Positions 1 to 64,000 of a stretch of DNA of 64,000 nucleotides are shown piece after piece. Location of the stretch: assembly GCA_020829485.1 (NCBI GenBank), contig JAIVFU010000023.1, positions 1-64,000 of the forward strand, in the 5' to 3' direction. Position 1 is the stretch's first letter; every line of letters starts with the position of its first letter. The translations under genes and the position numbers were made by a program. The notes under the pieces were generated by a model that was not told where the DNA came from, searched no databases, and saw only the letters and a list, made by a program, of their open reading frames with translations. Origin of the DNA: Nostoc sp. CHAB 5834. GTDB taxonomy: Bacteria > Cyanobacteriota > Cyanobacteriia > Cyanobacteriales > Nostocaceae.

Positions 1-391
1 GTTTTGTTTTCCTCTTTAGTCAGAAATACCCTCAAACGAGCGCCCATATTTTTTGTTACCTCGGTAGATATATTCTCCGTATTTATTTATTGTTACATAG
101 TTTCGTTTTTTCCTGCCGACCTACTTATGTGTTACTTAGAATGCAAAAAATGGTTAATTTTAACTTGCCTCTGCTTCAACCAGAAGTTTCTTATATAAAG
201 GTTGACTTTGGTAATTTTTCCATGTTCCCAGGCTGGCTATAGCCAAAGTTTTAAGGGTGAGTCTGCCACAATGGAGAAAATGTGGATGATTCTTGCTGCT
301 AGATTTAAGGTGTTAATCCTTTCTTGGAATTTTCCAGATGCTCTCAGTGTAGCTAATCAGTAATTTGCTGACTTTTTGGTAATCTTAACAA
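1..391. other. Left-edge spacer, no supported gene
   Basis: AT-rich stretch ahead of the first ABC-type ATPase gene. A 64-codon frame at 4-198 has no ribosome binding site and a composition (Phe, Cys and Leu rich) expected of non-coding AT-rich DNA, so I do not call it. I see no convincing promoter, terminator or RNA gene. Confidence 0.4.
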
Positions 392-1066
392 ATGCTCTAT
401 CTCCGAAATCTAAATTATCACCCCACAGCGTGCCCAACAGCGATTCTCAAATCGATCAACTTGGAATTAGCACCCCAGCAGCTAGGTCTGATTATTGGCG
501 CGAGTGGTTCGGGTAAAAGTACCTTATTAGAAATTTTGTCGGGACTAGCCGAACCCACTAGCGGCGCACTCTTATGGCGGGAACAAGAACTTATAGCCGA
601 ACAGTTGCAACAGTTAGCTGGGTTGGTATTTCAATTTCCAGAGCGTCACTTTTGCGGTGGTTCAATTTTAGAAGAATTGCGTTTAGGACATCCTGAATTA
701 GGGCAAGAACGAGTTAGACAGGCGCTCAGTGAGGTGGGATTAGAGCATTTATCGCTTTTAGCTGCTCCCCATGCTTTGAGTGGTGGTCAGCAACGACGTT
801 TAGCTTTGGCAGTGCAATTAATTCGCCAGCCAAATTTACTGTTATTGGATGAACCCACAGCTGGGTTAGATTGGTCAATGCGTCGGCAACTGGTAAATTT
901 ATTAGCGAAACTGAAACAAGATTGGACGCTGTTGGTAGTGACACACGATGCTGGGGATTTGTTAGCGATCGCAGATCGTTGCTGGACACTCAACCACGGT
1001 GAACTACAATCAGTAGACCCAAAGACACTAGAAGCCAAAGTTAAAGAACCTTTACCAGCAGTATGA
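392..1066 (+). CDS. ABC transporter ATP-binding protein, CbiO/EcfA-like
   Basis: Predicted cytoplasmic ATPase that powers a membrane transporter. The 224 residues form one complete nucleotide-binding domain: Walker A GASGSGKST at 36-44, a Q-loop region FQFPERHF near 80-87, the signature LSGGQQ at 129-134, Walker B LLLLDEP with the catalytic Glu near 154, and a switch His in VVTHD. The FQFPE form of the Q-loop is common in cobalt or energy-coupling-factor ATPases, which suggests but does not prove that class. No permease or substrate-binding gene lies next to it, so the substrate is unknown. Its TGA stop overlaps an in-frame ATG (ATGA) that opens into the downstream rsmG frame, so the two genes may be co-transcribed. 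Confidence 0.85.
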   Translation: MLYLRNLNYHPTACPTAILKSINLELAPQQLGLIIGASGSGKSTLLEILSGLAEPTSGALLWREQELIAEQLQQLAGLVFQFPERHFCGGSILEELRLGHPELGQERVRQALSEVGLEHLSLLAAPHALSGGQQRRLALAVQLIRQPNLLLLDEPTAGLDWSMRRQLVNLLAKLKQDWTLLVVTHDAGDLLAIADRCWTLNHGELQSVDPKTLEAKVKEPLPAV

Positions 1067-1068
1067 AA

Positions 1069-1250
1069 GGGGGAGTAGGGAGTGGGGAGTGGGGAGTAGG
1101 GAGTGCGGGGAAAGAGGGCATGAGCAGCAGGGGAAGCAGGGAGCAAGGGAGAAGAGTTTTCCCCTCTGCTCCCCCACCCCTCTACCTCTTTTCAATGCCC
1201 AATGCCCCATTCCCCACTCCCCATTCCCCATTCCCCACTCCCCATTCCCT
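1069..1250. repeat. Heptanucleotide (STRR-type) repeat block between ABC gene and rsmG
   Basis: Tandem purine heptamers of the GGGAGTG type fill about 1072-1105. The complementary CCCCATT/CCCCACT type fills about 1203-1249. The two arms can pair over roughly 150 bp. Short tandemly repeated repetitive sequences of this kind are well known in heterocystous cyanobacteria. Similar blocks occur in this window near 17990-18050, 27339-27482, 29182-29225, 30640-30672 and 36596-36665. Confidence 0.8.
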
Positions 1251-1251
1251 A

Positions 1252-1986
1252 ATGACAAACCTATTGCCTGAAATGGCAGAAATCTGGCAGCAAACTCTCA
1301 ACTGGCAACCAACTCTCCAACAGCAAGCGCAATTCCAAAGGCTTTATGAGTTAATCCTAGAAGGTAATCGCCAACTGAATTTAACTCGAATCACTGACCC
1401 CGAAGAGTTTTGGGAAAAACATCTCTGGGATTCTCTGCGAGGAATTGCACCTCTTTTATCAGCAAATTTCTCCCCTGCTTCCCCTGCTGTCATCGATATT
1501 GGTACAGGTGCGGGTTTTCCGGGTATTCCAGTGACAATTACTGTACCTAATTGCACAATTACTCTTCTAGATTCCACTCGGAAAAAAATTACTTTTATCG
1601 ACAATATATTAACTGAACTTGCCTTTACCAATGCCAAAACTCTTGTTGGTAGGGCTGAAGAAATCGGTCATCACCCGCAGCATCGACTAGCTTACGATAT
1701 TGCGTTGATTCGTGCTGTAGGGGCAGTTTCTGTTTGTGCAGAATATACCTTACCACTGCTCAAACAGGGAGGTTTAGCCATAATTTATCGCGGTAATTGG
1801 ACAGAGGATGAAACAACTGCTTTGCAGAATGCTGTGAAGCAGTTGGGTGGTGCGATTGAATCAATCGAACAATTTACAACACCCCTGAGTCACAGCATCC
1901 GGCACTGTGTCTATTTGCGTAAGGTAGCCACTACACCAGTTCAGTTTCCCCGTGCTATTGGTGTACCTACCCAAAAACCGCTTTGA
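1252..1986 (+). CDS. rsmG: 16S rRNA (guanine527-N7)-methyltransferase RsmG
   Basis: SAM-dependent methyltransferase that adds N7-methyl to G527 of 16S rRNA in the small subunit (older name gidB). The 244-residue product has the RsmG fold: an N-terminal helical region with ILEGNRQLNLTRITDP near 36-50, the WEKHLWDSL segment near 54-62, and SAM-binding motif I VIDIGTGAGFPG near 80-91. I chose the ATG at 1252 because everything upstream in the same frame is heptanucleotide repeat. The frame is nevertheless open back to the ATG at 1063, which overlaps the stop of the ABC gene, so a repeat-encoded N-terminal extension of 63 residues cannot be excluded. Confidence 0.92.
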   Translation: MTNLLPEMAEIWQQTLNWQPTLQQQAQFQRLYELILEGNRQLNLTRITDPEEFWEKHLWDSLRGIAPLLSANFSPASPAVIDIGTGAGFPGIPVTITVPNCTITLLDSTRKKITFIDNILTELAFTNAKTLVGRAEEIGHHPQHRLAYDIALIRAVGAVSVCAEYTLPLLKQGGLAIIYRGNWTEDETTALQNAVKQLGGAIESIEQFTTPLSHSIRHCVYLRKVATTPVQFPRAIGVPTQKPL

Positions 1987-2118
1987 GGGGTGTTTCGAGG
2001 AAATTGTAGCTATTTTCAGGTAAATAGACCACGCGATAAGGGCACAACATTGTTATACCCTTATGACAGATGTGGTTCAAATATATGAAAACTGCTGTAA
2101 CCAGACAAAATATTAGCC

Positions 2119-3003
2119 CTAATTCCTCAGAATATACCAAGTGCCATTACTCGGTCGCCATACTGCAAAGTCGCTTTTAATAGAGAAATTATAAATGGCA
2201 GGGACAGGAATATCACCATTTACGCCCAATTTTCTAGTAACTGTTTGACCTGTAGAACTGTTAATGATGTACCAAGTACCATTAGTTGGTCGCCATACTG
2301 CAAAATCAGCTCTAGTATCATCATCATATTTACCAGGGGCAGGAACATCACCATTTACGCCCAATTTTCTAATAACTACTTGACGGGTATAACTATTAAT
2401 TACATACCAAGTACCATTACTCGGTCGCCATAGTGCAAAATCAGTTCTACTATCATAGTCATAATCGGCGAGAACGGGAATATCACCATTTACACCCCAT
2501 TTTGTAGTAACTGTTTGACCTGTAGAACTGTTAATTACATACCAAGTACCATTACTTGGTCGCCATACTGCAATATCAGTTTTACCATCATTATCATAAC
2601 TGCCGGGAACAGGAATATCGCTATCTACGCCTAATTTTCTAGTAACTGTTTGACCTGTAGAACTGTTAATTACATACCAAGTACCATTACTTGGTCGCCA
2701 TACTGCAATATCAGTTATCCGATCACCATCATAATCGCCGGTAACGGGAATATCGCCATTTACGCCTAATTTTCTAGTAACTGTTTGACCTGTAGAACTG
2801 TTAATTACATACCAAGTACCATTACTTGGTCGCCATACTGCAAAATCAGCTCTCCCATCCTTATCATAATTACCAGGAACGGGAATATCACCAGCTATAC
2901 CTAATTTTATACTAGTAACTTGAGCTTGTGCTTTAAAATTTAAAATTCCAAGAAATAATGGAACAGTTAAAGCAAGCATGAATAATTTGGAACCAATTTT
3001 CAT
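2119..3003 (-). CDS. Secreted FG-GAP/VCBS-like tandem-repeat protein
   Basis: The 294-residue product begins with a signal peptide ([20 protein letters not shown], then a site near AQAQ) and then consists almost wholly of about six 45-residue repeats. Each repeat carries D.D...[13 protein letters not shown] and [12 protein letters not shown]. The D-x-D-x-x-x-D spacing resembles the calcium-binding loops of FG-GAP/VCBS propeller blades, so an extracellular or periplasmic propeller is likely. The repeats are close to identical at DNA level (135-bp period), which implies recent expansion or gene conversion. The ATG at 3003 is preferred over the frame opening at 3036 because AAGGAGG sits 8 bases upstream. 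Function and ligand are unknown. Confidence 0.8.
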
Positions 3004-3333
3004 GAGAATATCCTCCTTATAATCAAAATGAATCAAGAGTGTTTTTATTCAAATTGCACATTTGAATAAGTGATTTTAAGCTTTATGCGTTGTCATGACA
3101 AAATCTTAAGTTTTAATGTTATGTAGCTTTTGCTTTTCATAAGTAATTTAGCACGATAGGTGTAACGCCACTTCTTACGATGGGAGGAGTTATGAGCAGA
3201 GTTTTCCTGCTAGACAACTCTATGCAATGCAGTGGTTTTGCTTATCATAGGAATGAATCATATTTGATTTGCTTAACTGAACTGTATTGCTTATAAGGGA
3301 ATCATTCTGAAAAAATGAATGACGATTAGCTTA

Positions 3334-3456
3334 GGGACTTCCAAATAAAAAAATATACAACTATTTATTGTGGGGTGGGCGACACGAGAGCCCATAGTCA
3401 AAGGCGCTCATGTTGCCCACCCCACAAGATTGGATAATTTATGTCTTGGAAGTCCC
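3334..3456. repeat. Small inverted-repeat element (MITE-like), GGGACTTCCAA ends
   Basis: A 123-bp stretch bounded by perfect 11-bp inverted ends GGGACTTCCAA / TTGGAAGTCCC. It encloses a second inverted pair, GTGGGGTGGGC / GCCCACCCCAC. It has no coding content. A related end (TTTGAAAGTCCC) lies near 40868-40880. The element abuts the target duplication of the next element. Confidence 0.65.
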
Positions 3457-3464
3457 TTATCACA

Positions 3465-3566
3465 CAATACGGTTCAGTTAAGGATTTTTGGTACTGATTT
3501 TAGACCTGTAGAGACGCGAAATTTCGCGTCTCTACCAAGGTTTTTGGGCTTAACTGAACGGTATTG
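3465..3566. mobile_element. MITE-like element with CAATACGG ends and a 10-bp target duplication
   Basis: A 102-bp non-coding element. Its ends CAATACGGTTCAGTTAAG and CTTAACTGAACGGTATTG are inverted with one mismatch over 18 bp. It is flanked by a perfect 10-bp direct repeat CCTTATCACA at 3455-3464 and 3567-3576, the signature of a transposition event. The centre holds a 28-bp palindrome (3508-3535) of the GTAGAGACG...CGTCTCTAC family. No transposase is present, so mobilisation in trans is inferred. A solitary matching end lies at about 3273-3290. Confidence 0.8.
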
Positions 3567-3634
3567 CCTTATCACATCCAAAAAAATGGCAGCAGAATAT
3601 TGTTTCTGTTGCCAGTTTTTAAGCGCCTATAACT

Positions 3635-3770
3635 CAATACGGTTCAGTTAGCGCCAAGAACCTTAAACTGCGTAGGTTGGGTTGAGGAACGAAACCCAAC
3701 ATTTTCGGTGTTTTGTTGGGTTTCACTTCGTTCAACCCAACCTACGATTATCCTTAACTGAACCGTATTG
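3635..3770. mobile_element. Second CAATACGG element with its own 10-bp target duplication
   Basis: A 136-bp element with ends CAATACGGTTCAGTTA / TAACTGAACCGTATTG (perfect 16-bp inverted repeat). It is flanked by the 10-bp direct repeat GCCTATAACT at 3625-3634 and 3771-3780. The inside differs from the neighbouring element: a long palindrome around CGTAGGTTGGGTTGA...TCAACCCAACCTACG. Same ends with different cargo suggests that one transposase recognises only the termini. Confidence 0.8.
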
Positions 3771-3798
3771 GCCTATAACTCTCAAATATTGTCTAGTT

Positions 3799-4578
3799 TC
3801 AGGCAAATTTACTTGCAGCTGCAAACCGCTTGTTAATCTCATCCCAATTAACCACGTTCCACCAAGCATCTAAATAATCGGCGCGGCGATTTTGGTAATT
3901 GAGATAATATGCATGTTCCCATACGTCATTACCCAAGATAGGATATTTACCTGCACTTAAAGGAGTATCTTGGTTAGCTGTAGTTGTCACTTCCAACTTG
4001 CCACCTTTGTTACGCACTAGCCAAACCCAACCACTACCAAAACGACCAGCACCAGCTTCGTTAAACTGTTTTTTAAAAGCTGCAAAAGAGCCAAAATTTT
4101 GATTAATCGCGGAGGCTATATTTCCTGTTGGTTCTCCCCCACCTTTCGGCTTCATAATTTGCCAGAACATTGAGTGGTTCACATGACCACCGCCATTATT
4201 GCGTACTGTATTACGAATATCTTGTGGTACACTATCAAGTTTCTGTAACAGTTCTTCAACGCTTTTACCTTTGAGTTCTGGATGTTTAGCTAACGCTGCA
4301 TTCAGGTTTTTTACATAAGTTGCGTGGTGTTTATCGTGGTGAAATTGCATCGTTTTGGCATCGATGTGTGGTTCCAGTGCTTCGTAGGCGTAAGGTAAAG
4401 GCGGTAGTTGGATAGCCCCTGTTGTTTTTGCTGGTGTATTAGGTGTTGTATTTGCTGTTGTATTTGGTGTTGCAGCGTTTCCGTCAGGAGATTTCTCTGC
4501 TAATGCACAAGCATCTAATGCAAAAGCACCCGCACCTGCTGTTAGTAAGAACAAGAAATTGCGTCGATTAATAGTCAT
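3799..4578 (-). CDS. sodA: Superoxide dismutase, Mn type, exported
   Basis: Converts superoxide to peroxide and oxygen. The 259 residues comprise an N-terminal export signal, a Thr/Pro/Asn-rich linker (about 30-55) and a full SOD domain. Metal ligands are visible: His in the [15 protein letters not shown] helix, His in [10 protein letters not shown], and Asp and His in [15 protein letters not shown]. The GGHVNHS sequence and the Gln in TANQDTPL are the Mn-type rather than Fe-type signatures. [13 protein letters not shown] at the start looks like a Tat signal, and LDAC near residue 24 could be a lipobox, so the enzyme probably acts at a membrane or in the periplasm. Heterocystous cyanobacteria are known to have such a membrane-attached MnSOD. 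It is transcribed leftward and stands alone. Confidence 0.9.
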
Positions 4579-4840
4579 ATAATTTTTTGCAGCGAATCAT
4601 TAAGTCTCTATTGCAGTTTTATTTTCTTAGATTCTGGCTACAAAAAATTGGAAATTGGCGATTATTTCTGGCAGTTTAAGAAACTTTTTTTAGACTTGTA
4701 ATATTAAGTACTAACATTCAAAACGTTATGTATTTTTACTTAAACTCTCTTTTTACAACTAATCAGTAGTTTTATGGGTGGCAGTGTCCACCCATTTTGA
4801 TAATAATAATTAGTCAGCAATAACATATATATTCTCAATC

Positions 4841-5461
4841 ATGGTTACAATACCTCAATTAATAAAAATCAAAGCGTCCATTATCAACAACCCTTATTTA
4901 ATCCCTGAAATTAATCTTAATTTGAAGCAGGAAGAAAATTTTTTAGGTAACTATCGGCGCTATTGTTCATCTCACGAAATTGATTCAAAAAAGTCAAGCG
5001 TTGGCTTGAGCGAGTTTTCTACATATATTCATGTTGGGATGATTGCGCCAAAACGAGATTACCGCAAGAAATACATGATTACAGATTTTGAGGATCATTT
5101 GTATCAGGCTTTCAGAACACTTTATCGAGCCGAGAACAAATCATGCCCTGAATCTAACATCTGCGGCATAACAGGTGGTCATGAGGGGCACGATCGCGAA
5201 TGGCTAGTTGAGGTTTACATTGCAAACCCTATTCTCTCAGAGAAATATCTAATTGTCGGGTGGAGTTCATGGTGTGACATTGAATCGGTATGGAGTATGA
5301 GCGTAATTTGGATACATCCATTTTTACGGCGTGGGTTTGTCAAACGAAACTGGGAACGCTGGCAAGCACTGTATGGAGATTTTCGTGTGCAAGCACCTTT
5401 TTCTGTGCTTATGAAAAAAGCATTAGAGCAAGTAGGGTATTTTACTTGTTCTGGCAAGTAG
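4841..5461 (+). CDS. Unrecognised protein with GNAT-like C-terminal segment
   Basis: The 206-residue protein is not one I recognise. The C-terminal third has the look of an acetyltransferase: VIWIHPFLRRGFVKRNW near 150-170 resembles the acetyl-CoA loop (hPxxRRxGh), followed by an aromatic-rich strand and PFSVLMKKALEQVGY, which matches the usual last helix of GNAT proteins. The N-terminal 90 residues look helical and polar and match nothing I know. Several Cys (45, 98, 103 region) could be structural. It stands alone between two leftward genes, with no operon partner. A GNAT-like fold is an inference from pattern only. Confidence 0.55.
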   Translation: MVTIPQLIKIKASIINNPYLIPEINLNLKQEENFLGNYRRYCSSHEIDSKKSSVGLSEFSTYIHVGMIAPKRDYRKKYMITDFEDHLYQAFRTLYRAENKSCPESNICGITGGHEGHDREWLVEVYIANPILSEKYLIVGWSSWCDIESVWSMSVIWIHPFLRRGFVKRNWERWQALYGDFRVQAPFSVLMKKALEQVGYFTCSGK

Positions 5462-5854
5462 CACTCGCTTGATTACTTGTCAGGCACAGTGAAAATGCCT
5501 ATAACCCTTGCACACCAGTATTATTGGACTACTTTATCCTTCATTAGCTGTTACGTCAGTTTTGTGCCGAATTTTGGTATTTTAAAAAACGCTGTATGCT
5601 TTACCCAGTAAGAATTACGCCTTGCATTAGTTATGCACTTTTTCCTATAAAAGAATACAAGAACACCTGCAACTTTAGGGAAGAATGAAGACATGGAGCA
5701 GCAACCGTCTTGAGATTAGCGATCGCCTTACTCATCACCAAGTGATTAAAGGGTTCCCGAAATCAGGTTAGCGCCCGTGAGTAGCATTGGTCAAATCGTT
5801 GTAGTCTGTGGATCACAGGGTTCTACAGACTTGCGGCGGTTACGGTCTAATTCA
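5462..5854. other. Spacer without recognisable gene
   Basis: 393 bp between the 3' ends of the GNAT-like gene and the Uma2 gene. It contains one HIP1-like site (GCGATCGC near 5719) and no reading frame, RNA or clear terminator that I can support. Confidence 0.4.
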
Positions 5855-6478
5855 TCAATAACGCACTGAAAAAATTTGTTCAACAGTTAGATTTAAATCT
5901 GGAAATGTTGGAGACTCTATACGATCGTCTCCTCTAAACTGTTTCCCACGATATTCACCCTCATCACTTAAAGAGTAAATTGTGATTGTTGGCTGTTTGG
6001 GGTCGCCTATCAATTCTTTGCTACCCAAAGCAGCATAATCCACAATCCAATATTCTTGAATACCCATTTCTTCATAGTCAGCAAACTTTTTATGATAATC
6101 ATCTCTCCAGTTAGTACTGACGACTTCAATTACTAATGGAATTGAATCTGGTTTACTAAGAATAGATTGTTTCTCCCATAATGGTTCATTACCCAAGTTA
6201 GAAAAATTCATTAATAAAACATCAGGATAGTACCCTGACATTTTATTTTCTGGCTTGACTGTAGCGGTTTTAGGTATACCGTAATTAAGTTTAAGACGAA
6301 GACACTCATACCCTAACATCATTGTTAAAAATGCTACTATTTGCTCGTGTTTCCCTGATGGTGGTGGCATTTGAATAATATCTCCATCGTGTAATTCATA
6401 ACGAATGTTTTCCGGTTGTGTTTCTAAAAACTCTAAATATTCATCAAATGTAAATAGTTTTTGTAGTGATTGAATCAT
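5855..6478 (-). CDS. Uma2 family protein (PD-(D/E)XK nuclease-like, DUF820)
   Basis: Member of a family greatly expanded in cyanobacteria, with a restriction-endonuclease-like fold and no settled role. The 207-residue product shows the family landmarks: the N-terminal FTFDEYLEFLE and YELHDGDIIQMPPPSGKHEQI, the catalytic-type YYPDVLLM followed by PLVIEVVSTNWRDDYHKKFADYEEMGIQEYWIVD, and a C-terminal strand ending in LNLTVEQIF. I start at the ATG at 6478 because the MIQSL beginning is typical and the 46 codons upstream lack family similarity. A second Uma2 gene is at 59576-60298. Whether this copy is an active nuclease cannot be told from sequence. Confidence 0.85.
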   Translation of the reverse strand: MIQSLQKLFTFDEYLEFLETQPENIRYELHDGDIIQMPPPSGKHEQIVAFLTMMLGYECLRLKLNYGIPKTATVKPENKMSGYYPDVLLMNFSNLGNEPLWEKQSILSKPDSIPLVIEVVSTNWRDDYHKKFADYEEMGIQEYWIVDYAALGSKELIGDPKQPTITIYSLSDEGEYRGKQFRGDDRIESPTFPDLNLTVEQIFSVRY

Positions 6479-6836
6479 TATTTCATCCTGATTATGGATA
6501 TAAACAGTTCTCACTGCTGTAACCTGAAAATTAAAAGTTAACGGGGTGTAGCGGTGAAAGGTGAAAGTAAATCGGCATGGACGCGCCAAGTTCTTACTCA
6601 GCAAGAGATACACCAAATTTTCGCTATTGGGTTAACAAATGACCGCGATCGCACGACGCAAGGGCAAGGTCATTACGGTCAAAAATTGGATTAACGGCGG
6701 TGTGGTGATGATTCTAGATGCGATCGCTAACCTATCCCTCGCCACCAATTACAGCGATTGCCCCTACAACCCGTCACAGCGATCGCACACAAAACAATTA
6801 TATTTTAAACTCCGAAGCGCTTATAATATTCCGTCC

Positions 6837-7030
6837 CCAGTTTTGGGATCAAACACAAACAATTGATTTAAATCGAGTTGTAGAGAAAGGCGATCGCCTG
6901 GACGCGGACGCACATCCCCGCCCACCTGAATATTCAACACCACCGCCGAACCAGGTAAACCAGCACGAATCAAAGTTTCCCTCCCCAAAGGTTCTACCAC
7001 CTTAACTTCTACAATCAGCTGACTCTCATT
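6837..7030 (-). pseudogene. Duplicated 3' fragment of the UgpC/MalK-type ATPase gene
   Basis: These 194 bp match 8205-8398, inside the ATPase gene downstream, with no gaps and about six substitutions (about 97% identity). The encoded segment runs from NESQLIVEVKVVEPLG to LFVFDPKTGD, the end of the TOBE region, without the rest of the protein. It has no start context of its own, so it is a broken copy. The RTX-type gene lies between copy and original. The surrounding 6640-7080 bp are rich in HIP1 sites and look like a mosaic of gene scraps. Confidence 0.8.
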
Positions 7031-7042
7031 ATTAATTACAGC

Positions 7043-7072
7043 AATCATTACAGAGAATGGAGCGATCGCACC
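7043..7072. repeat. 30-bp sequence repeated in inverted orientation at 12842-12871
   Basis: Perfect 30-bp match, starting AATCATTACAGAGAATGG and ending in a HIP1 octamer plus CACC, to the reverse complement of 12842-12871. Both copies can be read as IITENGAIAP and continue with weaker similarity ((H/G)EL(A/V)KSQ), so they look like relics of one short coding segment. The family was not recognised. The rest of the gap up to 7366 holds nothing I can name. Confidence 0.6.
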
Positions 7073-7366
7073 AGGGGAATTGGTGAAATCTCAGCCACAG
7101 CAAGTAGCTTAACATCACATACTAGTCCTATATACAAGTTTGAATTGACTTAGATTTTTGCCACCAAGTAAAAAAAGGAACACATCACTCAGATTTGCTC
7201 CTTATCAAACTTTCTAAATTGCTAAAAGTAGTCTCCAGGTAAACTTAATTATTTTTGAAATCCCTGCCATCAAAAGCTGTAAGGTTTACCTGATATTTTT
7301 TTGCAATCATACTACTTCTAGTTCTAGATAACTTCTTTAGTAAAACTTTTTGCAATGAAGCTATGA

Positions 7367-7903
7367 TTAACTAGTAGCTAAAGCAACCGCAATCTGTAAA
7401 TCTAAGTTGGTTGTATTAGGGAAGATTGCTATTAAATCATTCTGGAAAAATAGGGCATCTTGACCACCCAAGAGTGAGGTTGTACCAACTTGGTATGAAC
7501 TCCCTTCGCTTCCCCTAGCCAGCACTAAAGAATCTCCTTCTTGAAGATTGAAGTCATAGATTATGGCGTAGTCAGAGTTTCCTCCACTCCTAAAGTAGGT
7601 AGCATCATCATCATCATACAGAGAGAAAGTGTCAGCACCACTACCACCAAACATAAAGTCCTTCTCATCAATCTTTCCACTATCAGTTCCAACAGGGCCT
7701 ATCCGATCATTGCCGTCACCACCATATAAGTAATCATTACCATCGCTTCCACGCAAAATGTCATCACCACCTTCACCAAACAGGAAATCAGCGTAATCTC
7801 CACCATACATCTCATCATTGCCGCCTCTGCCGTATATGGTGTTAATTTCATCGCGTAGACCGGAAATTGCATTGTTTCCAGAGTCTCCCGTTATAGTCGC
7901 CAT
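7367..7903 (-). CDS. RTX-type calcium-binding protein
   Basis: 178 residues. Residues about 20-75 carry repeated glycine-aspartate nonapeptides (GRGGNDEMYGG, GEGGDDILRGS, GGDGNDRIGP) that fold into a Ca-binding parallel beta roll in hemolysin-type proteins. The remainder (GADTFSLYDDDD, YAIIYDFNLQEGDSLVLA) is the capping region usual in cyanobacterial members. There is no N-terminal signal, consistent with type I (C-terminal) secretion, though no exporter gene is adjacent. AGGAG lies 7 bases before the ATG. It sits between an ATPase gene and that gene's broken copy, so its insertion may be tied to the duplication. Target and enzymatic activity are unknown. Confidence 0.82.
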   Translation of the reverse strand: MATITGDSGNNAISGLRDEINTIYGRGGNDEMYGGDYADFLFGEGGDDILRGSDGNDYLYGGDGNDRIGPVGTDSGKIDEKDFMFGGSGADTFSLYDDDDATYFRSGGNSDYAIIYDFNLQEGDSLVLARGSEGSSYQVGTTSLLGGQDALFFQNDLIAIFPNTTNLDLQIAVALATS

Positions 7904-8179
7904 AGTCTTCTCCTAAGTTTTACATATGTTTTCTAGAGTCTGTGAGCAATTTCCAAAACCTCAAGTATCAATAACCATAAATAAAGTTTCTTACTGAAGC
8001 AACTTTATAAACAGATCCTAATGTACACATATTAGCAATCTTAAATCATTTGTGAAATTCTCTGTTTCTTTTCTTGGCGACGGACACTTTCCTCAACGGG
8101 GGGAAAATACCCACAAAAGTGTCCTCCTCTTGGCGGCTTGTCGCTGCGATAGTTTTCATGAGCTACCTTAAAGTCACAG

Positions 8180-9286
8180 TCACTCATGAGGAAATATTTT
8201 GTCGCCAGTTTTGGGATCAAACACAAACAATTGATTTAAATCGAGTTGTAGAGAAAGGCGATCGCCTGGACGCGGACGCACATCCCCGCCCACCTGAATA
8301 TTCAACACTACTGGCGAACCAGGTAAACCAGCACGAATCAAAGTTTCCCTTCCCAAAGGTTCCACCACCTTAACTTCCACAATCAGCTGACTCTCATTTA
8401 CTTCTTGGCAAGTTGGCGGTTCGTTAATAAAAATATGCTCTGGACGAATCCCCAAATCATAACTGTGTCCCTGACGCAACTGTAATTTCTCTTTCACAAC
8501 TGCGGGAATTTCTAATAACTGTCCACTCACATCAAACCCGTTATCTTGATAGATTGCAGGCAAAATATTCATTGGTGGACTGCCTAAAAAAGTTGCCACC
8601 ATCTGATTACCAGGACTTGCATAAATAGTTTGGGGATCGCCAATTTGCTGAATCCGTCCGCGATTTAGCACGACAATTTTATCAGCCAGAGTCATTGCTT
8701 CGACTTGATCGTGGGTGACGTAGATTGTTGTAATGCCTAACTCTTGATGTAGCTGTTTCAATTCTGCCCTTGTATCATCGCGTAATTGGGCATCTAAATT
8801 AGATAAAGGTTCATCAAGTAAAAACACTTGGGGTTCACGAGCGATCGCTCTCCCTAATGCTACTCGTTGTTGCTGTCCCCCAGAAAGTTGTTTGGGTTTA
8901 CGATCCAGCAAGTGATCTAGAGAAAGCGATCGCGCCACATTCATCACCCGTTCCTGAATGATTTTCCGCTCAACCTTCCGCATTTGCAACCCAAAGCCGA
9001 TGTTTTCTGCCACACTCATGTGAGGATAAAGAGCGTAGTTTTGGAACACCATCGCCACATCGCGTTGTCTGGCTGGGATATTATTCACCAAGCGATCGCC
9101 AATATAGAGTTTGCCAGATGTAGCGGTTTCTAAACCTGCGATCGTTCGCAAAATTGTAGACTTACCACAACCCGATGGCCCAACTAAAACCCAAAATTCG
9201 CCATCAGGAATTTCAAAGGTAATATCCTCAATAGCGGTAACGTTATTGAATCTACGCTTAATATCTTCTAGACGAACATTTGCCAT
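8180..9286 (-). CDS. ABC transporter ATP-binding protein, UgpC/MalK family
   Basis: Cytoplasmic ATPase for a sugar- or polyol-type (CUT1) importer. The 368 residues contain Walker A GPSGCGKST near 37-45, the signature LSGGQQQR, Walker B VFLLDEPLSNLD, and the switch His in YVTHDQ, followed by a C-terminal TOBE/OB regulatory region from about residue 240 (NQMVATFLGSPPMNILPA, GIRPEHI). No permease or binding-protein gene is nearby. Orphan ATPases of this type are thought to be shared between several importers. The last third is duplicated at 6837-7030. No obvious ribosome binding site precedes the ATG at 9286. Confidence 0.9.
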   Translation of the reverse strand: MANVRLEDIKRRFNNVTAIEDITFEIPDGEFWVLVGPSGCGKSTILRTIAGLETATSGKLYIGDRLVNNIPARQRDVAMVFQNYALYPHMSVAENIGFGLQMRKVERKIIQERVMNVARSLSLDHLLDRKPKQLSGGQQQRVALGRAIAREPQVFLLDEPLSNLDAQLRDDTRAELKQLHQELGITTIYVTHDQVEAMTLADKIVVLNRGRIQQIGDPQTIYASPGNQMVATFLGSPPMNILPAIYQDNGFDVSGQLLEIPAVVKEKLQLRQGHSYDLGIRPEHIFINEPPTCQEVNESQLIVEVKVVEPLGRETLIRAGLPGSPVVLNIQVGGDVRPRPGDRLSLQLDLNQLFVFDPKTGDKIFPHE

Positions 9287-9337
9287 TATCTGATTTGATA
9301 TTTTTAGTTTGGGATCTGCGGCACTTCCAACTCACTA

Positions 9338-9583
9338 CTAGGAGGTTTTCTCCGCACCCTCGGAGGAATTGTGAGGCTGCTTTGCAAGTGCAGAAACTTG
9401 ATTGTCCTGCACAACTCTAATCAGAAATCTTAGAGCCTCATTGACGGCATCAGCATTAGGAAAAACCTCTGCAACATCCGCTTCTAAACGAATTGTTGTC
9501 TTCCTAAAGCTCTTTCGTTCCGGGCCGAACTTTCTGACCCTTAAACTCTTTAAGTCATACTCTGATCGCAGATCGTCTTCCAT
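9338..9583 (-). CDS. brnA: BrnA-type antitoxin
   Basis: 81-residue partner of the BrnT-type toxin encoded 7 bp upstream on the same strand. The segment TIRLEADVAEVFPNADAVNEALRFLI is typical of antitoxins that follow BrnT-like genes: a strand followed by helices of ribbon-helix-helix character, which bind toxin and operator. The N-terminal half (RVRKFGPERKSFRK) is basic. Toxin-first order agrees with the brnTA arrangement. Family assignment is from pattern and context, not from a search. Confidence 0.72.
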   Translation of the reverse strand: MEDDLRSEYDLKSLRVRKFGPERKSFRKTTIRLEADVAEVFPNADAVNEALRFLIRVVQDNQVSALAKQPHNSSEGAEKTS

Positions 9584-9590
9584 TTCTGGC

Positions 9591-9863
9591 TTACCCTTCT
9601 TTATACGCTTCTCGCTCGGATCGTGTTACTTCTCTTGCACTAATGAGACGAATCGAATTTCCTCTCTCTGTATACGACATGATTAGTAATCGTCCCCGAT
9701 TTGACTCTCCAATAATAAGGTAACGCTCCTCATCATCAGAGTGGTCTGGATCATAGAAGTCAACATAGAGCGGATCGTCGAAAACAGTTTTGGCTTCTTC
9801 AAAGGAAACCTGATGTTTTAAAAGATTTATTGCCGCTTTGTTTTCGTCCCACTCAAACTTCAT
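9591..9863 (-). CDS. brnT: BrnT-type ribonuclease toxin
   Basis: 90 residues with the full BrnT pattern: the opening MKFEWDENKAAINLLKHQVSFEEAKTVF, then DP....D, then ERYLIIGESNRGRLLIMSYTERGNSIRLISAREVTRSEREAYKEG. The C-terminal R.ISAR.....E...Y matches the active region of this RelE-like RNase family, which blocks growth by cutting RNA until bound by BrnA. The gene lies 7 bp after the hicB-like gene and before brnA, in one leftward run headed by gun4. Confidence 0.85.
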   Translation of the reverse strand: MKFEWDENKAAINLLKHQVSFEEAKTVFDDPLYVDFYDPDHSDDEERYLIIGESNRGRLLIMSYTERGNSIRLISAREVTRSEREAYKEG

Positions 9864-9870
9864 GAAATTA

Positions 9871-10089
9871 TTAAATCTCTACCTTTTGAATACCTATAAA
9901 TTCTGGTATTTCTTCATCACTTTTTGTTTCTAAACAAAGTTCAATTACTTCTTTAATGTTAGCCATCAACTCATCAATTGTTTCTCCTTGACTGTAACAA
10001 GCTTTTAACTGAGGGACTTCTCCAACATAGTAGCCATCTTCATCCCGTTCAATGATGACGTAGAATTCTCGGTTAGTGGGATTGATCAT
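9871..10089 (-). CDS. HicB-like antitoxin domain protein
   Basis: 72 residues. FYVIIERDEDGYYVGEVPQLKACYSQGETIDELMANIKEVIELCLE is the partial RNase-H-like fold of HicB antitoxins. I choose the ATG at 10089 since the family starts there; the 43 codons upstream overlap the end of gun4 in another frame. No hicA toxin gene accompanies it; a brnT toxin gene follows 7 bp downstream instead. It may be an orphan HicB-type regulator or an accessory to the BrnTA pair. Confidence 0.8.
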   Translation of the reverse strand: MINPTNREFYVIIERDEDGYYVGEVPQLKACYSQGETIDELMANIKEVIELCLETKSDEEIPEFIGIQKVEI

Positions 10090-10114
10090 AATCTCTTTAT
10101 ACGTAGGCTCAAAA

Positions 10115-10843
10115 TCATTTTTCTGAGTTCTTCGACCAAGCTGGGTGAGAGAGTAAAGAAGCAAAGACTCGTACCCCCCGGAGTTGATTAGAAAGGGGTA
10201 AGTGACCTCTAGGCGCACTCAAATCCCAGGTAAACTCGTTAGGGTATCGCGTCCAGGTATTACCTGCTTTCCAGCCAATTTTTGGCCAGAAGTTCTCCCA
10301 ATTTTTACCCAAACTTAACCAGATTTCTCGCTGCACTGAAAAGCCAAATTTACCTTCGGAGTGGACTAACCAGAGGTTGTTAATGGTTTGTAAGTCAACA
10401 GCCGAGGTCTTTTCTACCTCAGTAAAGTACAACCATTTTCGTTGTACAGCCGTTGGGCCTGATAGTTCACACATTTTTTCGATGGTGACGCGATCGGCTG
10501 CTTGGAAGTCTTGAACAGCTAGTAGCTGTTGCAAAGAATTGTAGTTAATCCCGCACTCTGATTTTAGAGGTACAATTCCTTCAGGAAAACAGGAGCGCAA
10601 AAATTCTTTGGCTTGAGGTGCATCAGAACTGTAAAGGACTTGGTAAGCTTTGCCATCAATCCAAGTTGCTGGGTTCTCACGTCGTTTTAGTAAAAATTCC
10701 ATCAACACGTCTAATCCCTCATCACCCAACTCAGCTAACTGTGGGATTATCTGTTGTTGGACTTTTTCAGACCCAGCGATTAACGGTTGTCGGAGGGAGT
10801 CGATGTCATTTGCAGGGCCTGATAAAATCATTGGGTCTGTCAT
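10115..10843 (-). CDS. gun4: GUN4 domain protein, Mg-chelatase activator
   Basis: Porphyrin-binding protein that stimulates magnesium chelatase, the first committed step of chlorophyll synthesis. The 242 residues show an N-terminal helical bundle (to about 90) and the GUN4 core from about 95: CGINYNSLQQLLAVQDFQAADRVT, then LQTINNLWLVHSEGKFGFSVQREIWLSLG, then W.RYPNEFTWDLSAPRGHLPLSNQLRG. The end VFASLLSHPAW is the expected C-terminus. The toxin-antitoxin genes follow on the same strand within 25 bp, probably by read-through rather than functional linkage. Confidence 0.92.
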   Translation of the reverse strand: MTDPMILSGPANDIDSLRQPLIAGSEKVQQQIIPQLAELGDEGLDVLMEFLLKRRENPATWIDGKAYQVLYSSDAPQAKEFLRSCFPEGIVPLKSECGINYNSLQQLLAVQDFQAADRVTIEKMCELSGPTAVQRKWLYFTEVEKTSAVDLQTINNLWLVHSEGKFGFSVQREIWLSLGKNWENFWPKIGWKAGNTWTRYPNEFTWDLSAPRGHLPLSNQLRGVRVFASLLSHPAWSKNSEK

Positions 10844-11117
10844 GCCATTCTTGTGTTAACAGTCAGTGAAAGAGTGGTAAGCTATCGGGCTTTACTTTGG
10901 AAAAGCATTGATAGCGAAAAGTAGTTTACTATTTTTGATCGTACAAAATTGCGATCGCTTCACTGAATCCCACACTTAATCCCCAAATAATGTACAAGGA
11001 GAATAAGGGGAAAATCTTTGCCTTATGGCTTGGTGAACAAAAGACATAGCAAAATATACAAGCCTGCCACATAAGGTTTTTTTAACTAGCAGCGTATCGA
11101 TTAGGAGTGTGTGAACG

Positions 11118-12539
11118 ATGTACGAAAAGATTACCCCCCCCGCAGCCGGAGCAAAGATCACTTTCAAAAATGGTGAACCAATCGTACCGGACAATCCAAT
11201 TATCCCCTTTATTCGTGGCGATGGTACAGGTATAGACATTTGGCCTGCTACCCAAAAAGTTCTCGATACTGCGGTAGCCAAAGCATATAAGGGTCAGCGT
11301 CAAATTAACTGGTTTAAGGTTTACGCTGGTGACGAAGCTTGTGATTTATACGGGACTTATCAGTATTTACCTCAAGACACTCTAACAGCAATTGAAGAAT
11401 ATGGTGTAGCTATTAAAGGGCCTTTGACTACTCCCATTGGGGGAGGAATTCGTTCTTTAAATGTGGCACTACGGCAAATTTTTGACTTGTATGCTTGCGT
11501 GCGTCCTTGCCGTTACTATGCAGGTACGCCTTCACCCCACAAAAATCCCGAAAAGCTGGATGTAATTGTTTATCGGGAGAATACGGAAGATATTTATTTA
11601 GGCATTGAGTGGCGACAAGGTAGCGAAATTGGCGATCGCTTAATTAAAATTCTCAATGAAGAATTAATCCCTGCCACTCCAGAACATGGGAAAAAACGCA
11701 TTCCTCTTGATTCTGGTATTGGCATCAAACCCATCAGCAAAACTGGTTCCCAGCGCCTAGTTAGACGCGCCATCAAACACGCTTTGCTATTGCCCAAAAA
11801 CAAGCAACAAGTCACTTTGGTGCATAAGGGCAACATTATGAAGTACACCGAAGGCGCTTTCCGCGATTGGGGTTATGAATTAGCAACCAGTGAATTTCGC
11901 CAAGAAACTGTTACAGAACAAGAATCTTGGATTTTGAGTAACAAGGAAAAAAATCCCAATATTTCCTTGGAAGAAAACGCCCGCCAGATTGAACCTGGGT
12001 TTGATAATCTCACTCCAGACAAGAAAGCGCAAGTTGTCAAGGAAGTCGAAACTGTTCTTAACACAATTTGGGCAACCCACGGCGATGGCAAATGGAAAGA
12101 GAAAGTTTTGGTGAATGACCGAATTGCTGACAGCATTTTTCAACAAATCCAAACCAGACCGGATGAGTATTCGATTTTGGCGACGATGAATTTAAACGGC
12201 GATTACTTATCTGATGCGGCTGCTGCGATTGTTGGTGGTTTGGGAATGGGGCCAGGAGCAAATATTGGTGATTCTAGTGCCATATTTGAAGCTACCCACG
12301 GTACAGCACCCAAACACGCCGGATTGGATCGGATTAATCCTGGTTCAGTAATTTTGTCTGGTGTGATGATGCTGGAATTTATGGGTTGGCAAGAAGCCGC
12401 AGACCTAGTTAAGAAAGGTTTAAGCGATGCGATCGCAAGTAGTCAAGTCACCTACGATTTAGCCCGATTGCTAGAACCGCCAGTTGAACCCTTAAAATGT
12501 TCTGAATTTGCCGAGGCAATTATTCAACATTTTGGTTAA
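11118..12539 (+). CDS. icd: Isocitrate dehydrogenase (NADP+)
   Basis: Oxidises isocitrate to 2-oxoglutarate, the carbon skeleton for ammonium assimilation in cyanobacteria. The full-length 473-residue enzyme contains [14 protein letters not shown] near 34-47, the substrate loop [13 protein letters not shown] with its phosphorylatable-type Ser, the Arg-rich [23 protein letters not shown], and the metal/NADP region [27 protein letters not shown] followed by [12 protein letters not shown]. An insertion of about 50 residues near 275-325 is present in cyanobacterial enzymes of this length. AGGAG lies about 11 bases before the ATG. Single-gene unit. Confidence 0.96.
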
Positions 12540-12560
12540 TTCTATTAGGGTTAAGTCGAA

Positions 12561-12650
12561 TTACCCCACCCTAACCCTCCCCGATGCATTGGGGAGGGAA
12601 CTAGATTTTCTTGTTTCCCCCCAATGCATCGGGGGGATTAAGGGGGGTAA
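12561..12650. repeat. 90-bp repeated palindromic element, copy 1
   Basis: Starts TTACCCCACCCTAACCC and ends GGGGGGATTAAGGGGGGTAA, so the ends are imperfect inverted repeats that would fold as a hairpin. A copy of exactly the same length lies at 22683-22772. It follows icd closely and could serve as its transcription terminator. A further related scrap (AAGGGGTTAGGGGGGAT) is at 12678-12694. Confidence 0.75.
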
Positions 12651-12739
12651 TTTGATTTGTGTATACACGCTTTTTTAAGGGGTTAGGGGGGATCAACAAA
12701 TATTTAATACTTCTCAGACAATCCTCTATAAAGTTTCCG

Positions 12740-12871
12740 TTATTCGGATTTAGAGTTATCGAGAACTCGGCGCAAGTTCTCCATTAATTCGGATTTTACC
12801 CAATCGGTAATTGCTTTAACTGTGATTTCGCTAATTCATGAGGTGCGATCGCTCCATTCTCTGTAATGATT
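12740..12871 (-). pseudogene. Short coding relic, family unknown
   Basis: Read leftward, this gives two overlapping frames with protein-like sequence: IITENGAIAPHELAKSQ near 12821-12871, and EITVKAITDWVKSELMENLRR then a stop at 12740-12742. They would join by a frameshift. The first 30 bp are repeated in inverted orientation at 7043-7072. A half-copy of the element end at 13170 abuts it (12870-12890). Probably a decayed C-terminal remnant. The stretch 12900-13169 that follows holds only repeats of the 'accacagagacacagag' kind. Confidence 0.4.
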
Positions 12872-13169
12872 AGGACTACCCCTTTCAAGTTGACTAGTAA
12901 AATCTCTTTTTTCTCTCTGCGCCCTCCGCGTCTCTGTGGTTCAAAAGCATTTTATTTAACGAACTTTGGGGGTTTAAGTCCCCAGCAAGATAGGCAGCGC
13001 GTTTTGATGCCTAAATCTAAATCCCCGTCACAAAATGTAATTGCGTTAGCGTAGCGGGGCGTAGCCCATTGCGAATTGGTTTAACCACAGAGACACAGAG
13101 AACACAGAGTTAAGAGGTTAAAGAGAGTTTATTAAGCAAAATTTTTACCCACCTTAAAAGGGATAATGA

Positions 13170-13411
13170 TTAGGACTAGCCCTTTCAAGGTCGCCAACGA
13201 AGATACGTTGTTTCAGTGCTAGCATATTAGACATCTCCAGAAATTAATTATGCGTTACCTAAAACCCTTGTAGAGACGTTGCAATGCAACGTCAAAACAA
13301 TTCATTTTCGGAGATGTCTATTGAATGCTACGCTCAGATTTTGAGCTTTTTGAAGGTTGAAATCACCAATCTTCGTTCCAGATTTCATCACCTTGAAAGG
13401 GCTAGTCCTAA
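13170..13411. mobile_element. Nested palindromic element, 22-bp perfect inverted ends
   Basis: A 242-bp non-coding element. Its outer ends are a perfect 22-bp inverted repeat (TTAGGACTAGCCCTTTCAAG plus GT, and the complement at 13390-13411). Inside lies a second element at 13228-13319 with 11-bp inverted ends TAGACATCTCC / GGAGATGTCTA, and that one carries a truncated copy of the GTAGAGACG hairpin (13269-13292). A degenerate outer end also occurs at 12870-12890. The nesting indicates successive insertion of at least two non-autonomous elements. Confidence 0.75.
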
Positions 13412-13527
13412 GTTAAATCTCCTTGTTTAAGGTTAGTCATCAAAGCAGAACCATTTTCAAAACTATGGAAAAAGTCATCTAAAAGCTGCAATTGATTTCG
13501 AGGAAGAGTATAGTAAACCTTATTCAA
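13408..13527 (-). pseudogene. 39-codon frame, probable gene remnant
   Basis: The frame begins at a TTG 2 bp after the ftn2 stop and reads VYYTLPRNQLQLLDDFFHSF and then MTNLKQGDLT. Its stop codon lies inside the outer end of the 13170-13411 element. The composition is protein-like, but the length and the lack of a start signal suggest a fragment cut by the insertion. Not recognised. Confidence 0.3.
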
Positions 13528-13529
13528 AC

Positions 13530-15821
13530 TTATCTAATTATCTGATTGACAGCAGATATACTCTGGATGCGCCATTTACCTCGTTCTCGAATCAAATCAT
13601 ATTGAACTCGCAAATCCTCGTTAGAAGAGTTTTGAAGCTGACCATTTTCGTATAACTGCTTTGCTTCCTTAACTGTAGCTTTCACTACGGCACGATCTCC
13701 AAGTAAATCACTTTCCTCTACAGAGTCTATCTTCAGACTATGGTCGTACTTGTAGTATTGGTTTTCTAACTTATACTTTTGAGCAGTCTGCCGCGATTGA
13801 GACAAAACTGAACCAGTTAAAATCTGCTCTAAATTATTAATTTCATGATTCGGCCCAAAAGCTTCAGCTTTGGTTAATAACCAAGTCCGAATAACTTCCT
13901 CTGCTGTTGCATTTGTTAGAGGGCCTTCTGCTAATCCTAGTTTACTATTTGGATCAGGAATAGATGTTGGTGGTTGATTTATCTGGATAAACAACTCTAA
14001 ACCACGCGGAGTTGATGTAGGAAAAAACAGATTTTTTAACCATCCAAAAGTTGTTGTGGCTATCACCCAAAGAACTAATAGACTGACCAAAGAAATAAAC
14101 ACTCTCCATACCAGCCGTGTTTTCCCTTCTATGGTGTTAGCAAAAGTTCGCCGCCGCCGGGGACGACGAGAATGAGGACGATTATCTGGTATACGCTCTC
14201 GGCTAGCAGATGGAGTAGGTTTTCTCCGCCGACGCTTTTGGTTATGGCTGGGTGCAGCCGTTTTACCTGAACCATTTAAATGCTGATTAGTGCCTCTGCT
14301 CATCCGTTCGGCAGCAGGAACCTCTGATTTTACACTTTCAGATGAATTCCATATTGGTGGTGAGAAGTTTGGATGTTGGGGTGTTTCTGGCAAATCTAGG
14401 TCAGGTGTTCTGCTGTAGTTAGATTGCCCTGGAGTTCTAGCTGAATTGTTAAGTAAAGGAGAATTCTTTGTCTTCGCCTGCGGAAAATATTGGGGATTAA
14501 CTACAGCCCATTCATTAGTTGTTTCTGCATCCGTTGGCAGTGCTTCTAAATAAGCTTGCACCTGTTGGTTAGCAAAGTAATCTTTTAGGAAAGCTTGCTG
14601 GTTTGCTAAATCTCGAAAATGGGGAAATACTTCGTGTTGTAACCACTGTTCTGCATATAGACACAGCCCCGGTAACAAATCTGGAGAGTCTTGAGATTTT
14701 TCTCGAATAAAAGCTAAAGCTTCGTATTCCTGACTAAGTTCTAAAACACGAGTTGCTTCTTCAGTTTGTCCCAAGAGTAATGCACATAGCGACTGTTCTA
14801 AATGTACATCTTGGCGCTTGCCCAGACGGATGAGCATTTGCCTTGCTTGACGAATTAAAGCAGGTTGCCGTTGAGCAAATCCGCGTGCTATCAAGGCATA
14901 AACAGCTAAGTAAGTGGCAACAGCAGAAGGACGTTTGCTTTGAGCTTCAAATAACTTGTGCTGTTCTGCAACTGTTAAGTGGTTGCGTAACTGCTGGATA
15001 AATCGCAGAAAGTCATCTATATTTAAACCAGATTCATCATTGTTCGTGCCATCAATGCCACCACGATCTTCTAAGAGGTTTTGCAATAATTCCAAGCCTT
15101 GGTGTCGTTCGGCAGTCTTTTCTTGAGGTAGTGCCAACAACTCCAAAATTCGATATGGTCGCAATTTGTAAAGATCCGCCTGAATCTCTGCCTGTACACT
15201 AGAAAACAACCCTTCACGTACTAGCAGTTCTTGACCAGTTTCTAGGGATATGGCGGCATTTTCGTAGTGACCTTGCTGCCACTGTTCACGACCTAATTCT
15301 AGACAAGCAAGGGCAACCGTGAGAACAACATCTGGATGTTCAGCGCTTTGGTATATTTCTTCGTCTGCTAAATTATTACTTTTTCTTACACTTTTAGCAC
15401 CATTTTTATTTATCAGGTATGGACGACCTAGTTTCAATACAAGCTCGTATTCGCCCAACTCTTGCAAAATTAATAAAGCGCCAACTAATTCGTCTTGGCT
15501 AATTTCGATGCCCAGACTTTGGGTGTCGCTACCCCTTTTGGTGCTTTCTGGACGATTTTCCTTTACTACTGCGGCAGCAGCAAGGTTATCAGGGTCATAG
15601 GCGTGGGCAAGATACAGATGATCGTAGGTACTGCGTTGTTTTGGATCTGATAAAACCACGTAAGCTTCTTCTATGAGTTGTTTACGAGAAGAAATTGCTG
15701 CTTGAGAATACTCACGTCGAGGCAATTGTACAATGCGATCGCTGTATGCCTGCCGCAATTGTTCATCACTTGCCGCCAACGGTAGTCCTAAAATTCGGTA
15801 GTAATCTAGCGGAATTCGCAC
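13530..15821 (-). CDS. ftn2: Cell division protein Ftn2/ZipN (ARC6 homologue)
   Basis: Membrane anchor and organiser of the FtsZ ring in cyanobacteria and the ancestor of plastid ARC6. The 763 residues run in the expected order: an N-terminal J-like domain (LDYYRILGLPLAASDEQLRQ to SDPKQRSTYD, about 5-67) in which the HPD motif needed for Hsp70 stimulation is absent; a long helical repeat region (about 100-430); a polar, Arg/Pro/Ser-rich linker ending in RRRKPTPSASRERI and SRRPRRRR; one transmembrane helix near 567-590 (VWRVFISLVSLLVLWVIATT); and the C-terminal ARC6-like IMS domain (AEEVIRTWLLTKAEAFG to WRIQSISAVNQ). The basic linker puts the N-terminus in the cytoplasm. Confidence 0.93.
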   Translation of the reverse strand: MRIPLDYYRILGLPLAASDEQLRQAYSDRIVQLPRREYSQAAISSRKQLIEEAYVVLSDPKQRSTYDHLYLAHAYDPDNLAAAAVVKENRPESTKRGSDTQSLGIEISQDELVGALLILQELGEYELVLKLGRPYLINKNGAKSVRKSNNLADEEIYQSAEHPDVVLTVALACLELGREQWQQGHYENAAISLETGQELLVREGLFSSVQAEIQADLYKLRPYRILELLALPQEKTAERHQGLELLQNLLEDRGGIDGTNNDESGLNIDDFLRFIQQLRNHLTVAEQHKLFEAQSKRPSAVATYLAVYALIARGFAQRQPALIRQARQMLIRLGKRQDVHLEQSLCALLLGQTEEATRVLELSQEYEALAFIREKSQDSPDLLPGLCLYAEQWLQHEVFPHFRDLANQQAFLKDYFANQQVQAYLEALPTDAETTNEWAVVNPQYFPQAKTKNSPLLNNSARTPGQSNYSRTPDLDLPETPQHPNFSPPIWNSSESVKSEVPAAERMSRGTNQHLNGSGKTAAPSHNQKRRRRKPTPSASRERIPDNRPHSRRPRRRRTFANTIEGKTRLVWRVFISLVSLLVLWVIATTTFGWLKNLFFPTSTPRGLELFIQINQPPTSIPDPNSKLGLAEGPLTNATAEEVIRTWLLTKAEAFGPNHEINNLEQILTGSVLSQSRQTAQKYKLENQYYKYDHSLKIDSVEESDLLGDRAVVKATVKEAKQLYENGQLQNSSNEDLRVQYDLIRERGKWRIQSISAVNQIIR

Positions 15822-16747
15822 AGCCTACTTCCCCTGCACCGTGATCAACATAATTCACCTAGAGCGTTCCAGGCCTGTAAAACCGTGCCATAACAATGCC
15901 GTATAGAATTTACTCTACAAGTGTATTTTGCAACAACTTGTTTTGTACCTTCCCGAAATTTTGAGTCACATTCTAATACTAATTTTTTGCTTTCGCCTAG
16001 AAAGCCTCAATTGTTTGTTTTAATTCTTAGTATTTTTGTTTAACACAACTATTATCAGCCTTCGATAGCACAAACCACAACTACCGCTTTTAATCACGGC
16101 ATAATTGTTGTGGTTGCAAGAATCTATTGATGATTGATTTTTTTGGGACTTTCCCCACTACGAGGTAACAAAAATACCACTATTGGGAGTTGACCCTGAT
16201 AACTAGAGATGCAAATAATATCATAATTTAACTTTAATTACAATTACCTATTTGGGTATATAGCCCTTCTCTGTTAACTGCAATACAGACCTAACCCCCA
16301 GCCCCTTCCCTTCGCGCAGCGTCTCGTAGAGAGGGAAGGGGAGTAAGATTAAGATTCAAAGCCTCTCTCCTTAAAGGAAGTGAGGTCAAAGTGTATTGCT
16401 TCCATTCGAGAACCGCTATAGATTTTTGCCCCCTTTTTTTAAATTGTTAATGGATATGCAGAAAGCAGTCTATCTTGATTGCTAGTCTATGAAAGGGAAT
16501 AGTGAGAGATAAAAACCCAAAGCGGCAGATGTTGCTGTTAAAGTCAAATCCTCACGGGACATGGGCTGAAAAGTTAAAAATCAAAAAATTAAAAATTCAG
16601 CTATTCCCTAAGACCCTTTTTTGGTGCATAAATAAAGTTTGATTGTTGAGTCTTGCAAACGCTAGCCTGTTAAAAGCTGAGGTGTTATCAGACCAACTTA
16701 TTTAAGACCGTAACTTTTAACTTGTACAACAGGGATACTCAAAAATA
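15822..16747. other. Divergent spacer between ftn2 and pdhA
   Basis: 926 bp, AT rich, without a supported gene. It must contain the promoters of both flanking genes. At about 16288-16345 a GC-rich inverted pair (CCCCTTCCCT...AGGGAAGGGG) resembles a common Nostoc intergenic hairpin. I see no tRNA or known small RNA. Confidence 0.5.
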
Positions 16748-17782
16748 ATGGTTCAAGAGCGTACTTTACCCACATTTAATCCTGCTACTACGCATATTAC
16801 TAAAGAAGAAGGGTTACGGTTGTATGAGGATATGGTATTAGGGCGCTTGTTTGAAGACAAGTGCGCTGAAATGTATTACAGGGGCAAAATGTTTGGTTTT
16901 GTCCATTTGTACAACGGTCAAGAAGCCGTTTGCAGTGGTGTTGTGCAGTCAATGCGACCGGGTGAAGATTACGTTTGTAGTACTTACCGCGACCACGTTC
17001 ATGCTCTCAGTGCCGGTGTACCAGCAAAAGAGGTAATGGCAGAATTATTTGGCAAAGCCACAGGTTGCAGCAAAGGACGCGGTGGTTCCATGCACATGTT
17101 TTCTGCCAAACATCGCTTGCTAGGTGGCTACGCTTTCGTAGCTGAGGGAATTCCTGTAGCAGCTGGAGCCGCTTTCACGAGCAAATACCGCCGCGAAGTG
17201 CTAGGAGATAAAAATGCTGACCAAGTGACAGCTTGCTTTTTTGGCGACGGTGCAGCTAACAACGGTCAGTTTTTCGAGACGCTAAATATGGCAGCCCTAT
17301 GGAAACTGCCAATTCTTTTCGTAGTCGAAAATAATAAGTGGGCCATTGGCATGTCTCACGAACGAGCCACTTCCCAGCCAGAGATTTATAAAAAAGCCAG
17401 TGCATTTAACATGGTGGGCGTGGAAGTGGATGGCATGGATGTACTAGCAGTAAGAGCCGTGGCTCAAGAAGCTGTAGCCCGTGCCCGCGCAGGTGAAGGC
17501 CCAACATTAATTGAAGCACTTACCTACCGCTTCCGGGGTCACTCCTTGGCTGACCCAGATGAAATGCGAAGCAAAGCGGAGAAAGAATTTTGGTTCGCCC
17601 GTGACCCAATTAAGAAGTTGGCAACTTATTTGCTGGAGCAAAATTTGGCGGATGAGGAAGAAATCAAAGCAATTGATCGTAAAATTCAGGATGTAATCGA
17701 CGAAGCGGTTAAATTCGCCGAAAGCAGCCCCGAACCAGACCCTAGCGAGTTATATCGTTTTGTGTTTGCAGAAGACGAGTAA
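16748..17782 (+). CDS. pdhA: Pyruvate dehydrogenase E1 component, alpha subunit
   Basis: Thiamine-diphosphate half of the E1 decarboxylase that feeds acetyl-CoA to the TCA cycle and lipid synthesis. The 344-residue product is full length. It has [18 protein letters not shown] near 42-60, [20 protein letters not shown], and the ThDP motif [20 protein letters not shown] followed by [31 protein letters not shown] marks the C-terminal loop region. The beta subunit gene is not adjacent, as is usual in cyanobacteria. Confidence 0.95.
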
Positions 17783-17810
17783 ATTTTGGGGACTGGGGAC
17801 TAGGACTAGT

Positions 17811-17923
17811 GGTCTGTCCCATTAGTAATGCCTAGGTTTGTAGTGAGCGATTTATCGCTCAAATCAAGGACTAAAGTCCTTACTACGAACTTTTATAACC
17901 CTTCAGAATTAATGAGACAGACC
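17811..17923. repeat. Inverted-repeat element with GGTCTGTC ends
   Basis: Starts GGTCTGTCCCATTAGTAAT and ends ATTAATGAGACAGACC. It encloses the short inverted pairs GAGCGATTTATCGCTC and AAGGACTAAAGTCCTT. A third end (GGTCTGTACCATTAAT) follows at 17930-17945, and the inverse (GGGACAGAACACTAG) follows that. It is likely a small non-autonomous element plus a solo end. The rest of the spacer, up to 18050, is CCCCAAT-type heptamer repeats. Confidence 0.6.
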
Positions 17924-18059
17924 AGTAGTGGTCTGTACCATTAATTGGGACAGAACACTAGGGACTGGGAAAAAGTTATTCTAATTCCCAATCTCTAATT
18001 CCCAATCCCCAATCCCCAATCCCCAATCCCCGATACCCAATACCCCAGGACTAAAATTT

Positions 18060-18929
18060 GTGTTTAGCATTGCAGTTCAACAGCAACAGTACAAGACCTA
18101 CATTCTTTCTGATGAAGCCGCAGGTTCTCAGTTGGAAGTCGTACCCGAACGGGGTGGTGTCATCACCCGTTGGCGCATTCAAGGGCAAGAAATTTTCTAT
18201 CTGGATACTGAACGCTTTACTCATCCTGAGTTGAGTGTCAGAGGTGGGAATCCAATTTTGTTTCCTATTTGTGGCAATCTACCAGATAATACTTACACTC
18301 ACGACGGGCAACAATATACTCTCAAACAACACGGTTTTGCCCGTGAATTGCCTTGGAAAGCAACAGAACAGAAAACTCAAGATAAAGCTAGTCTCACTGT
18401 TGTTCTTGATAGCAATGAGCAAACTAAGGCTGTTTATCCTTTTGATTTTCAGCTGGCTTTCACCTACGAAGTTCAAGGTAATACCCTAGAAGTCCGCCAG
18501 CAGTATAAAAACTTGTCATCCACACCAATGCCCTTTTCGGCTGGTTTCCATCCCTACTTTCTATGTGGTGATAAAACTCAGTTAGAGCTTGAAATTCCCT
18601 CTAAACAGTATCAAGACAATCAAACTAAGGAAATTCATTCTTTTGATGGCAATTTTGACTTTAGCCGTGATGAAATTGATTTTGCCTTTGGACAGTTAAC
18701 GAGTCAATCGGCTACTGCCATAGATGGCAGCCGGAAGTTAAAACTCACCTTGGATTATGATGATTTCTCTACCTACCTGGTATTTTGGACAGTCAAAGGC
18801 AAAGAGTTCTACTGTCTAGAACCGTGGAGTGCCACCCGTAACTCTCTTAATACTGGTGATAACCTGACTGTGTTAGCACCAGGAGCTAGCCACACAGCAT
18901 CTGTAAGGTTGACTGCTAATTTTTTCTAA
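18060..18929 (+). CDS. Aldose 1-epimerase family protein
   Basis: Predicted to interconvert anomers of a sugar or to bind a hexose-6-phosphate. The 289 residues have the galactose-mutarotase beta-sandwich pattern: RGGVITRWRIQGQEIFYLD near 29-47, GGNPILFPICGNL near 60-72, KQHGFARELPW near 87-97 with the family His, AGFHPYF near 160-166 and the C-terminal EPWSA.RN. The start is GTG. Substrate is not determined by these motifs. It lies directly upstream of tRNA-Lys. Confidence 0.85.
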   Translation: MFSIAVQQQQYKTYILSDEAAGSQLEVVPERGGVITRWRIQGQEIFYLDTERFTHPELSVRGGNPILFPICGNLPDNTYTHDGQQYTLKQHGFARELPWKATEQKTQDKASLTVVLDSNEQTKAVYPFDFQLAFTYEVQGNTLEVRQQYKNLSSTPMPFSAGFHPYFLCGDKTQLELEIPSKQYQDNQTKEIHSFDGNFDFSRDEIDFAFGQLTSQSATAIDGSRKLKLTLDYDDFSTYLVFWTVKGKEFYCLEPWSATRNSLNTGDNLTVLAPGASHTASVRLTANFF

Positions 18930-18990
18930 ACCCCTTTACAAATCTATAGATGTATATGCTATGATTGCAAAGTTGCGAAATACAGCGAAA

Positions 18991-19062
18991 GGGTCGCTAA
19001 CTCAACGGTAGAGTACTCGGCTTTTAACCGATTAGTTCCGGGTTCGAATCCCGGGCGACCCA
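18991..19062 (+). tRNA. trnK: tRNA-Lys (anticodon TTT)
   Basis: 72-base cloverleaf. Acceptor GGGTCGC pairs with GCGACCC (19055-19061) plus discriminator A; the D arm is ACTC-AACGGTA-GAGT; the anticodon loop is CTTTTAA with TTT at positions 34-36; the T arm is CCGGG-TTCGAAT-CCCGG. The 3' CCA is not encoded. Confidence 0.97.
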
Positions 19063-19120
19063 TTTGGAAAAGAATTCGGCACCCAGACTATCTTCGCCTC
19101 TGCGTGAGATTTTTATCCTA

Positions 19121-20884
19121 TTAATTCTCCCGCATTGCTATACTAAGTTTTTCTAAATTTTCACGAACAGTCACACTACGAAGATGATTAACACCCCAGA
19201 CTCGTTCACAAATATCTAAAGCTTGCAAATAAAGCGGTTTTGCTTCTTCATAACGTCCAGTTTCACGATAAATCTCTGCCAGATTATTGAGACTTTCAGC
19301 AAGATTGGGATGATTTTCTCCTAATAGGTGCTTATCAAGTTCTAAGGCTTTTATACATAAGGGTTCCGCTTCATTGTAACGCCCTTGTTCTCTGTACATA
19401 TAACCAAGAGCATAGATAGTATCTGCTAAAAGCGGATGCGCCTTTTGCAATAGACGTTCCTTGAGTTCCAATGATTCCAAAAACAAAGATTCGGCTTGCT
19501 CGTAGCGTCCTTGAGCGCGGTATATCAATCCTAAATTGTGCAAATCTGTTGCAACATCAGGATTCTCTTCTCCCAAAAATCGCTTATCTAGTTCTATTGC
19601 TTGTAGCGACAACGGTTCAGCTTCAGTGTAACGTCCTTGATGATAATAAAGTAGCGCTAAATTATTCAGTATAAAAGTGAAAGAAAGATGATTTTCGCCA
19701 ACCAAACGTTTTTCGAGTTCTAATGATTGCAGATACAGAGGTTCTGCTTCTTCATAACGTCCTTGTTCATCATATAGTAATGCCAAATTGTTAAGACTGG
19801 CGACAACATCGGCATGGTTTTCTCCTAACAGGTGTTTCCTCAGTTCCAAAGCTTCTTGATATAAAAGTTCCGCTTTAGTATATTGTCCAGTAGATTTGTA
19901 GAGTCCTGCCAAATTATTCAGACTAGTAGCAAAAGAAGGATGGTTGTCTCCTAGCAGGCGTTTCCTCAATTCTAAAGCTTGTTGATATAATGGTTCGGCT
20001 TCGCTGTAGTGTCCTGTTGCACGATATATTCCTGCTAAATTATCGAGGCTAGTAGCTAAGTCTATCTGCAAACCCGATTCATTTTGTAGTTCAATCGCCT
20101 TACGCCAATACTTTATTGCTAGTTCTTGTTCTTCTTGATAATTCTGAGACTCACCCCGCTCTAATCTGCTGCGGTAAATATCACCTAATCTTGAGTATAA
20201 AGTAGCTAAACTGCGGTCTTTAGTTCCCTGTTCCTGTTCTACTTTCTCAATTAACCCTTGTAAATCTTGGATGGGCAAGAAAAAGGAGTTATCTTCATTA
20301 GTATCTGTGCTGGCTAATTCTGTATCTCTAAAAACAAAGCGTATATGTTCTAATTCTTTACCAGGAATAGCATTCGTCTTTTTAGATTCAAACCGAAATA
20401 CACCATTGCGCCAACTCCAAAAATCTGGAGCTTTCTTAATTAGGTTGACTAATATTTGATTAGTTACCCAAAGCACGATCGCAAACGGAAACTCGCGCAA
20501 TCCTTCCCTTGTCCACTGTAAGTAACCAAAAAATTTCTCCTGTTCCGATTGCTCATTTCCCAATCTGAGAAAATAAAGTTGTTCAGCACCCGTTACTGTA
20601 ATCACTGCCGGGTTTTGCTGACGAAGATATTCTTCTTGTTGTAACAGTTGGTTAAGAGCAGCTTTTACGCTCGGTTCCTGACGTGCTAAAGTCACTCGAT
20701 ATGCACGGAAAGCGGGTTGCAGTTCAGCTTCATACTGGGCAATAATCTCATCACGAAAGCTAGCATCATCGCAAACTGCAATCAGTAAATTTAATCCCCG
20801 TTTTTGAGCTTCAATAGAAACAATTAAATCATCATACGCATCTTGATTTTCTCCTTCATCATCCAATAATTCCTCATTTAACAT
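19121..20884 (-). CDS. TPR effector/adaptor with STAND-associated N-terminal region
   Basis: The 587-residue protein has two parts. Residues 1-170 form a region I associate with cyanobacterial ATPase-TPR proteins: FLRLGNEQSEQEKFFGYLQW, then VLWV near 137-140 and APDFWSWRNGVFRF near 152-165. Residues about 255-575 hold seven tandem 42-residue TPR units of the kinesin-light-chain type (AGIYRATGHYSEAEPLYQQA, with LELRKRLLG.NHP between units), a protein-binding superhelix. No signal peptide or membrane segment. Its ATG overlaps the end of the upstream ATPase gene by 11 bp, so the products are surely made together. I infer that the ATPase and TPR halves of a normally fused STAND-type protein are here encoded separately. 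Function unknown. Confidence 0.8.
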   Translation of the reverse strand: MLNEELLDDEGENQDAYDDLIVSIEAQKRGLNLLIAVCDDASFRDEIIAQYEAELQPAFRAYRVTLARQEPSVKAALNQLLQQEEYLRQQNPAVITVTGAEQLYFLRLGNEQSEQEKFFGYLQWTREGLREFPFAIVLWVTNQILVNLIKKAPDFWSWRNGVFRFESKKTNAIPGKELEHIRFVFRDTELASTDTNEDNSFFLPIQDLQGLIEKVEQEQGTKDRSLATLYSRLGDIYRSRLERGESQNYQEEQELAIKYWRKAIELQNESGLQIDLATSLDNLAGIYRATGHYSEAEPLYQQALELRKRLLGDNHPSFATSLNNLAGLYKSTGQYTKAELLYQEALELRKHLLGENHADVVASLNNLALLYDEQGRYEEAEPLYLQSLELEKRLVGENHLSFTFILNNLALLYYHQGRYTEAEPLSLQAIELDKRFLGEENPDVATDLHNLGLIYRAQGRYEQAESLFLESLELKERLLQKAHPLLADTIYALGYMYREQGRYNEAEPLCIKALELDKHLLGENHPNLAESLNNLAEIYRETGRYEEAKPLYLQALDICERVWGVNHLRSVTVRENLEKLSIAMREN

Positions 20885-22178
20885 TAATTGCTCCCTGCCT
20901 TCTCAAGCTTTCGATAATAATTGGATGAACATCATACCAAGTTTCATCAGTACGATATTCTAGAACATATAACCCATGTAACAAATCTAAAAACTCTGCT
21001 TGTTTAGGGTCATTGGGCATAAATTGTTCATAAACGCTCTGCAAAATATCTATATCAACCTTTCCTAAGCGGATAGAAAAATCATTGCGGATTTTATTGA
21101 TTGCTTGCAGGAGAATTTTATCATCAATGATAACTTCTTCTGTGGGATTTCGCCGGATCATTCGCAAACAAATTCGGCAACATTCCTTAGAAATCCGAAT
21201 TAACTCTCGCAATACGCCACCACTGTAAATCACGATTTTTTCAGCAGTCTCTGCCGTGATTAAATCACTGGAAATCCGCTTTTGTAAAACTTCACCGAGA
21301 ATCTTTGTTGCTTCTGGGCGAGGTTGGGCATTTGGGAAGCGATTTTTCCCTTTATCAAAAATTTTTAAAACAGGCATTGCCACAACCTGATCGTTGGTTT
21401 CAGTGGCAATTATTGTGCTGATAAATGTTTCCCGAAGGACTGCGATCGGGATTGTGTAGATAATTTGAAAGTTAGGTTGACAAAGAGCTTTAATGTTATC
21501 TCGATAAATTTCATTAACTCTGCCTAAGTCAAGTTTATCTAAATCATCAATAATTACTAAAACGTTTTGTTTAGTTGCAGCTTGAATTAAAGCAGCTATT
21601 TCGTTAATTCTGGCAACTAAATCTGATAACTTGCGTTCAAACTCTTGCTTAATTTCATCCCGAACGCTTGCATCAGCTTTTAATTTAGAGCTAATTAACT
21701 TTAAGAGGTCAAAACCTATACTAACTTCTGCTTGCAAATTTGATTCTTCAGTGCGAGTGCGGGTAGCAAACCACTTATAAAGAGCTTCTTTAGTCGATTG
21801 CGGAATATCAACTCGGCGGGCTTCTGCTTCTGTCATTAAATTAACTGCGATCGCAAACAGTATATTAATATGATTAACCGCCGACATTTCAATTTTGTCA
21901 GCAATAGAAAAGAGAACTACAAAATATTTATCTTGAATTTGTCGGCTAAATTCAGCTAACAAAGTAGACTTACCACATCCTCGATGTCCTGTAAAGACAA
22001 TTTTGCCATCTCCATTAGGACTATCTTCTACTAATTGGTTCAGGTCTGCAATCAAATCATCACCATATTCGACTCGAAATCTTTCCATTTCGTTCCGTTC
22101 CATTAACGGAAACAGTTCGAGATTACTGTATGCTTCTTGAAAGGAGTTTAATAAGTCTTCAGACATAGAAAGTGCCAT
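20874..22178 (-). CDS. AAA/STAND-like P-loop ATPase, partner of the TPR protein
   Basis: The 434-residue predicted cytoplasmic ATPase has Walker A GHRGCGKST near 64-72, Walker B VLVIIDDLDKLD near 206-217, an Arg-containing segment after PVLKIFDKGKNRF, and SGGVLRELIRIS near 320, the usual lid-helix signature of STAND/Orc-like NTPases. The C-terminal 80 residues (VDIDILQSVYEQF, LHGLYVLEYRTDETWYDVHP) look like a winged helix. Such proteins act as NTP-driven switches that assemble on sensing a trigger. The start is uncertain: TTG 22181, ATG 22178 and ATG 22166 are all in frame and no ribosome binding site decides. Read with the downstream TPR gene, this is a two-gene module of unknown purpose; defence or stress signalling is a guess from architecture. 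Confidence 0.8.
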   Translation of the reverse strand: MALSMSEDLLNSFQEAYSNLELFPLMERNEMERFRVEYGDDLIADLNQLVEDSPNGDGKIVFTGHRGCGKSTLLAEFSRQIQDKYFVVLFSIADKIEMSAVNHINILFAIAVNLMTEAEARRVDIPQSTKEALYKWFATRTRTEESNLQAEVSIGFDLLKLISSKLKADASVRDEIKQEFERKLSDLVARINEIAALIQAATKQNVLVIIDDLDKLDLGRVNEIYRDNIKALCQPNFQIIYTIPIAVLRETFISTIIATETNDQVVAMPVLKIFDKGKNRFPNAQPRPEATKILGEVLQKRISSDLITAETAEKIVIYSGGVLRELIRISKECCRICLRMIRRNPTEEVIIDDKILLQAINKIRNDFSIRLGKVDIDILQSVYEQFMPNDPKQAEFLDLLHGLYVLEYRTDETWYDVHPIIIESLRRQGAINVK

Positions 22179-22181
22179 CAA

Positions 22182-22682
22182 TGTGCTAACTATTCATATA
22201 ATGGCTCATGATTTTTGAAGCACAAGTTCAGGCAATGTCTAGGATAGAGTATGCCTACATAGCTTCTCCAATTCCGTTAATAAATAACTACTAAGTGAGT
22301 GGTATATTATGTGTTAAAAAGAGATACTATAATTTCCAAAATTTAACCTATCAATAAGTAACAGAGGTCAATAATCAATCCGACTGAATGATAGATGATA
22401 CATTCGATAGTTCAGACTTAATGATAGATTATACAGATAAGATCCTGGAAGCTACTTAACACATAAATAAAATAAAATTTTCAGTTATAAATATAAATTT
22501 TTAGTGTGCTTCGTCTCATCCCCCTCTAGCCGATGTGATGAGTAGCTGTTGTTACTATTGGTTTACTAGGCGGGTATTTCTCTTTTGCAAATATACCTAG
22601 TACGGCAAGGCGGAAATCAAAAGTCAAAAAGCTTAGAAGACAGGCTTTGAACGATTTGAAATAGTTGCTTTATTTACGCGGT
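22182..22682. other. Spacer upstream of the ATPase/TPR unit
   Basis: About 500 bp of AT-rich sequence with no supported gene. It includes two similar short segments, AATGATAGATGATACATTCG near 22386 and AATGATAGATTATACAGAT near 22420, 34 bp apart in direct orientation. They could be operator-like, but I cannot assign them. Confidence 0.35.
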
Positions 22683-22772
22683 TTTACCCCACCCTAACCC
22701 TCCCCGTATGTATTGGGGAGGGAACTGGATTTCTTGTTTCCCCCCTTTACAAGGGGGGATTAAGGGGGGTAA
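22683..22772. repeat. 90-bp repeated palindromic element, copy 2
   Basis: Same length and ends (TTACCCCACCCTAACCC ... GATTAAGGGGGGTAA) as 12561-12650. It differs mainly in the central loop (GTATGTATTGGGG / CCCCTTTACAAGG in place of the matching GATGCATTGGGG / CCCCAATGCATC). The ends are kept while the loop changes. Confidence 0.75.
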
Positions 22773-22811
22773 TTAGCTGATTAAGCGTTATGGAATTATT
22801 TAAACAACTTT

Positions 22812-23000
22812 CATCAAAACTAGCTTTTGCGACATCAAAACTAGCTTTTGCGACATCAAAACTAGCTTTTGTGACATCAAAACCTGCTTTTGTGACATCA
22901 AAACTAGCTTTTGTAACTTTAAAACTAGCTTTTGTGACTTTAAAACTAGCTTTTGTGACATCAAAACCAGCTTTTGCGACATCAAAACTAGCTTTTCTGA
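22812..23000. repeat. Minisatellite: nine 21-bp units with phased A-tracts
   Basis: Nine uninterrupted units of the form CATCAAAACTAGCTTTTGTG plus A. Each unit has inverted 5-bp arms CAAAA / TTTTG around CTAGC. AAAA and TTTT runs alternate every 9 and 12 bp, 10.5 bp on average, so the runs stay on one face of the helix and the DNA should be strongly curved. Several frames on both strands are open because 21 is divisible by three: the rightward frame reads repeated KLAFVTS. No ribosome binding site supports translation. There are no spacers, so this is not a CRISPR array. Confidence 0.85.
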
Positions 23001-23178
23001 ACAAATTTCAGCAAATATACCCGTATCTATCTAGTTGGCTAATGCCATCCAATGCTTTTATAATTCTGTAACTTCACTGTGGCTGGTGCATCTGCTTATT
23101 GCATATTGTGATGATATATAAATAACTCAGTGTTTAAAGTCAGAGTTATTTATAAATAAATCCAAACAGGAAAACTAT

Positions 23179-23547
23179 ATGACGCAACGGAAACGAAACT
23201 CCATGTCACTCACCAAAGCTGAACGACGGATTGAAGGAATGCAGACAATTAACCCTGAGTTAGACTTTAGTAATGGGTTTTCAATTGCTACTTACAACAC
23301 TAAAGTTATTGAGTTACGAGAGAAGCTAGCCGCTTATAATCAAGCACAAACAATAGTAGATAAGACACATAATGCATTAATAGAAGCAGAACGTGAGTTG
23401 AATACTTATTCTGAGCAAATGCTATTGAATGTTGCATCTTGCTATGGCAAAAATAGTGATGAGTATGGGATGGCCGGTGGAACGCGCAGATCAGACCGCA
23501 AGAAACCACGCCCAGTAGTAAACCAAACAGTGATATCTGTGAAGTAA
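23179..23547 (+). CDS. Small conserved-looking protein with GGTRRSDRK tail
   Basis: 122 residues, charged, with a helical middle (TYNTKVIELREKLAAYNQAQ to LIEAERELNTYSEQML) that could form a coiled-coil hairpin. The end YGKNSDEYGMAGGTRRSDRK followed by KPRP is one I recognise from uncharacterised bacterial proteins, but I know no function. AGGA precedes the ATG by about 9 bases. It follows the curved minisatellite by 180 bp. No Cys motif, signal or membrane segment. Confidence 0.65.
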   Translation: MTQRKRNSMSLTKAERRIEGMQTINPELDFSNGFSIATYNTKVIELREKLAAYNQAQTIVDKTHNALIEAERELNTYSEQMLLNVASCYGKNSDEYGMAGGTRRSDRKKPRPVVNQTVISVK

Positions 23548-23656
23548 TTGTTTGGACTCGCCGCTTTTTTAGATAAGGGTGCGTTGACCTTTGTGACAAC
23601 GCACCATTTACCTGCTATTCTGATTCCAAGCTATGCGGTTATGAGGTATACAAATC

Positions 23657-23830
23657 TTGCCAACTGCTGAACAAGGCATCAGGTGTGTCATACTATGTCA
23701 ATCTTTGACCAATACATTCACTCCTATTTACATTGTCCGCCTCGATCAACAAACAGGTAATGTGTTTATTTTGGCAGGAGATAACATAGAGGTAGAAATC
23801 TATCGCAATGGTTTTTGGAGGTTCTTGTGA
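23657..23830 (+). CDS. Small orphan protein, DUF6888-like
   Basis: A 57-residue frame reading PTAEQGIRCVILCQSLTN, then PIYIVRLDQQTGNVFILAG, then IYRNGFWRF. This is the pattern of a short cyanobacterial family that I believe is DUF6888, normally paired with the next gene. No ATG is available in frame after the stop at 23642-23644, so translation would begin at TTG 23657 (or ATA). An ATG at 23641 is in another frame, so the 5' end may be damaged. The stop overlaps the GTG start of the next gene. Confidence 0.6.
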   Translation: MPTAEQGIRCVILCQSLTNTFTPIYIVRLDQQTGNVFILAGDNIEVEIYRNGFWRFL

Positions 23831-24039
23831 TTGAGCCAGAATTTAGCAGCATGAGCAAAACTGAGTTAAGAGCCTTTGTCATTGCTCACCCCGACCACAA
23901 AGCAGCGTTTCGTGCTTTTGTTGACCGCTTTACATCTGAAGCATCTCCAGAGACTTTTGACATCCCAAAATCGAATGCTGAGATTGAAGAAGTTGAAATT
24001 TTGATTAAACAAAAATTAGAACAATTAAAAATGAGCTAG
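23827..24039 (+). CDS. Small orphan protein, DUF6887-like
   Basis: About 70 residues: EPEFSSMSKTELRAFVIAHP, then AAFRAFVDRFTSEAS, then a charged C-terminal helix EIEEVEILIKQKLEQLK. The pair with the preceding gene recurs in cyanobacteria. GTG at 23827 overlaps the upstream stop (GTGA), a translational-coupling arrangement that decides the start over the TTG at 23815. Function unknown. The two-small-gene format and frequent occurrence would fit a toxin-antitoxin-like pair, but nothing in the sequence proves it. Confidence 0.65.
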   Translation: MIEPEFSSMSKTELRAFVIAHPDHKAAFRAFVDRFTSEASPETFDIPKSNAEIEEVEILIKQKLEQLKMS

Positions 24040-24216
24040 ATTTTAGAAGTTTCTTTTAAATGTCGCAGAATTAATTTAGTCGAACAACTGTTCGGTTTTG
24101 CAACCTACCAAGCTATCCGACTCGGTTTTATATTCGGAGGTTGTCGCCTTCCTCGCTGGTTCAGGTCTGGACTCCCTGATGTACGCTCGATAAATAACTC
24201 TGACTTTGGGGAGTAC

Positions 24217-24428
24217 TCACGCCACAGCCACCGCAACCACGCGAAAACCAACATTGATGAGACGATCCGCGTGCGCGTACCTACCCCTTTGCTACCAGTA
24301 GTATCCCTAGTTTCGTCTCCCCAACCGCGTGTATTAGTACTCGCGCCTTTAGCACCCTCAGGAATCGATATTTGAGGGGTATCATCCGTCACAATCCAAA
24401 TGCGATCGTCTTGGGGTGTTTCTGACAT
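24217..24428 (-). pseudogene. Mosaic remnant with a formylglycine-enzyme-like tail
   Basis: The ATG at 24428 starts a frame MSETPQDDRIWIVTDDTPQI...GASTNTRGW that reads well for about 45 codons and then turns into Arg/Trp-rich noise. In the neighbouring frame, 24217-24285 reads GRYAHADRLINVGFRVVAVA and then stops, the usual C-terminus of FGE-sulfatase/SUMF1-like domains (R.....R...VGFRVV). So two unrelated scraps, or one frameshifted gene, are fused here. I do not call a working gene. Confidence 0.5.
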
Positions 24429-24588
24429 ATTATTTTAAATATTTACATTAAATCTTCCCACAAATATAGATACAACGGTAGAGATAGCGATTCCGATTAT
24501 TAGTAAATCTCACTAAACATTTTAGCGATCGCACCAATTATGATAAATATCCTGAGAGCGATCGCACTCAAATTATCTCAGATTAGCT

Positions 24589-24617
24589 GCGATGTCTACG
24601 ACGGGCTTTGCCTACGC
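24589..24617. repeat. 29-bp repeat GCGATGTCTACGACGGGCT..., copy 1
   Basis: Matches the reverse complement of 43967-43995 with two mismatches in 29 bp. It is a short dispersed intergenic repeat with an internal near-palindrome (GTAGGCAAAGCCC/GGGCTTTGCCTAC type). The 24429-24707 gap otherwise holds several HIP1 sites and the promoter region of the next gene. Confidence 0.6.
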
Positions 24618-24707
24618 TTTCTCTAAGTAGTCCAATTAAAAATCTGAATATTTCTAATCCAGTCTTAAGTACAATTATTTGATAACCTTCAGCGCATTTA
24701 CAACCCC

Positions 24708-25580
24708 ATGATCAAACCCGCCGATGTCAGCACCAAACGCTTAATCAGCCTTGCACCTGATAACTGGGTAAAGTGGGTAACTCAAATTCCTGATATTGTT
24801 GCTGGCGAAATTCTCAACTCAGAATTTCAGTGGATAAGTCGAGAAAGTGATGTTTTAATCCGTGTCGAAAGTCCCCAGCACGGAAAATTTCTCGTTCTTA
24901 ACGAATTACAACTGCGCTATAAACCAGAAATGCCGCGTAGGATGCGTGCTTATGCAGCACTTGCAGAAGAAAAATATAATTTGCCAACGTATCCAGTACT
25001 AATTAATATCCTCAAGGCAAGTGACGCTGAAATACCGACAAGTTATGAATTAAATATTGCTGGTTTACGTGCTATTCAAGATTACCGTGTCATTAACCTG
25101 TGGGAAGTTGATGTGGAGATTGCTTTTCAACAACCCTTAGCATCCTTACTGCCGTTTGTACCCATCCTCAAAGGTGGTGATAACGAGTCTACAATTCGAG
25201 ATGCATTGCGAATCTTACGTGCAGATGAACAATTGAATCAACTAGAAACAGTATTAGGATTTTTTGCTACCTTTGTATTAGATAGTGCAATAGTTCAACA
25301 AATTCTGAGGTGGGATATGGCACTTTTAGAGCAGTCGCCTTGGTATCAAGAAATTTTTAGCAAAGGAGAAGCACGCGGAGAACTGCGAGGAAGAAAGGAA
25401 GAGTTATATTCAGGGATTGAATTAGCATTAGAAATTAAGTTTGGCAATCAAGGTTTAGAATTGATGCCCATAATCTCTCAAATTACGGATTTGCAGAAAT
25501 TAAAAGCAATTCAACAGGCAATTAAAACTGTAAATACAGTCAATGAATTACAGCAAGTTTTGTCAACCAACTTGACATGA
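24708..25580 (+). CDS. Rpn-like PD-(D/E)XK nuclease family protein
   Basis: The 290-residue protein resembles the recombination-promoting nuclease/transposase-like family (Rpn, YhgA-like) common in cyanobacteria. The core is visible at about 40-100: SDVLIRVESPQHGKFLVLNE, then LQLRYKPEMPRRMRAYAALA, then PTYPVLINIL. Asp 48 and the Glu-x-Gln near 65-67 occupy the positions of the nuclease D...ExK-type motif. The C-terminal region carries KGEARGELRGRKEELYSGIE, typical of the family. Rpn proteins of enteric bacteria cut DNA and raise recombination; whether this one does is not known. Confidence 0.75.
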   Translation: MIKPADVSTKRLISLAPDNWVKWVTQIPDIVAGEILNSEFQWISRESDVLIRVESPQHGKFLVLNELQLRYKPEMPRRMRAYAALAEEKYNLPTYPVLINILKASDAEIPTSYELNIAGLRAIQDYRVINLWEVDVEIAFQQPLASLLPFVPILKGGDNESTIRDALRILRADEQLNQLETVLGFFATFVLDSAIVQQILRWDMALLEQSPWYQEIFSKGEARGELRGRKEELYSGIELALEIKFGNQGLELMPIISQITDLQKLKAIQQAIKTVNTVNELQQVLSTNLT

Positions 25581-25696
25581 AAGACCAAAAACATAACCCC
25601 TCTCCGCCACTGGAAAGGGGTTAATAACTGCCGAAACTATCTTATACAGACGCGATTCATCGCGTCTCTATTCATAGCATCTCGATTCAGCAATCT

Positions 25697-26227
25697 CTAA
25701 TAAGCGTCCTGCAACTCATAGAAATCAGGCGAGATGTAATCCTTCCGCAAAGGCCAACCCACCCAATCTTCCGGCATCAAAAGCCGCTTGAGATTTGGGT
25801 GTCCTTCGTAGATAATGCCGAACATATCGTAAGACTCGCGCTCTTGCCAATCTGCGGTCTTCCAAATCCAGTACACAGAAGGCACTACGGGGTTTTCCCG
25901 TGGTAAGAACACTTTAACTCGAACTTCTTCGGGGCGATCGCTATTATCACCGACTTTAATCAAGTGATACACACTTACAAATTCCTGTCCTGGCCCAAGA
26001 TCAACGCCACCTTGGAACTGGAGATAATTAAACCCGTAGGCATAAAGGGCTGTAGCGGTAGGAAGCAAAAAATCTGCCGCAACCTTAATTATCTCTACAC
26101 CATTTTTGTCTGGTGCCAAAAACTCATGGTCAAAGCCATTTTCCGTCAACCATTGGGAAACTTTACCCGCTTGTACCAATGACTCTTCTTTTTCTGCTGG
26201 TACTGGTTTAGATTCTTCTTCAGCCAC
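25697..26227 (-). CDS. ndhJ: NAD(P)H-quinone oxidoreductase subunit J
   Basis: Peripheral-arm subunit of photosynthetic complex I (NDH-1), used in respiration, cyclic electron flow and CO2 uptake at thylakoids. 176 residues with the NuoC/30-kDa motifs: VYHLIKVGD, then [36 protein letters not shown], then [23 protein letters not shown]. Last gene of the ndhC-K-J operon; overlaps ndhK by 8 bp. Confidence 0.97.
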
Positions 26228-26957
26228 GGGTTTGTTCCTCCTTTTGCGCCTTTTCTTTCAGCAGTGCAGGTGGTATTGGCATACCTATTGCTTCCGCTAA
26301 TTCCTTGGGTGGTGCATAGCGAGTTTCTGACTGCAAATACTTACCAGTTAAGATTTCATCTACTGGCTTCAGGTTATGAGTCGTGCTGTAATAGCGGTGA
26401 GTTTGCTTAATTTTATCCCGCTCTTGCATCGATTCATTAGAGATTTTCTTTCGCAGCTTAATAATTGCGTCAATAATTGCTTCTGGACGGGGAGGACAAC
26501 CAGGCAAGTACACATCCACAGGAATCAGTTTATCGACTCCGCGCACTGCTGTGGGGGAATCAACGCTGAACATTCCGCCAGTAATTGTACAAGCACCCAT
26601 CGCAATTACATACTTTGGCTCTGGCATTTGTTCATAAAGACGCACCAGTTGGGGAGCCATCTTCATCGTAATAGTCCCTGCCGTAATAATTAAATCGGCT
26701 TGGCGGGGGCTAGAACGGGGAATTAGCCCAAAACGGTCAAAGTCAAATCGGGAGCCAATTAAGGCTGCAAACTCAATAAAGCAGCAAGCAGTACCAAATA
26801 GCAACGGCCACAGACTAGAAAGCCGCGCCCAGTCGTAGAGATCATCAACTGTCGTCAAAATGACGTTTTCTGAAAGGTCTTGAGTGATTGTAGTCCGCTC
26901 AATGGGGTTGATGATTCGTTCTTTGCCCTGGGTTGTTAAGTTAGAATTCAAGACCAT
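26220..26957 (-). CDS. ndhK: NAD(P)H-quinone oxidoreductase subunit K
   Basis: Carries the terminal [4Fe-4S] cluster N2 of NDH-1, next to the quinone site. The 245 residues show the cluster ligands in [13 protein letters not shown], in [11 protein letters not shown] and in [17 protein letters not shown]. The C-terminal 60 residues are the polar extension usual in cyanobacteria. It overlaps ndhC upstream by 10 bp and ndhJ downstream by 8 bp, so the three are translated together. Confidence 0.97.
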
Positions 26958-27310
26958 TCCAAAGCTCCTTTACGCCATGCGTAAACTAAAGCGACTACAA
27001 GAATTGCAATAAAGACTAGCGCTTCAATAAATGCTAATAGCCCCAAACGGTGGAAAGCTACCGCCCAAGGATACAAGAACACAGTCTCCACATCAAAGAC
27101 GACGAAGACCAGAGCAAACATGTAGTAGCGGATATTGAACTGAATCCAGGCTCCCCCGATGGGTTCCATGCCAGATTCATAAGTGGTGTGCCGTTCTGGG
27201 CTGTAACCACTGGGTCGTAGGAGCTTGGATGCTGAGAGCGCTAAGGCAGGAACTAGGCTACAGACTATGAAGAAGCCTAGAAGGTACTCGTAACCGCTGA
27301 GGACAAACAC
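26948..27310 (-). CDS. ndhC: NAD(P)H-quinone oxidoreductase subunit 3
   Basis: Small membrane subunit of NDH-1: 120 residues with three transmembrane helices near 6-28, 64-84 and 92-112. The loop [20 protein letters not shown] contains the conserved acidic and Gly residues of NuoA/ND3. GTG start. First gene of ndhC-K-J; its promoter must lie in the repeat-containing spacer toward rubredoxin. Confidence 0.96.
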
Positions 27311-27655
27311 AATGAGTATCTACCGCTTATGGAGTATTTTAAGTAGGGAGTGGGGAGTGGGGAGTGGGGAGTGGGGAGATGAGGGAGCAGGGGAAGCAGG
27401 GGAGAATAACTATTGATTTTTAACCAATGCCCAATGCCCAATTCCCAATTCCCAATTCCCAATTCCCAATTCCCAATTCCCAATGCCCTAACTGCGTAAC
27501 TTTCTTTTACATTATATCTGTTTGGTTTTTCTGAAATCTGGGAAATAGATACACTTCAAGTATTTAATTAGCTTTTGATAGTGATAGAAAAGCCTAACAA
27601 TTATGTCATAATTTGTAACGTATATTTCAGATTTCTCCTCTGCGAGGCCCTAGCC
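27311..27655. repeat. ndhC/rubredoxin divergent spacer with heptamer repeats
   Basis: GGGAGTG-type heptamers at about 27341-27378 and CCCAATT-type heptamers at about 27428-27482, facing each other as in the rsmG leader. The remaining 170 bp before rubredoxin are AT rich and presumably hold its promoter. The repeats lie between ndhC and any upstream promoter, so they are probably in the ndhC leader. Confidence 0.7.
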
Positions 27656-27991
27656 ATGAGCGAACCAGCTGTTGAGACTACGGTGTTAGACCGCTACGAG
27701 TGTCGCGCCTGCGGTTATGTTTACGAACCTGAGAAGGGAGACGACAAGTATGATATTCCTTCAGGGACATCCTTTGCAGAACTGCCCATAAATTGGCGCT
27801 GTCCAGTTTGTAGTGCTAAAAAAACCGCTTTTGCCAACATCGGCCCTGCGGGTACTGCATCCGGCTTCAAAGAAAATCTCGGTTACGGTTTTGGTGTCAA
27901 TAACCTAACGCCAACCCAAAAGAGTATCCTAATTTTTGGTGCTTTGGCTCTTGGCTTCTTGTTTTTTATCAGTCTCTACGGCTTACAATGA
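27656..27991 (+). CDS. rubA: Membrane-anchored rubredoxin
   Basis: 111-residue one-iron electron carrier. The cytoplasmic or stromal-side head has the two Cys knuckles YECRACGYVYEPEKG and WRCPVCSAKK (CxxC...CxxC). A single C-terminal transmembrane helix (ILIFGALALGFLFFISL) anchors it. RubA of this kind is needed for assembly of photosystems in cyanobacteria. The ATG at 27656 gives the usual length; the 27 codons upstream in frame do not match the family. It begins the conserved rubA-ycf48-psbEFLJ gene order. Confidence 0.94.
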   Translation: MSEPAVETTVLDRYECRACGYVYEPEKGDDKYDIPSGTSFAELPINWRCPVCSAKKTAFANIGPAGTASGFKENLGYGFGVNNLTPTQKSILIFGALALGFLFFISLYGLQ

Positions 27992-28160
27992 CAGCCGTTA
28001 AGCAATTCAAAATGACGTTTGCAGACTCGCTCTAAGCGAAGCTATGCCGCAGGCTTTACGCTGCGCTAACAAAATTCAAAATTCAAAATGAAAACCCAGG
28101 ATTTTCCAGCGTCCTGGCTGGCAACTCTTACAGAAATTTAGAAATAACTAAGAAATACTG

Positions 28161-29180
28161 ATGCATTCAATCGTGAAAAGTTGGCAACGAATAGCTGCCT
28201 TGTTAATAGTAGTCATCATCTGCATAGGTTGTAGCAAAGTTCCTTCTGTTAGCTACAACCCTTGGAAAGTCATTTCTGTGCCAACAGACTCGAATCTCCT
28301 GGATATTGCTTTTACTAATAACTCTGAGCATGGCTACTTAGTAGGTAGCAATGCCACCCTATTAGAAACCAATGACGGTGGTAATACCTGGAAACCAATA
28401 ATACTGCAACTGGATGAGCAAAAGTATCGCTTTGACTCAGTAAGCTTTGCAGGTAAAGAAGGCTGGATTGCCGGAGAGCCTGGACTGTTGCTGCACACTA
28501 CTGATGAAGGTGCTTCTTGGTCGCGTATTCCCCTGAGCGAAAAGCTACCAGGTAGCCCGATCGCAGTTAAGGCGCTAGCAGATAATACAGCTGAAATGGC
28601 TACCGATGTAGGAGCCATATATAAAACCACAGACGGCGGCAAAAACTGGAAAGCCCAGGTGGAATCAGCAGTCGGTGTGGTGCGTAACTTAGAACGTTCT
28701 CCTGATGGCAAATATGTTGCCGTTTCCGCCAAGGGTAGTTTCTACTCAACTTGGGAACCGGGACAAGATGCTTGGGTACCCCATAACCGCATTAGTTCTC
28801 GGCGGGTAGAAAACATGGGCTTTGCTGACAATGGGCAATTGTGGTTACTAGCTAGGGGAGGTCAAATTCAGTTTAGTGATCCAACTAAACCTGAAGAATG
28901 GCAAGAGGCAAAATATCCAGAGTTATCCACCAGTTGGGGTTTACTGGATTTGGCATATCGCACACCCAATGAAATTTGGATAGGTGGCGGTAGCGGTAAT
29001 TTACTACGGAGTCCCGATGGTGGCAAAACGTGGGAAAAAGACCGTGAGGTAGAAGAAGTTGCTGCTAATTTGTATAAAATTGTGTTCTTAGAGCCAGAGC
29101 GGGGATTTATAATTGGCGATCGCGGCGTTTTGCTCAAATATCTCCCAAACCCTGAAGCAACTTCCCCAGAAGCCGCTTAG
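28161..29180 (+). CDS. ycf48: Photosystem II assembly factor Ycf48/HCF136
   Basis: Lumenal seven-bladed propeller that stabilises newly made D1 and helps build the PSII reaction centre. 339 residues. An N-terminal signal ends in a lipobox-like CIGC near 24-27, so it may be lipid-anchored. BNR/Asp-box-type repeats follow (TNDGGNTWKPI, TTDEGASWSRI, TTDGGKNWKA, SPDGGKTWEK). The C-terminal GFIIGDRGVLLKY is typical. Lies between rubA and psbE, as in many cyanobacteria. Confidence 0.95.
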   Translation: MHSIVKSWQRIAALLIVVIICIGCSKVPSVSYNPWKVISVPTDSNLLDIAFTNNSEHGYLVGSNATLLETNDGGNTWKPIILQLDEQKYRFDSVSFAGKEGWIAGEPGLLLHTTDEGASWSRIPLSEKLPGSPIAVKALADNTAEMATDVGAIYKTTDGGKNWKAQVESAVGVVRNLERSPDGKYVAVSAKGSFYSTWEPGQDAWVPHNRISSRRVENMGFADNGQLWLLARGGQIQFSDPTKPEEWQEAKYPELSTSWGLLDLAYRTPNEIWIGGGSGNLLRSPDGGKTWEKDREVEEVAANLYKIVFLEPERGFIIGDRGVLLKYLPNPEATSPEAA

Positions 29181-29369
29181 TGGGAAAGGGGGAGTAGGGA
29201 GTGGGGAGTGGGGACTAGGGGGGATGAGGGAGATGAAGAAGAAATAAGCAATTCCGAATGCCCCATGCCAACGGACAATTTCTGAGAAGAACTTTGCAAC
29301 TTGTAACTCTTTCTTAACTTTGTAGGATAATAAACTCAATAACACTCTATGTATAAGGTAGGGATCTAA

Positions 29370-29618
29370 ATGTCAGGTACCACTGGAGAACGTCCGTTTT
29401 CGGACATTATTACTAGCGTTCGTTACTGGGTAATTCACAGCATCACCATTCCGGCATTATTTATTGCCGGTTGGCTATTTGTCAGCACCGGACTGGCTTA
29501 TGATGCTTTTGGCACACCCCGCCCCGATGAGTACTTCACAGCAGCGCGGCAGGAAGTGCCCATTGTGAAGAACCGTTTTGAAGCTAAAAAACAAGTTGAA
29601 CAATTTATTGGAAAGTAG
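29370..29618 (+). CDS. psbE: Cytochrome b559 alpha subunit
   Basis: Photosystem II subunit that, with PsbF, ligates the b559 haem in the thylakoid membrane. 82 residues. The haem His lies in [20 protein letters not shown], the one transmembrane helix. The rest is the lumenal tail [17 protein letters not shown] to the end. The short 5' region GGTAGGGATCTAA supplies the ribosome binding site. First gene of psbE-F-L-J. Confidence 0.98.
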
Positions 29619-29627
29619 TTTGAGATC

Positions 29628-29765
29628 ATGACTAGCGGCAATAACATCAATCAACCAGTTACCTATCCAATTTTTACCGTTAGATGGCTGGCAGTTCACA
29701 CCTTAGGTGTACCAACTGTATTCTTTTTAGGCGCGATCGCCGCAATGCAATTTATTCACCGTTAG
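29628..29765 (+). CDS. psbF: Cytochrome b559 beta subunit
   Basis: 45 residues: a polar N-terminus, then [20 protein letters not shown] with the haem-ligand His, ending MQFIHR. It starts 9 bp after psbE. Full length and intact, but below the length at which simple gene finding reports it. Confidence 0.97.
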
Positions 29766-29773
29766 GAGCAATT

Positions 29774-29896
29774 ATGGTAGAAAGATCGCCTAATCCCAAT
29801 AATCAACCGGTTGAACTAAACCGGACTTCGCTATACCTGGGACTACTACTAGTTTTCGTTCTGGGGATTCTGTTTTCCAGTTACTTCTTCAACTAA
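29774..29896 (+). CDS. psbL: Photosystem II protein L
   Basis: 40-residue single-helix subunit at the PSII dimer interface: [20 protein letters not shown] then SSYFFN. Starts 8 bp after psbF with AGGAG in the gap. An in-frame opening further upstream (from 29684) overlaps psbF and is not used. Confidence 0.97.
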
Positions 29897-29966
29897 GTAG
29901 AAGTCCTGTTGTTAATCTTTGTTTATTTAACCTGTGTTGATTAGTTGTTAAGGGAGGAGAGAAGCT

Positions 29967-30086
29967 GTGTCTGAAAGTGGGAGAATTCCCCTGTGGGTCG
30001 TCGCTACGATCGCAGGTTTAGGTATAATTACAGTCTTGGGCATTTTCTTTTATGGTGCCTACGCCGGACTCGGTTCTTCGATTTAA
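29967..30086 (+). CDS. psbJ: Photosystem II protein J
   Basis: 39 residues, GTG start preceded by [30 protein letters not shown] then [12 protein letters not shown]. Single transmembrane helix near the QB/plastoquinone channel of PSII. Last gene of the psbEFLJ operon. Confidence 0.97.
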
Positions 30087-30158
30087 CATCAGTTAGTTTG
30101 AACCGAATACTACAAGTTAGAATTTTCTAGCATTTGTTGAGAAATCAACGTTAAAAAA

Positions 30159-30185
30159 ACCGCCTGTCTCCATGAGATAGGCGGT
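30159..30185 (+). terminator. Hairpin terminator after psbEFLJ
   Basis: ACCGCCTGTCTC and GAGATAGGCGGT form a 12-bp stem (one G-U pair) with a CAT loop. It is preceded by a run of A (30154-30159) and followed by TATTAATTTT. It can stop the psb operon. The A-run gives a U-run for transcripts coming leftward. Confidence 0.8.
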
Positions 30186-30282
30186 ATTAATTTTGGTCAA
30201 TAGTCCTTTGTCCTACTCTGCGGGTACTCCGTTGGAGAACTCGAAAAGTAGCCGCTAGCGCGTCTATGTCATTTGTTTTTTG

Positions 30283-30394
30283 GGCATTGCTGATTGCGGT
30301 ATGAAAACGATTGTGCATTCCGGTGAAAATCCTTGTATAGACGTAAAATTTTACGTCTATACATCAAAATTCATACCTCGATTCAGCAACGCCG
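30283..30394. repeat. 112-bp repeat element with GGCGTTGCTGA ends, copy 1
   Basis: Closely matches the reverse complement of 60348-60460. Shared parts include GCTGATTGCGGTATGAAAAC, GATTGTGC, a central 28-bp palindrome (30335-30362) and TTCATACC...TTCAGCAACGCC. The ends are inverted repeats (GGC(A/G)TTGCTGA / TCAGCAACGCC, with GGTATGAA / TTCATACC inside). Non-coding and MITE-like. The remainder of the 30186-30427 spacer contains nothing else I can name. Confidence 0.75.
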
Positions 30395-30427
30395 TTTTTT
30401 GCAAATGACTAATAACTCATGACTACA

Positions 30428-30538
30428 TTAGCCAATATCGTCTCTTTCAATGTATAAAAATAGAAACGCGAAGGTCACGGTTGGCAAAACCCAACCAATG
30501 ATGGGAACTAAGATAGAAGGCAAAAAGGAAGCTGCCAT
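30428..30538 (-). CDS. psaI: Photosystem I subunit VIII
   Basis: 36 residues: AASFLPSILVPIIGWVLPTV then FLFLYIERDDIG. It matches PsaI, a one-helix subunit that helps bind PsaL and form PSI trimers. It is convergent with psbEFLJ and separated from it by the terminator and a repeat element. Too short for standard ORF cut-offs, so easily missed. Confidence 0.9.
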   Translation of the reverse strand: MAASFLPSILVPIIGWVLPTVTFAFLFLYIERDDIG

Positions 30539-30738
30539 AGTAAAGGTTCCTGTTAAATAACACTACAATTCAAAATGAGCTTACTGCAAATGCTGCCAAG
30601 ATTTTTGAAATTCTAAAGATTTTTAACACAGGGAATGTGGGGAGTGGGGAGTGGGGGATGAGGGAGCAGGGGAAGAATAACTCCTAACTCCTAACTCAGC
30701 ACTGTTTTGCCTAATGCCCAATGCTCATCACACCTGAG

Positions 30739-33597
30739 TTACATACCGAGGAGTTCATCTAGCTGTAAGTTTGGCAAGTCTGGAGGAATCACAGTTCGCA
30801 CTATAGTGACTTTGTGGCTCTCCTGTTGGGTTGTCAGATCAAGTGCGATCGCTTCTAAGCGAATTTCCAAACACCCAAAGGGAATATTTAATTGCGTCAT
30901 CACTTCCAATCCTCCCAAGGCGTTAGGTAGCAAATTTGTTAGTAAATGGGGCCCCTCTAGTAACCAGCGAGTTTGATAATCTTCAAGCCATAACTTGACA
31001 ACAACTTGGGGAGGTACTTCAGGCAGTACTACGCGCACTATGATAAATTTGCCAGCAATTAATTCGCCATCTGGTACATGCAGTTCTGGAATTGGCAAAG
31101 GCTCAATGGCTGCGGCAGTTATGGCTGGGGAAGAGGATAAACCTAACAGTGGTTGCTTTTCTTCAAACGAGTAATTCTTTGTCCCATTGGCTTCTAGTTC
31201 ACTATATGTATCATCTACAACGATTTCTTGCGCTAACCAAGCTGACGCTATATTCATTTTTATTGGAGGAGGGGGGGGCGGTAGTTGTCTTACCACCATT
31301 GAGAGTGTTGGTTCGGATACTTCTACTACCGTATCTTCCCCTATTTCTAGATCGGCTTCCTTTGCTGTGTCTGCGTCTTTGCCAAAGTTCTCAAGATCAG
31401 AAACCGATTGAACTTCTTCCGATATCTCTGTGTCAGCATCCACGTTTAACGGCAAGTTGACATCAACATTGGGAGTTTCAGCACTAAGAGAAAGCTGGGT
31501 CTGCTGGGCTGGAACATAGCTATCATGGTCTTCAGGTTCCGCTTCATCAATGGATTCAGACAAAGAGTATCCTTGGCTGTGCATCCACTTTCTCAGCAGG
31601 GGAGATGAGTAAAGGTTGCCTGTTGTAATGAATTGTGCATTTGGCTGGGCTTCTACTTCAGCAACAGATTCTTCTTGAAATTGTGCATCATCTACTACTA
31701 ATTCCAGTGTATTTTCATCAGCTACAGTTGTGTTCAACTGCGAGAAGTCGTCACCCGTTGGAACTTCCAATACATCTGGAGCATTGTTTTTTACTTCTTC
31801 TGTATCATCTGGCAAAGCTTGTAACCGTTTCAAGTACGGCAAAGCAGTGTCGAGTATTGGCATTCGACGTTGCTTGATAACCAACTGCTCCAAGTTGATG
31901 GCAGCTATAGTAGTATCCTTTTCCAGAAGTTCTTCTTCTGTAAGCGCTTCTGCAACAACATCTGTGAGAGTATTGACATGGGTTTGAATAGGGGGCAGTT
32001 TCGGCAATTGAGGCGAAGTGCCTGAATTCTTTAAGTTAGATGTCCGCAGGATGGCTTCTCGCAGAATTTGTAAGTTAATTTGCGGTGGTAAAGGTGTATT
32101 TGGGGATGGATTGAGTATCTCAGACTGGTCTGTTTTTGGAATCTTGACCAGATTGAATAGTTTCAAATCGATCCTCCTAGCGGCCTCCGGCTCCGTGACA
32201 ACAGCAGACGAGTCCGATGGTGCGATGGGGTCATTTAAGGATGTACTAGGTGTTGCTGCGGCTGTGATTGCCAGTAATTGTGTTACATCTGCTGTAATGG
32301 TGAAGAACTGGCTGGCTAATCTGATGACTTCACCAACATTGGCGAATCGACCATACAAACTGATATCTGCCAAAATTAACTTGGATTCAAAGTCAGCAGG
32401 AATATCAATTGAGGTATTGATGGTGAAAGGCAACTCCTGATCTGGTAAGGGTTGCCGTACCTGGGTCAAGATTTTCGAGTTTTTGGGCGATCGCAGTTCA
32501 ATTTCTAGTTCAAGCGCCCGCAAACTTTTGGGGAATAATGTTTCAGCCTGATCTAGATTTATATTTTCTTTGAGTTCTATGTGCCCATTGATTGTAAGAG
32601 GTTGTCCCCAACGAGCAATGTAAGTATCCTGGTCTAAAGTTAGCAGTAATGGAGGCGGTGGTTGTATTGCTGGAGAATCTGTAACCTTTTCATCATTGAG
32701 CAAGGCTTCAGAATTGGGTAAAGCTAAATCTATTAAATTTTGTAAAATTTGCTCTGCCGTCTCACCTTTAAGCCACACAGAACTCACAGGCTCATCAATA
32801 TCTTTTTCCGTTTCATCTAGCAGAACAGTGGGAGTGGGGTTGCTGTCTGTATTAATTCCCTGTTCTATAGCGATCGCTTTATCTAAGTTAATTTCGAGTT
32901 CTTCTGGGGCAGTGTATTCTAAGTTCTCTTCATCTGGCACAACAATTGTAACGGGGTTGTCATCTGTAGCAATTAGCAGTTCTGCAAAGATTGCGATCGC
33001 TTTATCTAAGTTAATTTCGAGTTCTTCTGGGGCAGTGTATTCTAAGTTCCCTTCATCTGGCACAACAATTGTAACGGAATTGTCGTCTGTAGTAATTCCC
33101 AATTCTGCGGAGACTGCGATCGCTTTATCTAGCGCAATTGCGGGTTGTGCTGGGAAAGTGAATTCCCAGTTTTCAGAAACAGCATCTGGGCGATCCCATG
33201 AATTTGATTCTACATTCTCCCCCTGCCTCCTTTGCTTCCCCTCTACTCCCTGGCACAATACTTGTAGTTGGACACTGTATTGCCAAGATTTACCGAGTAG
33301 CTCCGACATCAAATCGCCCATACAGCGCAACTCCCAAGCTCCTGGCTCGAAGTAGGTAAAAGGAATTAGCGCCATTAAGCCTTCTGAATTAGTGCGACGC
33401 GATCGCTTGAAAATTCGCCGCTTTGGTAGAACTTCCTGAGTTGAAGAGTGAGTTACCCGCACTTCCACGTCTTTATTAGGAAGGTTAGAACGAGCCAAAA
33501 CTCTATACTCCCCTTCCAAAATTTCCAAATTTGGCGATTCTAGGATATGCCACGAGCGATCGCCTTGTTTCTGTATCAGAAATTGCCAGTGTTCCAT
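30739..33597 (-). CDS. Large acidic protein of unknown function
   Basis: 952 residues, not recognised. The N-terminal 110 residues look like a folded beta domain (EHWQFLIQKQGDRSWHILES, YFEPGAWELRCMGD). Then comes a long acidic, probably disordered region with two and a half tandem 41-residue repeats (LDKAIAI...TDDN.VTIVVPDE.NL, EYTAPEELEIN). Further Ig-like beta segments follow near 330-430 (TLDQDTYIARWGQPLTINGH), then acidic linker and PPPPPPIK near 790, then a C-terminal beta domain (GELIAGKFIIVRVVLPEVPP to EITIVR-like strands). No signal peptide. Residues about 115-127 (EGKQRRQGE) are encoded by a heptamer-repeat-like stretch. The ATG at 33597 is preferred to the upstream frame opening. 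Likely a cyanobacterial scaffold or surface-domain protein, but this is a guess. Confidence 0.7.
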   Translation of the reverse strand: MEHWQFLIQKQGDRSWHILESPNLEILEGEYRVLARSNLPNKDVEVRVTHSSTQEVLPKRRIFKRSRRTNSEGLMALIPFTYFEPGAWELRCMGDLMSELLGKSWQYSVQLQVLCQGVEGKQRRQGENVESNSWDRPDAVSENWEFTFPAQPAIALDKAIAVSAELGITTDDNSVTIVVPDEGNLEYTAPEELEINLDKAIAIFAELLIATDDNPVTIVVPDEENLEYTAPEELEINLDKAIAIEQGINTDSNPTPTVLLDETEKDIDEPVSSVWLKGETAEQILQNLIDLALPNSEALLNDEKVTDSPAIQPPPPLLLTLDQDTYIARWGQPLTINGHIELKENINLDQAETLFPKSLRALELEIELRSPKNSKILTQVRQPLPDQELPFTINTSIDIPADFESKLILADISLYGRFANVGEVIRLASQFFTITADVTQLLAITAAATPSTSLNDPIAPSDSSAVVTEPEAARRIDLKLFNLVKIPKTDQSEILNPSPNTPLPPQINLQILREAILRTSNLKNSGTSPQLPKLPPIQTHVNTLTDVVAEALTEEELLEKDTTIAAINLEQLVIKQRRMPILDTALPYLKRLQALPDDTEEVKNNAPDVLEVPTGDDFSQLNTTVADENTLELVVDDAQFQEESVAEVEAQPNAQFITTGNLYSSPLLRKWMHSQGYSLSESIDEAEPEDHDSYVPAQQTQLSLSAETPNVDVNLPLNVDADTEISEEVQSVSDLENFGKDADTAKEADLEIGEDTVVEVSEPTLSMVVRQLPPPPPPIKMNIASAWLAQEIVVDDTYSELEANGTKNYSFEEKQPLLGLSSSPAITAAAIEPLPIPELHVPDGELIAGKFIIVRVVLPEVPPQVVVKLWLEDYQTRWLLEGPHLLTNLLPNALGGLEVMTQLNIPFGCLEIRLEAIALDLTTQQESHKVTIVRTVIPPDLPNLQLDELLGM

Positions 33598-34433
33598 TGT
33601 GAGTGATGCCCAGACCGACGAGCCGCCCAATTATATTGTGTATTAACTTGCTTGCAAGTTTACCCCAGTATTTTGTAAATGCATCCCTTAAATGGCTATC
33701 TAGTTAACTCAGTTTTACCATGAGCCACCTTTCATCCCCTCCCTACTCTGCCCGTGGTAGGGGATGAAAGGTGGGTTAAAATCTCCAATCTTTGGAATCC
33801 CCACCCAAAACGCAAGTAGGGTGGGGAGGATGTCAATAACTTGACTTCTGGCACTTTAAATAGCACGCCACGGCGTAAATAGAGCAACCATTTAAAATCC
33901 CTAAAAAGCCGATTCCATAATACTTTTGACACTTCGACTCCGCTCAGTGTTAACTTTTGAATTCCGCCTTGCGGCACTAGTCCCATCAAAGGAATTTCAA
34001 TCGATCGCTGTGTTGCTTGTGCGTAAAGCTTTTGTTGTTTCCTGAATATTAATTTTGACACTCTTAAGTGCTAAATTAACACGGTTGCAATAAATACTTT
34101 TACCTGTATATGCTCAACTTAGTGGGAATGTTTTCGTATTATTTTTTACCAAAATCTTCATTTACAATAGGCACAATATACAATAAAGAAAGATTAACTT
34201 GACAATTGTTATTAAATTGTGATTTTCCACATTTTTGCTACAAAGAGTTAGGATGTGGCTCTTAAGTGTCCTCTGCGATCGCCCACGGTAGGCGCAAAGC
34301 GCGATCGCAAATCCCAACACTTAACCGCGCAGCACGCGCCCAACCTACCTGAGCGTTTCTTTGAACCTCTACAAAGCGTATCCTCACCTGAGTGAAATGT
34401 GGGTGACAATGAGGATTTAACAGGAGGGATTCG
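33598..34433. other. Spacer with repeats, no supported gene
   Basis: 836 bp. An inverted pair, CACCTTTCATCCCCTCCC / GGGGATGAAAGGTGG, lies at 33726-33774 with ACTCTGCCCGTGGTAG in the loop. A leftward frame at 33732-34061 consists of repeat-derived sequence and is rejected. HIP1-rich DNA occupies 34275-34310. The promoter of the next genes presumably lies near 34200-34400. Confidence 0.5.
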
Positions 34434-34631
34434 ATGCTAGTCATTTTAATGGACGAGCAAATCCTTGCCCCTGAGCAAGTTTGCCAGTCTTGTTTACTCG
34501 CTGACAGGAGCGGTCAACCCCGTTGGCGTGGGGGTCAACTGCGCTGTGGTCAAGCCATTCGCAAACTTACTCAACAGCAGCCAGACCAGTATGAGTGTGT
34601 GATGGGTTTTCGCATCGCTCATATAGAATAG
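34434..34631 (+). CDS. Small four-cysteine protein upstream of tic20
   Basis: 65 residues: VCQSCLLADRSGQPRWRGGQ, then LRCGQAI, then DQYECVMGFRIAHIE. Cys 17, 20, 38 and 55 (CxxC...C...C) could hold zinc or an iron-sulphur cluster. AGGAGG lies 7 bases before the ATG, strong support for translation. I recall similar short cyanobacterial proteins of unknown function. It ends about 80 bp before the tic20 gene and is probably co-transcribed with it. Confidence 0.7.
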   Translation: MLVILMDEQILAPEQVCQSCLLADRSGQPRWRGGQLRCGQAIRKLTQQQPDQYECVMGFRIAHIE

Positions 34632-34712
34632 TTGAATTTGCCAGCAAGACGAAGCAACTGCGTTATCCTAAGCTCAAGTAACTATAAAAATTTAATCACA
34701 GGAGAACGCATA

Positions 34713-35189
34713 ATGTCTTGGCGCAGGTCTACAACGGTTTCAGATCGAATTTTTGCTTCCTTGCCTTATTTGCTTCCTCTAATTGAGGTTTTTGTATTTG
34801 GTAGATATTTGCTCTCAGAGTTTCCACCACTACAACTGCTGTTTCTACCGCTTCTGCCATTATTGAGAGTTTACTATGGCGTGCGTTATGCAGGAATGAT
34901 TATTTTCTTTGCTTTATTTTTGCTGGTAGTCAGAAACGAAAAAATTAGTCACTTTATTCGTTTCAACACCATGCAAGCAATACTTTTGGACATCATTATC
35001 TTTTTGTTTAGTATCCTAACTGATGTTGTGGGGCTAGTTCCCTCTGGTAGTTTTGCAATCCAAACACTATCTACAACCATTTTTATCGGCATAGTGGGAA
35101 CAGTTGTATATTCAGTCATCCAGTCTGTAAGCGGGCGTTATGCGGAAATCCCGGCGATTTCTGATGCAGTGTACATGCAAGTGCGTTAG
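34713..35189 (+). CDS. Tic20 family membrane protein
   Basis: 158 residues with four transmembrane helices (LPYLLPLIEVFVFGRYLL, GMIIFFALFLLVV, LLDIIIFLFSILTDVVGLV, TIFIGIVGTVVYSVI). The conserved HFIRFNTMQAILLDI matches cyanobacterial homologues of the chloroplast import-channel protein Tic20. The role in cyanobacteria is unsettled. The ATG at 34713 has AGGAGA 8 bases upstream; the in-frame sequence before it is not family-like. Confidence 0.85.
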   Translation: MSWRRSTTVSDRIFASLPYLLPLIEVFVFGRYLLSEFPPLQLLFLPLLPLLRVYYGVRYAGMIIFFALFLLVVRNEKISHFIRFNTMQAILLDIIIFLFSILTDVVGLVPSGSFAIQTLSTTIFIGIVGTVVYSVIQSVSGRYAEIPAISDAVYMQVR

Positions 35190-35192
35190 AAG

Positions 35193-35966
35193 TTAACGAG
35201 CTGCTACAGTGTTTTCCAGGCGACCAATACCTTCAATTTCGACGCGGACGCGATCACCTGGATGCAATGGACTTACACCCTCCGGCGTACCTGTAAGCAC
35301 CAAATCACCGGGTAGTAGGGTCATAACCTGACTGATATAAGAAACTAGAACATCGGGGGAAAACACCATCTGATCTATACAGGCAGATTGGACTGGATTG
35401 GCGTTGTCATTCACAAAAGTTTGCAATCTCGCTCCTGGATTTAATTCCCGCACGATCCAAGGCCCCAAGGGACAGAAAGTATCAAAACCTTTGGCTCGCG
35501 TCCATTGACCATCCCGTTTTTGTAAATCCCGCGCTGTTACGTCATTGGCGATGGTGTAGCCCCAAATTTTGGTTTGGGCTACCTCTGTTGTACATTCAAA
35601 GGCGTAATCGCCAATCACTAACGCTAACTCTCCTTCGTAGTCAACTCTTTGTGACTGGGGAGGATACTTAATTTCCCTCTCAGATGGAATGATCGACGTG
35701 GGTGGTTTGAGAAAGATTAGTGGCTCAGAAGGGACTGGAGTTCCCATTTCGGCTGCATGATCTGCATAATTCTTACCCACCGCCACAATTTTTGAGGGAG
35801 CGCAGGGAGCCAGAATTTGGTAATTTTCTGGTGTCAAAGTCAAATCAGTGGGTTGTCCTTGTAACCAGGGTGGAGCATCTAGCACCTGCACATTCAGCGA
35901 TAGTTGTAGTAACCCATAGTAAATCTGTCCTTCTTGATTTTGAATTCGCACATAGCGTTGCGCCAT
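35193..35966 (-). CDS. Fumarylacetoacetate hydrolase family protein
   Basis: 257 residues with the FAH fold signatures: IVAVGKNYADHAAEMG near 65-80, FLKPPTSII, the metal-binding VDYEGELALVIG with Glu, ANDVTARDLQ..DGQW.R.KGFDTFCPLGPW, and GDLVLTGTPEGVSPLHPGD. Family members hydrolyse C-C bonds of acylpyruvates or decarboxylate oxaloacetate; the exact substrate is open. The ATG at 35966 is preferred because family proteins start near MAQRYVRI. Confidence 0.88.
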   Translation of the reverse strand: MAQRYVRIQNQEGQIYYGLLQLSLNVQVLDAPPWLQGQPTDLTLTPENYQILAPCAPSKIVAVGKNYADHAAEMGTPVPSEPLIFLKPPTSIIPSEREIKYPPQSQRVDYEGELALVIGDYAFECTTEVAQTKIWGYTIANDVTARDLQKRDGQWTRAKGFDTFCPLGPWIVRELNPGARLQTFVNDNANPVQSACIDQMVFSPDVLVSYISQVMTLLPGDLVLTGTPEGVSPLHPGDRVRVEIEGIGRLENTVAAR

Positions 35967-36243
35967 AACCTTGATGAATATCCTTTTATCTGCTTTTTTG
36001 TTGCTGTGAGCGGGTAGCAATCATCAGTTAGTAACGAAATCTGGGAGCCGGGAAGCTACCTAGTTTTCATTAGAGACATCCAAAAAATTCAAATTTCGGC
36101 AATTTGACTAATGATTCAAATTTAAAACTGGTAAGATTATAGTTCCTTGTTGCTTCAGATGTTGATTAATACTGACATTTTGAATTAATTTAGGTATAAA
36201 TTAGCATCAGCAGCCATTTTTGTCCATAAGGAGACTGAAAAAT

Positions 36244-36594
36244 ATGACTACAAGTTACGAAACAATGTACATTCTCCGCCCTGACCTGGGAGACGAACAG
36301 GTAGAGCAAGCAGTTACTAAATATCAGAATTTGCTTCGTGACCAAGGCGCACAGGATATGCAAATTCAAAATCGTGGTAAGCGTCGTCTGGCTTATGAAA
36401 TCAAAAAACACCGCGATGGCATCTACATCCAGTTAAACTACACTGCGCCTGCAACTGCGATCGCCCCTTTTGAACGCGCCATGCGCTTAAGTGAAGAAGT
36501 GATTCGCTATTTGACAGTTAAGCAGGAAGCCCAAGAGGAAAAACCCCCTAAAGAGGAAAAAGAAAAACCCACTAAAGTGGCAGCAACGGTCTAA
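36244..36594 (+). CDS. rpsF: 30S ribosomal protein S6
   Basis: 116-residue small-subunit protein that binds the central domain of 16S rRNA with S18. [17 protein letters not shown] opens the protein; [22 protein letters not shown] and [14 protein letters not shown] are diagnostic. The C-terminal tail [14 protein letters not shown] is a charged extension. AGGAGACTG lies upstream of the ATG. The usual partner rpsR is not adjacent. Heptamer repeats follow at 36596-36665. Confidence 0.97.
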
Positions 36595-36813
36595 GGAGTA
36601 GGGAGTAGGGAATAGGGAATAGGGAGATGAGGGAGAAATAATTAATGCCCCACTCCCCACTCCCTAGTACTCCATCCCATTCAATAAAATTTTGTTTTTT
36701 CTTTTTTCGTGACTTGCTTGGGAATGCTAAATTAAAAAATACTTGCCAAAGGTAGTACTCCCGCAGTTATACCTAAGAATGGACAAGATTCTGAATGGGA
36801 GCTGTAAGCTACT

Positions 36814-37377
36814 GTGAGTCAATCTGATACACCCGATATCCAAGTTCTCTCTACGGAAGTATCGCAGCTACGCCAAGAGTTGCAACTTCGTGATTCCTTA
36901 GTGCAACAATTATCTCAAGAACTCTTCCGGCTGGTAAAGGGTAACACTAGTTTTATGCCCCAGCAGCCGGAGCCTGAGCGCGATCTGACCCAGTTACAGG
37001 CTTTGCAAGAACAACTCCAAGCTGTGGAGCAGCAGGTGGCATTCTACCAAGAGCAAATTACAACTCGTGACTCCGAAATTTACCAATTGCGGCAGTCGGT
37101 TCAAGAACTCACTGATCGCACTCGGATGTTAGAGCAAGTAGTACAAGAGTTGCCTCAAATTTACCGTCGGAAGTTTGAGGAGCGCATGACACCAGTGAGA
37201 GAAAAGGTAGCAATGCTACAACGGGAAAACCGCCAACTACAAGCAGAACTGCAAAGTGTGAGTTACCGTTTAGCACTCAAAACTCGTAATGCTAGTCATA
37301 GTGGCATTGATTTGCCAAATTTTTCCCGCCCAGCATCCGACGAAGAAACCAACATTTCGACTCCCCAGAACGCCTAA
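36814..37377 (+). CDS. Coiled-coil protein of unknown function
   Basis: 187 residues, Gln/Glu rich, with heptad-type helices over most of 8-160 (EVSQLRQELQLRDSLVQQLS, LQEQLQAVEQQVAFYQEQIT, MLQRENRQLQAELQSVSYRL). GTG start. No signal, membrane helix or catalytic motif. I recall similar short coiled-coil proteins in cyanobacteria but know no function. Confidence 0.75.
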   Translation: MSQSDTPDIQVLSTEVSQLRQELQLRDSLVQQLSQELFRLVKGNTSFMPQQPEPERDLTQLQALQEQLQAVEQQVAFYQEQITTRDSEIYQLRQSVQELTDRTRMLEQVVQELPQIYRRKFEERMTPVREKVAMLQRENRQLQAELQSVSYRLALKTRNASHSGIDLPNFSRPASDEETNISTPQNA

Positions 37378-37845
37378 ATTTATCACTATAGTGGAATCGA
37401 AAAGGTAAAAATTGCAAAGACAAAGTGTCTTGGATACATCCAACTAGTACACCAAAGCAATAAATAACAACTATGGAGTTTTAACCAGAAATAAAAAGGT
37501 ACAGAGCAACTAAATTTATTTATGGGCTTGGTAAATTTTTGACTTTTAGCTCAGAGTAATTTGAAAAGCCCTGTCTTTCAAAAGCTGGGGAGTCTTACAA
37601 ATAATTGCATTGTTTTGACCGATTTGGGTCATTTCTTAGTTCACTGCTTTAGGTAGATGGCTTCTAACAAGGAGGTTAATTCATCTGCTTATTGATATTA
37701 CCTACGTCAAAGCCATGAGTTTCGCTCAACATTCTTCTCTAGAAAAAAGAAAATCAGCCTGCTAGCACCAGACTGTTCTCTTTGAGATATGAAAATATGC
37801 AAATATTGTTTGACTCCACCATCCATCTATAGGTAGATTTATTAT
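37378..37845. other. Spacer containing a copied gene end
   Basis: 468 bp between convergent genes. A 28-bp stretch at 37756-37783 (AGCCTGCTAGCACCAGACTG and on to TTCTCTTT) is identical to 37848-37875, the final codons and stop region of the STAS gene. No terminator hairpin is evident. Confidence 0.6.
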
Positions 37846-38238
37846 CTAGCCTGCTAGCACCAGACTGTTCTCTTTAACAGTGGGAAAAATGTCTTCGTAA
37901 GTTGGAAAAATTTCAAATACTGAATCTAGTTGAGTAAGTTCCAAAATTAACCGTACAGGAGTTTGCACGTTGCACAGAACCAAGCGGCAACCACTCTGAC
38001 GTGCAGCTTTCAACCCTTTTACTAAGGGGACTAACCCTGAACTGTCCATGAAATTGACTTCTGCTAGGTCGATAACCCAGAGTTGATGAGCTTGGGGCAC
38101 GACTCTAGCCATCTGTTCGCTCAAAGTTTTACCGCCTTCCAAATCTATGCTTGCTTGGGGTTTAAACAAAATCACTTGAAGTTCTTGTGTGAGAATCATG
38201 AATTTAACAGGGTAGTTGGAACACTTGAAAAAAGACAT
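37846..38238 (-). CDS. STAS-domain anti-sigma factor antagonist
   Basis: About 130 residues, SpoIIAA/RsbV-like. The core LWVIDLAEVNFMDSSGLVPL (near 70-90) contains the Ser pair that a partner kinase phosphorylates, followed by VKGLKAARQSGCRLVLCNV and LTQLDSVFEIFPTYEDI. Such proteins release a sigma factor or regulate a partner according to phosphorylation. No kinase or phosphatase gene is adjacent. The ATG at 38238 has AAGAGGT 5 bases upstream; a later ATG at 38199 gives the canonical STAS start. Confidence 0.87.
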   Translation of the reverse strand: MSFFKCSNYPVKFMILTQELQVILFKPQASIDLEGGKTLSEQMARVVPQAHQLWVIDLAEVNFMDSSGLVPLVKGLKAARQSGCRLVLCNVQTPVRLILELTQLDSVFEIFPTYEDIFPTVKENSLVLAG

Positions 38239-38676
38239 CAATACCTCTTATATTTCAACAGCAAAATTACTGTTTTACCCTGATATTAGGGTAAGTGCAG
38301 TCATGCAGTTGAGAGGGATTATTTCAGTATTCATGCCGTATAATTTGTGATAACTTTCATCAATATAGGCATAAACGCCTAACAATTTCGGTATCAACCG
38401 TATCTTTTACAAGATTTTCATCATTTAACTGGATATTTATAAAGTTTTTATAAATATTTTAATTTCTTTGTAATAAATTATGAACTTGTGGTATCGACCT
38501 CTAAAAAATGCATAGTTAATAGTAAAAAATTAATAGTTACCATAGACTATAACTTATGGATTATTCAGAATTAAAGTAATCACTCAATGGCTCTATGTAG
38601 CGGTTTAATTGACACCCCGCGCATAAACAAGCAAAAATATAATAAAAGTAAAAATTTGTAAAGACGGCGGTGCGGG
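38239..38676. other. Divergent spacer, STAS gene and dedA
   Basis: 438 bp, very AT rich, no gene seen. It should hold promoters for both flanking genes; no element can be assigned with confidence. Confidence 0.4.
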
Positions 38677-39309
38677 ATGTCTTTAGAGCTGATTTCACTA
38701 GAAAATATCCAGGAAGTCGCCCACACTTACGGGTATTGGGCAGTTTTTTTGGGAATTTTGCTAGAAAATTTAGGCATTCCCCTTCCTGGCGAAACCGTGA
38801 CCTTAGTAGGCGGGTTTCTAGCTGGCAGCGATGAACTAAATTTCTGGCTGGTTCTCGGTGATGCAATTATGGGTGCTGTAATTGGCGGCACTTGTGGCTA
38901 CTGGATTGGTAGAGCTAGCGGTTGGCCTTTTTTAGTAAAAGTTGCTAGCATATTTCGGATTTCCGAAGTGCGGCTGCTGAGTATCAAAGAACAATTTAGT
39001 CAAAATAGTGCTAAAGCAGTATTTTTTGGACGTTTTCTGGCATTGTTGCGAGTTTTTGCTGCACCACTAGCTGGTATAGCCGAAATGCCCTTTGGAAAAT
39101 TCTTTTTATACAACTTTTTAGGAGCGGTTGCTTGGGCTAGTTTGATGGTGACATTGGCTTTTTTTGCTGGCAAAATTATTTCTTTAGAGCAATTGGTTGC
39201 TTGGGTGGGTCAATTTGCGATCGCAGCGTTACTGATATTGGCTGCCGTAATTATTGTGCCCCTGTGGTTAGAGTCTCGCCAAGTTAAAGAAGCGAGTAGT
39301 GAAGAATAA
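38677..39309 (+). CDS. DedA family membrane protein
   Basis: 210 residues, integral membrane. Family signatures: YWAVFLGILLENLGIPLPGE near 24-43, GATCGYWIGRASG-like motif (GGTCGYWIGRASGWPF) near 78, FFGRFLALLRVFAAPLAGIAEMPFGKFFLYNFLGAVAW near 115-153, and a final helix. DedA/VTT proteins act in undecaprenyl-phosphate or phospholipid scrambling. Convergent with argG. Confidence 0.92.
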   Translation: MSLELISLENIQEVAHTYGYWAVFLGILLENLGIPLPGETVTLVGGFLAGSDELNFWLVLGDAIMGAVIGGTCGYWIGRASGWPFLVKVASIFRISEVRLLSIKEQFSQNSAKAVFFGRFLALLRVFAAPLAGIAEMPFGKFFLYNFLGAVAWASLMVTLAFFAGKIISLEQLVAWVGQFAIAALLILAAVIIVPLWLESRQVKEASSEE

Positions 39310-39344
39310 AAAGTGAGGAGTTAGGAGTTAGACTCAATACTCCT

Positions 39345-39413
39345 GTACAGACAAGGGTTAACCCTTGTCTCTACTCAATACTCCTGTAGAGACGCGATTA
39401 ATCGCGTCTCTAC
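39345..39413. repeat. Tandem pair of hairpins between dedA and argG
   Basis: Two palindromes in a direct-repeat setting. Each follows ACTCAATACTCCTGTA (39332 and 39373). The first (39345-39374) has arms GTACAGACAAGGG/CCCTTGTCTCTAC. The second (39386-39413) is GTAGAGACGCGA/TCGCGTCTCTAC. Placed between convergent gene ends, they may stop transcription in both directions. They belong to the GTAGAGACG hairpin family. Confidence 0.75.
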
Positions 39414-39415
39414 TC

Positions 39416-40618
39416 CTAACTTTTAATTTTCTGCGACCAAATACGAGTTGGTAGCCCCCAAACGTAGATAAAGCCTTCAGCAGCTTTGTGGTCAAATTGA
39501 TCTTCGGCTCCGTAGGTTGCCAAATCGGGAGTATAGAGGGAATTATCGCTCGAACGCCCAACTATCGTAGAGTTGCCCTTGAACAACTTCACTCGCACAG
39601 TTCCAGAAACTTGCTCTTGTGTCTTTTGAATAAAGGCATCGAGGGCAACTTTGAGTGGACTGTACCACAAACCGTTGTAAACAATTTGGCTGTAAGTTTC
39701 TTCAATCCCACGCTTGTAATGGGTGACATCTGCCGTCAAAGTCAAGCTTTCTAAATCCCTATGTGCCTGAATTAGCACTAACATCGCGGGTGATTCGTAG
39801 ATTTCCCGCGATTTGATTCCCACCAGACGATTTTCGATCATGTCGATCCGTCCGATACCGTGATTTCCTACCGCCTGATTGAGTTCTTCAATTAGTTCAA
39901 CTGGCTGTTTAGCTATACCGTTGAGGGTTGTCGGAATACCACCGTGGAAGCCAATTTCGATGTACTCTGGCTCGTTGGGAGTATCAGCGATCGCTTTGGT
40001 CATTTCATAAATTTCTTCTGGTGGCTCAAATGACGGATCTTCGAGTAAACCAGCTTCAATACTACGACCGAGCAAATTTTTGTCAATGCTGTAGGGAGAG
40101 GATTTTTTGACTGGTGAGGGGATACCAAAGTTTTCCCCATAAGCGATCGTTTCCTCACGGCTCATGCCCCATTCTCTGGCTGGTGCGAGGATCTTTAGGT
40201 TGGGGTTTAAGGCGGTTACAGAGACATCAAAGCGAACTTGATCGTTACCTTTGCCGGTGCAACCGTGAGCGATCGCATCAGCACCATATTTTTCGGCTGT
40301 TTCTACTAATACCTTGGCAATCAGTGGACGAGCAAGGGCAGTTCCGAGAGGATAACGATTTTCATAAAGGGCGTTGGCTTGAATCGCCCCAAAGGCGTAA
40401 TCTTTAACGAAGCTGTCTTTGACATCCGCCACGAGGGATTGACTTGCACCGGATTTGAGAGCTTTTTCTCGAACTGGCTCTAATTCATCTCCCTGGCCTA
40501 AATCTGCTGCTAGGGTAATCACCTCTTCCACACCCCACTCCTGTTTGAGGTAAGGGATGCAAACGGAGGTATCCACTCCACCAGAATATGCCAGGACAAC
40601 CTTTTTGGCGCGACCCAT
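39416..40618 (-). CDS. argG: Argininosuccinate synthase
   Basis: Joins citrulline and aspartate with ATP in arginine synthesis, and so also feeds cyanophycin. 400 residues, full length. ATP pyrophosphatase P-loop [19 protein letters not shown] near 7-25; [14 protein letters not shown] near 116; [18 protein letters not shown]; citrulline-site [21 protein letters not shown]-terminal [14 protein letters not shown]. Leftward single gene. Confidence 0.97.
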
Positions 40619-41053
40619 TAATTTCTCCAGTTAGGACAACAAACAATGAGTCATTATTATATCTAAACTAATCCATGTATATTTTATTCATATTACCCAA
40701 ATAAACGAACCACAGAGACACAGAGAAGCCAGTGCGCCCTTGCGGGTTCCCCGACTTGTTCGCGCAGCGTCTCCCCTTCTCCCAAAGGGAGAGGCTAACG
40801 CCAAGGGAGAAGCAACTGGCGCAACACAGAGAAATGAGGAGGAGAGAGTTTTTTTTGGTATTTTTTATTTGAAAGTCCCTTACTGTTAACTCTTGTCTGA
40901 TGTTAATAAAACGATGTAGCAATCCTAAATTATTATGTGAATAACAAGATTCCCTAACTTTTTAGAAAAATTGGGAATCTGAGCTTTGAGATTTTATAAT
41001 TGTGAAAATTTGCAGGGTGGATAATCCCACCCCGTTATTCTTGATAATTTGAT
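40619..41053. repeat. Spacer with composite repeat
   Basis: About 40709-40845 carries ACCACAGAGACACAGAG...CAACACAGAGAAATGAGG. This common Nostoc intergenic motif is interrupted by a GC-rich segment bounded by GCCAGT / ACTGGC (about 40728-40820) with internal inverted pairs (CTTCTCCC / GGGAGAAG). It looks like one repeat inserted into another. A GGGACTTTCA-type element end follows near 40868. The rest is AT rich. Confidence 0.55.
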
Positions 41054-41560
41054 TTAAGCTTTTGTGCTTGATGGTTTAGAAGATGTTATTTTTTTACTTA
41101 AGAACAAACTCAACCCGAATACAGACAATCCAAGCATTAAACTTGGCTCTGGAACACTGGTATAAGTAACTTTCTGAATACCCGTACTAGTTAAATCGTT
41201 CAGATTGATAAAATTTTCGCGGTAGACATTAAAAGCGCTAGGTGTAAAATATAACCCTAACCCCGCTTGGTTAAAAATTGTTCCCGAAAAGTCGGTGAAA
41301 ACTGAAGCTAAAGGATCATCCGCTTCAGTGTATGACTGGCCACCATAGCTAGCAGAAATCTTTAAACCTTCTGCGATCGTTACTTCTTGATCGTCTGCTG
41401 CTGCTTGATCAAATGAAAAAGTACCTATGAGAGTTTTATCGTCGTTAGAAAAATTATAAGTTAGGGCTGCTGCAAGAGCAGGCATAGTTTCCCCTAACGA
41501 AAAAATCAAAGCAGTTCCTACCGTTGCAGCTGCTAACTTCTTGAAGATGGAGTCAGTCAT
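41054..41560 (-). CDS. PEP-CTERM sorted protein
   Basis: 168 residues: signal peptide (FKKLAAATVGTALIFSLGET, cleavage near PALAA), a short beta-rich extracellular domain (LTYNFSNDDKTLIGTFSFDQ), and the PEP-CTERM tail: VPEPS, then a hydrophobic helix LMLGLSVFGLSLFLS and Lys-rich end. Such tails are processed by exosortase for export or surface retention. The N-terminal part resembles the other PEP-CTERM protein at 45965-46513 (both YNF/YDF...G.F.YD/FD...YTE.DD). Function unknown. Confidence 0.82.
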   Translation of the reverse strand: MTDSIFKKLAAATVGTALIFSLGETMPALAAALTYNFSNDDKTLIGTFSFDQAAADDQEVTIAEGLKISASYGGQSYTEADDPLASVFTDFSGTIFNQAGLGLYFTPSAFNVYRENFINLNDLTSTGIQKVTYTSVPEPSLMLGLSVFGLSLFLSKKITSSKPSSTKA

Positions 41561-41680
41561 TTTTTCCCTTGATAAAAGAACAGGTGCAATAATACCGCAA
41601 TAGTTTTTTGAGACAGAGACGTGTGTTACCACGTCTCTGCAAAACAAAGCTTTTCAGTTAGTTTTAGTGAAGCGGTGTAT

Positions 41681-43651
41681 TCAATTCACAGGCTTGTTTG
41701 TGATCGCAGTTTTCATGGCTTGGAAGATATGACTTTGGTCAACCACGCCCCGAACACCAGGTACTGTATAAGTACCAGAGCTATCTTTAATCTGGAAGCC
41801 TTGTCCTAGCGATCGCGTCAGAGTTGATGCGTAAGCACCTTGGTAGTAAACAGGTACAACGCGGCGGCTATGGCTACCCCAGAGATATTTGTAATTTGGA
41901 TCAGACCCCCAGAAGTGACCAGCATCAGTAGGATTGTGCTTAACGAAGGTGATGTCCTTGGCGTTATACTTCAAGCCTTTAGCCTGATTTGGGTTAGGAT
42001 TGGGAGTCAATTTAGAGGCAAAGTCATTATTTAGAGTTAGGTAATGGTCATGGTCAGCAGTAACCAGTAGCAGGTTCTTGCTCCAACCACCATGATTATC
42101 TACCCAACTAATGACCTGCTGGACTGCCTTATCAAAATCATTCATGGTACCAATCAGGTTATCCATGTTGTTGTCATGAGCAGCCCAGTCGATATCGCCT
42201 CCCTCAACCATCAACCAGAAGCCATCTTTGTCTTTACCTAAAACGGTTAAAGCTGCTTTAGTTAAATCAGCTAAAGTTGGATTTTCGTTAATCTCTTTAG
42301 CGATAAAGCTGGCATCAGTTTCACCGGGAGCTAGAGGACGAACAGTATCGGGTGCAGGAGCATTAGGAGCGATGGGATTACCAGCTGCATCAATGACAGG
42401 AACACAATCCCCAGCAGTACCAATGATTATCTGACCTGATGGACAGGTAGCCGCAGTTCCAGCCTTAACAACAGAGCTATAGAGTGAGAAGTTGTCCAAA
42501 CCTGTCAAACTATAGTCACCCTTAGAAGAACTAACAGGAATGTTGCCATTTTGTCCACGCGCACCATATAGACCAAATAATCTGCCTCCCTTGTTGGGGT
42601 CAATTTTAGCAGCCGTTTTTAGCAGTGTCTTAGCTGCATTAGGGCCGCGTTCCAAAAAGGTATAGCCGTAACGATTGGATGTAGGATTATTCTTCAGATG
42701 CTGGTAAGTGTCTTCCGTAATGTAGGTATAGTTAAAGACTCCCTCTGCTGTACTTGTGCTAGCTGTATTTTGAAAATCTTTAGGATGACCGCCACCCAAC
42801 AAAATATTGGGCTTAAAGTTCAGCAATGTCTGTTGCAAAATGCTGTCTTGGTTGGTCTTGCTGGGGTCGTAAACACTGTCGTATTTGCTACGACGATTTA
42901 CGAAAGAAGCCGCAGCACCAGGCGTTGCATGGCTAATAGGTACGGAAGTTACCAAGCCTGTAGACTTACCTTTTTCTTTGGCAATTTCTAGGATGGTTTT
43001 CAACTTCTTCTCGTAAATGTCTACCCCCATCGCATTGTTAAAGCTTTTTACTCCCGTATACAGAGTTGTAGCTGTATTAGCAGAGTCGGGATAACTGTAC
43101 TTGATGTAATCTTTGTCATAAGTACCAGAATTAGCAGGGGTCAAAGGAACCCAAGGAACAGGGCCGCCCTTACTGATGTCATAACCCGCCAGATTACCAT
43201 CTTCTAGGCTATTGCCATCAAATCTATTGCCAGGGTTAAAAGGAGTGGGCTGGAATGAGAAGTTAGGACGAACAGGACTTGCACCCGTGAGTGGATTAGA
43301 GTTATCTAGAGCAGAGTTACCTGTTAGATGGGGCTGGTCTGTTGGATTGGCTGGTGTATTTCCTTGAATTGTTGTGCCGTAAGTAGTCACCAATCCATAT
43401 CCAGTGAGCTTTTGGAAGCTAAGACCTGAACCTTTTCCACTTGTGTAAAAAGGCGCACCTTTGGCAACGGCTGCGGCCCGTGCCATATTCCAACCCATAC
43501 CATCGCCAATCATGATAATTACGTTAACTCCATTACCAGCGGCCATAGTGGGCTGAAAAACAGAATTACCAAATATCAGCAGAACGGTACAAAGCAAGCC
43601 AGCCATAGTCAAGGCTAGAAATCGCTTGTACTTTTGCAAAAATGAAATCAT
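41681..43651 (-). CDS. Secreted alkaline phosphatase, PhoA superfamily
   Basis: Releases phosphate from organic monoesters outside the cytoplasm. 656 residues, larger than E. coli PhoA. Signal peptide about 1-37 (YKRFLALTMAGLLCTVLLIF...PTMA). Metal-site GDGMGWNMARAAA near 48-60, the catalytic Ser in PDSANTATTLYTG near 190, SHATPGAAASFVNRR, VEGGDIDWAAHDNNM near 485 and TADHDHYLT, HWG-like GHFWGSDP, GSHSRRVVP. About 100 extra residues (near 90-170 and 385-440) are family insertions. With phoX nearby this marks a phosphate-scavenging island, probably under Pho control. Confidence 0.9.
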   Translation of the reverse strand: MISFLQKYKRFLALTMAGLLCTVLLIFGNSVFQPTMAAGNGVNVIIMIGDGMGWNMARAAAVAKGAPFYTSGKGSGLSFQKLTGYGLVTTYGTTIQGNTPANPTDQPHLTGNSALDNSNPLTGASPVRPNFSFQPTPFNPGNRFDGNSLEDGNLAGYDISKGGPVPWVPLTPANSGTYDKDYIKYSYPDSANTATTLYTGVKSFNNAMGVDIYEKKLKTILEIAKEKGKSTGLVTSVPISHATPGAAASFVNRRSKYDSVYDPSKTNQDSILQQTLLNFKPNILLGGGHPKDFQNTASTSTAEGVFNYTYITEDTYQHLKNNPTSNRYGYTFLERGPNAAKTLLKTAAKIDPNKGGRLFGLYGARGQNGNIPVSSSKGDYSLTGLDNFSLYSSVVKAGTAATCPSGQIIIGTAGDCVPVIDAAGNPIAPNAPAPDTVRPLAPGETDASFIAKEINENPTLADLTKAALTVLGKDKDGFWLMVEGGDIDWAAHDNNMDNLIGTMNDFDKAVQQVISWVDNHGGWSKNLLLVTADHDHYLTLNNDFASKLTPNPNPNQAKGLKYNAKDITFVKHNPTDAGHFWGSDPNYKYLWGSHSRRVVPVYYQGAYASTLTRSLGQGFQIKDSSGTYTVPGVRGVVDQSHIFQAMKTAITNKPVN

Positions 43652-43690
43652 TGCAGTGTGCCTTAAAGTTAATTGAGCAAGAGTTAGGCG

Positions 43691-43930
43691 TTAATTTTGA
43701 TAAAAATTTGGTTCTAGATGAGTAGCACCAAAGTCTGAGTATGTTGCAGTCACATCTACCTGAGTAGGGGCTGCGGCATAACTTGGATTAGAGGCGGTTG
43801 CTGGTTGTTGATTTGATGTTCCTAAAAACAACAAAACTGTCAAAAGCAGACCAGACATGAACCAAGCCAAGGTGCGCTTGTACTGTTTAAGTAATGAAAT
43901 CATTGGGAATTTTTGAATGAAAGTCATCAT
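43691..43930 (-). CDS. Small protein sharing the phosphatase signal segment
   Basis: 79 residues from the ATG at 43930 (AAGAGG 8 bases upstream). Residues 10-46 (MISLLKQYKRTLAWFMSGLL and LTVLLFLGTSNQQP) align closely with the signal peptide of the phosphatase encoded just downstream (MISFLQKYKRFLALTMAGLL). The mature part is only about 35 residues (APTQVDVTATYSDFGATHLE) and matches no known domain. Either a remnant of a duplicated phosphatase or a small exported partner. Probably co-transcribed with the phosphatase (39 bp gap). Confidence 0.6.
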   Translation of the reverse strand: MMTFIQKFPMISLLKQYKRTLAWFMSGLLLTVLLFLGTSNQQPATASNPSYAAAPTQVDVTATYSDFGATHLEPNFYQN

Positions 43931-43966
43931 CAGGAAACCTCTTAGTAAATAACCGAGTTGCAATTA

Positions 43967-43995
43967 GCGTAGGCGTAGCCCGTCGTAGACATCGC
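43967..43995. repeat. 29-bp repeat, copy 2 (inverted relative to 24589)
   Basis: Reverse complement reads GCGATGTCTACGACGGGCTA and on to GCCTACGC, two mismatches from 24589-24617. It sits in the leader of the small-protein/phosphatase operon. Confidence 0.6.
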
Positions 43996-44032
43996 TATGC
44001 TTTGACAATTGCAATAATGCTAATAAGCATTA

Positions 44033-44051
44033 TGTTTAAATAAGTTTTAAA
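44033..44051 (-). promoter_or_regulatory. Weak Pho-box candidate upstream of phosphatase operon
   Basis: On the minus strand, TTTAAAAC TTA TTTAAACA: two 8-mers spaced by 3 bp, as in the cyanobacterial PhoB-type box (Py-TTAA-Py-Py-T repeats at 11-bp period). Matches are only 5-6 of 8, so this rests mainly on the phosphatase context. Confidence 0.25.
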
Positions 44052-44116
44052 AACCAAATAGATAAATTAGCAAAAATATTTTGGTATTTATAGCGGTAAT
44101 TAGTAAAATTATGTAT

Positions 44117-45109
44117 TTAGCTATGTTCTAGGGTTGAATTGGTTTTCCTTGCAGACAACATGAAAACTAAATCTTGGTTAAATAAAGGATGAATTGGCAA
44201 CGCTGAAGGTTTTATACAGCTAGTTAGCTGCAAAGTTATCTCAGCAATATTAAAAGTTTTTCGGATGTGAGTTTCTAACTTAGTAAGTAAGCGATCACGT
44301 TCCTGGATAGTTGCACATTCAACTGTCAAGTTGGCGCAAAGCATTACCTTATTTAAGCTAATTGTCCAGATGTGGAGTTTTTCTACTTCAACAACACCAG
44401 GAAAAGATTTGAGAGATATTTCGACCTCAACAGGGTCAATTGATTCCGGCGCATACTCCAAAAAAATCTTTAAACTTTCTTGTACTAAAGGTAAAGCACT
44501 CAAACCCGTAAAGATTGCAACGAATATACTAATAGCAACATCTGCCCACCACCAATCCCAAAGATGAACTGCTAAAGCAGCTATAATTACGCCAACAGAA
44601 CTAACAGTATCGGCGATGACGTGAAGCAAAGCTCCCCGCAGGTTTAAGTCGTCGTGAGTGTGGGGATGAAGCAAAGTAATATTGAGCAGATTGACGATTA
44701 AACCTAATACTGCAATTGCTAACATTGGTATGCCTAAAATTGCTGCTGGATGTTGCCAGCGTTGAATAGCTTCCAATATGATAAAAGTAGCGATCGCAAC
44801 TAAACCTAATCCATTCACTAAGGCTGCTAAAACTTCAATTCGTTGATGTCCAAATGTTGCTTTTTTATTAGCTGGTTTCTTTGCCAAAAAACTAGCAAGT
44901 AGCGATATACATAAGGCTGTAATATCCGATAGAATGTGTCCTGCATCCGCCTGTAGAGATAAACTTTGACTCCATAAACCCACACTCCACTCAGCAACAA
45001 AAAAAACAGCAAGTAAACCTACTGTTATCCACAAATTTTTTCCTTTCTGATAATTATTAACTACTTTTACACAATCATCCGCACATCCACACCATTGAAG
45101 TGAAACCAT
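44117..45109 (-). CDS. Cation diffusion facilitator (CzcD/ZitB-like)
   Basis: Exports divalent metals such as Zn, Co or Cd in exchange for protons. 330 residues with six transmembrane helices. Metal-site residues in SLQADAGHILSDITALCIS (HxxxD) and ALLHVIADTVSSVGVI (HxxxD), plus a His loop (HPHTHDD). The C-terminal cytoplasmic domain (SLKSFPGVVEVEKLHIWTIS...LTVEC) is the regulatory ferredoxin-like fold. The N-terminus WCGCADDC carries three Cys that might sense metal. Alkaline phosphatases need Zn/Mg or Ca, so the placement beside them may be functional. Confidence 0.92.
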   Translation of the reverse strand: MVSLQWCGCADDCVKVVNNYQKGKNLWITVGLLAVFFVAEWSVGLWSQSLSLQADAGHILSDITALCISLLASFLAKKPANKKATFGHQRIEVLAALVNGLGLVAIATFIILEAIQRWQHPAAILGIPMLAIAVLGLIVNLLNITLLHPHTHDDLNLRGALLHVIADTVSSVGVIIAALAVHLWDWWWADVAISIFVAIFTGLSALPLVQESLKIFLEYAPESIDPVEVEISLKSFPGVVEVEKLHIWTISLNKVMLCANLTVECATIQERDRLLTKLETHIRKTFNIAEITLQLTSCIKPSALPIHPLFNQDLVFMLSARKTNSTLEHS

Positions 45110-45964
45110 TATTCAAAAACCTTTTTGTACAGTAGTAACTTCAAAAGTTCCCACCAGTCGTATTTATGGCGAGGATTTTCTAAATTTGGAATGTATATCC
45201 TTAAATATTGTCTTTGAATAGGCTAAGGTTAAAAACTTTTTCCCCATGCCTTTTTTATAAAATTACTTACTAATCTCAAAATATGTTTTTGTAGATTCAG
45301 AAATAGACGAATACTAAAAAAATAGGTGTCTATTAAAAATTTATCCTACTTAATTTAAGAAATGGTAATGCTTTTGTTAAAATTATAAATCAAAGCAGAT
45401 TAAAACTTGCAATTTCCAGCAATCATCCTGTTAATTATTTGTTACTAATTACACATGAGTTTATTGGTAATCAAAACTTGCGATCGACTTCCCATTCTGC
45501 CTAAGAGGATGATAACCATTATCTTTTAACATCCTACTGATATAGGTAATAAACAGCTTTTTGATGGGCGATATACTTGGATAAATATAGATTGAGAATA
45601 AGAATATTTTTTACTAATTTATCTAAGTTTTGAATAAAACTTTAGAAATCATGAGCTTCAAATTTGTTTATTCACTTACTATTAATGGGGTTTGATGAAT
45701 CATTACCATCTAATTTCATGACAATTTGACAGTAACAAAAATTTTATTAATGACAGCAATCTAAAGTCAGAGGTTTAAACTTTTTGCTTCTGAGTGGATG
45801 AGTTGAATTTTCACTTCACAGGGAATTTATATATACGTAACAAGCTTAAAGATTTGATAAAAATACTCTTTTGTTCGATATTTCTTAACCTGTACAGAGT
45901 GGTTAAAAGCTTATTTAAATGAAATTACAGGATTATTCATTTTTTAACTTTGGAGTATTTTTTG
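45110..45964. other. Long divergent AT-rich spacer
   Basis: 855 bp with no gene I can support. One exact CTTAACCT octamer, the cyanobacterial Pho-box unit, is at 45884-45891, 74 bp before the PEP-CTERM gene. On the other strand TTTAACCT appears near 45228-45235, ahead of the CDF gene. Neither has a convincing tandem partner. Confidence 0.4.
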
Positions 45965-46513
45965 ATGAAATTAGCTAAAAATCTTGGCATTGCTACTATT
46001 GCAGCTACCATCTCTGTTGCTGCTATTGGGGTTAAATCGGTGCAAGCTGCTTTAGTTAATTACGATTTCACTGTGAATGCCATATCTGGCAATAATCCCG
46101 GTCAGTATTTCGGCTCTTTTCAATACGATGACTCGACTTTAAGCAATACAGGTCTTGAGACATTGGCAGTTGAGAATGGATTAGCAGTTAAATTCAAGTA
46201 TTTAGGTACTAACTATACAGAGGTAGATGATACTGATTTCAACAGTTTTCCTATAGCCAGCTTTAATAATGGCGAAGTTCTGGGACTAAGCTATTTTGTT
46301 GCAGACCAGTTTGCGATCGGAGGTGATCTAAATACTCCAGATGTAGGAGGAAACAAATTTTTTGTAATTAATCAATCAGTAAACACAACACAAGTGGGTA
46401 CTGTAAGCTACGCTAAAGTACCAGAACCGTTAGCTGTTGGTGGTACGGTTATTGCTGGTGTTATGGGATTGTGGATGCAACGTAAGAAGAGAGCAACAAA
46501 AGTTGTGGGTTAA
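45965..46513 (+). CDS. PEP-CTERM sorted protein
   Basis: 182 residues: signal peptide KLAKNLGIATIAATISVAAI with cleavage near VQAA; a beta-rich domain (NYDFTVNAISGNNPGQYFGS, FKYLGTNYTEVDDTDF); and the tail VPEPLAVGGTVIAGVMGLWM followed by QRKKR, the PEP-CTERM sorting signal. Start at the ATG at 45965, with GGAG 10 bases upstream; the TTG five codons earlier is less likely. Related in plan to 41054-41560. A CTTAACCT motif upstream hints at phosphate control. Confidence 0.82.
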   Translation: MKLAKNLGIATIAATISVAAIGVKSVQAALVNYDFTVNAISGNNPGQYFGSFQYDDSTLSNTGLETLAVENGLAVKFKYLGTNYTEVDDTDFNSFPIASFNNGEVLGLSYFVADQFAIGGDLNTPDVGGNKFFVINQSVNTTQVGTVSYAKVPEPLAVGGTVIAGVMGLWMQRKKRATKVVG

Positions 46514-46524
46514 TAGTTATAAGT

Positions 46525-46572
46525 AAATCACCTTATCCTTGCCCGTGTTTCGGTTAAGGATTAAGGTGATTT
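46525..46572 (+). terminator. Hairpin after the PEP-CTERM gene
   Basis: AAATCACCTTATCCTT and AAGGATTAAGGTGATTT pair over 16 bp with one bulge; the loop is GCCCGTGTTTCGGTT. It lies 12 bp after the stop codon. The following T-run is short, so efficiency is uncertain. Confidence 0.65.
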
Positions 46573-46636
46573 AAAACTATTTAAGATACTGTAGTGACAA
46601 AGGAGCGATCGCTAAATAAATCTGTTCCTATCGTCT

Positions 46637-48799
46637 TTAAAGACCACCAACAACGCCACCGTCATTACGGGTAATTACTACCACTGATGAACGTGGGCGA
46701 CCTGATGGGCCATACCCTTGACTGTTAGGCCAATTGCTAGCGATCGTGGGATTCGAGGCATCCCCGCGATCGCCTGGGTGTTGGATGTTGATAAACATAG
46801 CTTTGCCATCGGGTGTGCTGGTAATGCCAGTTACCTCACAATCTGTAGGGCTGGTTAAGAAGCGCCTAACTTGTTTGGTGTTGGGGTCAGCACACGACAT
46901 GGTGTTGCTACCGATATTTACCAAATCACCAACACCATCACCTGCGTGGTCAGTCTGAACCCAGAGGCGGCCGAAGTCGTCAAACCATAGACCATCTGGT
47001 GAACTTAAGTCGTCACCTTTAATGTTGCCTTGAAGATTTGGTTCGGGTCTAGTTTTGTCCCCAGCTTCAAAGAAGATATCCCATTTGAAAGTTGTAGCCG
47101 TAACGCTGCGTCCATCTTCGCGCCAGCGAATGATGTGACCGTAACGGTTGTCAGGACGTGGGTTGGGAGGATTCACAGGAGGACGGGCACCGCCTGCTGC
47201 TGTTGTGCCGTCTGGCTGGTTGGAGGAAACTGGAGTTGTGCCCCGACGATTATTGTTGGTCAATGTGCAGTAGACTTCAATCTCTTTATATCCGCCGATG
47301 CGAGGACGCACAGCTACCCACTCTGGGCGATCCATCATGGTTGCGCCGACGCGATCGCCAGCTTGTCTTGTCTTGATAAGCACCTCAGCTTGACTTCTGA
47401 AACCGTTCCTTGGTGTCAAACCACGCTGACCGTAGACCAAAGGAATCCACTCACCAGTACCGTTGTCATTGAATTTGGCAACGTACAGAACACCGTTATC
47501 GAGTAAATTGCGGTTAGCAGAACGATTTCTGGGATTGAAAGGTTGGGCACAAACGAACTTGTAGATATACTCGTTGCGCTCGTCGTCACCTTGATAAAAA
47601 GCAACACGGTTCTTGTCATCAACAACAACCTGAGCGCTCTCATGCTTGAACCGACCAAGAGCAGTGCGCTTGACTGGTTTGCTTTGTGGATTGTAGGGAT
47701 CAATCTCAACCACCCAGCCGAATAAATGGGGTTCGAGTGGGTTGGTGCTGGCATCGAAGCGTGGATCAACCTCAGGCCAGCGATAGCTAGATGATGTTGA
47801 AATGCCGTACCGATTTTGTCCTGCCAGGATATCGGACTTTTCGATGCCTGGAATTGCAACTACATCTCGTGTGGGATTAGCAAAGTAGCCGTTCCAGTTC
47901 TCCTCACACGTTAAGTAAGTGCCCCAAGGAGTGTAGCCATTAGCGCAGTTGTTGAGCGTACCATAAGCGGTATAGCCGTCGTTTCGTGTGCCAGTATCAA
48001 CGGAGCCAGTTGGCTGAATTGAAAACTTTTTCGATTTTAACAGTGCATTGCCAGCCGCAGGCCCCGATACTCGCATCTCGGTGTTGCCGGTAATGCGGCG
48101 ACCATAAGACGAATTGCGATTGAAAGTCCACTCATTGCCCTTCTTGGAAATTTCTACAACAGACACGCCATGAGCAGCCTGAGATTTACGTACTTTGGCA
48201 ATTGTGACTACATCCAGACCATCAGGATGCAAAATTGATTCTTGGGTATATTCATGGTTCACGCACAGCAGACCAGTATTGATTGGCTTATTTACAAAGC
48301 CTCTAAGTGATCTTGTTTGTGAACTTACTGTCCGACCAACGACATTCCCTGGCTGTAAAGGGAAGTAGTACATGCCGTCATTGTGCATACCAAACTGCTT
48401 TTCTTGAGCAGCTGCATCTTGGGAGGCATCTGGTAGCCAAGTTGGGCCACCAGGTGCGATCGGATCTCCCCAAGCAATCAGTACTTTGGCTGTGTAACCT
48501 TTAGGAACACTGACAAGATCCTTTTCCAGCAGTCCTGTAACTGGATTGAGTAGATTTGGTGGGATGCTCTTAAAGCCTATGCCAGCGAATCCTGTTCCTT
48601 TGGGTATCGGAGCTGCATCAACACTTTGGAGAAAGCCACCGATAGAAACATCGCCCAGAACAGTTAGCACCGACGTACCCACAGCCGTCATGATAAACCG
48701 CCGCCGACTAAGACTAACGCGGTCAATCACATCATGAATTGACTCGTTACCGGATGGGTTGAGGGTCAAATTGTTTTTAGGGTGAAAGCGTCCTTTCAT
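46637..48799 (-). CDS. phoX: PhoX-type alkaline phosphatase
   Basis: Ca/Fe-dependent phosphatase exported folded by the Tat system, common in marine and freshwater cyanobacteria under phosphate starvation. 720 residues. The twin-Arg signal SRRRFIMTAVGTSVLTVLG is near 31-49. The DUF839/PhoX propeller follows: GLLCVNHEYTQES near 180, CEENWNGYF near 295, GWVVEIDPYNP, ALGRFKHESAQVV near 378, YQGDDERNEYIYKFV, SSPDGLWFDDFGRLWVQTD near 605, and ATHPGD-like NIQHPGD near 690. Leftward, single gene with a long leader containing a Pho-box-like repeat. Confidence 0.93.
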   Translation of the reverse strand: MKGRFHPKNNLTLNPSGNESIHDVIDRVSLSRRRFIMTAVGTSVLTVLGDVSIGGFLQSVDAAPIPKGTGFAGIGFKSIPPNLLNPVTGLLEKDLVSVPKGYTAKVLIAWGDPIAPGGPTWLPDASQDAAAQEKQFGMHNDGMYYFPLQPGNVVGRTVSSQTRSLRGFVNKPINTGLLCVNHEYTQESILHPDGLDVVTIAKVRKSQAAHGVSVVEISKKGNEWTFNRNSSYGRRITGNTEMRVSGPAAGNALLKSKKFSIQPTGSVDTGTRNDGYTAYGTLNNCANGYTPWGTYLTCEENWNGYFANPTRDVVAIPGIEKSDILAGQNRYGISTSSSYRWPEVDPRFDASTNPLEPHLFGWVVEIDPYNPQSKPVKRTALGRFKHESAQVVVDDKNRVAFYQGDDERNEYIYKFVCAQPFNPRNRSANRNLLDNGVLYVAKFNDNGTGEWIPLVYGQRGLTPRNGFRSQAEVLIKTRQAGDRVGATMMDRPEWVAVRPRIGGYKEIEVYCTLTNNNRRGTTPVSSNQPDGTTAAGGARPPVNPPNPRPDNRYGHIIRWREDGRSVTATTFKWDIFFEAGDKTRPEPNLQGNIKGDDLSSPDGLWFDDFGRLWVQTDHAGDGVGDLVNIGSNTMSCADPNTKQVRRFLTSPTDCEVTGITSTPDGKAMFINIQHPGDRGDASNPTIASNWPNSQGYGPSGRPRSSVVVITRNDGGVVGGL

Positions 48800-49028
48800 T
48801 CTTTGTTCTCCGTTTTAAGGCTTACGAGGTTGTTATTCAGTTCATCTCTCAATAAGATGAGTAATTTGGTAAAGAGAAACTCTAAATATTTACAGAAATT
48901 ACTTAGATATTTATTGGAAGTTGATGCATCTTTCACAGCTAATAAATAGCAGTGAATAACAGATTAAGGCTGGCTGATGCTGCTTACGCAAAGAAGATTT
49001 ATGAAGTTTCTATTAATTTATGTACTAA

Positions 49029-49058
49029 GTGTTAACACTAGGTTATGTATTGATTAAT
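49029..49058 (-). promoter_or_regulatory. Candidate Pho box upstream of phoX
   Basis: Minus strand: ATTAATCA ata CATAACCT agt GTTAACAC, three 8-mers at 11-bp period. CATAACCT fits CTTAACCT at 7 of 8 and the outer units at 5 of 8. It lies about 230 bp before the phoX start. The spacing is the strongest argument. The rest of 48800-49294 shows no gene. Confidence 0.4.
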
Positions 49059-49294
49059 TTGAATTTATCAGTTGTTATTTTTTACGTAAAGATAAGCTTT
49101 CAAAGCACAAATACTTATAAGTTTCAAAGCAAAATAATATTTAACAGATATGCAAAAATTTATATTTTCAGGTTTTAAACTTGGTAAGTCCTGTAGCTGT
49201 TTTTAAATGTCTAGCAAATATTGCATCATCAGGAGATTGACTACTTCCGCCGCTAGAACCAGATAAGGAACAGTGTCAGCGTCGCATCTGTCCT

Positions 49295-50269
49295 ATGCTG
49301 AAGATGGATAGTGTTGTGGGTGAGACTGTGTTTTTCAGCGTTGTGATACCGACTTATAATCGCCAACCGATTTTAGAAAAGTGCCTCCGCGCCTTGGAGG
49401 TGCAGGAGTTGAATCAGCCAAGTTCGGTTACTGATTACGAGATTGTCTTGGTAGATGATGGTTCTACTGATGGCACATTGGAGTGGTTAGCAGAACACAA
49501 AGAAGAATTTCCCCATGTGCGCTGGTTTGGGCAAGATCATGCTGGCCCTGCTGCGGCGCGGAATCTGGGAGTAGAACAGGCGCAGGGAGATACGATTATC
49601 TTTATTGATAGTGATTTAGTGGTACTGGATAATTTCTTACAAGCTCACGCTGAGGCGCTAGTGCAGGGACAAGAGAAATTGGGGAGCGATCGCTTTTTCA
49701 CTTACGGTGCAGTTATTAATACTTGTAATTTCAACAACCCAACTGCTGAACCCTACAAAGTCACAGATTTTTCAGCAGCTTTTTTTGCTACGGGAAATGT
49801 AGCAATCCCTAAACATTGGTTAGAGAAAGCCGGACTTTTTGACACCAGTTTTCAACTCTATGGTTGGGAAGATTTAGAACTAGGTGTACGGCTGAAAAAA
49901 CTAGGTTTGACACTAATTAAATGTCCAAAAGCTGTAGGCTATCACTGGCATCCAGCATTTAAATTAGAACAAATTCCCCGATTAATTGACCAAGAAATTC
50001 AACGCGGACGCATGGGAGTTTTGTTTTATCAAAAACATCCCACATGGGAAGTGCGAATGATGATTCAAATGACTTGGCTACATCGCTTACTTTGGGGCAT
50101 TCTCTCACTCAATGGCGCACTTAACGAACGAACGATGGCTCCATTATTGCAATGGCTAATTAACTTAGGTAAACCGCAATTAGCTTTAGAAATTGCCCGA
50201 ATTTTCCTCAACTGGTATAACGTCAAGGGTGTTTATGAAGCCTATGCTCAAATACAGCAAGCATCGTGA
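49295..50269 (+). CDS. Glycosyltransferase family 2
   Basis: Transfers a sugar from an NDP donor to an unknown acceptor. 324 residues, GT-A fold: FSVVIPTYNRQPILEKCLRAL near 14-34, VLVDDGSTDGT near 51-61, AGPAAARNLGVEQAQGD near 82-98, the metal-binding DSDL near 104-107, and the acceptor-site GWEDLELGVRLKKLGL near 189-204. Cytoplasmic with no membrane helix. Product, possibly an exopolysaccharide or glycolipid, cannot be told. Confidence 0.92.
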   Translation: MLKMDSVVGETVFFSVVIPTYNRQPILEKCLRALEVQELNQPSSVTDYEIVLVDDGSTDGTLEWLAEHKEEFPHVRWFGQDHAGPAAARNLGVEQAQGDTIIFIDSDLVVLDNFLQAHAEALVQGQEKLGSDRFFTYGAVINTCNFNNPTAEPYKVTDFSAAFFATGNVAIPKHWLEKAGLFDTSFQLYGWEDLELGVRLKKLGLTLIKCPKAVGYHWHPAFKLEQIPRLIDQEIQRGRMGVLFYQKHPTWEVRMMIQMTWLHRLLWGILSLNGALNERTMAPLLQWLINLGKPQLALEIARIFLNWYNVKGVYEAYAQIQQAS

Positions 50270-50314
50270 TTGAAAAGTAAGGAGTACAGAGTTAGGTATA
50301 ACACACAAATTAAA

Positions 50315-53086
50315 TTACAAAATCCCTTTTCCTAATACCTTACGCTTCAAAACCAGTATCCGAGGTCTTGCTCCTGTACCTGAAAAACCTAGACCTTCAC
50401 GGAAGATTTCTGGCATATAAAATCGTGCCTCGTTATCCTTTTCCTTATCTTCATAAATAACTCCCATTTCCTCTAGCATTTTCACTGTCTGATGATCCAT
50501 CTTAAACTGTTCTACTGCAAAAGGAATTCTTCGTTCAGAAGGAGGATATTTAGGTAGTGTTACCTCAACCCAAGTTTTGAAATCTGGATACTCATCCTTA
50601 GCTTCTTCCACCTTCTTTTCACTGCATGATTTAAGAGCGCGGCGAATAGCTTGAGGAGGTAAAATACGGCTCGTAGACCACCTTTCAAATTGCACTTCTT
50701 TAGTTCTTTCTACAGTAATATCGGCTGCGTGGAACAAGAAACGAACAATATCTCTCGCTTGAAGTCTACCATTAAAATCTGTCAAAGCTGCAAATATCCA
50801 GGAAGCTGTATATGCTTCTTTAGAGTTATCTAAGCCTAGCCTTTTTCCCCATAATTTTTCTAATCGCTCTATAATATTCTGTTTACTTAAACTATTAATC
50901 TCTACTAGAGATGCATCTATTACTTGAGACTGGCTGCATATCCAAAAGACTAAACGCAAAAAAGAATCTTGATCCCAAGAGAGATCATAAGAAATGTAGA
51001 GATTTTCAAACTGTTTTAAGTTTTGAGTAATTGTATAACGCAGGAAATCACGGCGCACAAAAATTATTACCCCAAGGTTAGACTGCCTAATTTCCGATAA
51101 CTTCTTTGGCAAGTCATCAATCAAAGTTTTTAAGGCAATTTTTTCTTGATTGCTGGATGCAATGTTTGAGAATATATCCTCTAATCCATCAAACAAAAAG
51201 ATAATATGTAAGCCTCTATCTTTCAAATCACGATTTATAGAGCTAAGAATATTAGGACTATGTGTTTCAGGATTCACACCTATAGCTTTTGCAATTTGAC
51301 CAATCCAGAATTCTGTCCATTGTGGTTCACTCCAATTTTCAGTTGCAATGGCTCTTTTAATTCTATCCACATATTCTGAAGGTAGAAACTCAGGAACAGT
51401 ATCTCCCAAGCCTGATATCGCCTCGTTTCTAGCTTCATTAATCACAGTTTTGGCATTATCTTTAATGTTAGTTGATTCAAGGAAAGGAAAGATATGTGTT
51501 TTTAACTGTGATTCCTGAATTGTATTATCTATACGATTCAAAAAACTTTCCCAGTATTTAAAACGTGATAGCTGTATATAGTTAAAGGTTTTTCCTGCAC
51601 CTTTAGCTCCAATTGATACGACATGAGGTAATTCATCTCGAAAATTAGTAGCTAAATTCTTCAATGGTTCTGTTACTAATAAATCTTCTCCCCTTCCTTG
51701 TTCAGCATATTCATATTGTTGACACAAATCTCTGAGTTTACGAACCTCAGCAATTCCTTGATGCTCTTTTGTGGATTTTGACTGTAATTCCTGATCGTTC
51801 GGTATAGCCAACTGTTCTTTAGCCCACTCCTTTGCTACATTCATCACTGAAGTTGGACTTAGTTTTAAGCGGGAATCTTCCCAATTGTTAATGTATAGTA
51901 ATTCTTGGGCAAAATAGGTTTCTTTGATTTCCAATCTTGTCGCATATAAATTATCTTCTTCAGGCTGTGCATAAGCAGACTGAAATCTCACCAATGCATC
52001 TTCAAAGGCTGGTAAAGACTTTAGTTCTGGCATTAACATACTAATTAATAAACACGGCTCGTAATAGCTTTTATCATCAACTCTTTCTTCTGGAGGTGCA
52101 ACTCTACCAATTTGCTCCAAAACAAGACTTGTACCTATAACCGATTGCTCGGTGATTGTTGTCACAAGAAAGCGTTGAATTCTGGGATCAAAAATAATGG
52201 GGCTGGATATTTCACTCAAACCCGCTCTCAAATCAATGAACACATAGTCAGCACCAACAGCCTTACCTAGACTATGAATAGCATTGCCCCATTCCCAAGC
52301 TCCGTCTGGACTTCTAACCAACTGCTCCGGCAGAATAGGTGTATCTAATAGCTGATCATCATCAAGACAGGCAGGTAAAAAATAGACAGTTGATTTTCCT
52401 TCATATTTAGAAGATTTCTTAACTTCTCTGGCAAATAATGAGAGTGTTTGTTCTCTTTCAATAGGAGAATAGTGATAAACTTCAAGAAAATCAATTAAAG
52501 AAACAGATGGTTGCTGCTTTTCTGAACGATTCCAATAGGTAAGACCAGGAGCTTCTAAATCAGCATCAATAACTAATACATTAATAGACAAATCTAGTTC
52601 TTTAGCTCTATCCAGTACAGCAAAAAGATGCGCTGCTAAATTTAATGTTCTACCCACACCACCTTTAAAAGAATAAAAGGCTATTATATTAGGTTTTTCA
52701 GTATAGGCATCTGGAAGCTTAACTTGTTTTTCTATGACATTTTTTATTTCTGAATCATTTTCAATATAAGCAATTTCTTCCCAAAATGGACGTATAGAAA
52801 TATCGATTGTAGGTGCTTCTTCTCCGGGAATAAATTCCACTGGTAATGTAGCATCACCAAGATCAAGTTGTATAACAGACTGATCTTCTTGATACCAGTC
52901 GCCAAACCATTCTTTTAAGGTATTATTGGCGTTTTCTATACTCTGGTCATTTTTCAGACCAATTTCTAAGGCATCTGAGAAACAACGAATTCTTACTACT
53001 CCATCTGGTAGTTTGGTGCCATAGTGGGTTTTGCGGCAAATAGTTCTTCTGACATCAAGCCATGTTAGTAGCCTCAGAGATTTCAT
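50315..53086 (-). CDS. KGGVGR-motif ATPase fused to a second AAA/STAND-like domain
   Basis: 923 residues with two different P-loop domains. The first is ParA/MinD-like: IIAFYSFKGGVGRTLNLAAH near 134-153, where the usual KGGVGKT has Arg in place of Lys, then VLVIDADLEAPGL near 170-181 and YVFIDLRAGLSE near 281. The second has Walker A SIGAKGAGKT near 491-500, Walker B HIIFLFDGLED near 627-637, and a sensor-like VIIFVRRDFLRY near 660. The C-terminal 120 residues look like a winged helix plus a short tail. KGGVGR-variant ATPases are known as a class linked to bacterial conflict-type loci. The gene overlaps the upstream HEPN-like gene by 4 bp (ATGA), implying a coupled pair. Effector, trigger and phenotype are unknown. 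Confidence 0.85.
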   Translation of the reverse strand: MKSLRLLTWLDVRRTICRKTHYGTKLPDGVVRIRCFSDALEIGLKNDQSIENANNTLKEWFGDWYQEDQSVIQLDLGDATLPVEFIPGEEAPTIDISIRPFWEEIAYIENDSEIKNVIEKQVKLPDAYTEKPNIIAFYSFKGGVGRTLNLAAHLFAVLDRAKELDLSINVLVIDADLEAPGLTYWNRSEKQQPSVSLIDFLEVYHYSPIEREQTLSLFAREVKKSSKYEGKSTVYFLPACLDDDQLLDTPILPEQLVRSPDGAWEWGNAIHSLGKAVGADYVFIDLRAGLSEISSPIIFDPRIQRFLVTTITEQSVIGTSLVLEQIGRVAPPEERVDDKSYYEPCLLISMLMPELKSLPAFEDALVRFQSAYAQPEEDNLYATRLEIKETYFAQELLYINNWEDSRLKLSPTSVMNVAKEWAKEQLAIPNDQELQSKSTKEHQGIAEVRKLRDLCQQYEYAEQGRGEDLLVTEPLKNLATNFRDELPHVVSIGAKGAGKTFNYIQLSRFKYWESFLNRIDNTIQESQLKTHIFPFLESTNIKDNAKTVINEARNEAISGLGDTVPEFLPSEYVDRIKRAIATENWSEPQWTEFWIGQIAKAIGVNPETHSPNILSSINRDLKDRGLHIIFLFDGLEDIFSNIASSNQEKIALKTLIDDLPKKLSEIRQSNLGVIIFVRRDFLRYTITQNLKQFENLYISYDLSWDQDSFLRLVFWICSQSQVIDASLVEINSLSKQNIIERLEKLWGKRLGLDNSKEAYTASWIFAALTDFNGRLQARDIVRFLFHAADITVERTKEVQFERWSTSRILPPQAIRRALKSCSEKKVEEAKDEYPDFKTWVEVTLPKYPPSERRIPFAVEQFKMDHQTVKMLEEMGVIYEDKEKDNEARFYMPEIFREGLGFSGTGARPRILVLKRKVLGKGIL

Positions 53087-53532
53087 AGTCTTTTAAGTTC
53101 TCCATCAATCCATTTGACAATTTCTAATAATTTATTTTCTAACGCTTCATCGGTTGTATCTGCTAATGAAGAGCATCCACCATATCGCCACATTTGGTTA
53201 ACTTCTCCAGGAGTAAATTTTCTTTCATCATCCTTGCCACTTTTACCTTTTATTGGTTTCATACTTAGCTGTGCTGGTAATTTCAAATTGTTACCAGCAG
53301 ACAAACAATCTAGTAGCTTGTTCACATCATGTTGGCATTTCTCAATATCTGTACATAAATCTGTACGATTTGTTCGCCGTTTGTCTCTCCGCATCAAAAT
53401 TGCTTTCAAACCACATTCGACTGCATAAAATAAGAGTAACCGATGAGCGTTAGTTCGTGGTGTTATACAAGAAGCTGACCAATTATCTCGCCAAGCTTTC
53501 TCTATTTCTCTATCTGTAAACGGAATTACCAT
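53083..53532 (-). CDS. HEPN-like small protein paired with the KGGVGR ATPase
   Basis: 149 residues. NAHRLLLFYAVECGLKAILM near 28-47 followed by CQHDVNKLLDCL near 66-77 is the two-helix signature of HEPN-type domains (E..LKA.L ... HD...LL). HEPN proteins are often RNases or nucleotidyltransferase partners in toxin and defence systems. The catalytic R-x4-6-H motif is not clearly present; RTNAH near 26-30 is the closest. It could therefore be a ligand-binding or inactive member. First gene of the pair, with a GGTAATTCC-type leader and no obvious ribosome binding site. Confidence 0.6.
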   Translation of the reverse strand: MVIPFTDREIEKAWRDNWSASCITPRTNAHRLLLFYAVECGLKAILMRRDKRRTNRTDLCTDIEKCQHDVNKLLDCLSAGNNLKLPAQLSMKPIKGKSGKDDERKFTPGEVNQMWRYGGCSSLADTTDEALENKLLEIVKWIDGELKRL

Positions 53533-53576
53533 TATCCTATTTGCAGTCTAAGTAACTACGAATTAACTCAGATATA

Positions 53577-56081
53577 TTATGTTAAAATCGCCCCACCCAT
53601 CAATCGCTCATACCGATACTTCAACTCTTCTTTCATTAAATACCAGCGCTCTAAAGTTGCATCCATCTCTATTATTTTCTCTGCTGCTTGCCGCGCTAAA
53701 AGTAAAACTTCTTCATCTTCAACCAAACTCGCTAAGGTAAAATCTGGCACTCCAGATTGACGAGTTCCCAATACTTGCCCAGGCCCACGAAAACGCATAT
53801 CCATTTCAGAGATGAAAAAGCCATCCTGAGATTGTTCCAACACCTTCAGCCGTTGTTGAGCATCAGGACTTCTAGAACTACTCATCAATAGACAATAAGA
53901 CTGAGCCGCACCACGACCGACACGCCCCCGCAGTTGATGGAGTTGCGATAAACCAAATCGCTCCGCATTTTCAATGAGCATTACTGTAGCATTAGGTACG
54001 TCTACGCCTACCTCAACAACGGTAGTAGAAACCAAAATTTGCGTTTGGTTATCACGAAATTTAGTAATCGCTTCATCCTTGTCGGCTGAACTCATGCGAC
54101 CATGCAGCAGCCCAACTTGAAAATCGGGAAAAACGCTTTCTTGTAACTTTTGATGCTCCTCAACAGCCGATCGCAGATCCAGTTTTTCTGATTCTTCCAC
54201 TAAGGGTAAAACCACATAAACTTGTCTACCTTGGACAATTTCTCTGCGGATGAGGTCGTAAGCATGGTTGCGTTGCTGACCTGACAATACTGTTGTCTGA
54301 ATCTTTTGTCGTCCCGGCGGTAACTCATCAATTTGGCTCACATCCAAATCCCCGTGTATCGTCAGTGCTAAGGTTCGGGGAATGGGAGTGGCTGTCATAG
54401 TCAACACATGGGGTTGCTCACCTTTTTGCTGCAAACGCGCCCGTTGTTCTACCCCAAAGCGATGCTGTTCATCAATCACCACTAACCCCAGTTGATGAAA
54501 GTTTACGGGGTCTTGAATTAAGGCATGGGTTCCGACTAACAGGGGTAATTCACCAGTTCCTAACTGGGAATGTATTTGTCTTCGTTTAGCAGCTTTAGTA
54601 GAACCTGTAAGTAATTCCACTGGTAAATGCAGTAGATTAAACCAGCTAACTAACTTGCGATAATGTTGTTCTGCTAAAACTTCTGTGGGAGCCATCAGCG
54701 CCGCTTGATAGCCAGATTGAATTGCTGCAAGGATAGCTAGCACGGCGACGACTGTTTTACCGGAACCGACATCACCTTGCACCAAACGATTCATTGGTAC
54801 GGGTTTCTGTAAATCGTTGAGGATATCGTTGAGAACTCTTTGCTGTGCGCCAGTAAGTTGAAAAGGCAATATTTCGTGGAATTTCTCTACAAGTTGACCG
54901 CGTGGAACCAGGATGGCGCTGGTTTGAATCGCCCTTGCTTGCTGCTGACGTTGCAGTAACCCAAGTTGTAGATAGAAAAATTCATCAAAAACTAGGCGGC
55001 GACGGGCAACTTGTAGGGCGGCGCTATCGCTAGGAAAATGGATATTAGCGATCGCATCTTTCAATTCCATCAAACCATACTTCTGTCGCAAACCACTTGG
55101 CAAAGGGTCTTTCAAGTTAGCAGCAGCAGGTAAAGCAGCTATTACCGCCTGTCGCACTGTATTCGCCACTACGCCTTCTGTCAGCCCATAAATTGGCACT
55201 ACCCGTCCAATATTTAGCGACTCAATCGAATCTCCTGGATTTGCCAAAACCTCTAGTTCTGGATTATCGAGTGTCAAGCCGTATTTACTTTCTTTCACTA
55301 ACCCACATGCCGCCAAAATACTACCTACTGGATAACGGCGTTTTAAACTTTCTTGCCAAGCGCGACTGCTAAAGCGTGTACCTGCATAAAAACGACCAAT
55401 TTTGATTTGGCCACTGTTATCTTTTACTACCAATTCTAAAATTGATAATTTCTGATTTTTAGGGCTAGTAAAGCAGTTACAACGCTTCACTGTAGCCACT
55501 ATTGTCACCGCCTCACCTGCTTGTAACTCGCGGATATTCACCTGACGCGCATAATCAATGTGGTCACGAGGATAGTAGAAAAGCAAATCGCGGACAGTGT
55601 GTAAACCAAGCCGTGCCAAATTATCAGCTTTTTTAAAACCTATTTCTGGCAAATCACTGAGTTTTTGCTCAATGTTCGGTGCCAGCCTCCGACTCACCTC
55701 AGCAACAATTGGAGATTTTGGGTCGCGCCTTTGGTGCGCTGGAAGCGCAACTTGAATTTTGAACTGATTAATTCTCCCCTGCTCCTCTGCTCCCCTGCTC
55801 CCCTGCTCGTCTTGCTGTAGTTGGGAGAGATATCTCCGAGTCTCTGCTACTAAATGTTGTCTTTCTTCCAGTGCTAGATGTGGATAACTAGCAAATTGCA
55901 CCGCTAGTCCTTGCCAACGGCGGCGTTCAGTTTGGGGTAAGCCTGTTGGGAATTTGCCTAAAGTTAGACTAAGAAATTCACTGAAGCGGTATTCTCTGCC
56001 CATCAAGTCTGTAAAGCCGCGTTCCGCTTCTATTGCCAAGGCTTTGTGCAATCTTATCCAATCTGGTTTTTCATTAGTCAT
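53577..56081 (-). CDS. recG: ATP-dependent DNA helicase RecG
   Basis: Rescues stalled replication forks by driving fork reversal and branch migration. 834 residues. N-terminal cyanobacterial extension (1-150), wedge/OB domain (LPEIGFKKADNLARLGLHTV, FYYPRDHIDYAR), then motifs VQGDVGSGKTVVA (I), LAEQHYRKL (Ia), VVIDEQHRFGVEQR (II, DEQH), MTATPIPRTLAL (III), GLLHGRMSSADKDEAI and VSTTVVEVGVDVPNA, QLRGRVGRGAAQSYCLL (VI). Residues about 91-103 (EQGSRGAEEQGR) are encoded by CCCCTGCTC-type repeats at 55774-55810, in frame. Confidence 0.96.
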   Translation of the reverse strand: MTNEKPDWIRLHKALAIEAERGFTDLMGREYRFSEFLSLTLGKFPTGLPQTERRRWQGLAVQFASYPHLALEERQHLVAETRRYLSQLQQDEQGSRGAEEQGRINQFKIQVALPAHQRRDPKSPIVAEVSRRLAPNIEQKLSDLPEIGFKKADNLARLGLHTVRDLLFYYPRDHIDYARQVNIRELQAGEAVTIVATVKRCNCFTSPKNQKLSILELVVKDNSGQIKIGRFYAGTRFSSRAWQESLKRRYPVGSILAACGLVKESKYGLTLDNPELEVLANPGDSIESLNIGRVVPIYGLTEGVVANTVRQAVIAALPAAANLKDPLPSGLRQKYGLMELKDAIANIHFPSDSAALQVARRRLVFDEFFYLQLGLLQRQQQARAIQTSAILVPRGQLVEKFHEILPFQLTGAQQRVLNDILNDLQKPVPMNRLVQGDVGSGKTVVAVLAILAAIQSGYQAALMAPTEVLAEQHYRKLVSWFNLLHLPVELLTGSTKAAKRRQIHSQLGTGELPLLVGTHALIQDPVNFHQLGLVVIDEQHRFGVEQRARLQQKGEQPHVLTMTATPIPRTLALTIHGDLDVSQIDELPPGRQKIQTTVLSGQQRNHAYDLIRREIVQGRQVYVVLPLVEESEKLDLRSAVEEHQKLQESVFPDFQVGLLHGRMSSADKDEAITKFRDNQTQILVSTTVVEVGVDVPNATVMLIENAERFGLSQLHQLRGRVGRGAAQSYCLLMSSSRSPDAQQRLKVLEQSQDGFFISEMDMRFRGPGQVLGTRQSGVPDFTLASLVEDEEVLLLARQAAEKIIEMDATLERWYLMKEELKYRYERLMGGAILT

Positions 56082-56235
56082 TGGTCAATAGACATGGGAG
56101 TGAGGAGTCATTCAATTTTAGATTTTAGATTTTAGATTTTAGATTTTCCTTCAATCCAAAATCCAAAATTCAAAATCTAAAATCGTCAGAGTTAGAAATA
56201 AATAACTCATAACTCATAATTCATAACTCATAACT

Positions 56236-57087
56236 TTATTCAAACCAACTAGCACGCCATGCAGCTTCAGCTTCTGCGATCGCTCTTTCCCGATGTTTCT
56301 TTTGATACTCTCGTCCTAGCTTGTTTAGCTGAACTAAAATACTGCGGATTTGCCTGCGTTCAGAGGAGAGTGTCACATCAGCAAATTCAATTTCTCCTAG
56401 CCGCAGGTTAATAGCCATGATTTGCGTCAATCCAGAATCTTCTGACTGCTGCTCATTTTCAATTTCAATTACTAAGTTTAATAAGTTGGGTGGCCCTGGC
56501 ATAACCTCGCCAGACGCTTCTGATGCCGCCGCCGCGGCCGCTGCTAAAATCGGTTCTGGTAATTTTTTCGGTAATACCCCAGATTTTTGTATTAAAACAT
56601 TAGCATCATGCGAAAGTTTTTTCAGTATATCTTGCGTAACCTCTTCTAAATTCTGTTGCCATTTTACTAGTTCTATAGGATTAGAGGTGTCGGCAGTGAA
56701 AGACTGAGAATTAGAAGTATCCAGAAGTCCAGAAAATAAAGATGTTACTTCCTCATCCCCCTCATCTCCCTCATCTCCCTCATCCCCCTCATCTCCCCCA
56801 ACTTCTTCACTTTGAATACAAGCAAGCAACTGCTCCGCAGCCACTTGACCTAACTTGCGGATGGCTTGTTGCAATTGTTGACGCTGATTCAATGACAAAT
56901 GCAGAAAGTTTTCAGGATACCCCTGAGTACAAAGGTGGTAACTCGCCAGAATCAACTGTTTTCGTACAGCTAGCCCCAAGGTGTTTAGATAACTAGCATA
57001 AGCGTTTTGTAGTTCTACTGCGATCGCCCGAATCGCTTCTTTTATTCCTGCAATATCCCGTTCAATTCGCTCGATTGCTCTTGCCAT
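56236..57087 (-). CDS. Conserved-looking helical protein, function unknown
   Basis: 283 residues, mostly helical, no signal or membrane segment. The N-terminal 90 residues (YASYLNTLGLAVRKQLILAS, HLSLNQRQQLQQAIRKLGQV) and the C-terminal part (INLRLGEIEFADVTLSSERR, IRSILVQLNKLGREYQKKHR) look conserved. Residues about 96-112 are a run of Gly-Asp-Glu triplets from CTCATCTCC-type repeats at 56750-56800. An Ala run (AAAAAASEASGE) follows near 185. I recall uncharacterised cyanobacterial proteins of this sort but no function. Confidence 0.7.
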   Translation of the reverse strand: MARAIERIERDIAGIKEAIRAIAVELQNAYASYLNTLGLAVRKQLILASYHLCTQGYPENFLHLSLNQRQQLQQAIRKLGQVAAEQLLACIQSEEVGGDEGDEGDEGDEGDEEVTSLFSGLLDTSNSQSFTADTSNPIELVKWQQNLEEVTQDILKKLSHDANVLIQKSGVLPKKLPEPILAAAAAAASEASGEVMPGPPNLLNLVIEIENEQQSEDSGLTQIMAINLRLGEIEFADVTLSSERRQIRSILVQLNKLGREYQKKHRERAIAEAEAAWRASWFE

Positions 57088-57213
57088 ATCTTTTTGTTCT
57101 TGCCCATGTGAACTATTGCATAGTACAAATGTACAATTTTATTTTATAAGAACTTTCCAGAGGATTTTATATTTTAAATTAAATGCGATATTTCGCGTCT
57201 CTACTAAAAAAAT

Positions 57214-57240
57214 ACAGGTCAGGCTATTTGCTTGACCTGT
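57214..57240 (-). terminator. Intrinsic terminator of rpsB-tsf
   Basis: Read leftward: ACAGGTCAAGC, loop AAATA, GCCTGACCTGT. This gives an 11-bp stem with one G-U or mismatch position, followed at once by ATTTTTTTAG. It lies about 70 bp after the tsf stop. Confidence 0.85.
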
Positions 57241-57306
57241 TTGGTAAAGAGTCATTAGTCATTTGTCCTTGCTAATGACTAATGACCAATGACCAATGAC
57301 TAAATA

Positions 57307-58251
57307 TTACTTAGTACCCATTTGTGCAGCAACTTCATCAGCAAAGCTAATTTCTTGCTTTTCAATGCCTTCGCCCAATATATAGCGGACAAAACGGGTC
57401 ACTTGAATGTCTTCGCCTAATTGCGCCTTTGCTTGCTTCAAGAGGTCTTCCACGGAAATACTTTGATCGCGAATGTAAGGCTGATCGAGCAAAGTCAATT
57501 CTTTCAGGCGTTTTTCAATCCGTCCCTGAACAATTTTTTCTTTGATGCTATCTGGCTTGTTCGCCAAATCATCCTTGCCCATTTCAATGTCTTTTTCCTT
57601 TTGGGCAACTTCGGCGGGGATTTGGTCTACGTTCACATACTCGACATTTGGACAAGCCGCAACTTGCATTGCAGTGTTTCGTGCCAAGGTTTGGAACTCT
57701 TGATTGGTAGCTGCTGACTCAGTTTGAGAACCCAGTTCTACCAATACACCAACTCGACCGCCAGTGTGAATGTAGCTGTCTACTACACCTTGCGTGTCTT
57801 CTGCTAATGCAAAATTGACAAAGCGACGCACTTGAATGTTTTCACCGAGGGTGGCAATGGTTTGCTTGATGAATTCTTCTACAGTCGCATTTTCATTATC
57901 AATATAGGGTTGAACCAACAAAGACTCAACACTATCAGCAGTCGCTGCTTGTTTTGCTAGATTCTTAACTAAAGCTTTAAAAGCCTCGTTACGAGCAACA
58001 AAGTCGGTTTGGCAGTTGACTTCTATGAGTACACCCACTCGACCACCGGGCTGAATGTAAGTGTCTACTAGACCTTCTGCCGCAATGCGATCGCTTTTTG
58101 CCCCCGCCTTAGAGATGCCCTTTTTTCGTAGCCAGTCTGCGGCTTCTTCTACGTTGCCTTCAGTCTCTATCAGCGCCTTTTTGCAGTCCATCATGCCGGC
58201 ACCAGTTTTTTGGCGTAGCTCTTGGACGAGTTTTGCAGATATTTCCGCCAT
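57307..58251 (-). CDS. tsf: Elongation factor Ts
   Basis: Nucleotide exchange factor for EF-Tu. 314 residues. N-terminal domain [20 protein letters not shown] near 9-28 with the TDFV motif [13 protein letters not shown] near 79-91. The core domain is duplicated: [14 protein letters not shown]...[11 protein letters not shown] and [14 protein letters not shown]...[11 protein letters not shown], the second copy having TES in place of TDF. This two-core length is usual in filamentous cyanobacteria. Downstream of rpsB, as in most bacteria. Confidence 0.97.
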
Positions 58252-58469
58252 GTTGCCTCAATTCCTAACTTGACCTCGAGTTGTAATCGCTCACGGGTGT
58301 TGAGTATTTCTATCTTACTCAGGGCTGGGGTAGAAAAAATAATGAAGTTATAAGGTATGACTTTTTTTACTTCTACCTTAGCCTCTGATTTGCCGTTCTT
58401 CTAGGGCGGCTTGCTGCTACTGTGCCAGCCACCGCCCTACTTCGGACAGTTCCTTGACCCCTGCTTTAC

Positions 58470-59264
58470 TTATTCCTCTGTTTCCTCGTCGGGAATTACG
58501 GCGTCAGTATATTCGGTTTCTTCGTAGTCTTCGTCATACTCGCTACCGTCGTAATCTTCGTAATCATCTTCAGCCTCAAGCTGACCGTGACGACCTTCAT
58601 AAATGGCATCCGCCAATTTTCCGACTATCAGCTTAATTGACCTGATCGCATCGTCGTTTGCTGGGATGGGGATATCTACTACATCGGGGTCACAGTTTGT
58701 ATCCAGCATGGACACAATTGGAATATTCAGCTTTTGGCATTCTTGAACTGCGTTATATTCCCGCCGTTGGTCTACAATTACCACGATATCGGGCACTTTC
58801 CGCATTGTTTTAATGCCGCCTAAGTATTTCTGAAGCTTCGTCATTTCCCGACGCAGCATTGATGCTTCTTTTTTCGGTAATAAATCTAGTGCGCCAGTTT
58901 CTTCACGGCGTTCTAAATCTTTTAGACGGTCTACCCGTGTTTTGATGGTTGCCCAGTTGGTCAACATTCCGCCCAACCAGCGTTGGTTAATGTAGTGGGA
59001 ACCACAACGGGTGGCTTCTTGGGCAATAATTCCAGCTGCTTGGCGCTTGGTGCCGACAAAAAGAAATTTCTTCCCTTGTTCCGCGTGCGATCGCATGTAA
59101 TTGTAAGCATTATCCATCAACTGGGCAGTTTGCACCAAGTCGATAATATGCACACCATTGCGGGAAGTATAAATGTAAGGAGACATTTTTGGGTTCCAAC
59201 GCCGGGTCTGATGCCCAAAGTGAACCCCTGACTCCATCATTTGAGCCAATGAAACTACTGGCAT
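58470..59264 (-). CDS. rpsB: 30S ribosomal protein S2
   Basis: 264 residues, binds S1 and the 30S head/body junction. [20 protein letters not shown] near 5-24, [58 protein letters not shown] and [16 protein letters not shown] are diagnostic. The acidic C-terminal tail ([18 protein letters not shown]) is long. The ATG at 59264 gives the standard start; the 58 codons before it do not match S2. Operon rpsB-tsf. Confidence 0.97.
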
Positions 59265-59575
59265 ATATTTTTCAACTCCGATTCGGGTTAAACCTCCATC
59301 CAAGTGCATTTCCCAATTGGGAAACACCCGAATTCTCAGATGTGCGAGATTAGTTAACCATACTAGGTTAGCATATTCCGAAGAGTTGTTGTTGGTTGAC
59401 AGAGTGAGAGCGATAAAATAGCGTTGCCCACTCAACAATTGAGCAGGGCTAGGGTTATAGTGATGAAAATCTTGCTGTTTTAAATGCCTTCAGCAGCGAT
59501 CGCCGCGCTCATTTATAGTAAAAAATACTCCGTATAAAAAGCTTTCCCCTTTCCCCTTCTTTTCATACGCTGGTG

Positions 59576-60298
59576 TTACTGAATAATATTATCGGGGTCT
59601 ACATTGAGCGATCGCAACCTCGCCTTTAACTGTTCTATCTGCAATTCTGCCTGTTCTGCTCGTTGGCGTTCCTGTTCTACCAGTTCTTCTGCCTGCTGTC
59701 TTGCTAAAACTTCGTGCCTTAAAGCCTGTGCCAGTTCATCAGGGATCAATAATTTTTCCCCCGTATCCTCAGTGTAAAACCCAATTAGCCTTCCTTCAAC
59801 CACCAAGCGTAGTTGTAACTGTTCACTGCGTCCATCCTGTATGGGTTCGTAGATTTCTCCCCGCAGGCGATAGCCACGTAACTGTTGTTCTACCCACTCA
59901 CCTTTCGGGTCAAATAGCCAGTATTCTTTGACACCTAGTTGCTCATAGAGAGTCTTTTTGAAGATTTCGTCTTGTCCCTTAGTACTAAAGGATGTCATTT
60001 CAAAAATAACTGTGGGTACTTGACCCTCTTCCCAGATTTTATAGTTGTCCCTACCGCCGGGTGCAACATCAAAAATCACCATTACATCTGGGGCTACCCG
60101 CAACTTGGGAAAGCCTTGTGCATAGTAAAGAAATTGATTTCCCAATACTGTTGCCTGACGATTTGCTAGATACTGTTTCAGGACTTCTAAGGTAGTTAAT
60201 AAGGCATAAAAGTGATCGTAGGTTTCTGCCACTGGTTGACCATCAGCACTGGGGTAGAAGATTTCGGATTCGACACTAACAGGCAAAGTAGCGGTCAT
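59576..60298 (-). CDS. Uma2 family protein with C-terminal coiled coil
   Basis: 240 residues. Uma2 landmarks: FLYYAQGFPKLRVAPDVMVI near 50-69 (PD), PTVIFEMTSFSTKGQDEIFK near 90-109 (E...K-like), YEQLGVKEYWLFDPKGEWV near 113-131. The C-terminal 55 residues (LARQQAEELVEQERQRAEQA) form a predicted coiled coil typical of many cyanobacterial members. Family function is unsettled; the fold is nuclease-like. Compare 5855-6478. Confidence 0.87.
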   Translation of the reverse strand: MTATLPVSVESEIFYPSADGQPVAETYDHFYALLTTLEVLKQYLANRQATVLGNQFLYYAQGFPKLRVAPDVMVIFDVAPGGRDNYKIWEEGQVPTVIFEMTSFSTKGQDEIFKKTLYEQLGVKEYWLFDPKGEWVEQQLRGYRLRGEIYEPIQDGRSEQLQLRLVVEGRLIGFYTEDTGEKLLIPDELAQALRHEVLARQQAEELVEQERQRAEQAELQIEQLKARLRSLNVDPDNIIQ

Positions 60299-60347
60299 GG
60301 TTGTAAACTCAGTGCTACAAGATTATTGTAGAGCAAGCTTGGTTTTT

Positions 60348-60460
60348 CGGCGTTGCTGAATGGAGGTATGAATTTGGATGTAGAGACGTAAAATTTTACG
60401 TCTCTACAATAATTTTCGCCGTAACGCACAATCGTTTTCATACCGTAATCAGCAACGCCG
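60348..60460. repeat. 113-bp repeat element with GGCGTTGCTGA ends, copy 2
   Basis: Inverted copy of 30283-30394, about 90% similar by eye. The ends CGGCGTTGCTGA / TCAGCAACGCCG are perfect inverted repeats. The central palindrome at 60380-60407 has arms GTAGAGACG / CGTCTCTAC, where copy 1 has GTATAGACG / CGTCTATAC. Confidence 0.78.
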
Positions 60461-60467
60461 GTTTTCC

Positions 60468-61265
60468 CTAATTTAGAATGTGCAAGCTTTTCAAAATATA
60501 ACTAGATAACTCACAAAATCCTTCGCCTTCGGCAGCGTTAGTAATATAAGCAGGGTGATATTTCAACTGATTCACATATTCAAGTACGTTAGCCACGCCT
60601 ACAGAAACAGGAAAATAACGCCGATCAAATAAACTTTCATCATTGGGGCTATCGCCAACAGTGACAATTTGTTCTGGTGAGTACTGAGGCAAATATTCCC
60701 GCAATACCTGCAATAATCCCACAGCTTTATCTTGCCCTTGGGGTTTAATGTGACACTGCACGTTGCTATAGGTAAATCCCCAACCCATTTGTTGACAGAG
60801 ATTGTCTAGGGTTTGTAGTTCGTCTTGACGCAAACCAGCTACATCAAAAGTCCAATCGGTGATGCGAAAGCGATTATCAGCAGATTCTTGGATTTGGGGA
60901 AATTTAGTTTGTAAATTCTCAAAAGTTGTAGCCAACTGCTGGCGATGTTTAGCTAAATCGGGAATAGGTGTTAAAACTACTGGTTTCTGATTCTCAGGTG
61001 GAAAGTACAAACCGCCATTTTCTGCCATAGCACCTGCTACTGGCATAATCGCACTCAATCCACTCACCCATCCAGCAGAACGTCCTGTAACAATCAGCAC
61101 CTTAATGTCAGCTGCTGCTAAATCTTCTAAAGCTTGCAGCAGTGCGGAAGTAAATTTTCCTCGTCTAGTCAGGGTGCCATCCATATCTGTGGCTATCAGA
61201 CGAATATTGCTCAAGCTTGTAGATGAAAACTCAGACAGGGCAGCGATACTCTCGTGTCTGGACAT
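60468..61265 (-). CDS. HAD-superfamily (Cof-type, IIB) hydrolase
   Basis: Phosphatase of the HAD family; substrate unknown, perhaps a sugar phosphate. 265 residues. Motif I IATDMDGTLTRRG near 23-35 with the nucleophile Asp, motif II VLIVTGRSAGW near 56, cap region with GAMAENGGLYF near 78, motif III/IV Lys in GQDKAVGLL near 176 and TVGDSPNDESLFD near 196-208. No partner gene. Confidence 0.88.
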   Translation of the reverse strand: MSRHESIAALSEFSSTSLSNIRLIATDMDGTLTRRGKFTSALLQALEDLAAADIKVLIVTGRSAGWVSGLSAIMPVAGAMAENGGLYFPPENQKPVVLTPIPDLAKHRQQLATTFENLQTKFPQIQESADNRFRITDWTFDVAGLRQDELQTLDNLCQQMGWGFTYSNVQCHIKPQGQDKAVGLLQVLREYLPQYSPEQIVTVGDSPNDESLFDRRYFPVSVGVANVLEYVNQLKYHPAYITNAAEGEGFCELSSYILKSLHILN

Positions 61266-61369
61266 AGGTGGTTTGTAAAATGCTGTAAAAAATATTAATG
61301 ATACAGCAAGATGGCATTGAAGATTTGGGCATCCTAAACATCAGGAGTCAAGTTTTTCAGTTTCCAACC

Positions 61370-62188
61370 ATGTCCACTTCGATATTTCTTGCCCAAACCC
61401 CAGGAAAGCCTAAAAAAGCATCCCAGGAAGTGCCAGCAAGTAGTCCTCAAATGCCACCATTAATGTTGGTAACTTCAGGAGGGCTGGCTTTAGCAGTGAT
61501 TGCTTTGATTGTATATAGTAAGCTCCAGAAGGATAAGCTGGAGAAAAAACTCAAGTTTGAACAATTCCGTGCGCGAGAATTAGAGAAAAAGTTTAAGCTG
61601 GCGCTGGAAACGATTCGCAAAATGGAAACTAATCCCGATTTGGTCAACTCACGGGACTTTAACCTGGATTATCTGCGAATGCGGATGTCAGAGGAGGTGT
61701 TTCATTTTGCAATTCTTAATCAAGTGAAGATTCAGATCAAAGAAAAAGTTACTCAAGCTCTGCGTCCAAATCAAGCACAACTTGGATCAGTCGGAATTGC
61801 TAATAGCGCTGGACGGCAAGTAGATGAAATTTTTGATGTAGAGTATGAAACTGGTACTCCAGGGAACTCTGCTAAACGAGTGCTGTTTCGCATTCAAGTC
61901 CGGTTAATGAAATTACCAACGCAAGCAACTTCTGCGACTATTAGTCAAATTATTGACTGTATAGAAACTTACCTAAGCCCCATAGAAGACGAAGATAGTT
62001 GGCAACCAACAATTCAAGGTCGGATTGCTACTATGCATTGGGATCAAAAGGCTAAACCTACGCCTCTACTGGTGCTGGAGCAATCAAATGAAGGCGTGAA
62101 TGTGACTTTTCGTACTAGTCGCCAACCAAATGCTCCAACGCCGCCAAACCAACCTGGAATGAAAAAATCAGGCTCGGCTAGACAATAA
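61370..62188 (+). CDS. Membrane-anchored protein of unknown function
   Basis: 272 residues from ATG 61370 (an earlier in-frame ATG is at 61298; neither has a clear ribosome binding site). One transmembrane helix near 32-50 (LVTSGGLALAVIALIVYSKL), a charged helix after it (KLKFEQFRARELEKKFKLAL), and a soluble C-terminal domain with VFHFAILNQVKIQIKEKVTQ, VLFRIQVRLMKLP and a Pro-rich tail. I recognise it as a cyanobacteria-type hypothetical only. Divergent from the HAD gene. Confidence 0.75.
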   Translation: MSTSIFLAQTPGKPKKASQEVPASSPQMPPLMLVTSGGLALAVIALIVYSKLQKDKLEKKLKFEQFRARELEKKFKLALETIRKMETNPDLVNSRDFNLDYLRMRMSEEVFHFAILNQVKIQIKEKVTQALRPNQAQLGSVGIANSAGRQVDEIFDVEYETGTPGNSAKRVLFRIQVRLMKLPTQATSATISQIIDCIETYLSPIEDEDSWQPTIQGRIATMHWDQKAKPTPLLVLEQSNEGVNVTFRTSRQPNAPTPPNQPGMKKSGSARQ

Positions 62189-62328
62189 ATTATGGCTGTT
62201 ATTTGTCATTTGTCATTTGTCATTTGTAGATACAAATAACCTATGACAAAGAATGATCCTTAAGAGTAGATAGGCTATGTTTATTTACGTCACAGTTGAG
62301 TTATCAGTTGTGATTTCTCGCTTTGGAA

Positions 62329-63039
62329 TCATGACTGAATAGCTGCATTTGGGGAATTGCGGGTTAAAAGGCCATCTTCCATTTCTACGATGCGATCAGC
62401 TATGTCTAAAATACGGTTGTCGTGTGTCACTAATAAGATAGTAGTTCCCTGATTTTTGGCTAAACTCTGCATTATTTCCACAACATCGCGTCCTGATTGT
62501 TTGTCTAATGCTGCTGTTGGTTCATCTGCTAGCACCAGTGGGGGACGATTCACTAAGGCGCGTGCGATCGCAATTCTTTGTTTCTGTCCACCAGAAAGAT
62601 TATCTGGGTAATAATCAACTCGTTCTTCTAGACCCACAGAACCCAGCATAGCTTTTGATTTAGCTACTGCTTCTGTTTTAGAAATATTATCATTCAATTC
62701 TACCGCCATTTGCACATTTTGCTTTGCTGTCAAGAACCCTAGCAAATTATGAGCTTGGAAAATATAACCAATATTGCGTCGCATCTGCACCAGTTTGTTT
62801 TGACTAACGCCAACGAGTTCTTCACCTAAAAATTTCAAACTTCCTTCTTGTACAGACCGCAAACCACCAATTAAGCTCAGTAATGTGGTTTTACCTGAAC
62901 CTGATGGCCCGGTCATAATTACAATTTCACCTGGATAAATTTCTAGGTTGATGTTAAATAATATTTGTTTTCTCAGTGCCCCTTTGCCATAATAGTGGTT
63001 GAGATTTTTAATGGCAATTACAGGTTCTTTTTCTATCAT
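62329..63039 (-). CDS. devA: DevA-family ABC exporter ATPase
   Basis: ATPase of the DevBCA-type exporter that in Anabaena carries heterocyst glycolipids across the envelope with TolC. 236 residues. NLNHYYGKGALRKQILFNIN near 13-32 is typical of DevA; Walker A GPSGSGKTT near 44-52; Q-loop IFQAHNLLGFLTAKQNV; signature LSGGQKQR near 147; Walker B PLVLADEPTAALD; LVTHDNRILD. Downstream of devC on the same strand. Nostocales have several paralogous dev clusters, so the cargo of this copy is not fixed. Confidence 0.88.
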   Translation of the reverse strand: MIEKEPVIAIKNLNHYYGKGALRKQILFNINLEIYPGEIVIMTGPSGSGKTTLLSLIGGLRSVQEGSLKFLGEELVGVSQNKLVQMRRNIGYIFQAHNLLGFLTAKQNVQMAVELNDNISKTEAVAKSKAMLGSVGLEERVDYYPDNLSGGQKQRIAIARALVNRPPLVLADEPTAALDKQSGRDVVEIMQSLAKNQGTTILLVTHDNRILDIADRIVEMEDGLLTRNSPNAAIQS

Positions 63040-63165
63040 ATTTTTATTAGTTACAAGTTAACAGTTTTGAAAAGTAACTGTAGCGCCTACCAAAAATCAA
63101 GCTTTCTTAATTATTGATTATAAACTATAGTTATCAATAAGTTATTTTAATTAATATTGACTTAA

Positions 63166-64000
63166 TTAAAATATATCTGCTGGATCGGCAGAACGTAATT
63201 TTCGGACTGCGATCGCACCAGAAATAATACACATCAACATAGTCAAAATCAATACCATTACCGCCCGATCAAAACTCATGAAAACTGGTAAAAGTGTTGC
63301 TTCTCTGGCACTTTTATACATAAAAAAAGCAAAAACTATACCAGGTAAATATCCTAAAACTGCTAACAGCAAAGCCTCTTGAAGAATGACTGTCAATAAA
63401 TAGTTTTGTGTGTAACCTATTGCCTTGAGAGTAGCGTACTCAGCTAAATGATCTGCAACTTCTGTATAAAGGATTTGATAAACAATCACAGTTCCCACAA
63501 TGAAACCCATGACAGTCCCTAATGTGAAAATAAACCCGATAGCTGTACTATTTGCCCAATAATTCCGCTCAAAATCAATAAATTCTTGCTTAGTTAAAAC
63601 ATTTACTTCATTAGGTAAATATTTTCGCAATTCTTGGGCAACAATGTTAGCATTGGCTCCCGGCTTTAATCTAATCAGCCCAATATCAATTAATCCTTTT
63701 TGACGATTGCTGAATATTCGCAGAAAGTTAATATCACTTGTAATCAAATTACCATCTGCGCCAAATGATGCACCTAATGTAAATAGTCCTTCGACTTTAA
63801 TTCGCCGCCTTCGCACTTCTGCTGTTACAGTCTTTCCTTGGTCATAGTTAGCAGCAATTGGGCCATATTCCACTCTAGAAGAACGATCAAATAGAACTAC
63901 ATCAGGCAGTTTAAGTTTATCTAAGTTTTCCTGAACTCCAGGTAAGTTAACTATGTTAGTCTCTGGGTTCATTCCAAATATCAAAATACTACGAGGACGA
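63166..64000 (-). CDS. devC: DevC-family ABC exporter permease (5' end beyond window)
   Basis: The frame is open through the right edge, so about 278 C-terminal residues are visible of an expected 385. Periplasmic MacB-like domain (VVLFDRSSRVEYGPIAANYD, VEGLFTLGASFGADGN, SDINFLRIF), then three transmembrane helices (STAIGFIFTLGTVMGFIVGT, LLTVILQEALLLAVLGYLPG, AVMVLILTMLMCIISGAIAV) with the coupling motif LAEYATLKAIGY, and the end KLRSADPADIF typical of DevC. Forms the exporter with DevA downstream and presumably DevB upstream beyond the window. Confidence 0.88.
   Translation of the reverse strand, partial: RPRSILIFGMNPETNIVNLPGVQENLDKLKLPDVVLFDRSSRVEYGPIAANYDQGKTVTAEVRRRRIKVEGLFTLGASFGADGNLITSDINFLRIFSNRQKGLIDIGLIRLKPGANANIVAQELRKYLPNEVNVLTKQEFIDFERNYWANSTAIGFIFTLGTVMGFIVGTVIVYQILYTEVADHLAEYATLKAIGYTQNYLLTVILQEALLLAVLGYLPGIVFAFFMYKSAREATLLPVFMSFDRAVMVLILTMLMCIISGAIAVRKLRSADPADIF

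What the first reader, a model, noticed from the sequence alone, without database searches (positions are those of the whole stretch)
50315..53532. Two-gene KGGVGR-ATPase / HEPN-like module: candidate conflict or defence system
Seen: two overlapping leftward genes (ATGA overlap). The first encodes a small HEPN-like helical protein. The second encodes a 923-residue protein with a MinD/ParA-like domain whose P-loop reads KGGVGRT instead of KGGVGKT, plus a second P-loop NTPase domain with GAKGAGKT and FLFDGLED. Known: KGGVGR-variant ATPases and HEPN proteins each recur in NTP-dependent prokaryotic conflict systems. Inferred: the ATPase senses or licenses and the HEPN-like protein is effector or ligand sensor. 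The combination of two different P-loop domains in one chain with a separate HEPN-like partner is, to me, not a described system.
Basis: partly seen in the sequence, partly recalled or inferred. Interest (0 to 1): 0.8.

Follow-up and report, generated by a model that had tools for sequence, protein, structure and literature searches.

The report
HEPN–ATPase defence module with phage-borne fragments
A cyanobacterium carries a two-gene unit that looks like an anti-virus alarm-and-weapon pair, and viruses of a related bloom-forming cyanobacterium carry cut-down copies of part of it, which suggests a host–virus arms race that can be tested directly.

Summary
In detail: two intact, ATGA-overlapping leftward genes. 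The 149-aa protein has a HEPN fold (AF2 pLDDT 92.4) but lacks the canonical Rx4-6H motif; E39, K43, H68 and R116 are present in 70 of 70 relatives. The 923-aa protein joins a KGGVGR-type MinD/ParA domain to a second, Sll1717/ORC-like P-loop domain. In 72 of 78 testable loci found with the HEPN alone, the ATPase follows directly; 42 of 80 loci are non-cyanobacterial. Split three-gene relatives match PADLOC's untested candidate PDC-M28; this is a fused variant.

Two clues favour antiviral function. One complete module lies in a P2-like phage contig between portal and replication genes, a published antiviral hotspot. And Microcystis phage Mic1 and 11 viral contigs carry standalone copies of the second ATPase domain; their Walker-B half is under purifying selection, while no constraint was detectable on the P-loop part. 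I read these as probable decoys.

Against: no clear defence-island enrichment, no plasmid hit, no experiment; several phage copies keep Walker A. Most likely a nucleotide-gated HEPN defence module: a new variant of a known (candidate) kind.

The parts
53083..53532 (-). 149-aa HEPN-fold protein, first gene of the pair
53404..53418 (-). HEPN Ex3K motif, residues E39-K43 (ECGLK)
   Evidence: E39 and K43 in 70 of 70 aligned relatives
53329..53331 (-). invariant H68 of the HEPN protein, candidate alternative active-site histidine
   Evidence: 70 of 70; alternative-His idea from PMC3710099 for AbiV and AF0298 (passages)
53182..53187 (-). invariant R116-Y117 (WRYGG)
   Evidence: 70 of 70
50315..53086 (-). 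923-aa two-ATPase protein, second gene, ATGA-overlapped with the HEPN gene
   Evidence: AF2 model pLDDT 85.3, pTM 0.61
52757..53086 (-). N-terminal small alpha+beta domain of the ATPase (about residues 1-110), no family match found
   Evidence: secondary structure of the AF2 model; no Pfam match there
51806..52702 (-). KGGVGR-type MinD/ParA domain (residues 129-427)
52646..52666 (-). variant P-loop KGGVGRT (residues 141-147); R146 invariant in the 61 aligned orthologues
50927..51670 (-). second P-loop NTPase domain (about residues 473-720), Sll1717/ORC-CDC6-like
   Evidence: NF047389 E 7e-17 below cut-off; ORC2 1w5t among Foldseek matches
51587..51610 (-). second Walker A, GAKGAGKT (residues 493-500)
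   Evidence: G493, K495, G496, G498, K499, T500 invariant in 61 aligned orthologues
51176..51199 (-). second Walker B, FLFDGLED (residues 630-637)
   Evidence: D633, G634, E636 invariant in 61 aligned orthologues
50987..51649 (-). part of the ATPase (residues 480-700) whose relatives Microcystis phage Mic1 and viral contigs carry as a standalone gene
   Evidence: hhalign E 5.3e-43 between Mic1_05 and the ATPase alignment
50315..50926 (-). helical C-terminal part (residues 720-923) with invariant R778, D779, R782
53577..56081 (-). recG, the upstream neighbour of the module in 19 of 80 loci (all cyanobacterial)

Best explanation
A two-gene antiviral module. The fused protein is a nucleotide-driven sensor/switch: the KGGVGR MinD/ParA domain probably dimerises around ATP, and the second ORC/STAND-like domain with its helical C-terminus probably assembles or recognises an infection cue. 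The co-translated HEPN protein is the effector, a non-classical HEPN using E39/K43, H68 and R116 to cut or block RNA once the ATPase releases or activates it, so that the infected cell stops growing. Some Microcystis phages answer by carrying only the second ATPase domain, which likely poisons the host assembly as a decoy. Shown: gene structure, predicted folds, invariant residues, conserved pairing, one copy at a phage hotspot, the phage-borne domain and its selection pattern. Inferred: antiviral action, the effector's activity, the direction of control and the decoy role.
For: HEPN fold; E39, K43, H68, R116, Y117 in 70 of 70 and no Rx4-6H column pair in more than 4 of 70. Pairing in 72 of 78 testable loci and in 17 of 18 hits of a second survey of 292 cyanobacterial genomes. 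Three-gene relatives match PADLOC PDC-M28A/B/C (L133: E 2e-13, 2e-66, 2e-80), that set lying beside a CBASS cyclase and SAVED effector, another (L134) about 2 kb from a second, fused module. One complete module on a P2-like phage contig between portal (phrog_68) and replication gene A (phrog_91), the cos-proximal antiviral hotspot described in PMC9122126 (passages). Standalone copies of about residues 480-700 in phage Mic1 and 11 IMG/VR contigs; core part dN/dS 0.09-0.28 among six distinct copies, P-loop part 0.48-1.76 with no pair significantly below 1. Patchy presence with scars in 5 of 35 genus genomes, two of them weak; divergent alleles at one site.
Against: No experiment. Defence-island test inconclusive and without control: in 138 neighbour genes of 32 non-cyanobacterial loci, 88 PADLOC families matched at E 1e-20, of which 70 come from three proteins at two loci (L062 type I R-M, L055 DpdE-like helicase); the other 18 families were not traced. 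No plasmid match. Beside recG in 19 loci the module looks resident rather than mobile. The HEPN lacks the canonical RNase motif. Several phage copies keep the Walker A consensus (14 of 31 database fragments; L142, L185, L186), so 'P-loop-dead decoy' is not general. One host pair (L019/L018, 6 changes) also shows no constraint in the P-loop part (1.34).
Confidence: 0.6

Rival explanations
1. A toxin-antitoxin addiction module rather than a phage sensor: the HEPN protein is a constitutive toxin and the ATPase its antitoxin, as proposed in 2013 for MAE_18760 HEPN + ParA/Soj dyads.
For: HEPN + SIMIBI ATPase dyad with that proposal (PMC3710099, passages); small effector-like gene first; ATGA overlap in 37 of 65 loci.
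Against: HEPN genes survive without a whole ATPase beside them: L033 has a full-length HEPN with all motif residues and no adjacent ATPase, and L007, L009, L010 keep only the N-half; the rest of those genomes was not checked for another ATPase. No plasmid copy found. The ATPase is six times the size of the HEPN, unlike a typical antitoxin (recalled). Phage capture of one ATPase domain is not predicted.
Confidence: 0.2
2. The phage fragments are not counter-defence but a phage function of their own, such as the plasmid-partition ParA claimed for Mic1, or an exclusion factor against competing phages.
For: The Mic1 genome paper calls ORF5 ParA and builds a ParABS/lysogeny argument on it with a parS-like palindrome and a ParB gene (PMC7156551, passages); a later paper repeats it (PMC11237433, passages). 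Purifying selection shows only that the protein does something.
Against: The fragment aligns to the second, non-ParA domain (profile positions 486-703, E 5.3e-43) and covers no MinD/ParA part; the annotation probably comes from full-length host proteins named ParA family (names). No HEPN or KGGVGR homologue among the genes read in the phage stretches.
Confidence: 0.3
3. A housekeeping or DNA-repair-linked module tied to recG.
For: recG lies within 500 bp upstream in 19 of the 80 loci and the short gap in the window (44 bp) would allow co-transcription.
Against: No non-cyanobacterial locus showed recG (tblastn E 1e-20, flanks up to 10 kb where held); intact module at recG in 0 of 35 genus relatives although recG is in all 35; module GC 36.5% against 41.6% for the window, rank 3 of 122 windows; alleles at the same site diverge far more than recG (L017: recG 4.5%, HEPN 41%, ATPase 25%).
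Confidence: 0.08

Closest known systems
PADLOC candidate system PDC-M28 (A, B, C; untested phage defence candidate)
   Same: HEPN-like A, KGGVGR ATPase B, second P-loop ATPase C in that order in L133 and L134; window ATPase matches M28B (E 4e-14) and M28C (E 1.5e-10), three-gene relatives match all three more strongly
   Different: B and C fused in one chain here; the window HEPN matches M28A only at E 0.0099; identity to fused and split cousins is about 25-31% over partial matches
MAE_18760-family HEPN + ParA/Soj ATPase dyad (Anantharaman et al. 2013, PMC3710099)
   Same: HEPN gene next to a SIMIBI-fold ATPase gene, predicted conflict module
   Different: That family keeps Rx4-6H (Table 1 passage); this one does not. 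No second P-loop domain is mentioned in the passages seen
AbiV / AF0298-type HEPN (alternative histidine)
   Same: Ex3K plus a conserved His N-terminal to a conserved basic residue, no Rx4-6H; HEPNs of the three-gene relatives match Pfam HEPN above its cut-off, and one (L134) matches PADLOC AbiV at E 0.019
   Different: No match of the window protein to AbiV or Pfam HEPN; of 70 relatives one matched Pfam HEPN (E 0.004)
AP-ATPase with an additional MinD/ParA-like domain in FxSxx peptide-processing systems (PMC7159879, passages)
   Same: MinD/ParA-like and STAND-type P-loops together in a conflict system
   Different: There linked to peptidase/peptide genes, with the MinD/ParA part predicted inactive; here linked to HEPN
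PrrC/RloC and other ATPase-gated HEPN nucleases
   Same: NTPase gates a HEPN effector (PMC3710099, passages)
   Different: There an ABC-type NTPase fused to the HEPN; here a separate HEPN and a different pair of ATPase folds

Membership tests
HEPN superfamily | HEPN helical fold | tested here: met
HEPN superfamily | Ex3[KR] motif | tested here: met
   E39 and K43 in 70 of 70
HEPN superfamily, catalytic type | Rx4-6H RNase motif | tested here: not met
   best column pair in 4 of 70
PDC-M28 | match to M28B and M28C profiles | tested here: met
   E 4e-14 and 1.5e-10, best stretches residues 129-201 and 740-874 only; PADLOC table gives no curated cut-off
PDC-M28 | match to M28A profile by the small gene | tested here: inconclusive
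   E 0.0099; profile comparison of the window family with three relatives E 1e-4, probability 57.5%
PDC-M28 | three separate genes A, B, C | tested here: not met
   B and C fused; split form seen in L133 and L134
MAE_18760 HEPN/ParA dyad | HEPN with Rx4-6H next to ParA/Soj ATPase | tested here: not met
   adjacency yes, motif no; no MAE_18760 profile among the 25 of 31 Pfam families shown for 70 members
MinD/ParA ATPases | MinD/ParA fold and first (signature) lysine of the deviant Walker A | tested here: met
MinD/ParA ATPases | second Walker A lysine (KGGxGK) | tested here: not met
   R146 in all 61 aligned
ORC/STAND-type NTPase (second domain) | Walker A and B plus ORC/STAND fold | tested here: inconclusive
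   motifs invariant; NF047389 below cut-off; ORC2 1w5t at rank 34, E 1.8e-4; PF24389 ORC-CDC6-like below cut-off in the split form
Anti-phage defence system | protects a host from phage | not testable with these tools
   no experiment
Anti-phage defence system | sits in defence islands or phage hotspots | tested here: inconclusive
   few traced defence neighbours, no control; CBASS neighbour for a split relative; P2-type hotspot in one phage contig

The most novel reading that the evidence does not exclude
Microcystis phages have captured the second ATPase domain of this HEPN–ATPase module from their host and keep it as a dedicated counter-defence protein: a dominant-negative or decoy whose binding half is under purifying selection while its nucleotide-binding loop decays. 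The phage gene now annotated ParA in Mic1 would then be an inhibitor of a KGGVGR/HEPN system (none is known to me), and evidence that this system is a real antiviral device in cyanobacteria.
Probability: 0.45. Interest if true: 0.8.

Novelty: new variant of a known kind. Interest (0 to 1): 0.62.

Why it matters
If right, an uncharacterised candidate system spread over many phyla gains a mechanism-level hypothesis (nucleotide-gated, non-classical HEPN), and a matching phage gene gains a likely function. The pair module/fragment can be tested with two plasmids and a phage panel. It would also correct a published inference: the Mic1 'ParA' that was used to argue for a partition system and lysogeny aligns to a non-ParA domain.

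Tried and rejected
Defence-island enrichment: 138 of the 183 neighbour genes collected from non-cyanobacterial loci were scanned (capped by residues; 32 of 41 loci). At E 1e-20, 88 PADLOC families matched, 25 shown. Ten of the 138 proteins were scanned one by one: three of them, at L062 and L055, account for 70 families (6 + 44 + 20); the other 18 families, HEC-05 and a type II methylase among them, were not traced. The commonest Pfam domains were HNH_2 in 4 of 138, Peptidase_M28 3, HD 3 (25 of 177 families shown). The 195 cyanobacterial neighbour genes collected were not scanned, so there is no control and I claim neither enrichment nor its absence.

Vertical inheritance with recG: Mantel r 0.53 (ATPase) and 0.43 (HEPN) over 13 loci, so residence looks old but alleles are exchanged; I rejected both 'purely vertical' and 'freely mobile'.

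Sequence searches with the HEPN alignment in Pfam and solved structures gave chance-level hits, apart from one of 70 members on Pfam HEPN at E 0.004. The VIA-align list for the ATPase covers almost only residues 129-427, so the absence of relatives of the second domain there means nothing. An early idea that all phage copies are P-loop-dead was dropped after L142, L185, L186 and 14 of 31 database fragments kept the Walker A consensus.

Literature: 'KGGVGR' 0 papers, 'PDC-M28' 0, 'sll1717' 0; HEPN + MinD + anti-phage + ATPase 2 papers, listing only; phage + HEPN + ParA-like + defense + operon 2 papers, one seen in passages; a search on phage-encoded decoys gave 0. Papers seen as passages only: PMC3710099, PMC9122126, PMC7156551, PMC11237433, PMC7159879, PMC11514479, PMC12839542. 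Only this open-licence library was searched.
Full report
OBSERVATION. The two genes are present and intact: HEPN-like, 149 aa, 53083..53532 (-), and ATPase, 923 aa, 50315..53086 (-), with ATGA overlap. They lie between recG (53577..56081, -) and a family-2 glycosyltransferase gene (49295..50269, +). The module has 36.5% GC against 41.6% for the window (rank 3 of 122 windows of 3.2 kb) and GC3 0.23-0.25 against 0.38-0.45 in four flanking genes. The window's own assembly is not held; the nearest named ATPase homologues are from Nostoc.

PAIRING. A scan of genome contigs with the HEPN alignment alone gave 120 relatives, of which the best 80 were kept; 42 of the 80 are non-cyanobacterial by record title (my sorting). 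Downstream: 62 have an ORF with both ATPase halves (in L044 it breaks off after 703 aa and the rest follows in a second ORF); 3 more are cut by the contig end; 7 have the KGGVGR half adjacent without the C-half in the same ORF (L079 at a contig end; in L031 and L061 the rest follows in another ORF); 2 are in-frame remnant fusions; 4 have a HEPN without the adjacent ATPase half; 2 have no room. So 72 of 78 testable loci keep the pair, and the 6 that do not are all cyanobacterial. The ATGA overlap is in 37 of 65. A second survey, on another genome set that may share species, found the HEPN in 18 of 292 cyanobacterial genomes, 17 of 18 with the KGGVGR half directly next to it; L170 is the exception and L172 carries an internal stop.

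RELATION TO PDC-M28. PADLOC models of the candidate system PDC-M28 match the window ATPase in part (M28B E 4e-14; M28C E 1.5e-10) and the HEPN weakly (E 0.0099). In two cyanobacterial genomes three-gene sets were read, HEPN 143 aa, KGGVGR about 460 aa, ATPase about 498 aa, with strong M28A/B/C matches and Pfam HEPN matches above cut-off. One set (L133) lies beside a CBASS cyclase (E 1e-158) and a SAVED endonuclease; the other (L134) lies about 2 kb from a second, fused module whose HEPN also matches M28A (E 1e-8). PDC-M28C was found in 27 of 292 cyanobacterial genomes and 0 of 14 controls. No paper in the library searched holds 'PDC-M28' or 'KGGVGR'; PDC stands for 'phage defence candidate' (PMC11514479, passages). 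I file the window pair as a fused variant of that candidate kind.

SITE AND TURNOVER. In 19 of the 80 loci the window's recG orthologue ends within 500 bp upstream of the HEPN gene, all in cyanobacteria; in three more (L004, L010, L013) it is farther away. Among 35 genus relatives (G001-G035) none has the module intact at recG; five carry scars: G019 (HEPN 1-67 plus ATPase 830-923), G029 (last 72 nt of the ATPase gene), G015 (113 nt), and two weak ones, G032 (28 nt) and G008 (35 nt), the last three all beginning at ATPase nucleotide 718. Another genome of the genus, G216, does carry HEPN and ATPase. Alleles are exchanged: L017 differs from the window by 4.5% in recG but 41% in HEPN and 25% in ATPase, while L001 differs by 2.7, 7.4 and 5.1%. 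I read this as repeated loss and allele replacement at a long-held address.

PHAGE-CONTIG COPY. One IMG/VR contig (L141, also L156) holds HEPN (158 aa) and ATPase (895 aa, 36% identical to the query) between a portal gene (phrog_68, E 3e-144) and a replication gene A (phrog_91, E 4e-250). Rousset et al. 2022 (PMC9122126, passages) describe the interval between portal gpQ and replication gpA of P2-like phages as a hotspot of anti-phage systems. That this contig is P2-like is my reading of its gene content, and it is a single case.

PHAGE-BORNE FRAGMENTS. tblastn of the ATPase against 50,697 phage records gave one hit, Microcystis phage Mic1 gene Mic1_05 (206 aa, annotated ParA). It aligns to the second ATPase domain only (E 5.3e-43). 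A 206-aa BFVD model, A0A4Y5TPT2, 38% identical and taken by me to be the same protein, matches the predicted fold (TM 0.87 by target length). Scans of viral contigs found standalone copies in 11 further contigs: L137 and L138 (one mismatch in 6886 bases), L139, L140, L185 and L142 (cut by the contig end) in the Mic1-type neighbourhood, and L186-L190 with one identical 251-aa protein in another neighbourhood where I saw ribonucleotide reductase but no structural gene. A twelfth contig, L201, ends 19 residues into such a match. Over the core part six distinct copies are 71-86% identical to the Microcystis host ATPase L019 and 58-66% to another Microcystis copy, L016; four of them are 40-44% identical to the window's. 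In the protein database 31 fragments (P0241-P0271, some of them the same phage copies; hosts mostly unnamed) were found, 27 of 31 ending five residues after QFExLY; Walker A consensus kept in 14, broken in 13, segment absent in 4; the host's invariant R678 is His in 24 of 31. Pairwise Nei-Gojobori estimates on six distinct phage copies: core part (128 codons, towards Walker B and QFE) dN/dS 0.09-0.28, p from 1e-7 to 0.016; P-loop part (with L142) 0.48-1.76, no pair significantly below 1 (smallest p 0.07). Host pairs L019/L016 and L016/L018: core 0.16 and 0.15, P-loop part 0.29 and 0.36, all significant; the third host pair, L019/L018, has too few changes (P-loop part 1.34, not significant). 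Pairs are not independent and numbers of changes are small. The simplest reading is that the phages keep a binding surface, not an ATPase.

MECHANISM. I commit to a nucleotide-gated sensor (ATPase) controlling a non-classical HEPN effector, with growth arrest of the infected cell as outcome (0.6 for an antiviral module in general; the order of events is inference). A toxin-antitoxin reading (0.2) is weakened by L033, a full-length HEPN with all motif residues and no adjacent ATPase, and by loci with half an ATPase. The Mic1 papers' ParA/partition reading of ORF5 (PMC7156551 and PMC11237433, passages) is not supported by the domain assignment.

AGAINST. The defence-island test is inconclusive; no plasmid copy was found with the window HEPN or the L141 ATPase; there is one phage-contig copy of the whole module; no assay exists. 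Novelty: a fused variant of a catalogued but untested candidate, plus a phage-side finding that I did not meet in the Mic1 passages seen or in the listing.

Noticed in passing
L096:4031-4651 (Microcystis phage Mic1, gene Mic1_05): Annotated ParA and used in print to argue for a ParABS partition system; by alignment it is the second, non-ParA domain of the host HEPN-linked ATPase.
   Followed up: yes
L133:1473-4219: CBASS cyclase and SAVED endonuclease genes directly beside a split three-gene PDC-M28-like module in a genome of the window's genus.
   Followed up: partly
L134:4716-13347: A fused and a split module of the same kind lie about 2 kb apart in one genome.
   Followed up: no
L058:10001-10501 and L036:10001-10891: In-frame remnants joining the HEPN start to a late or early part of the ATPase, still open reading frames; might be decay products or small functional leftovers.
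   Followed up: no
L127, L108, L113: Three genus relatives keep short ATPase scars that all begin at the same nucleotide (718) next to recG, suggesting one shared deletion; two of the three are weak matches.
   Followed up: partly
L185:4944-5786: One phage copy is longer (280 aa) and runs 43 residues past QFENLY, possibly a more recent capture.
   Followed up: no
L033:10001-10465: Full-length HEPN with all conserved residues but no adjacent ATPase, beside recG.
   Followed up: no
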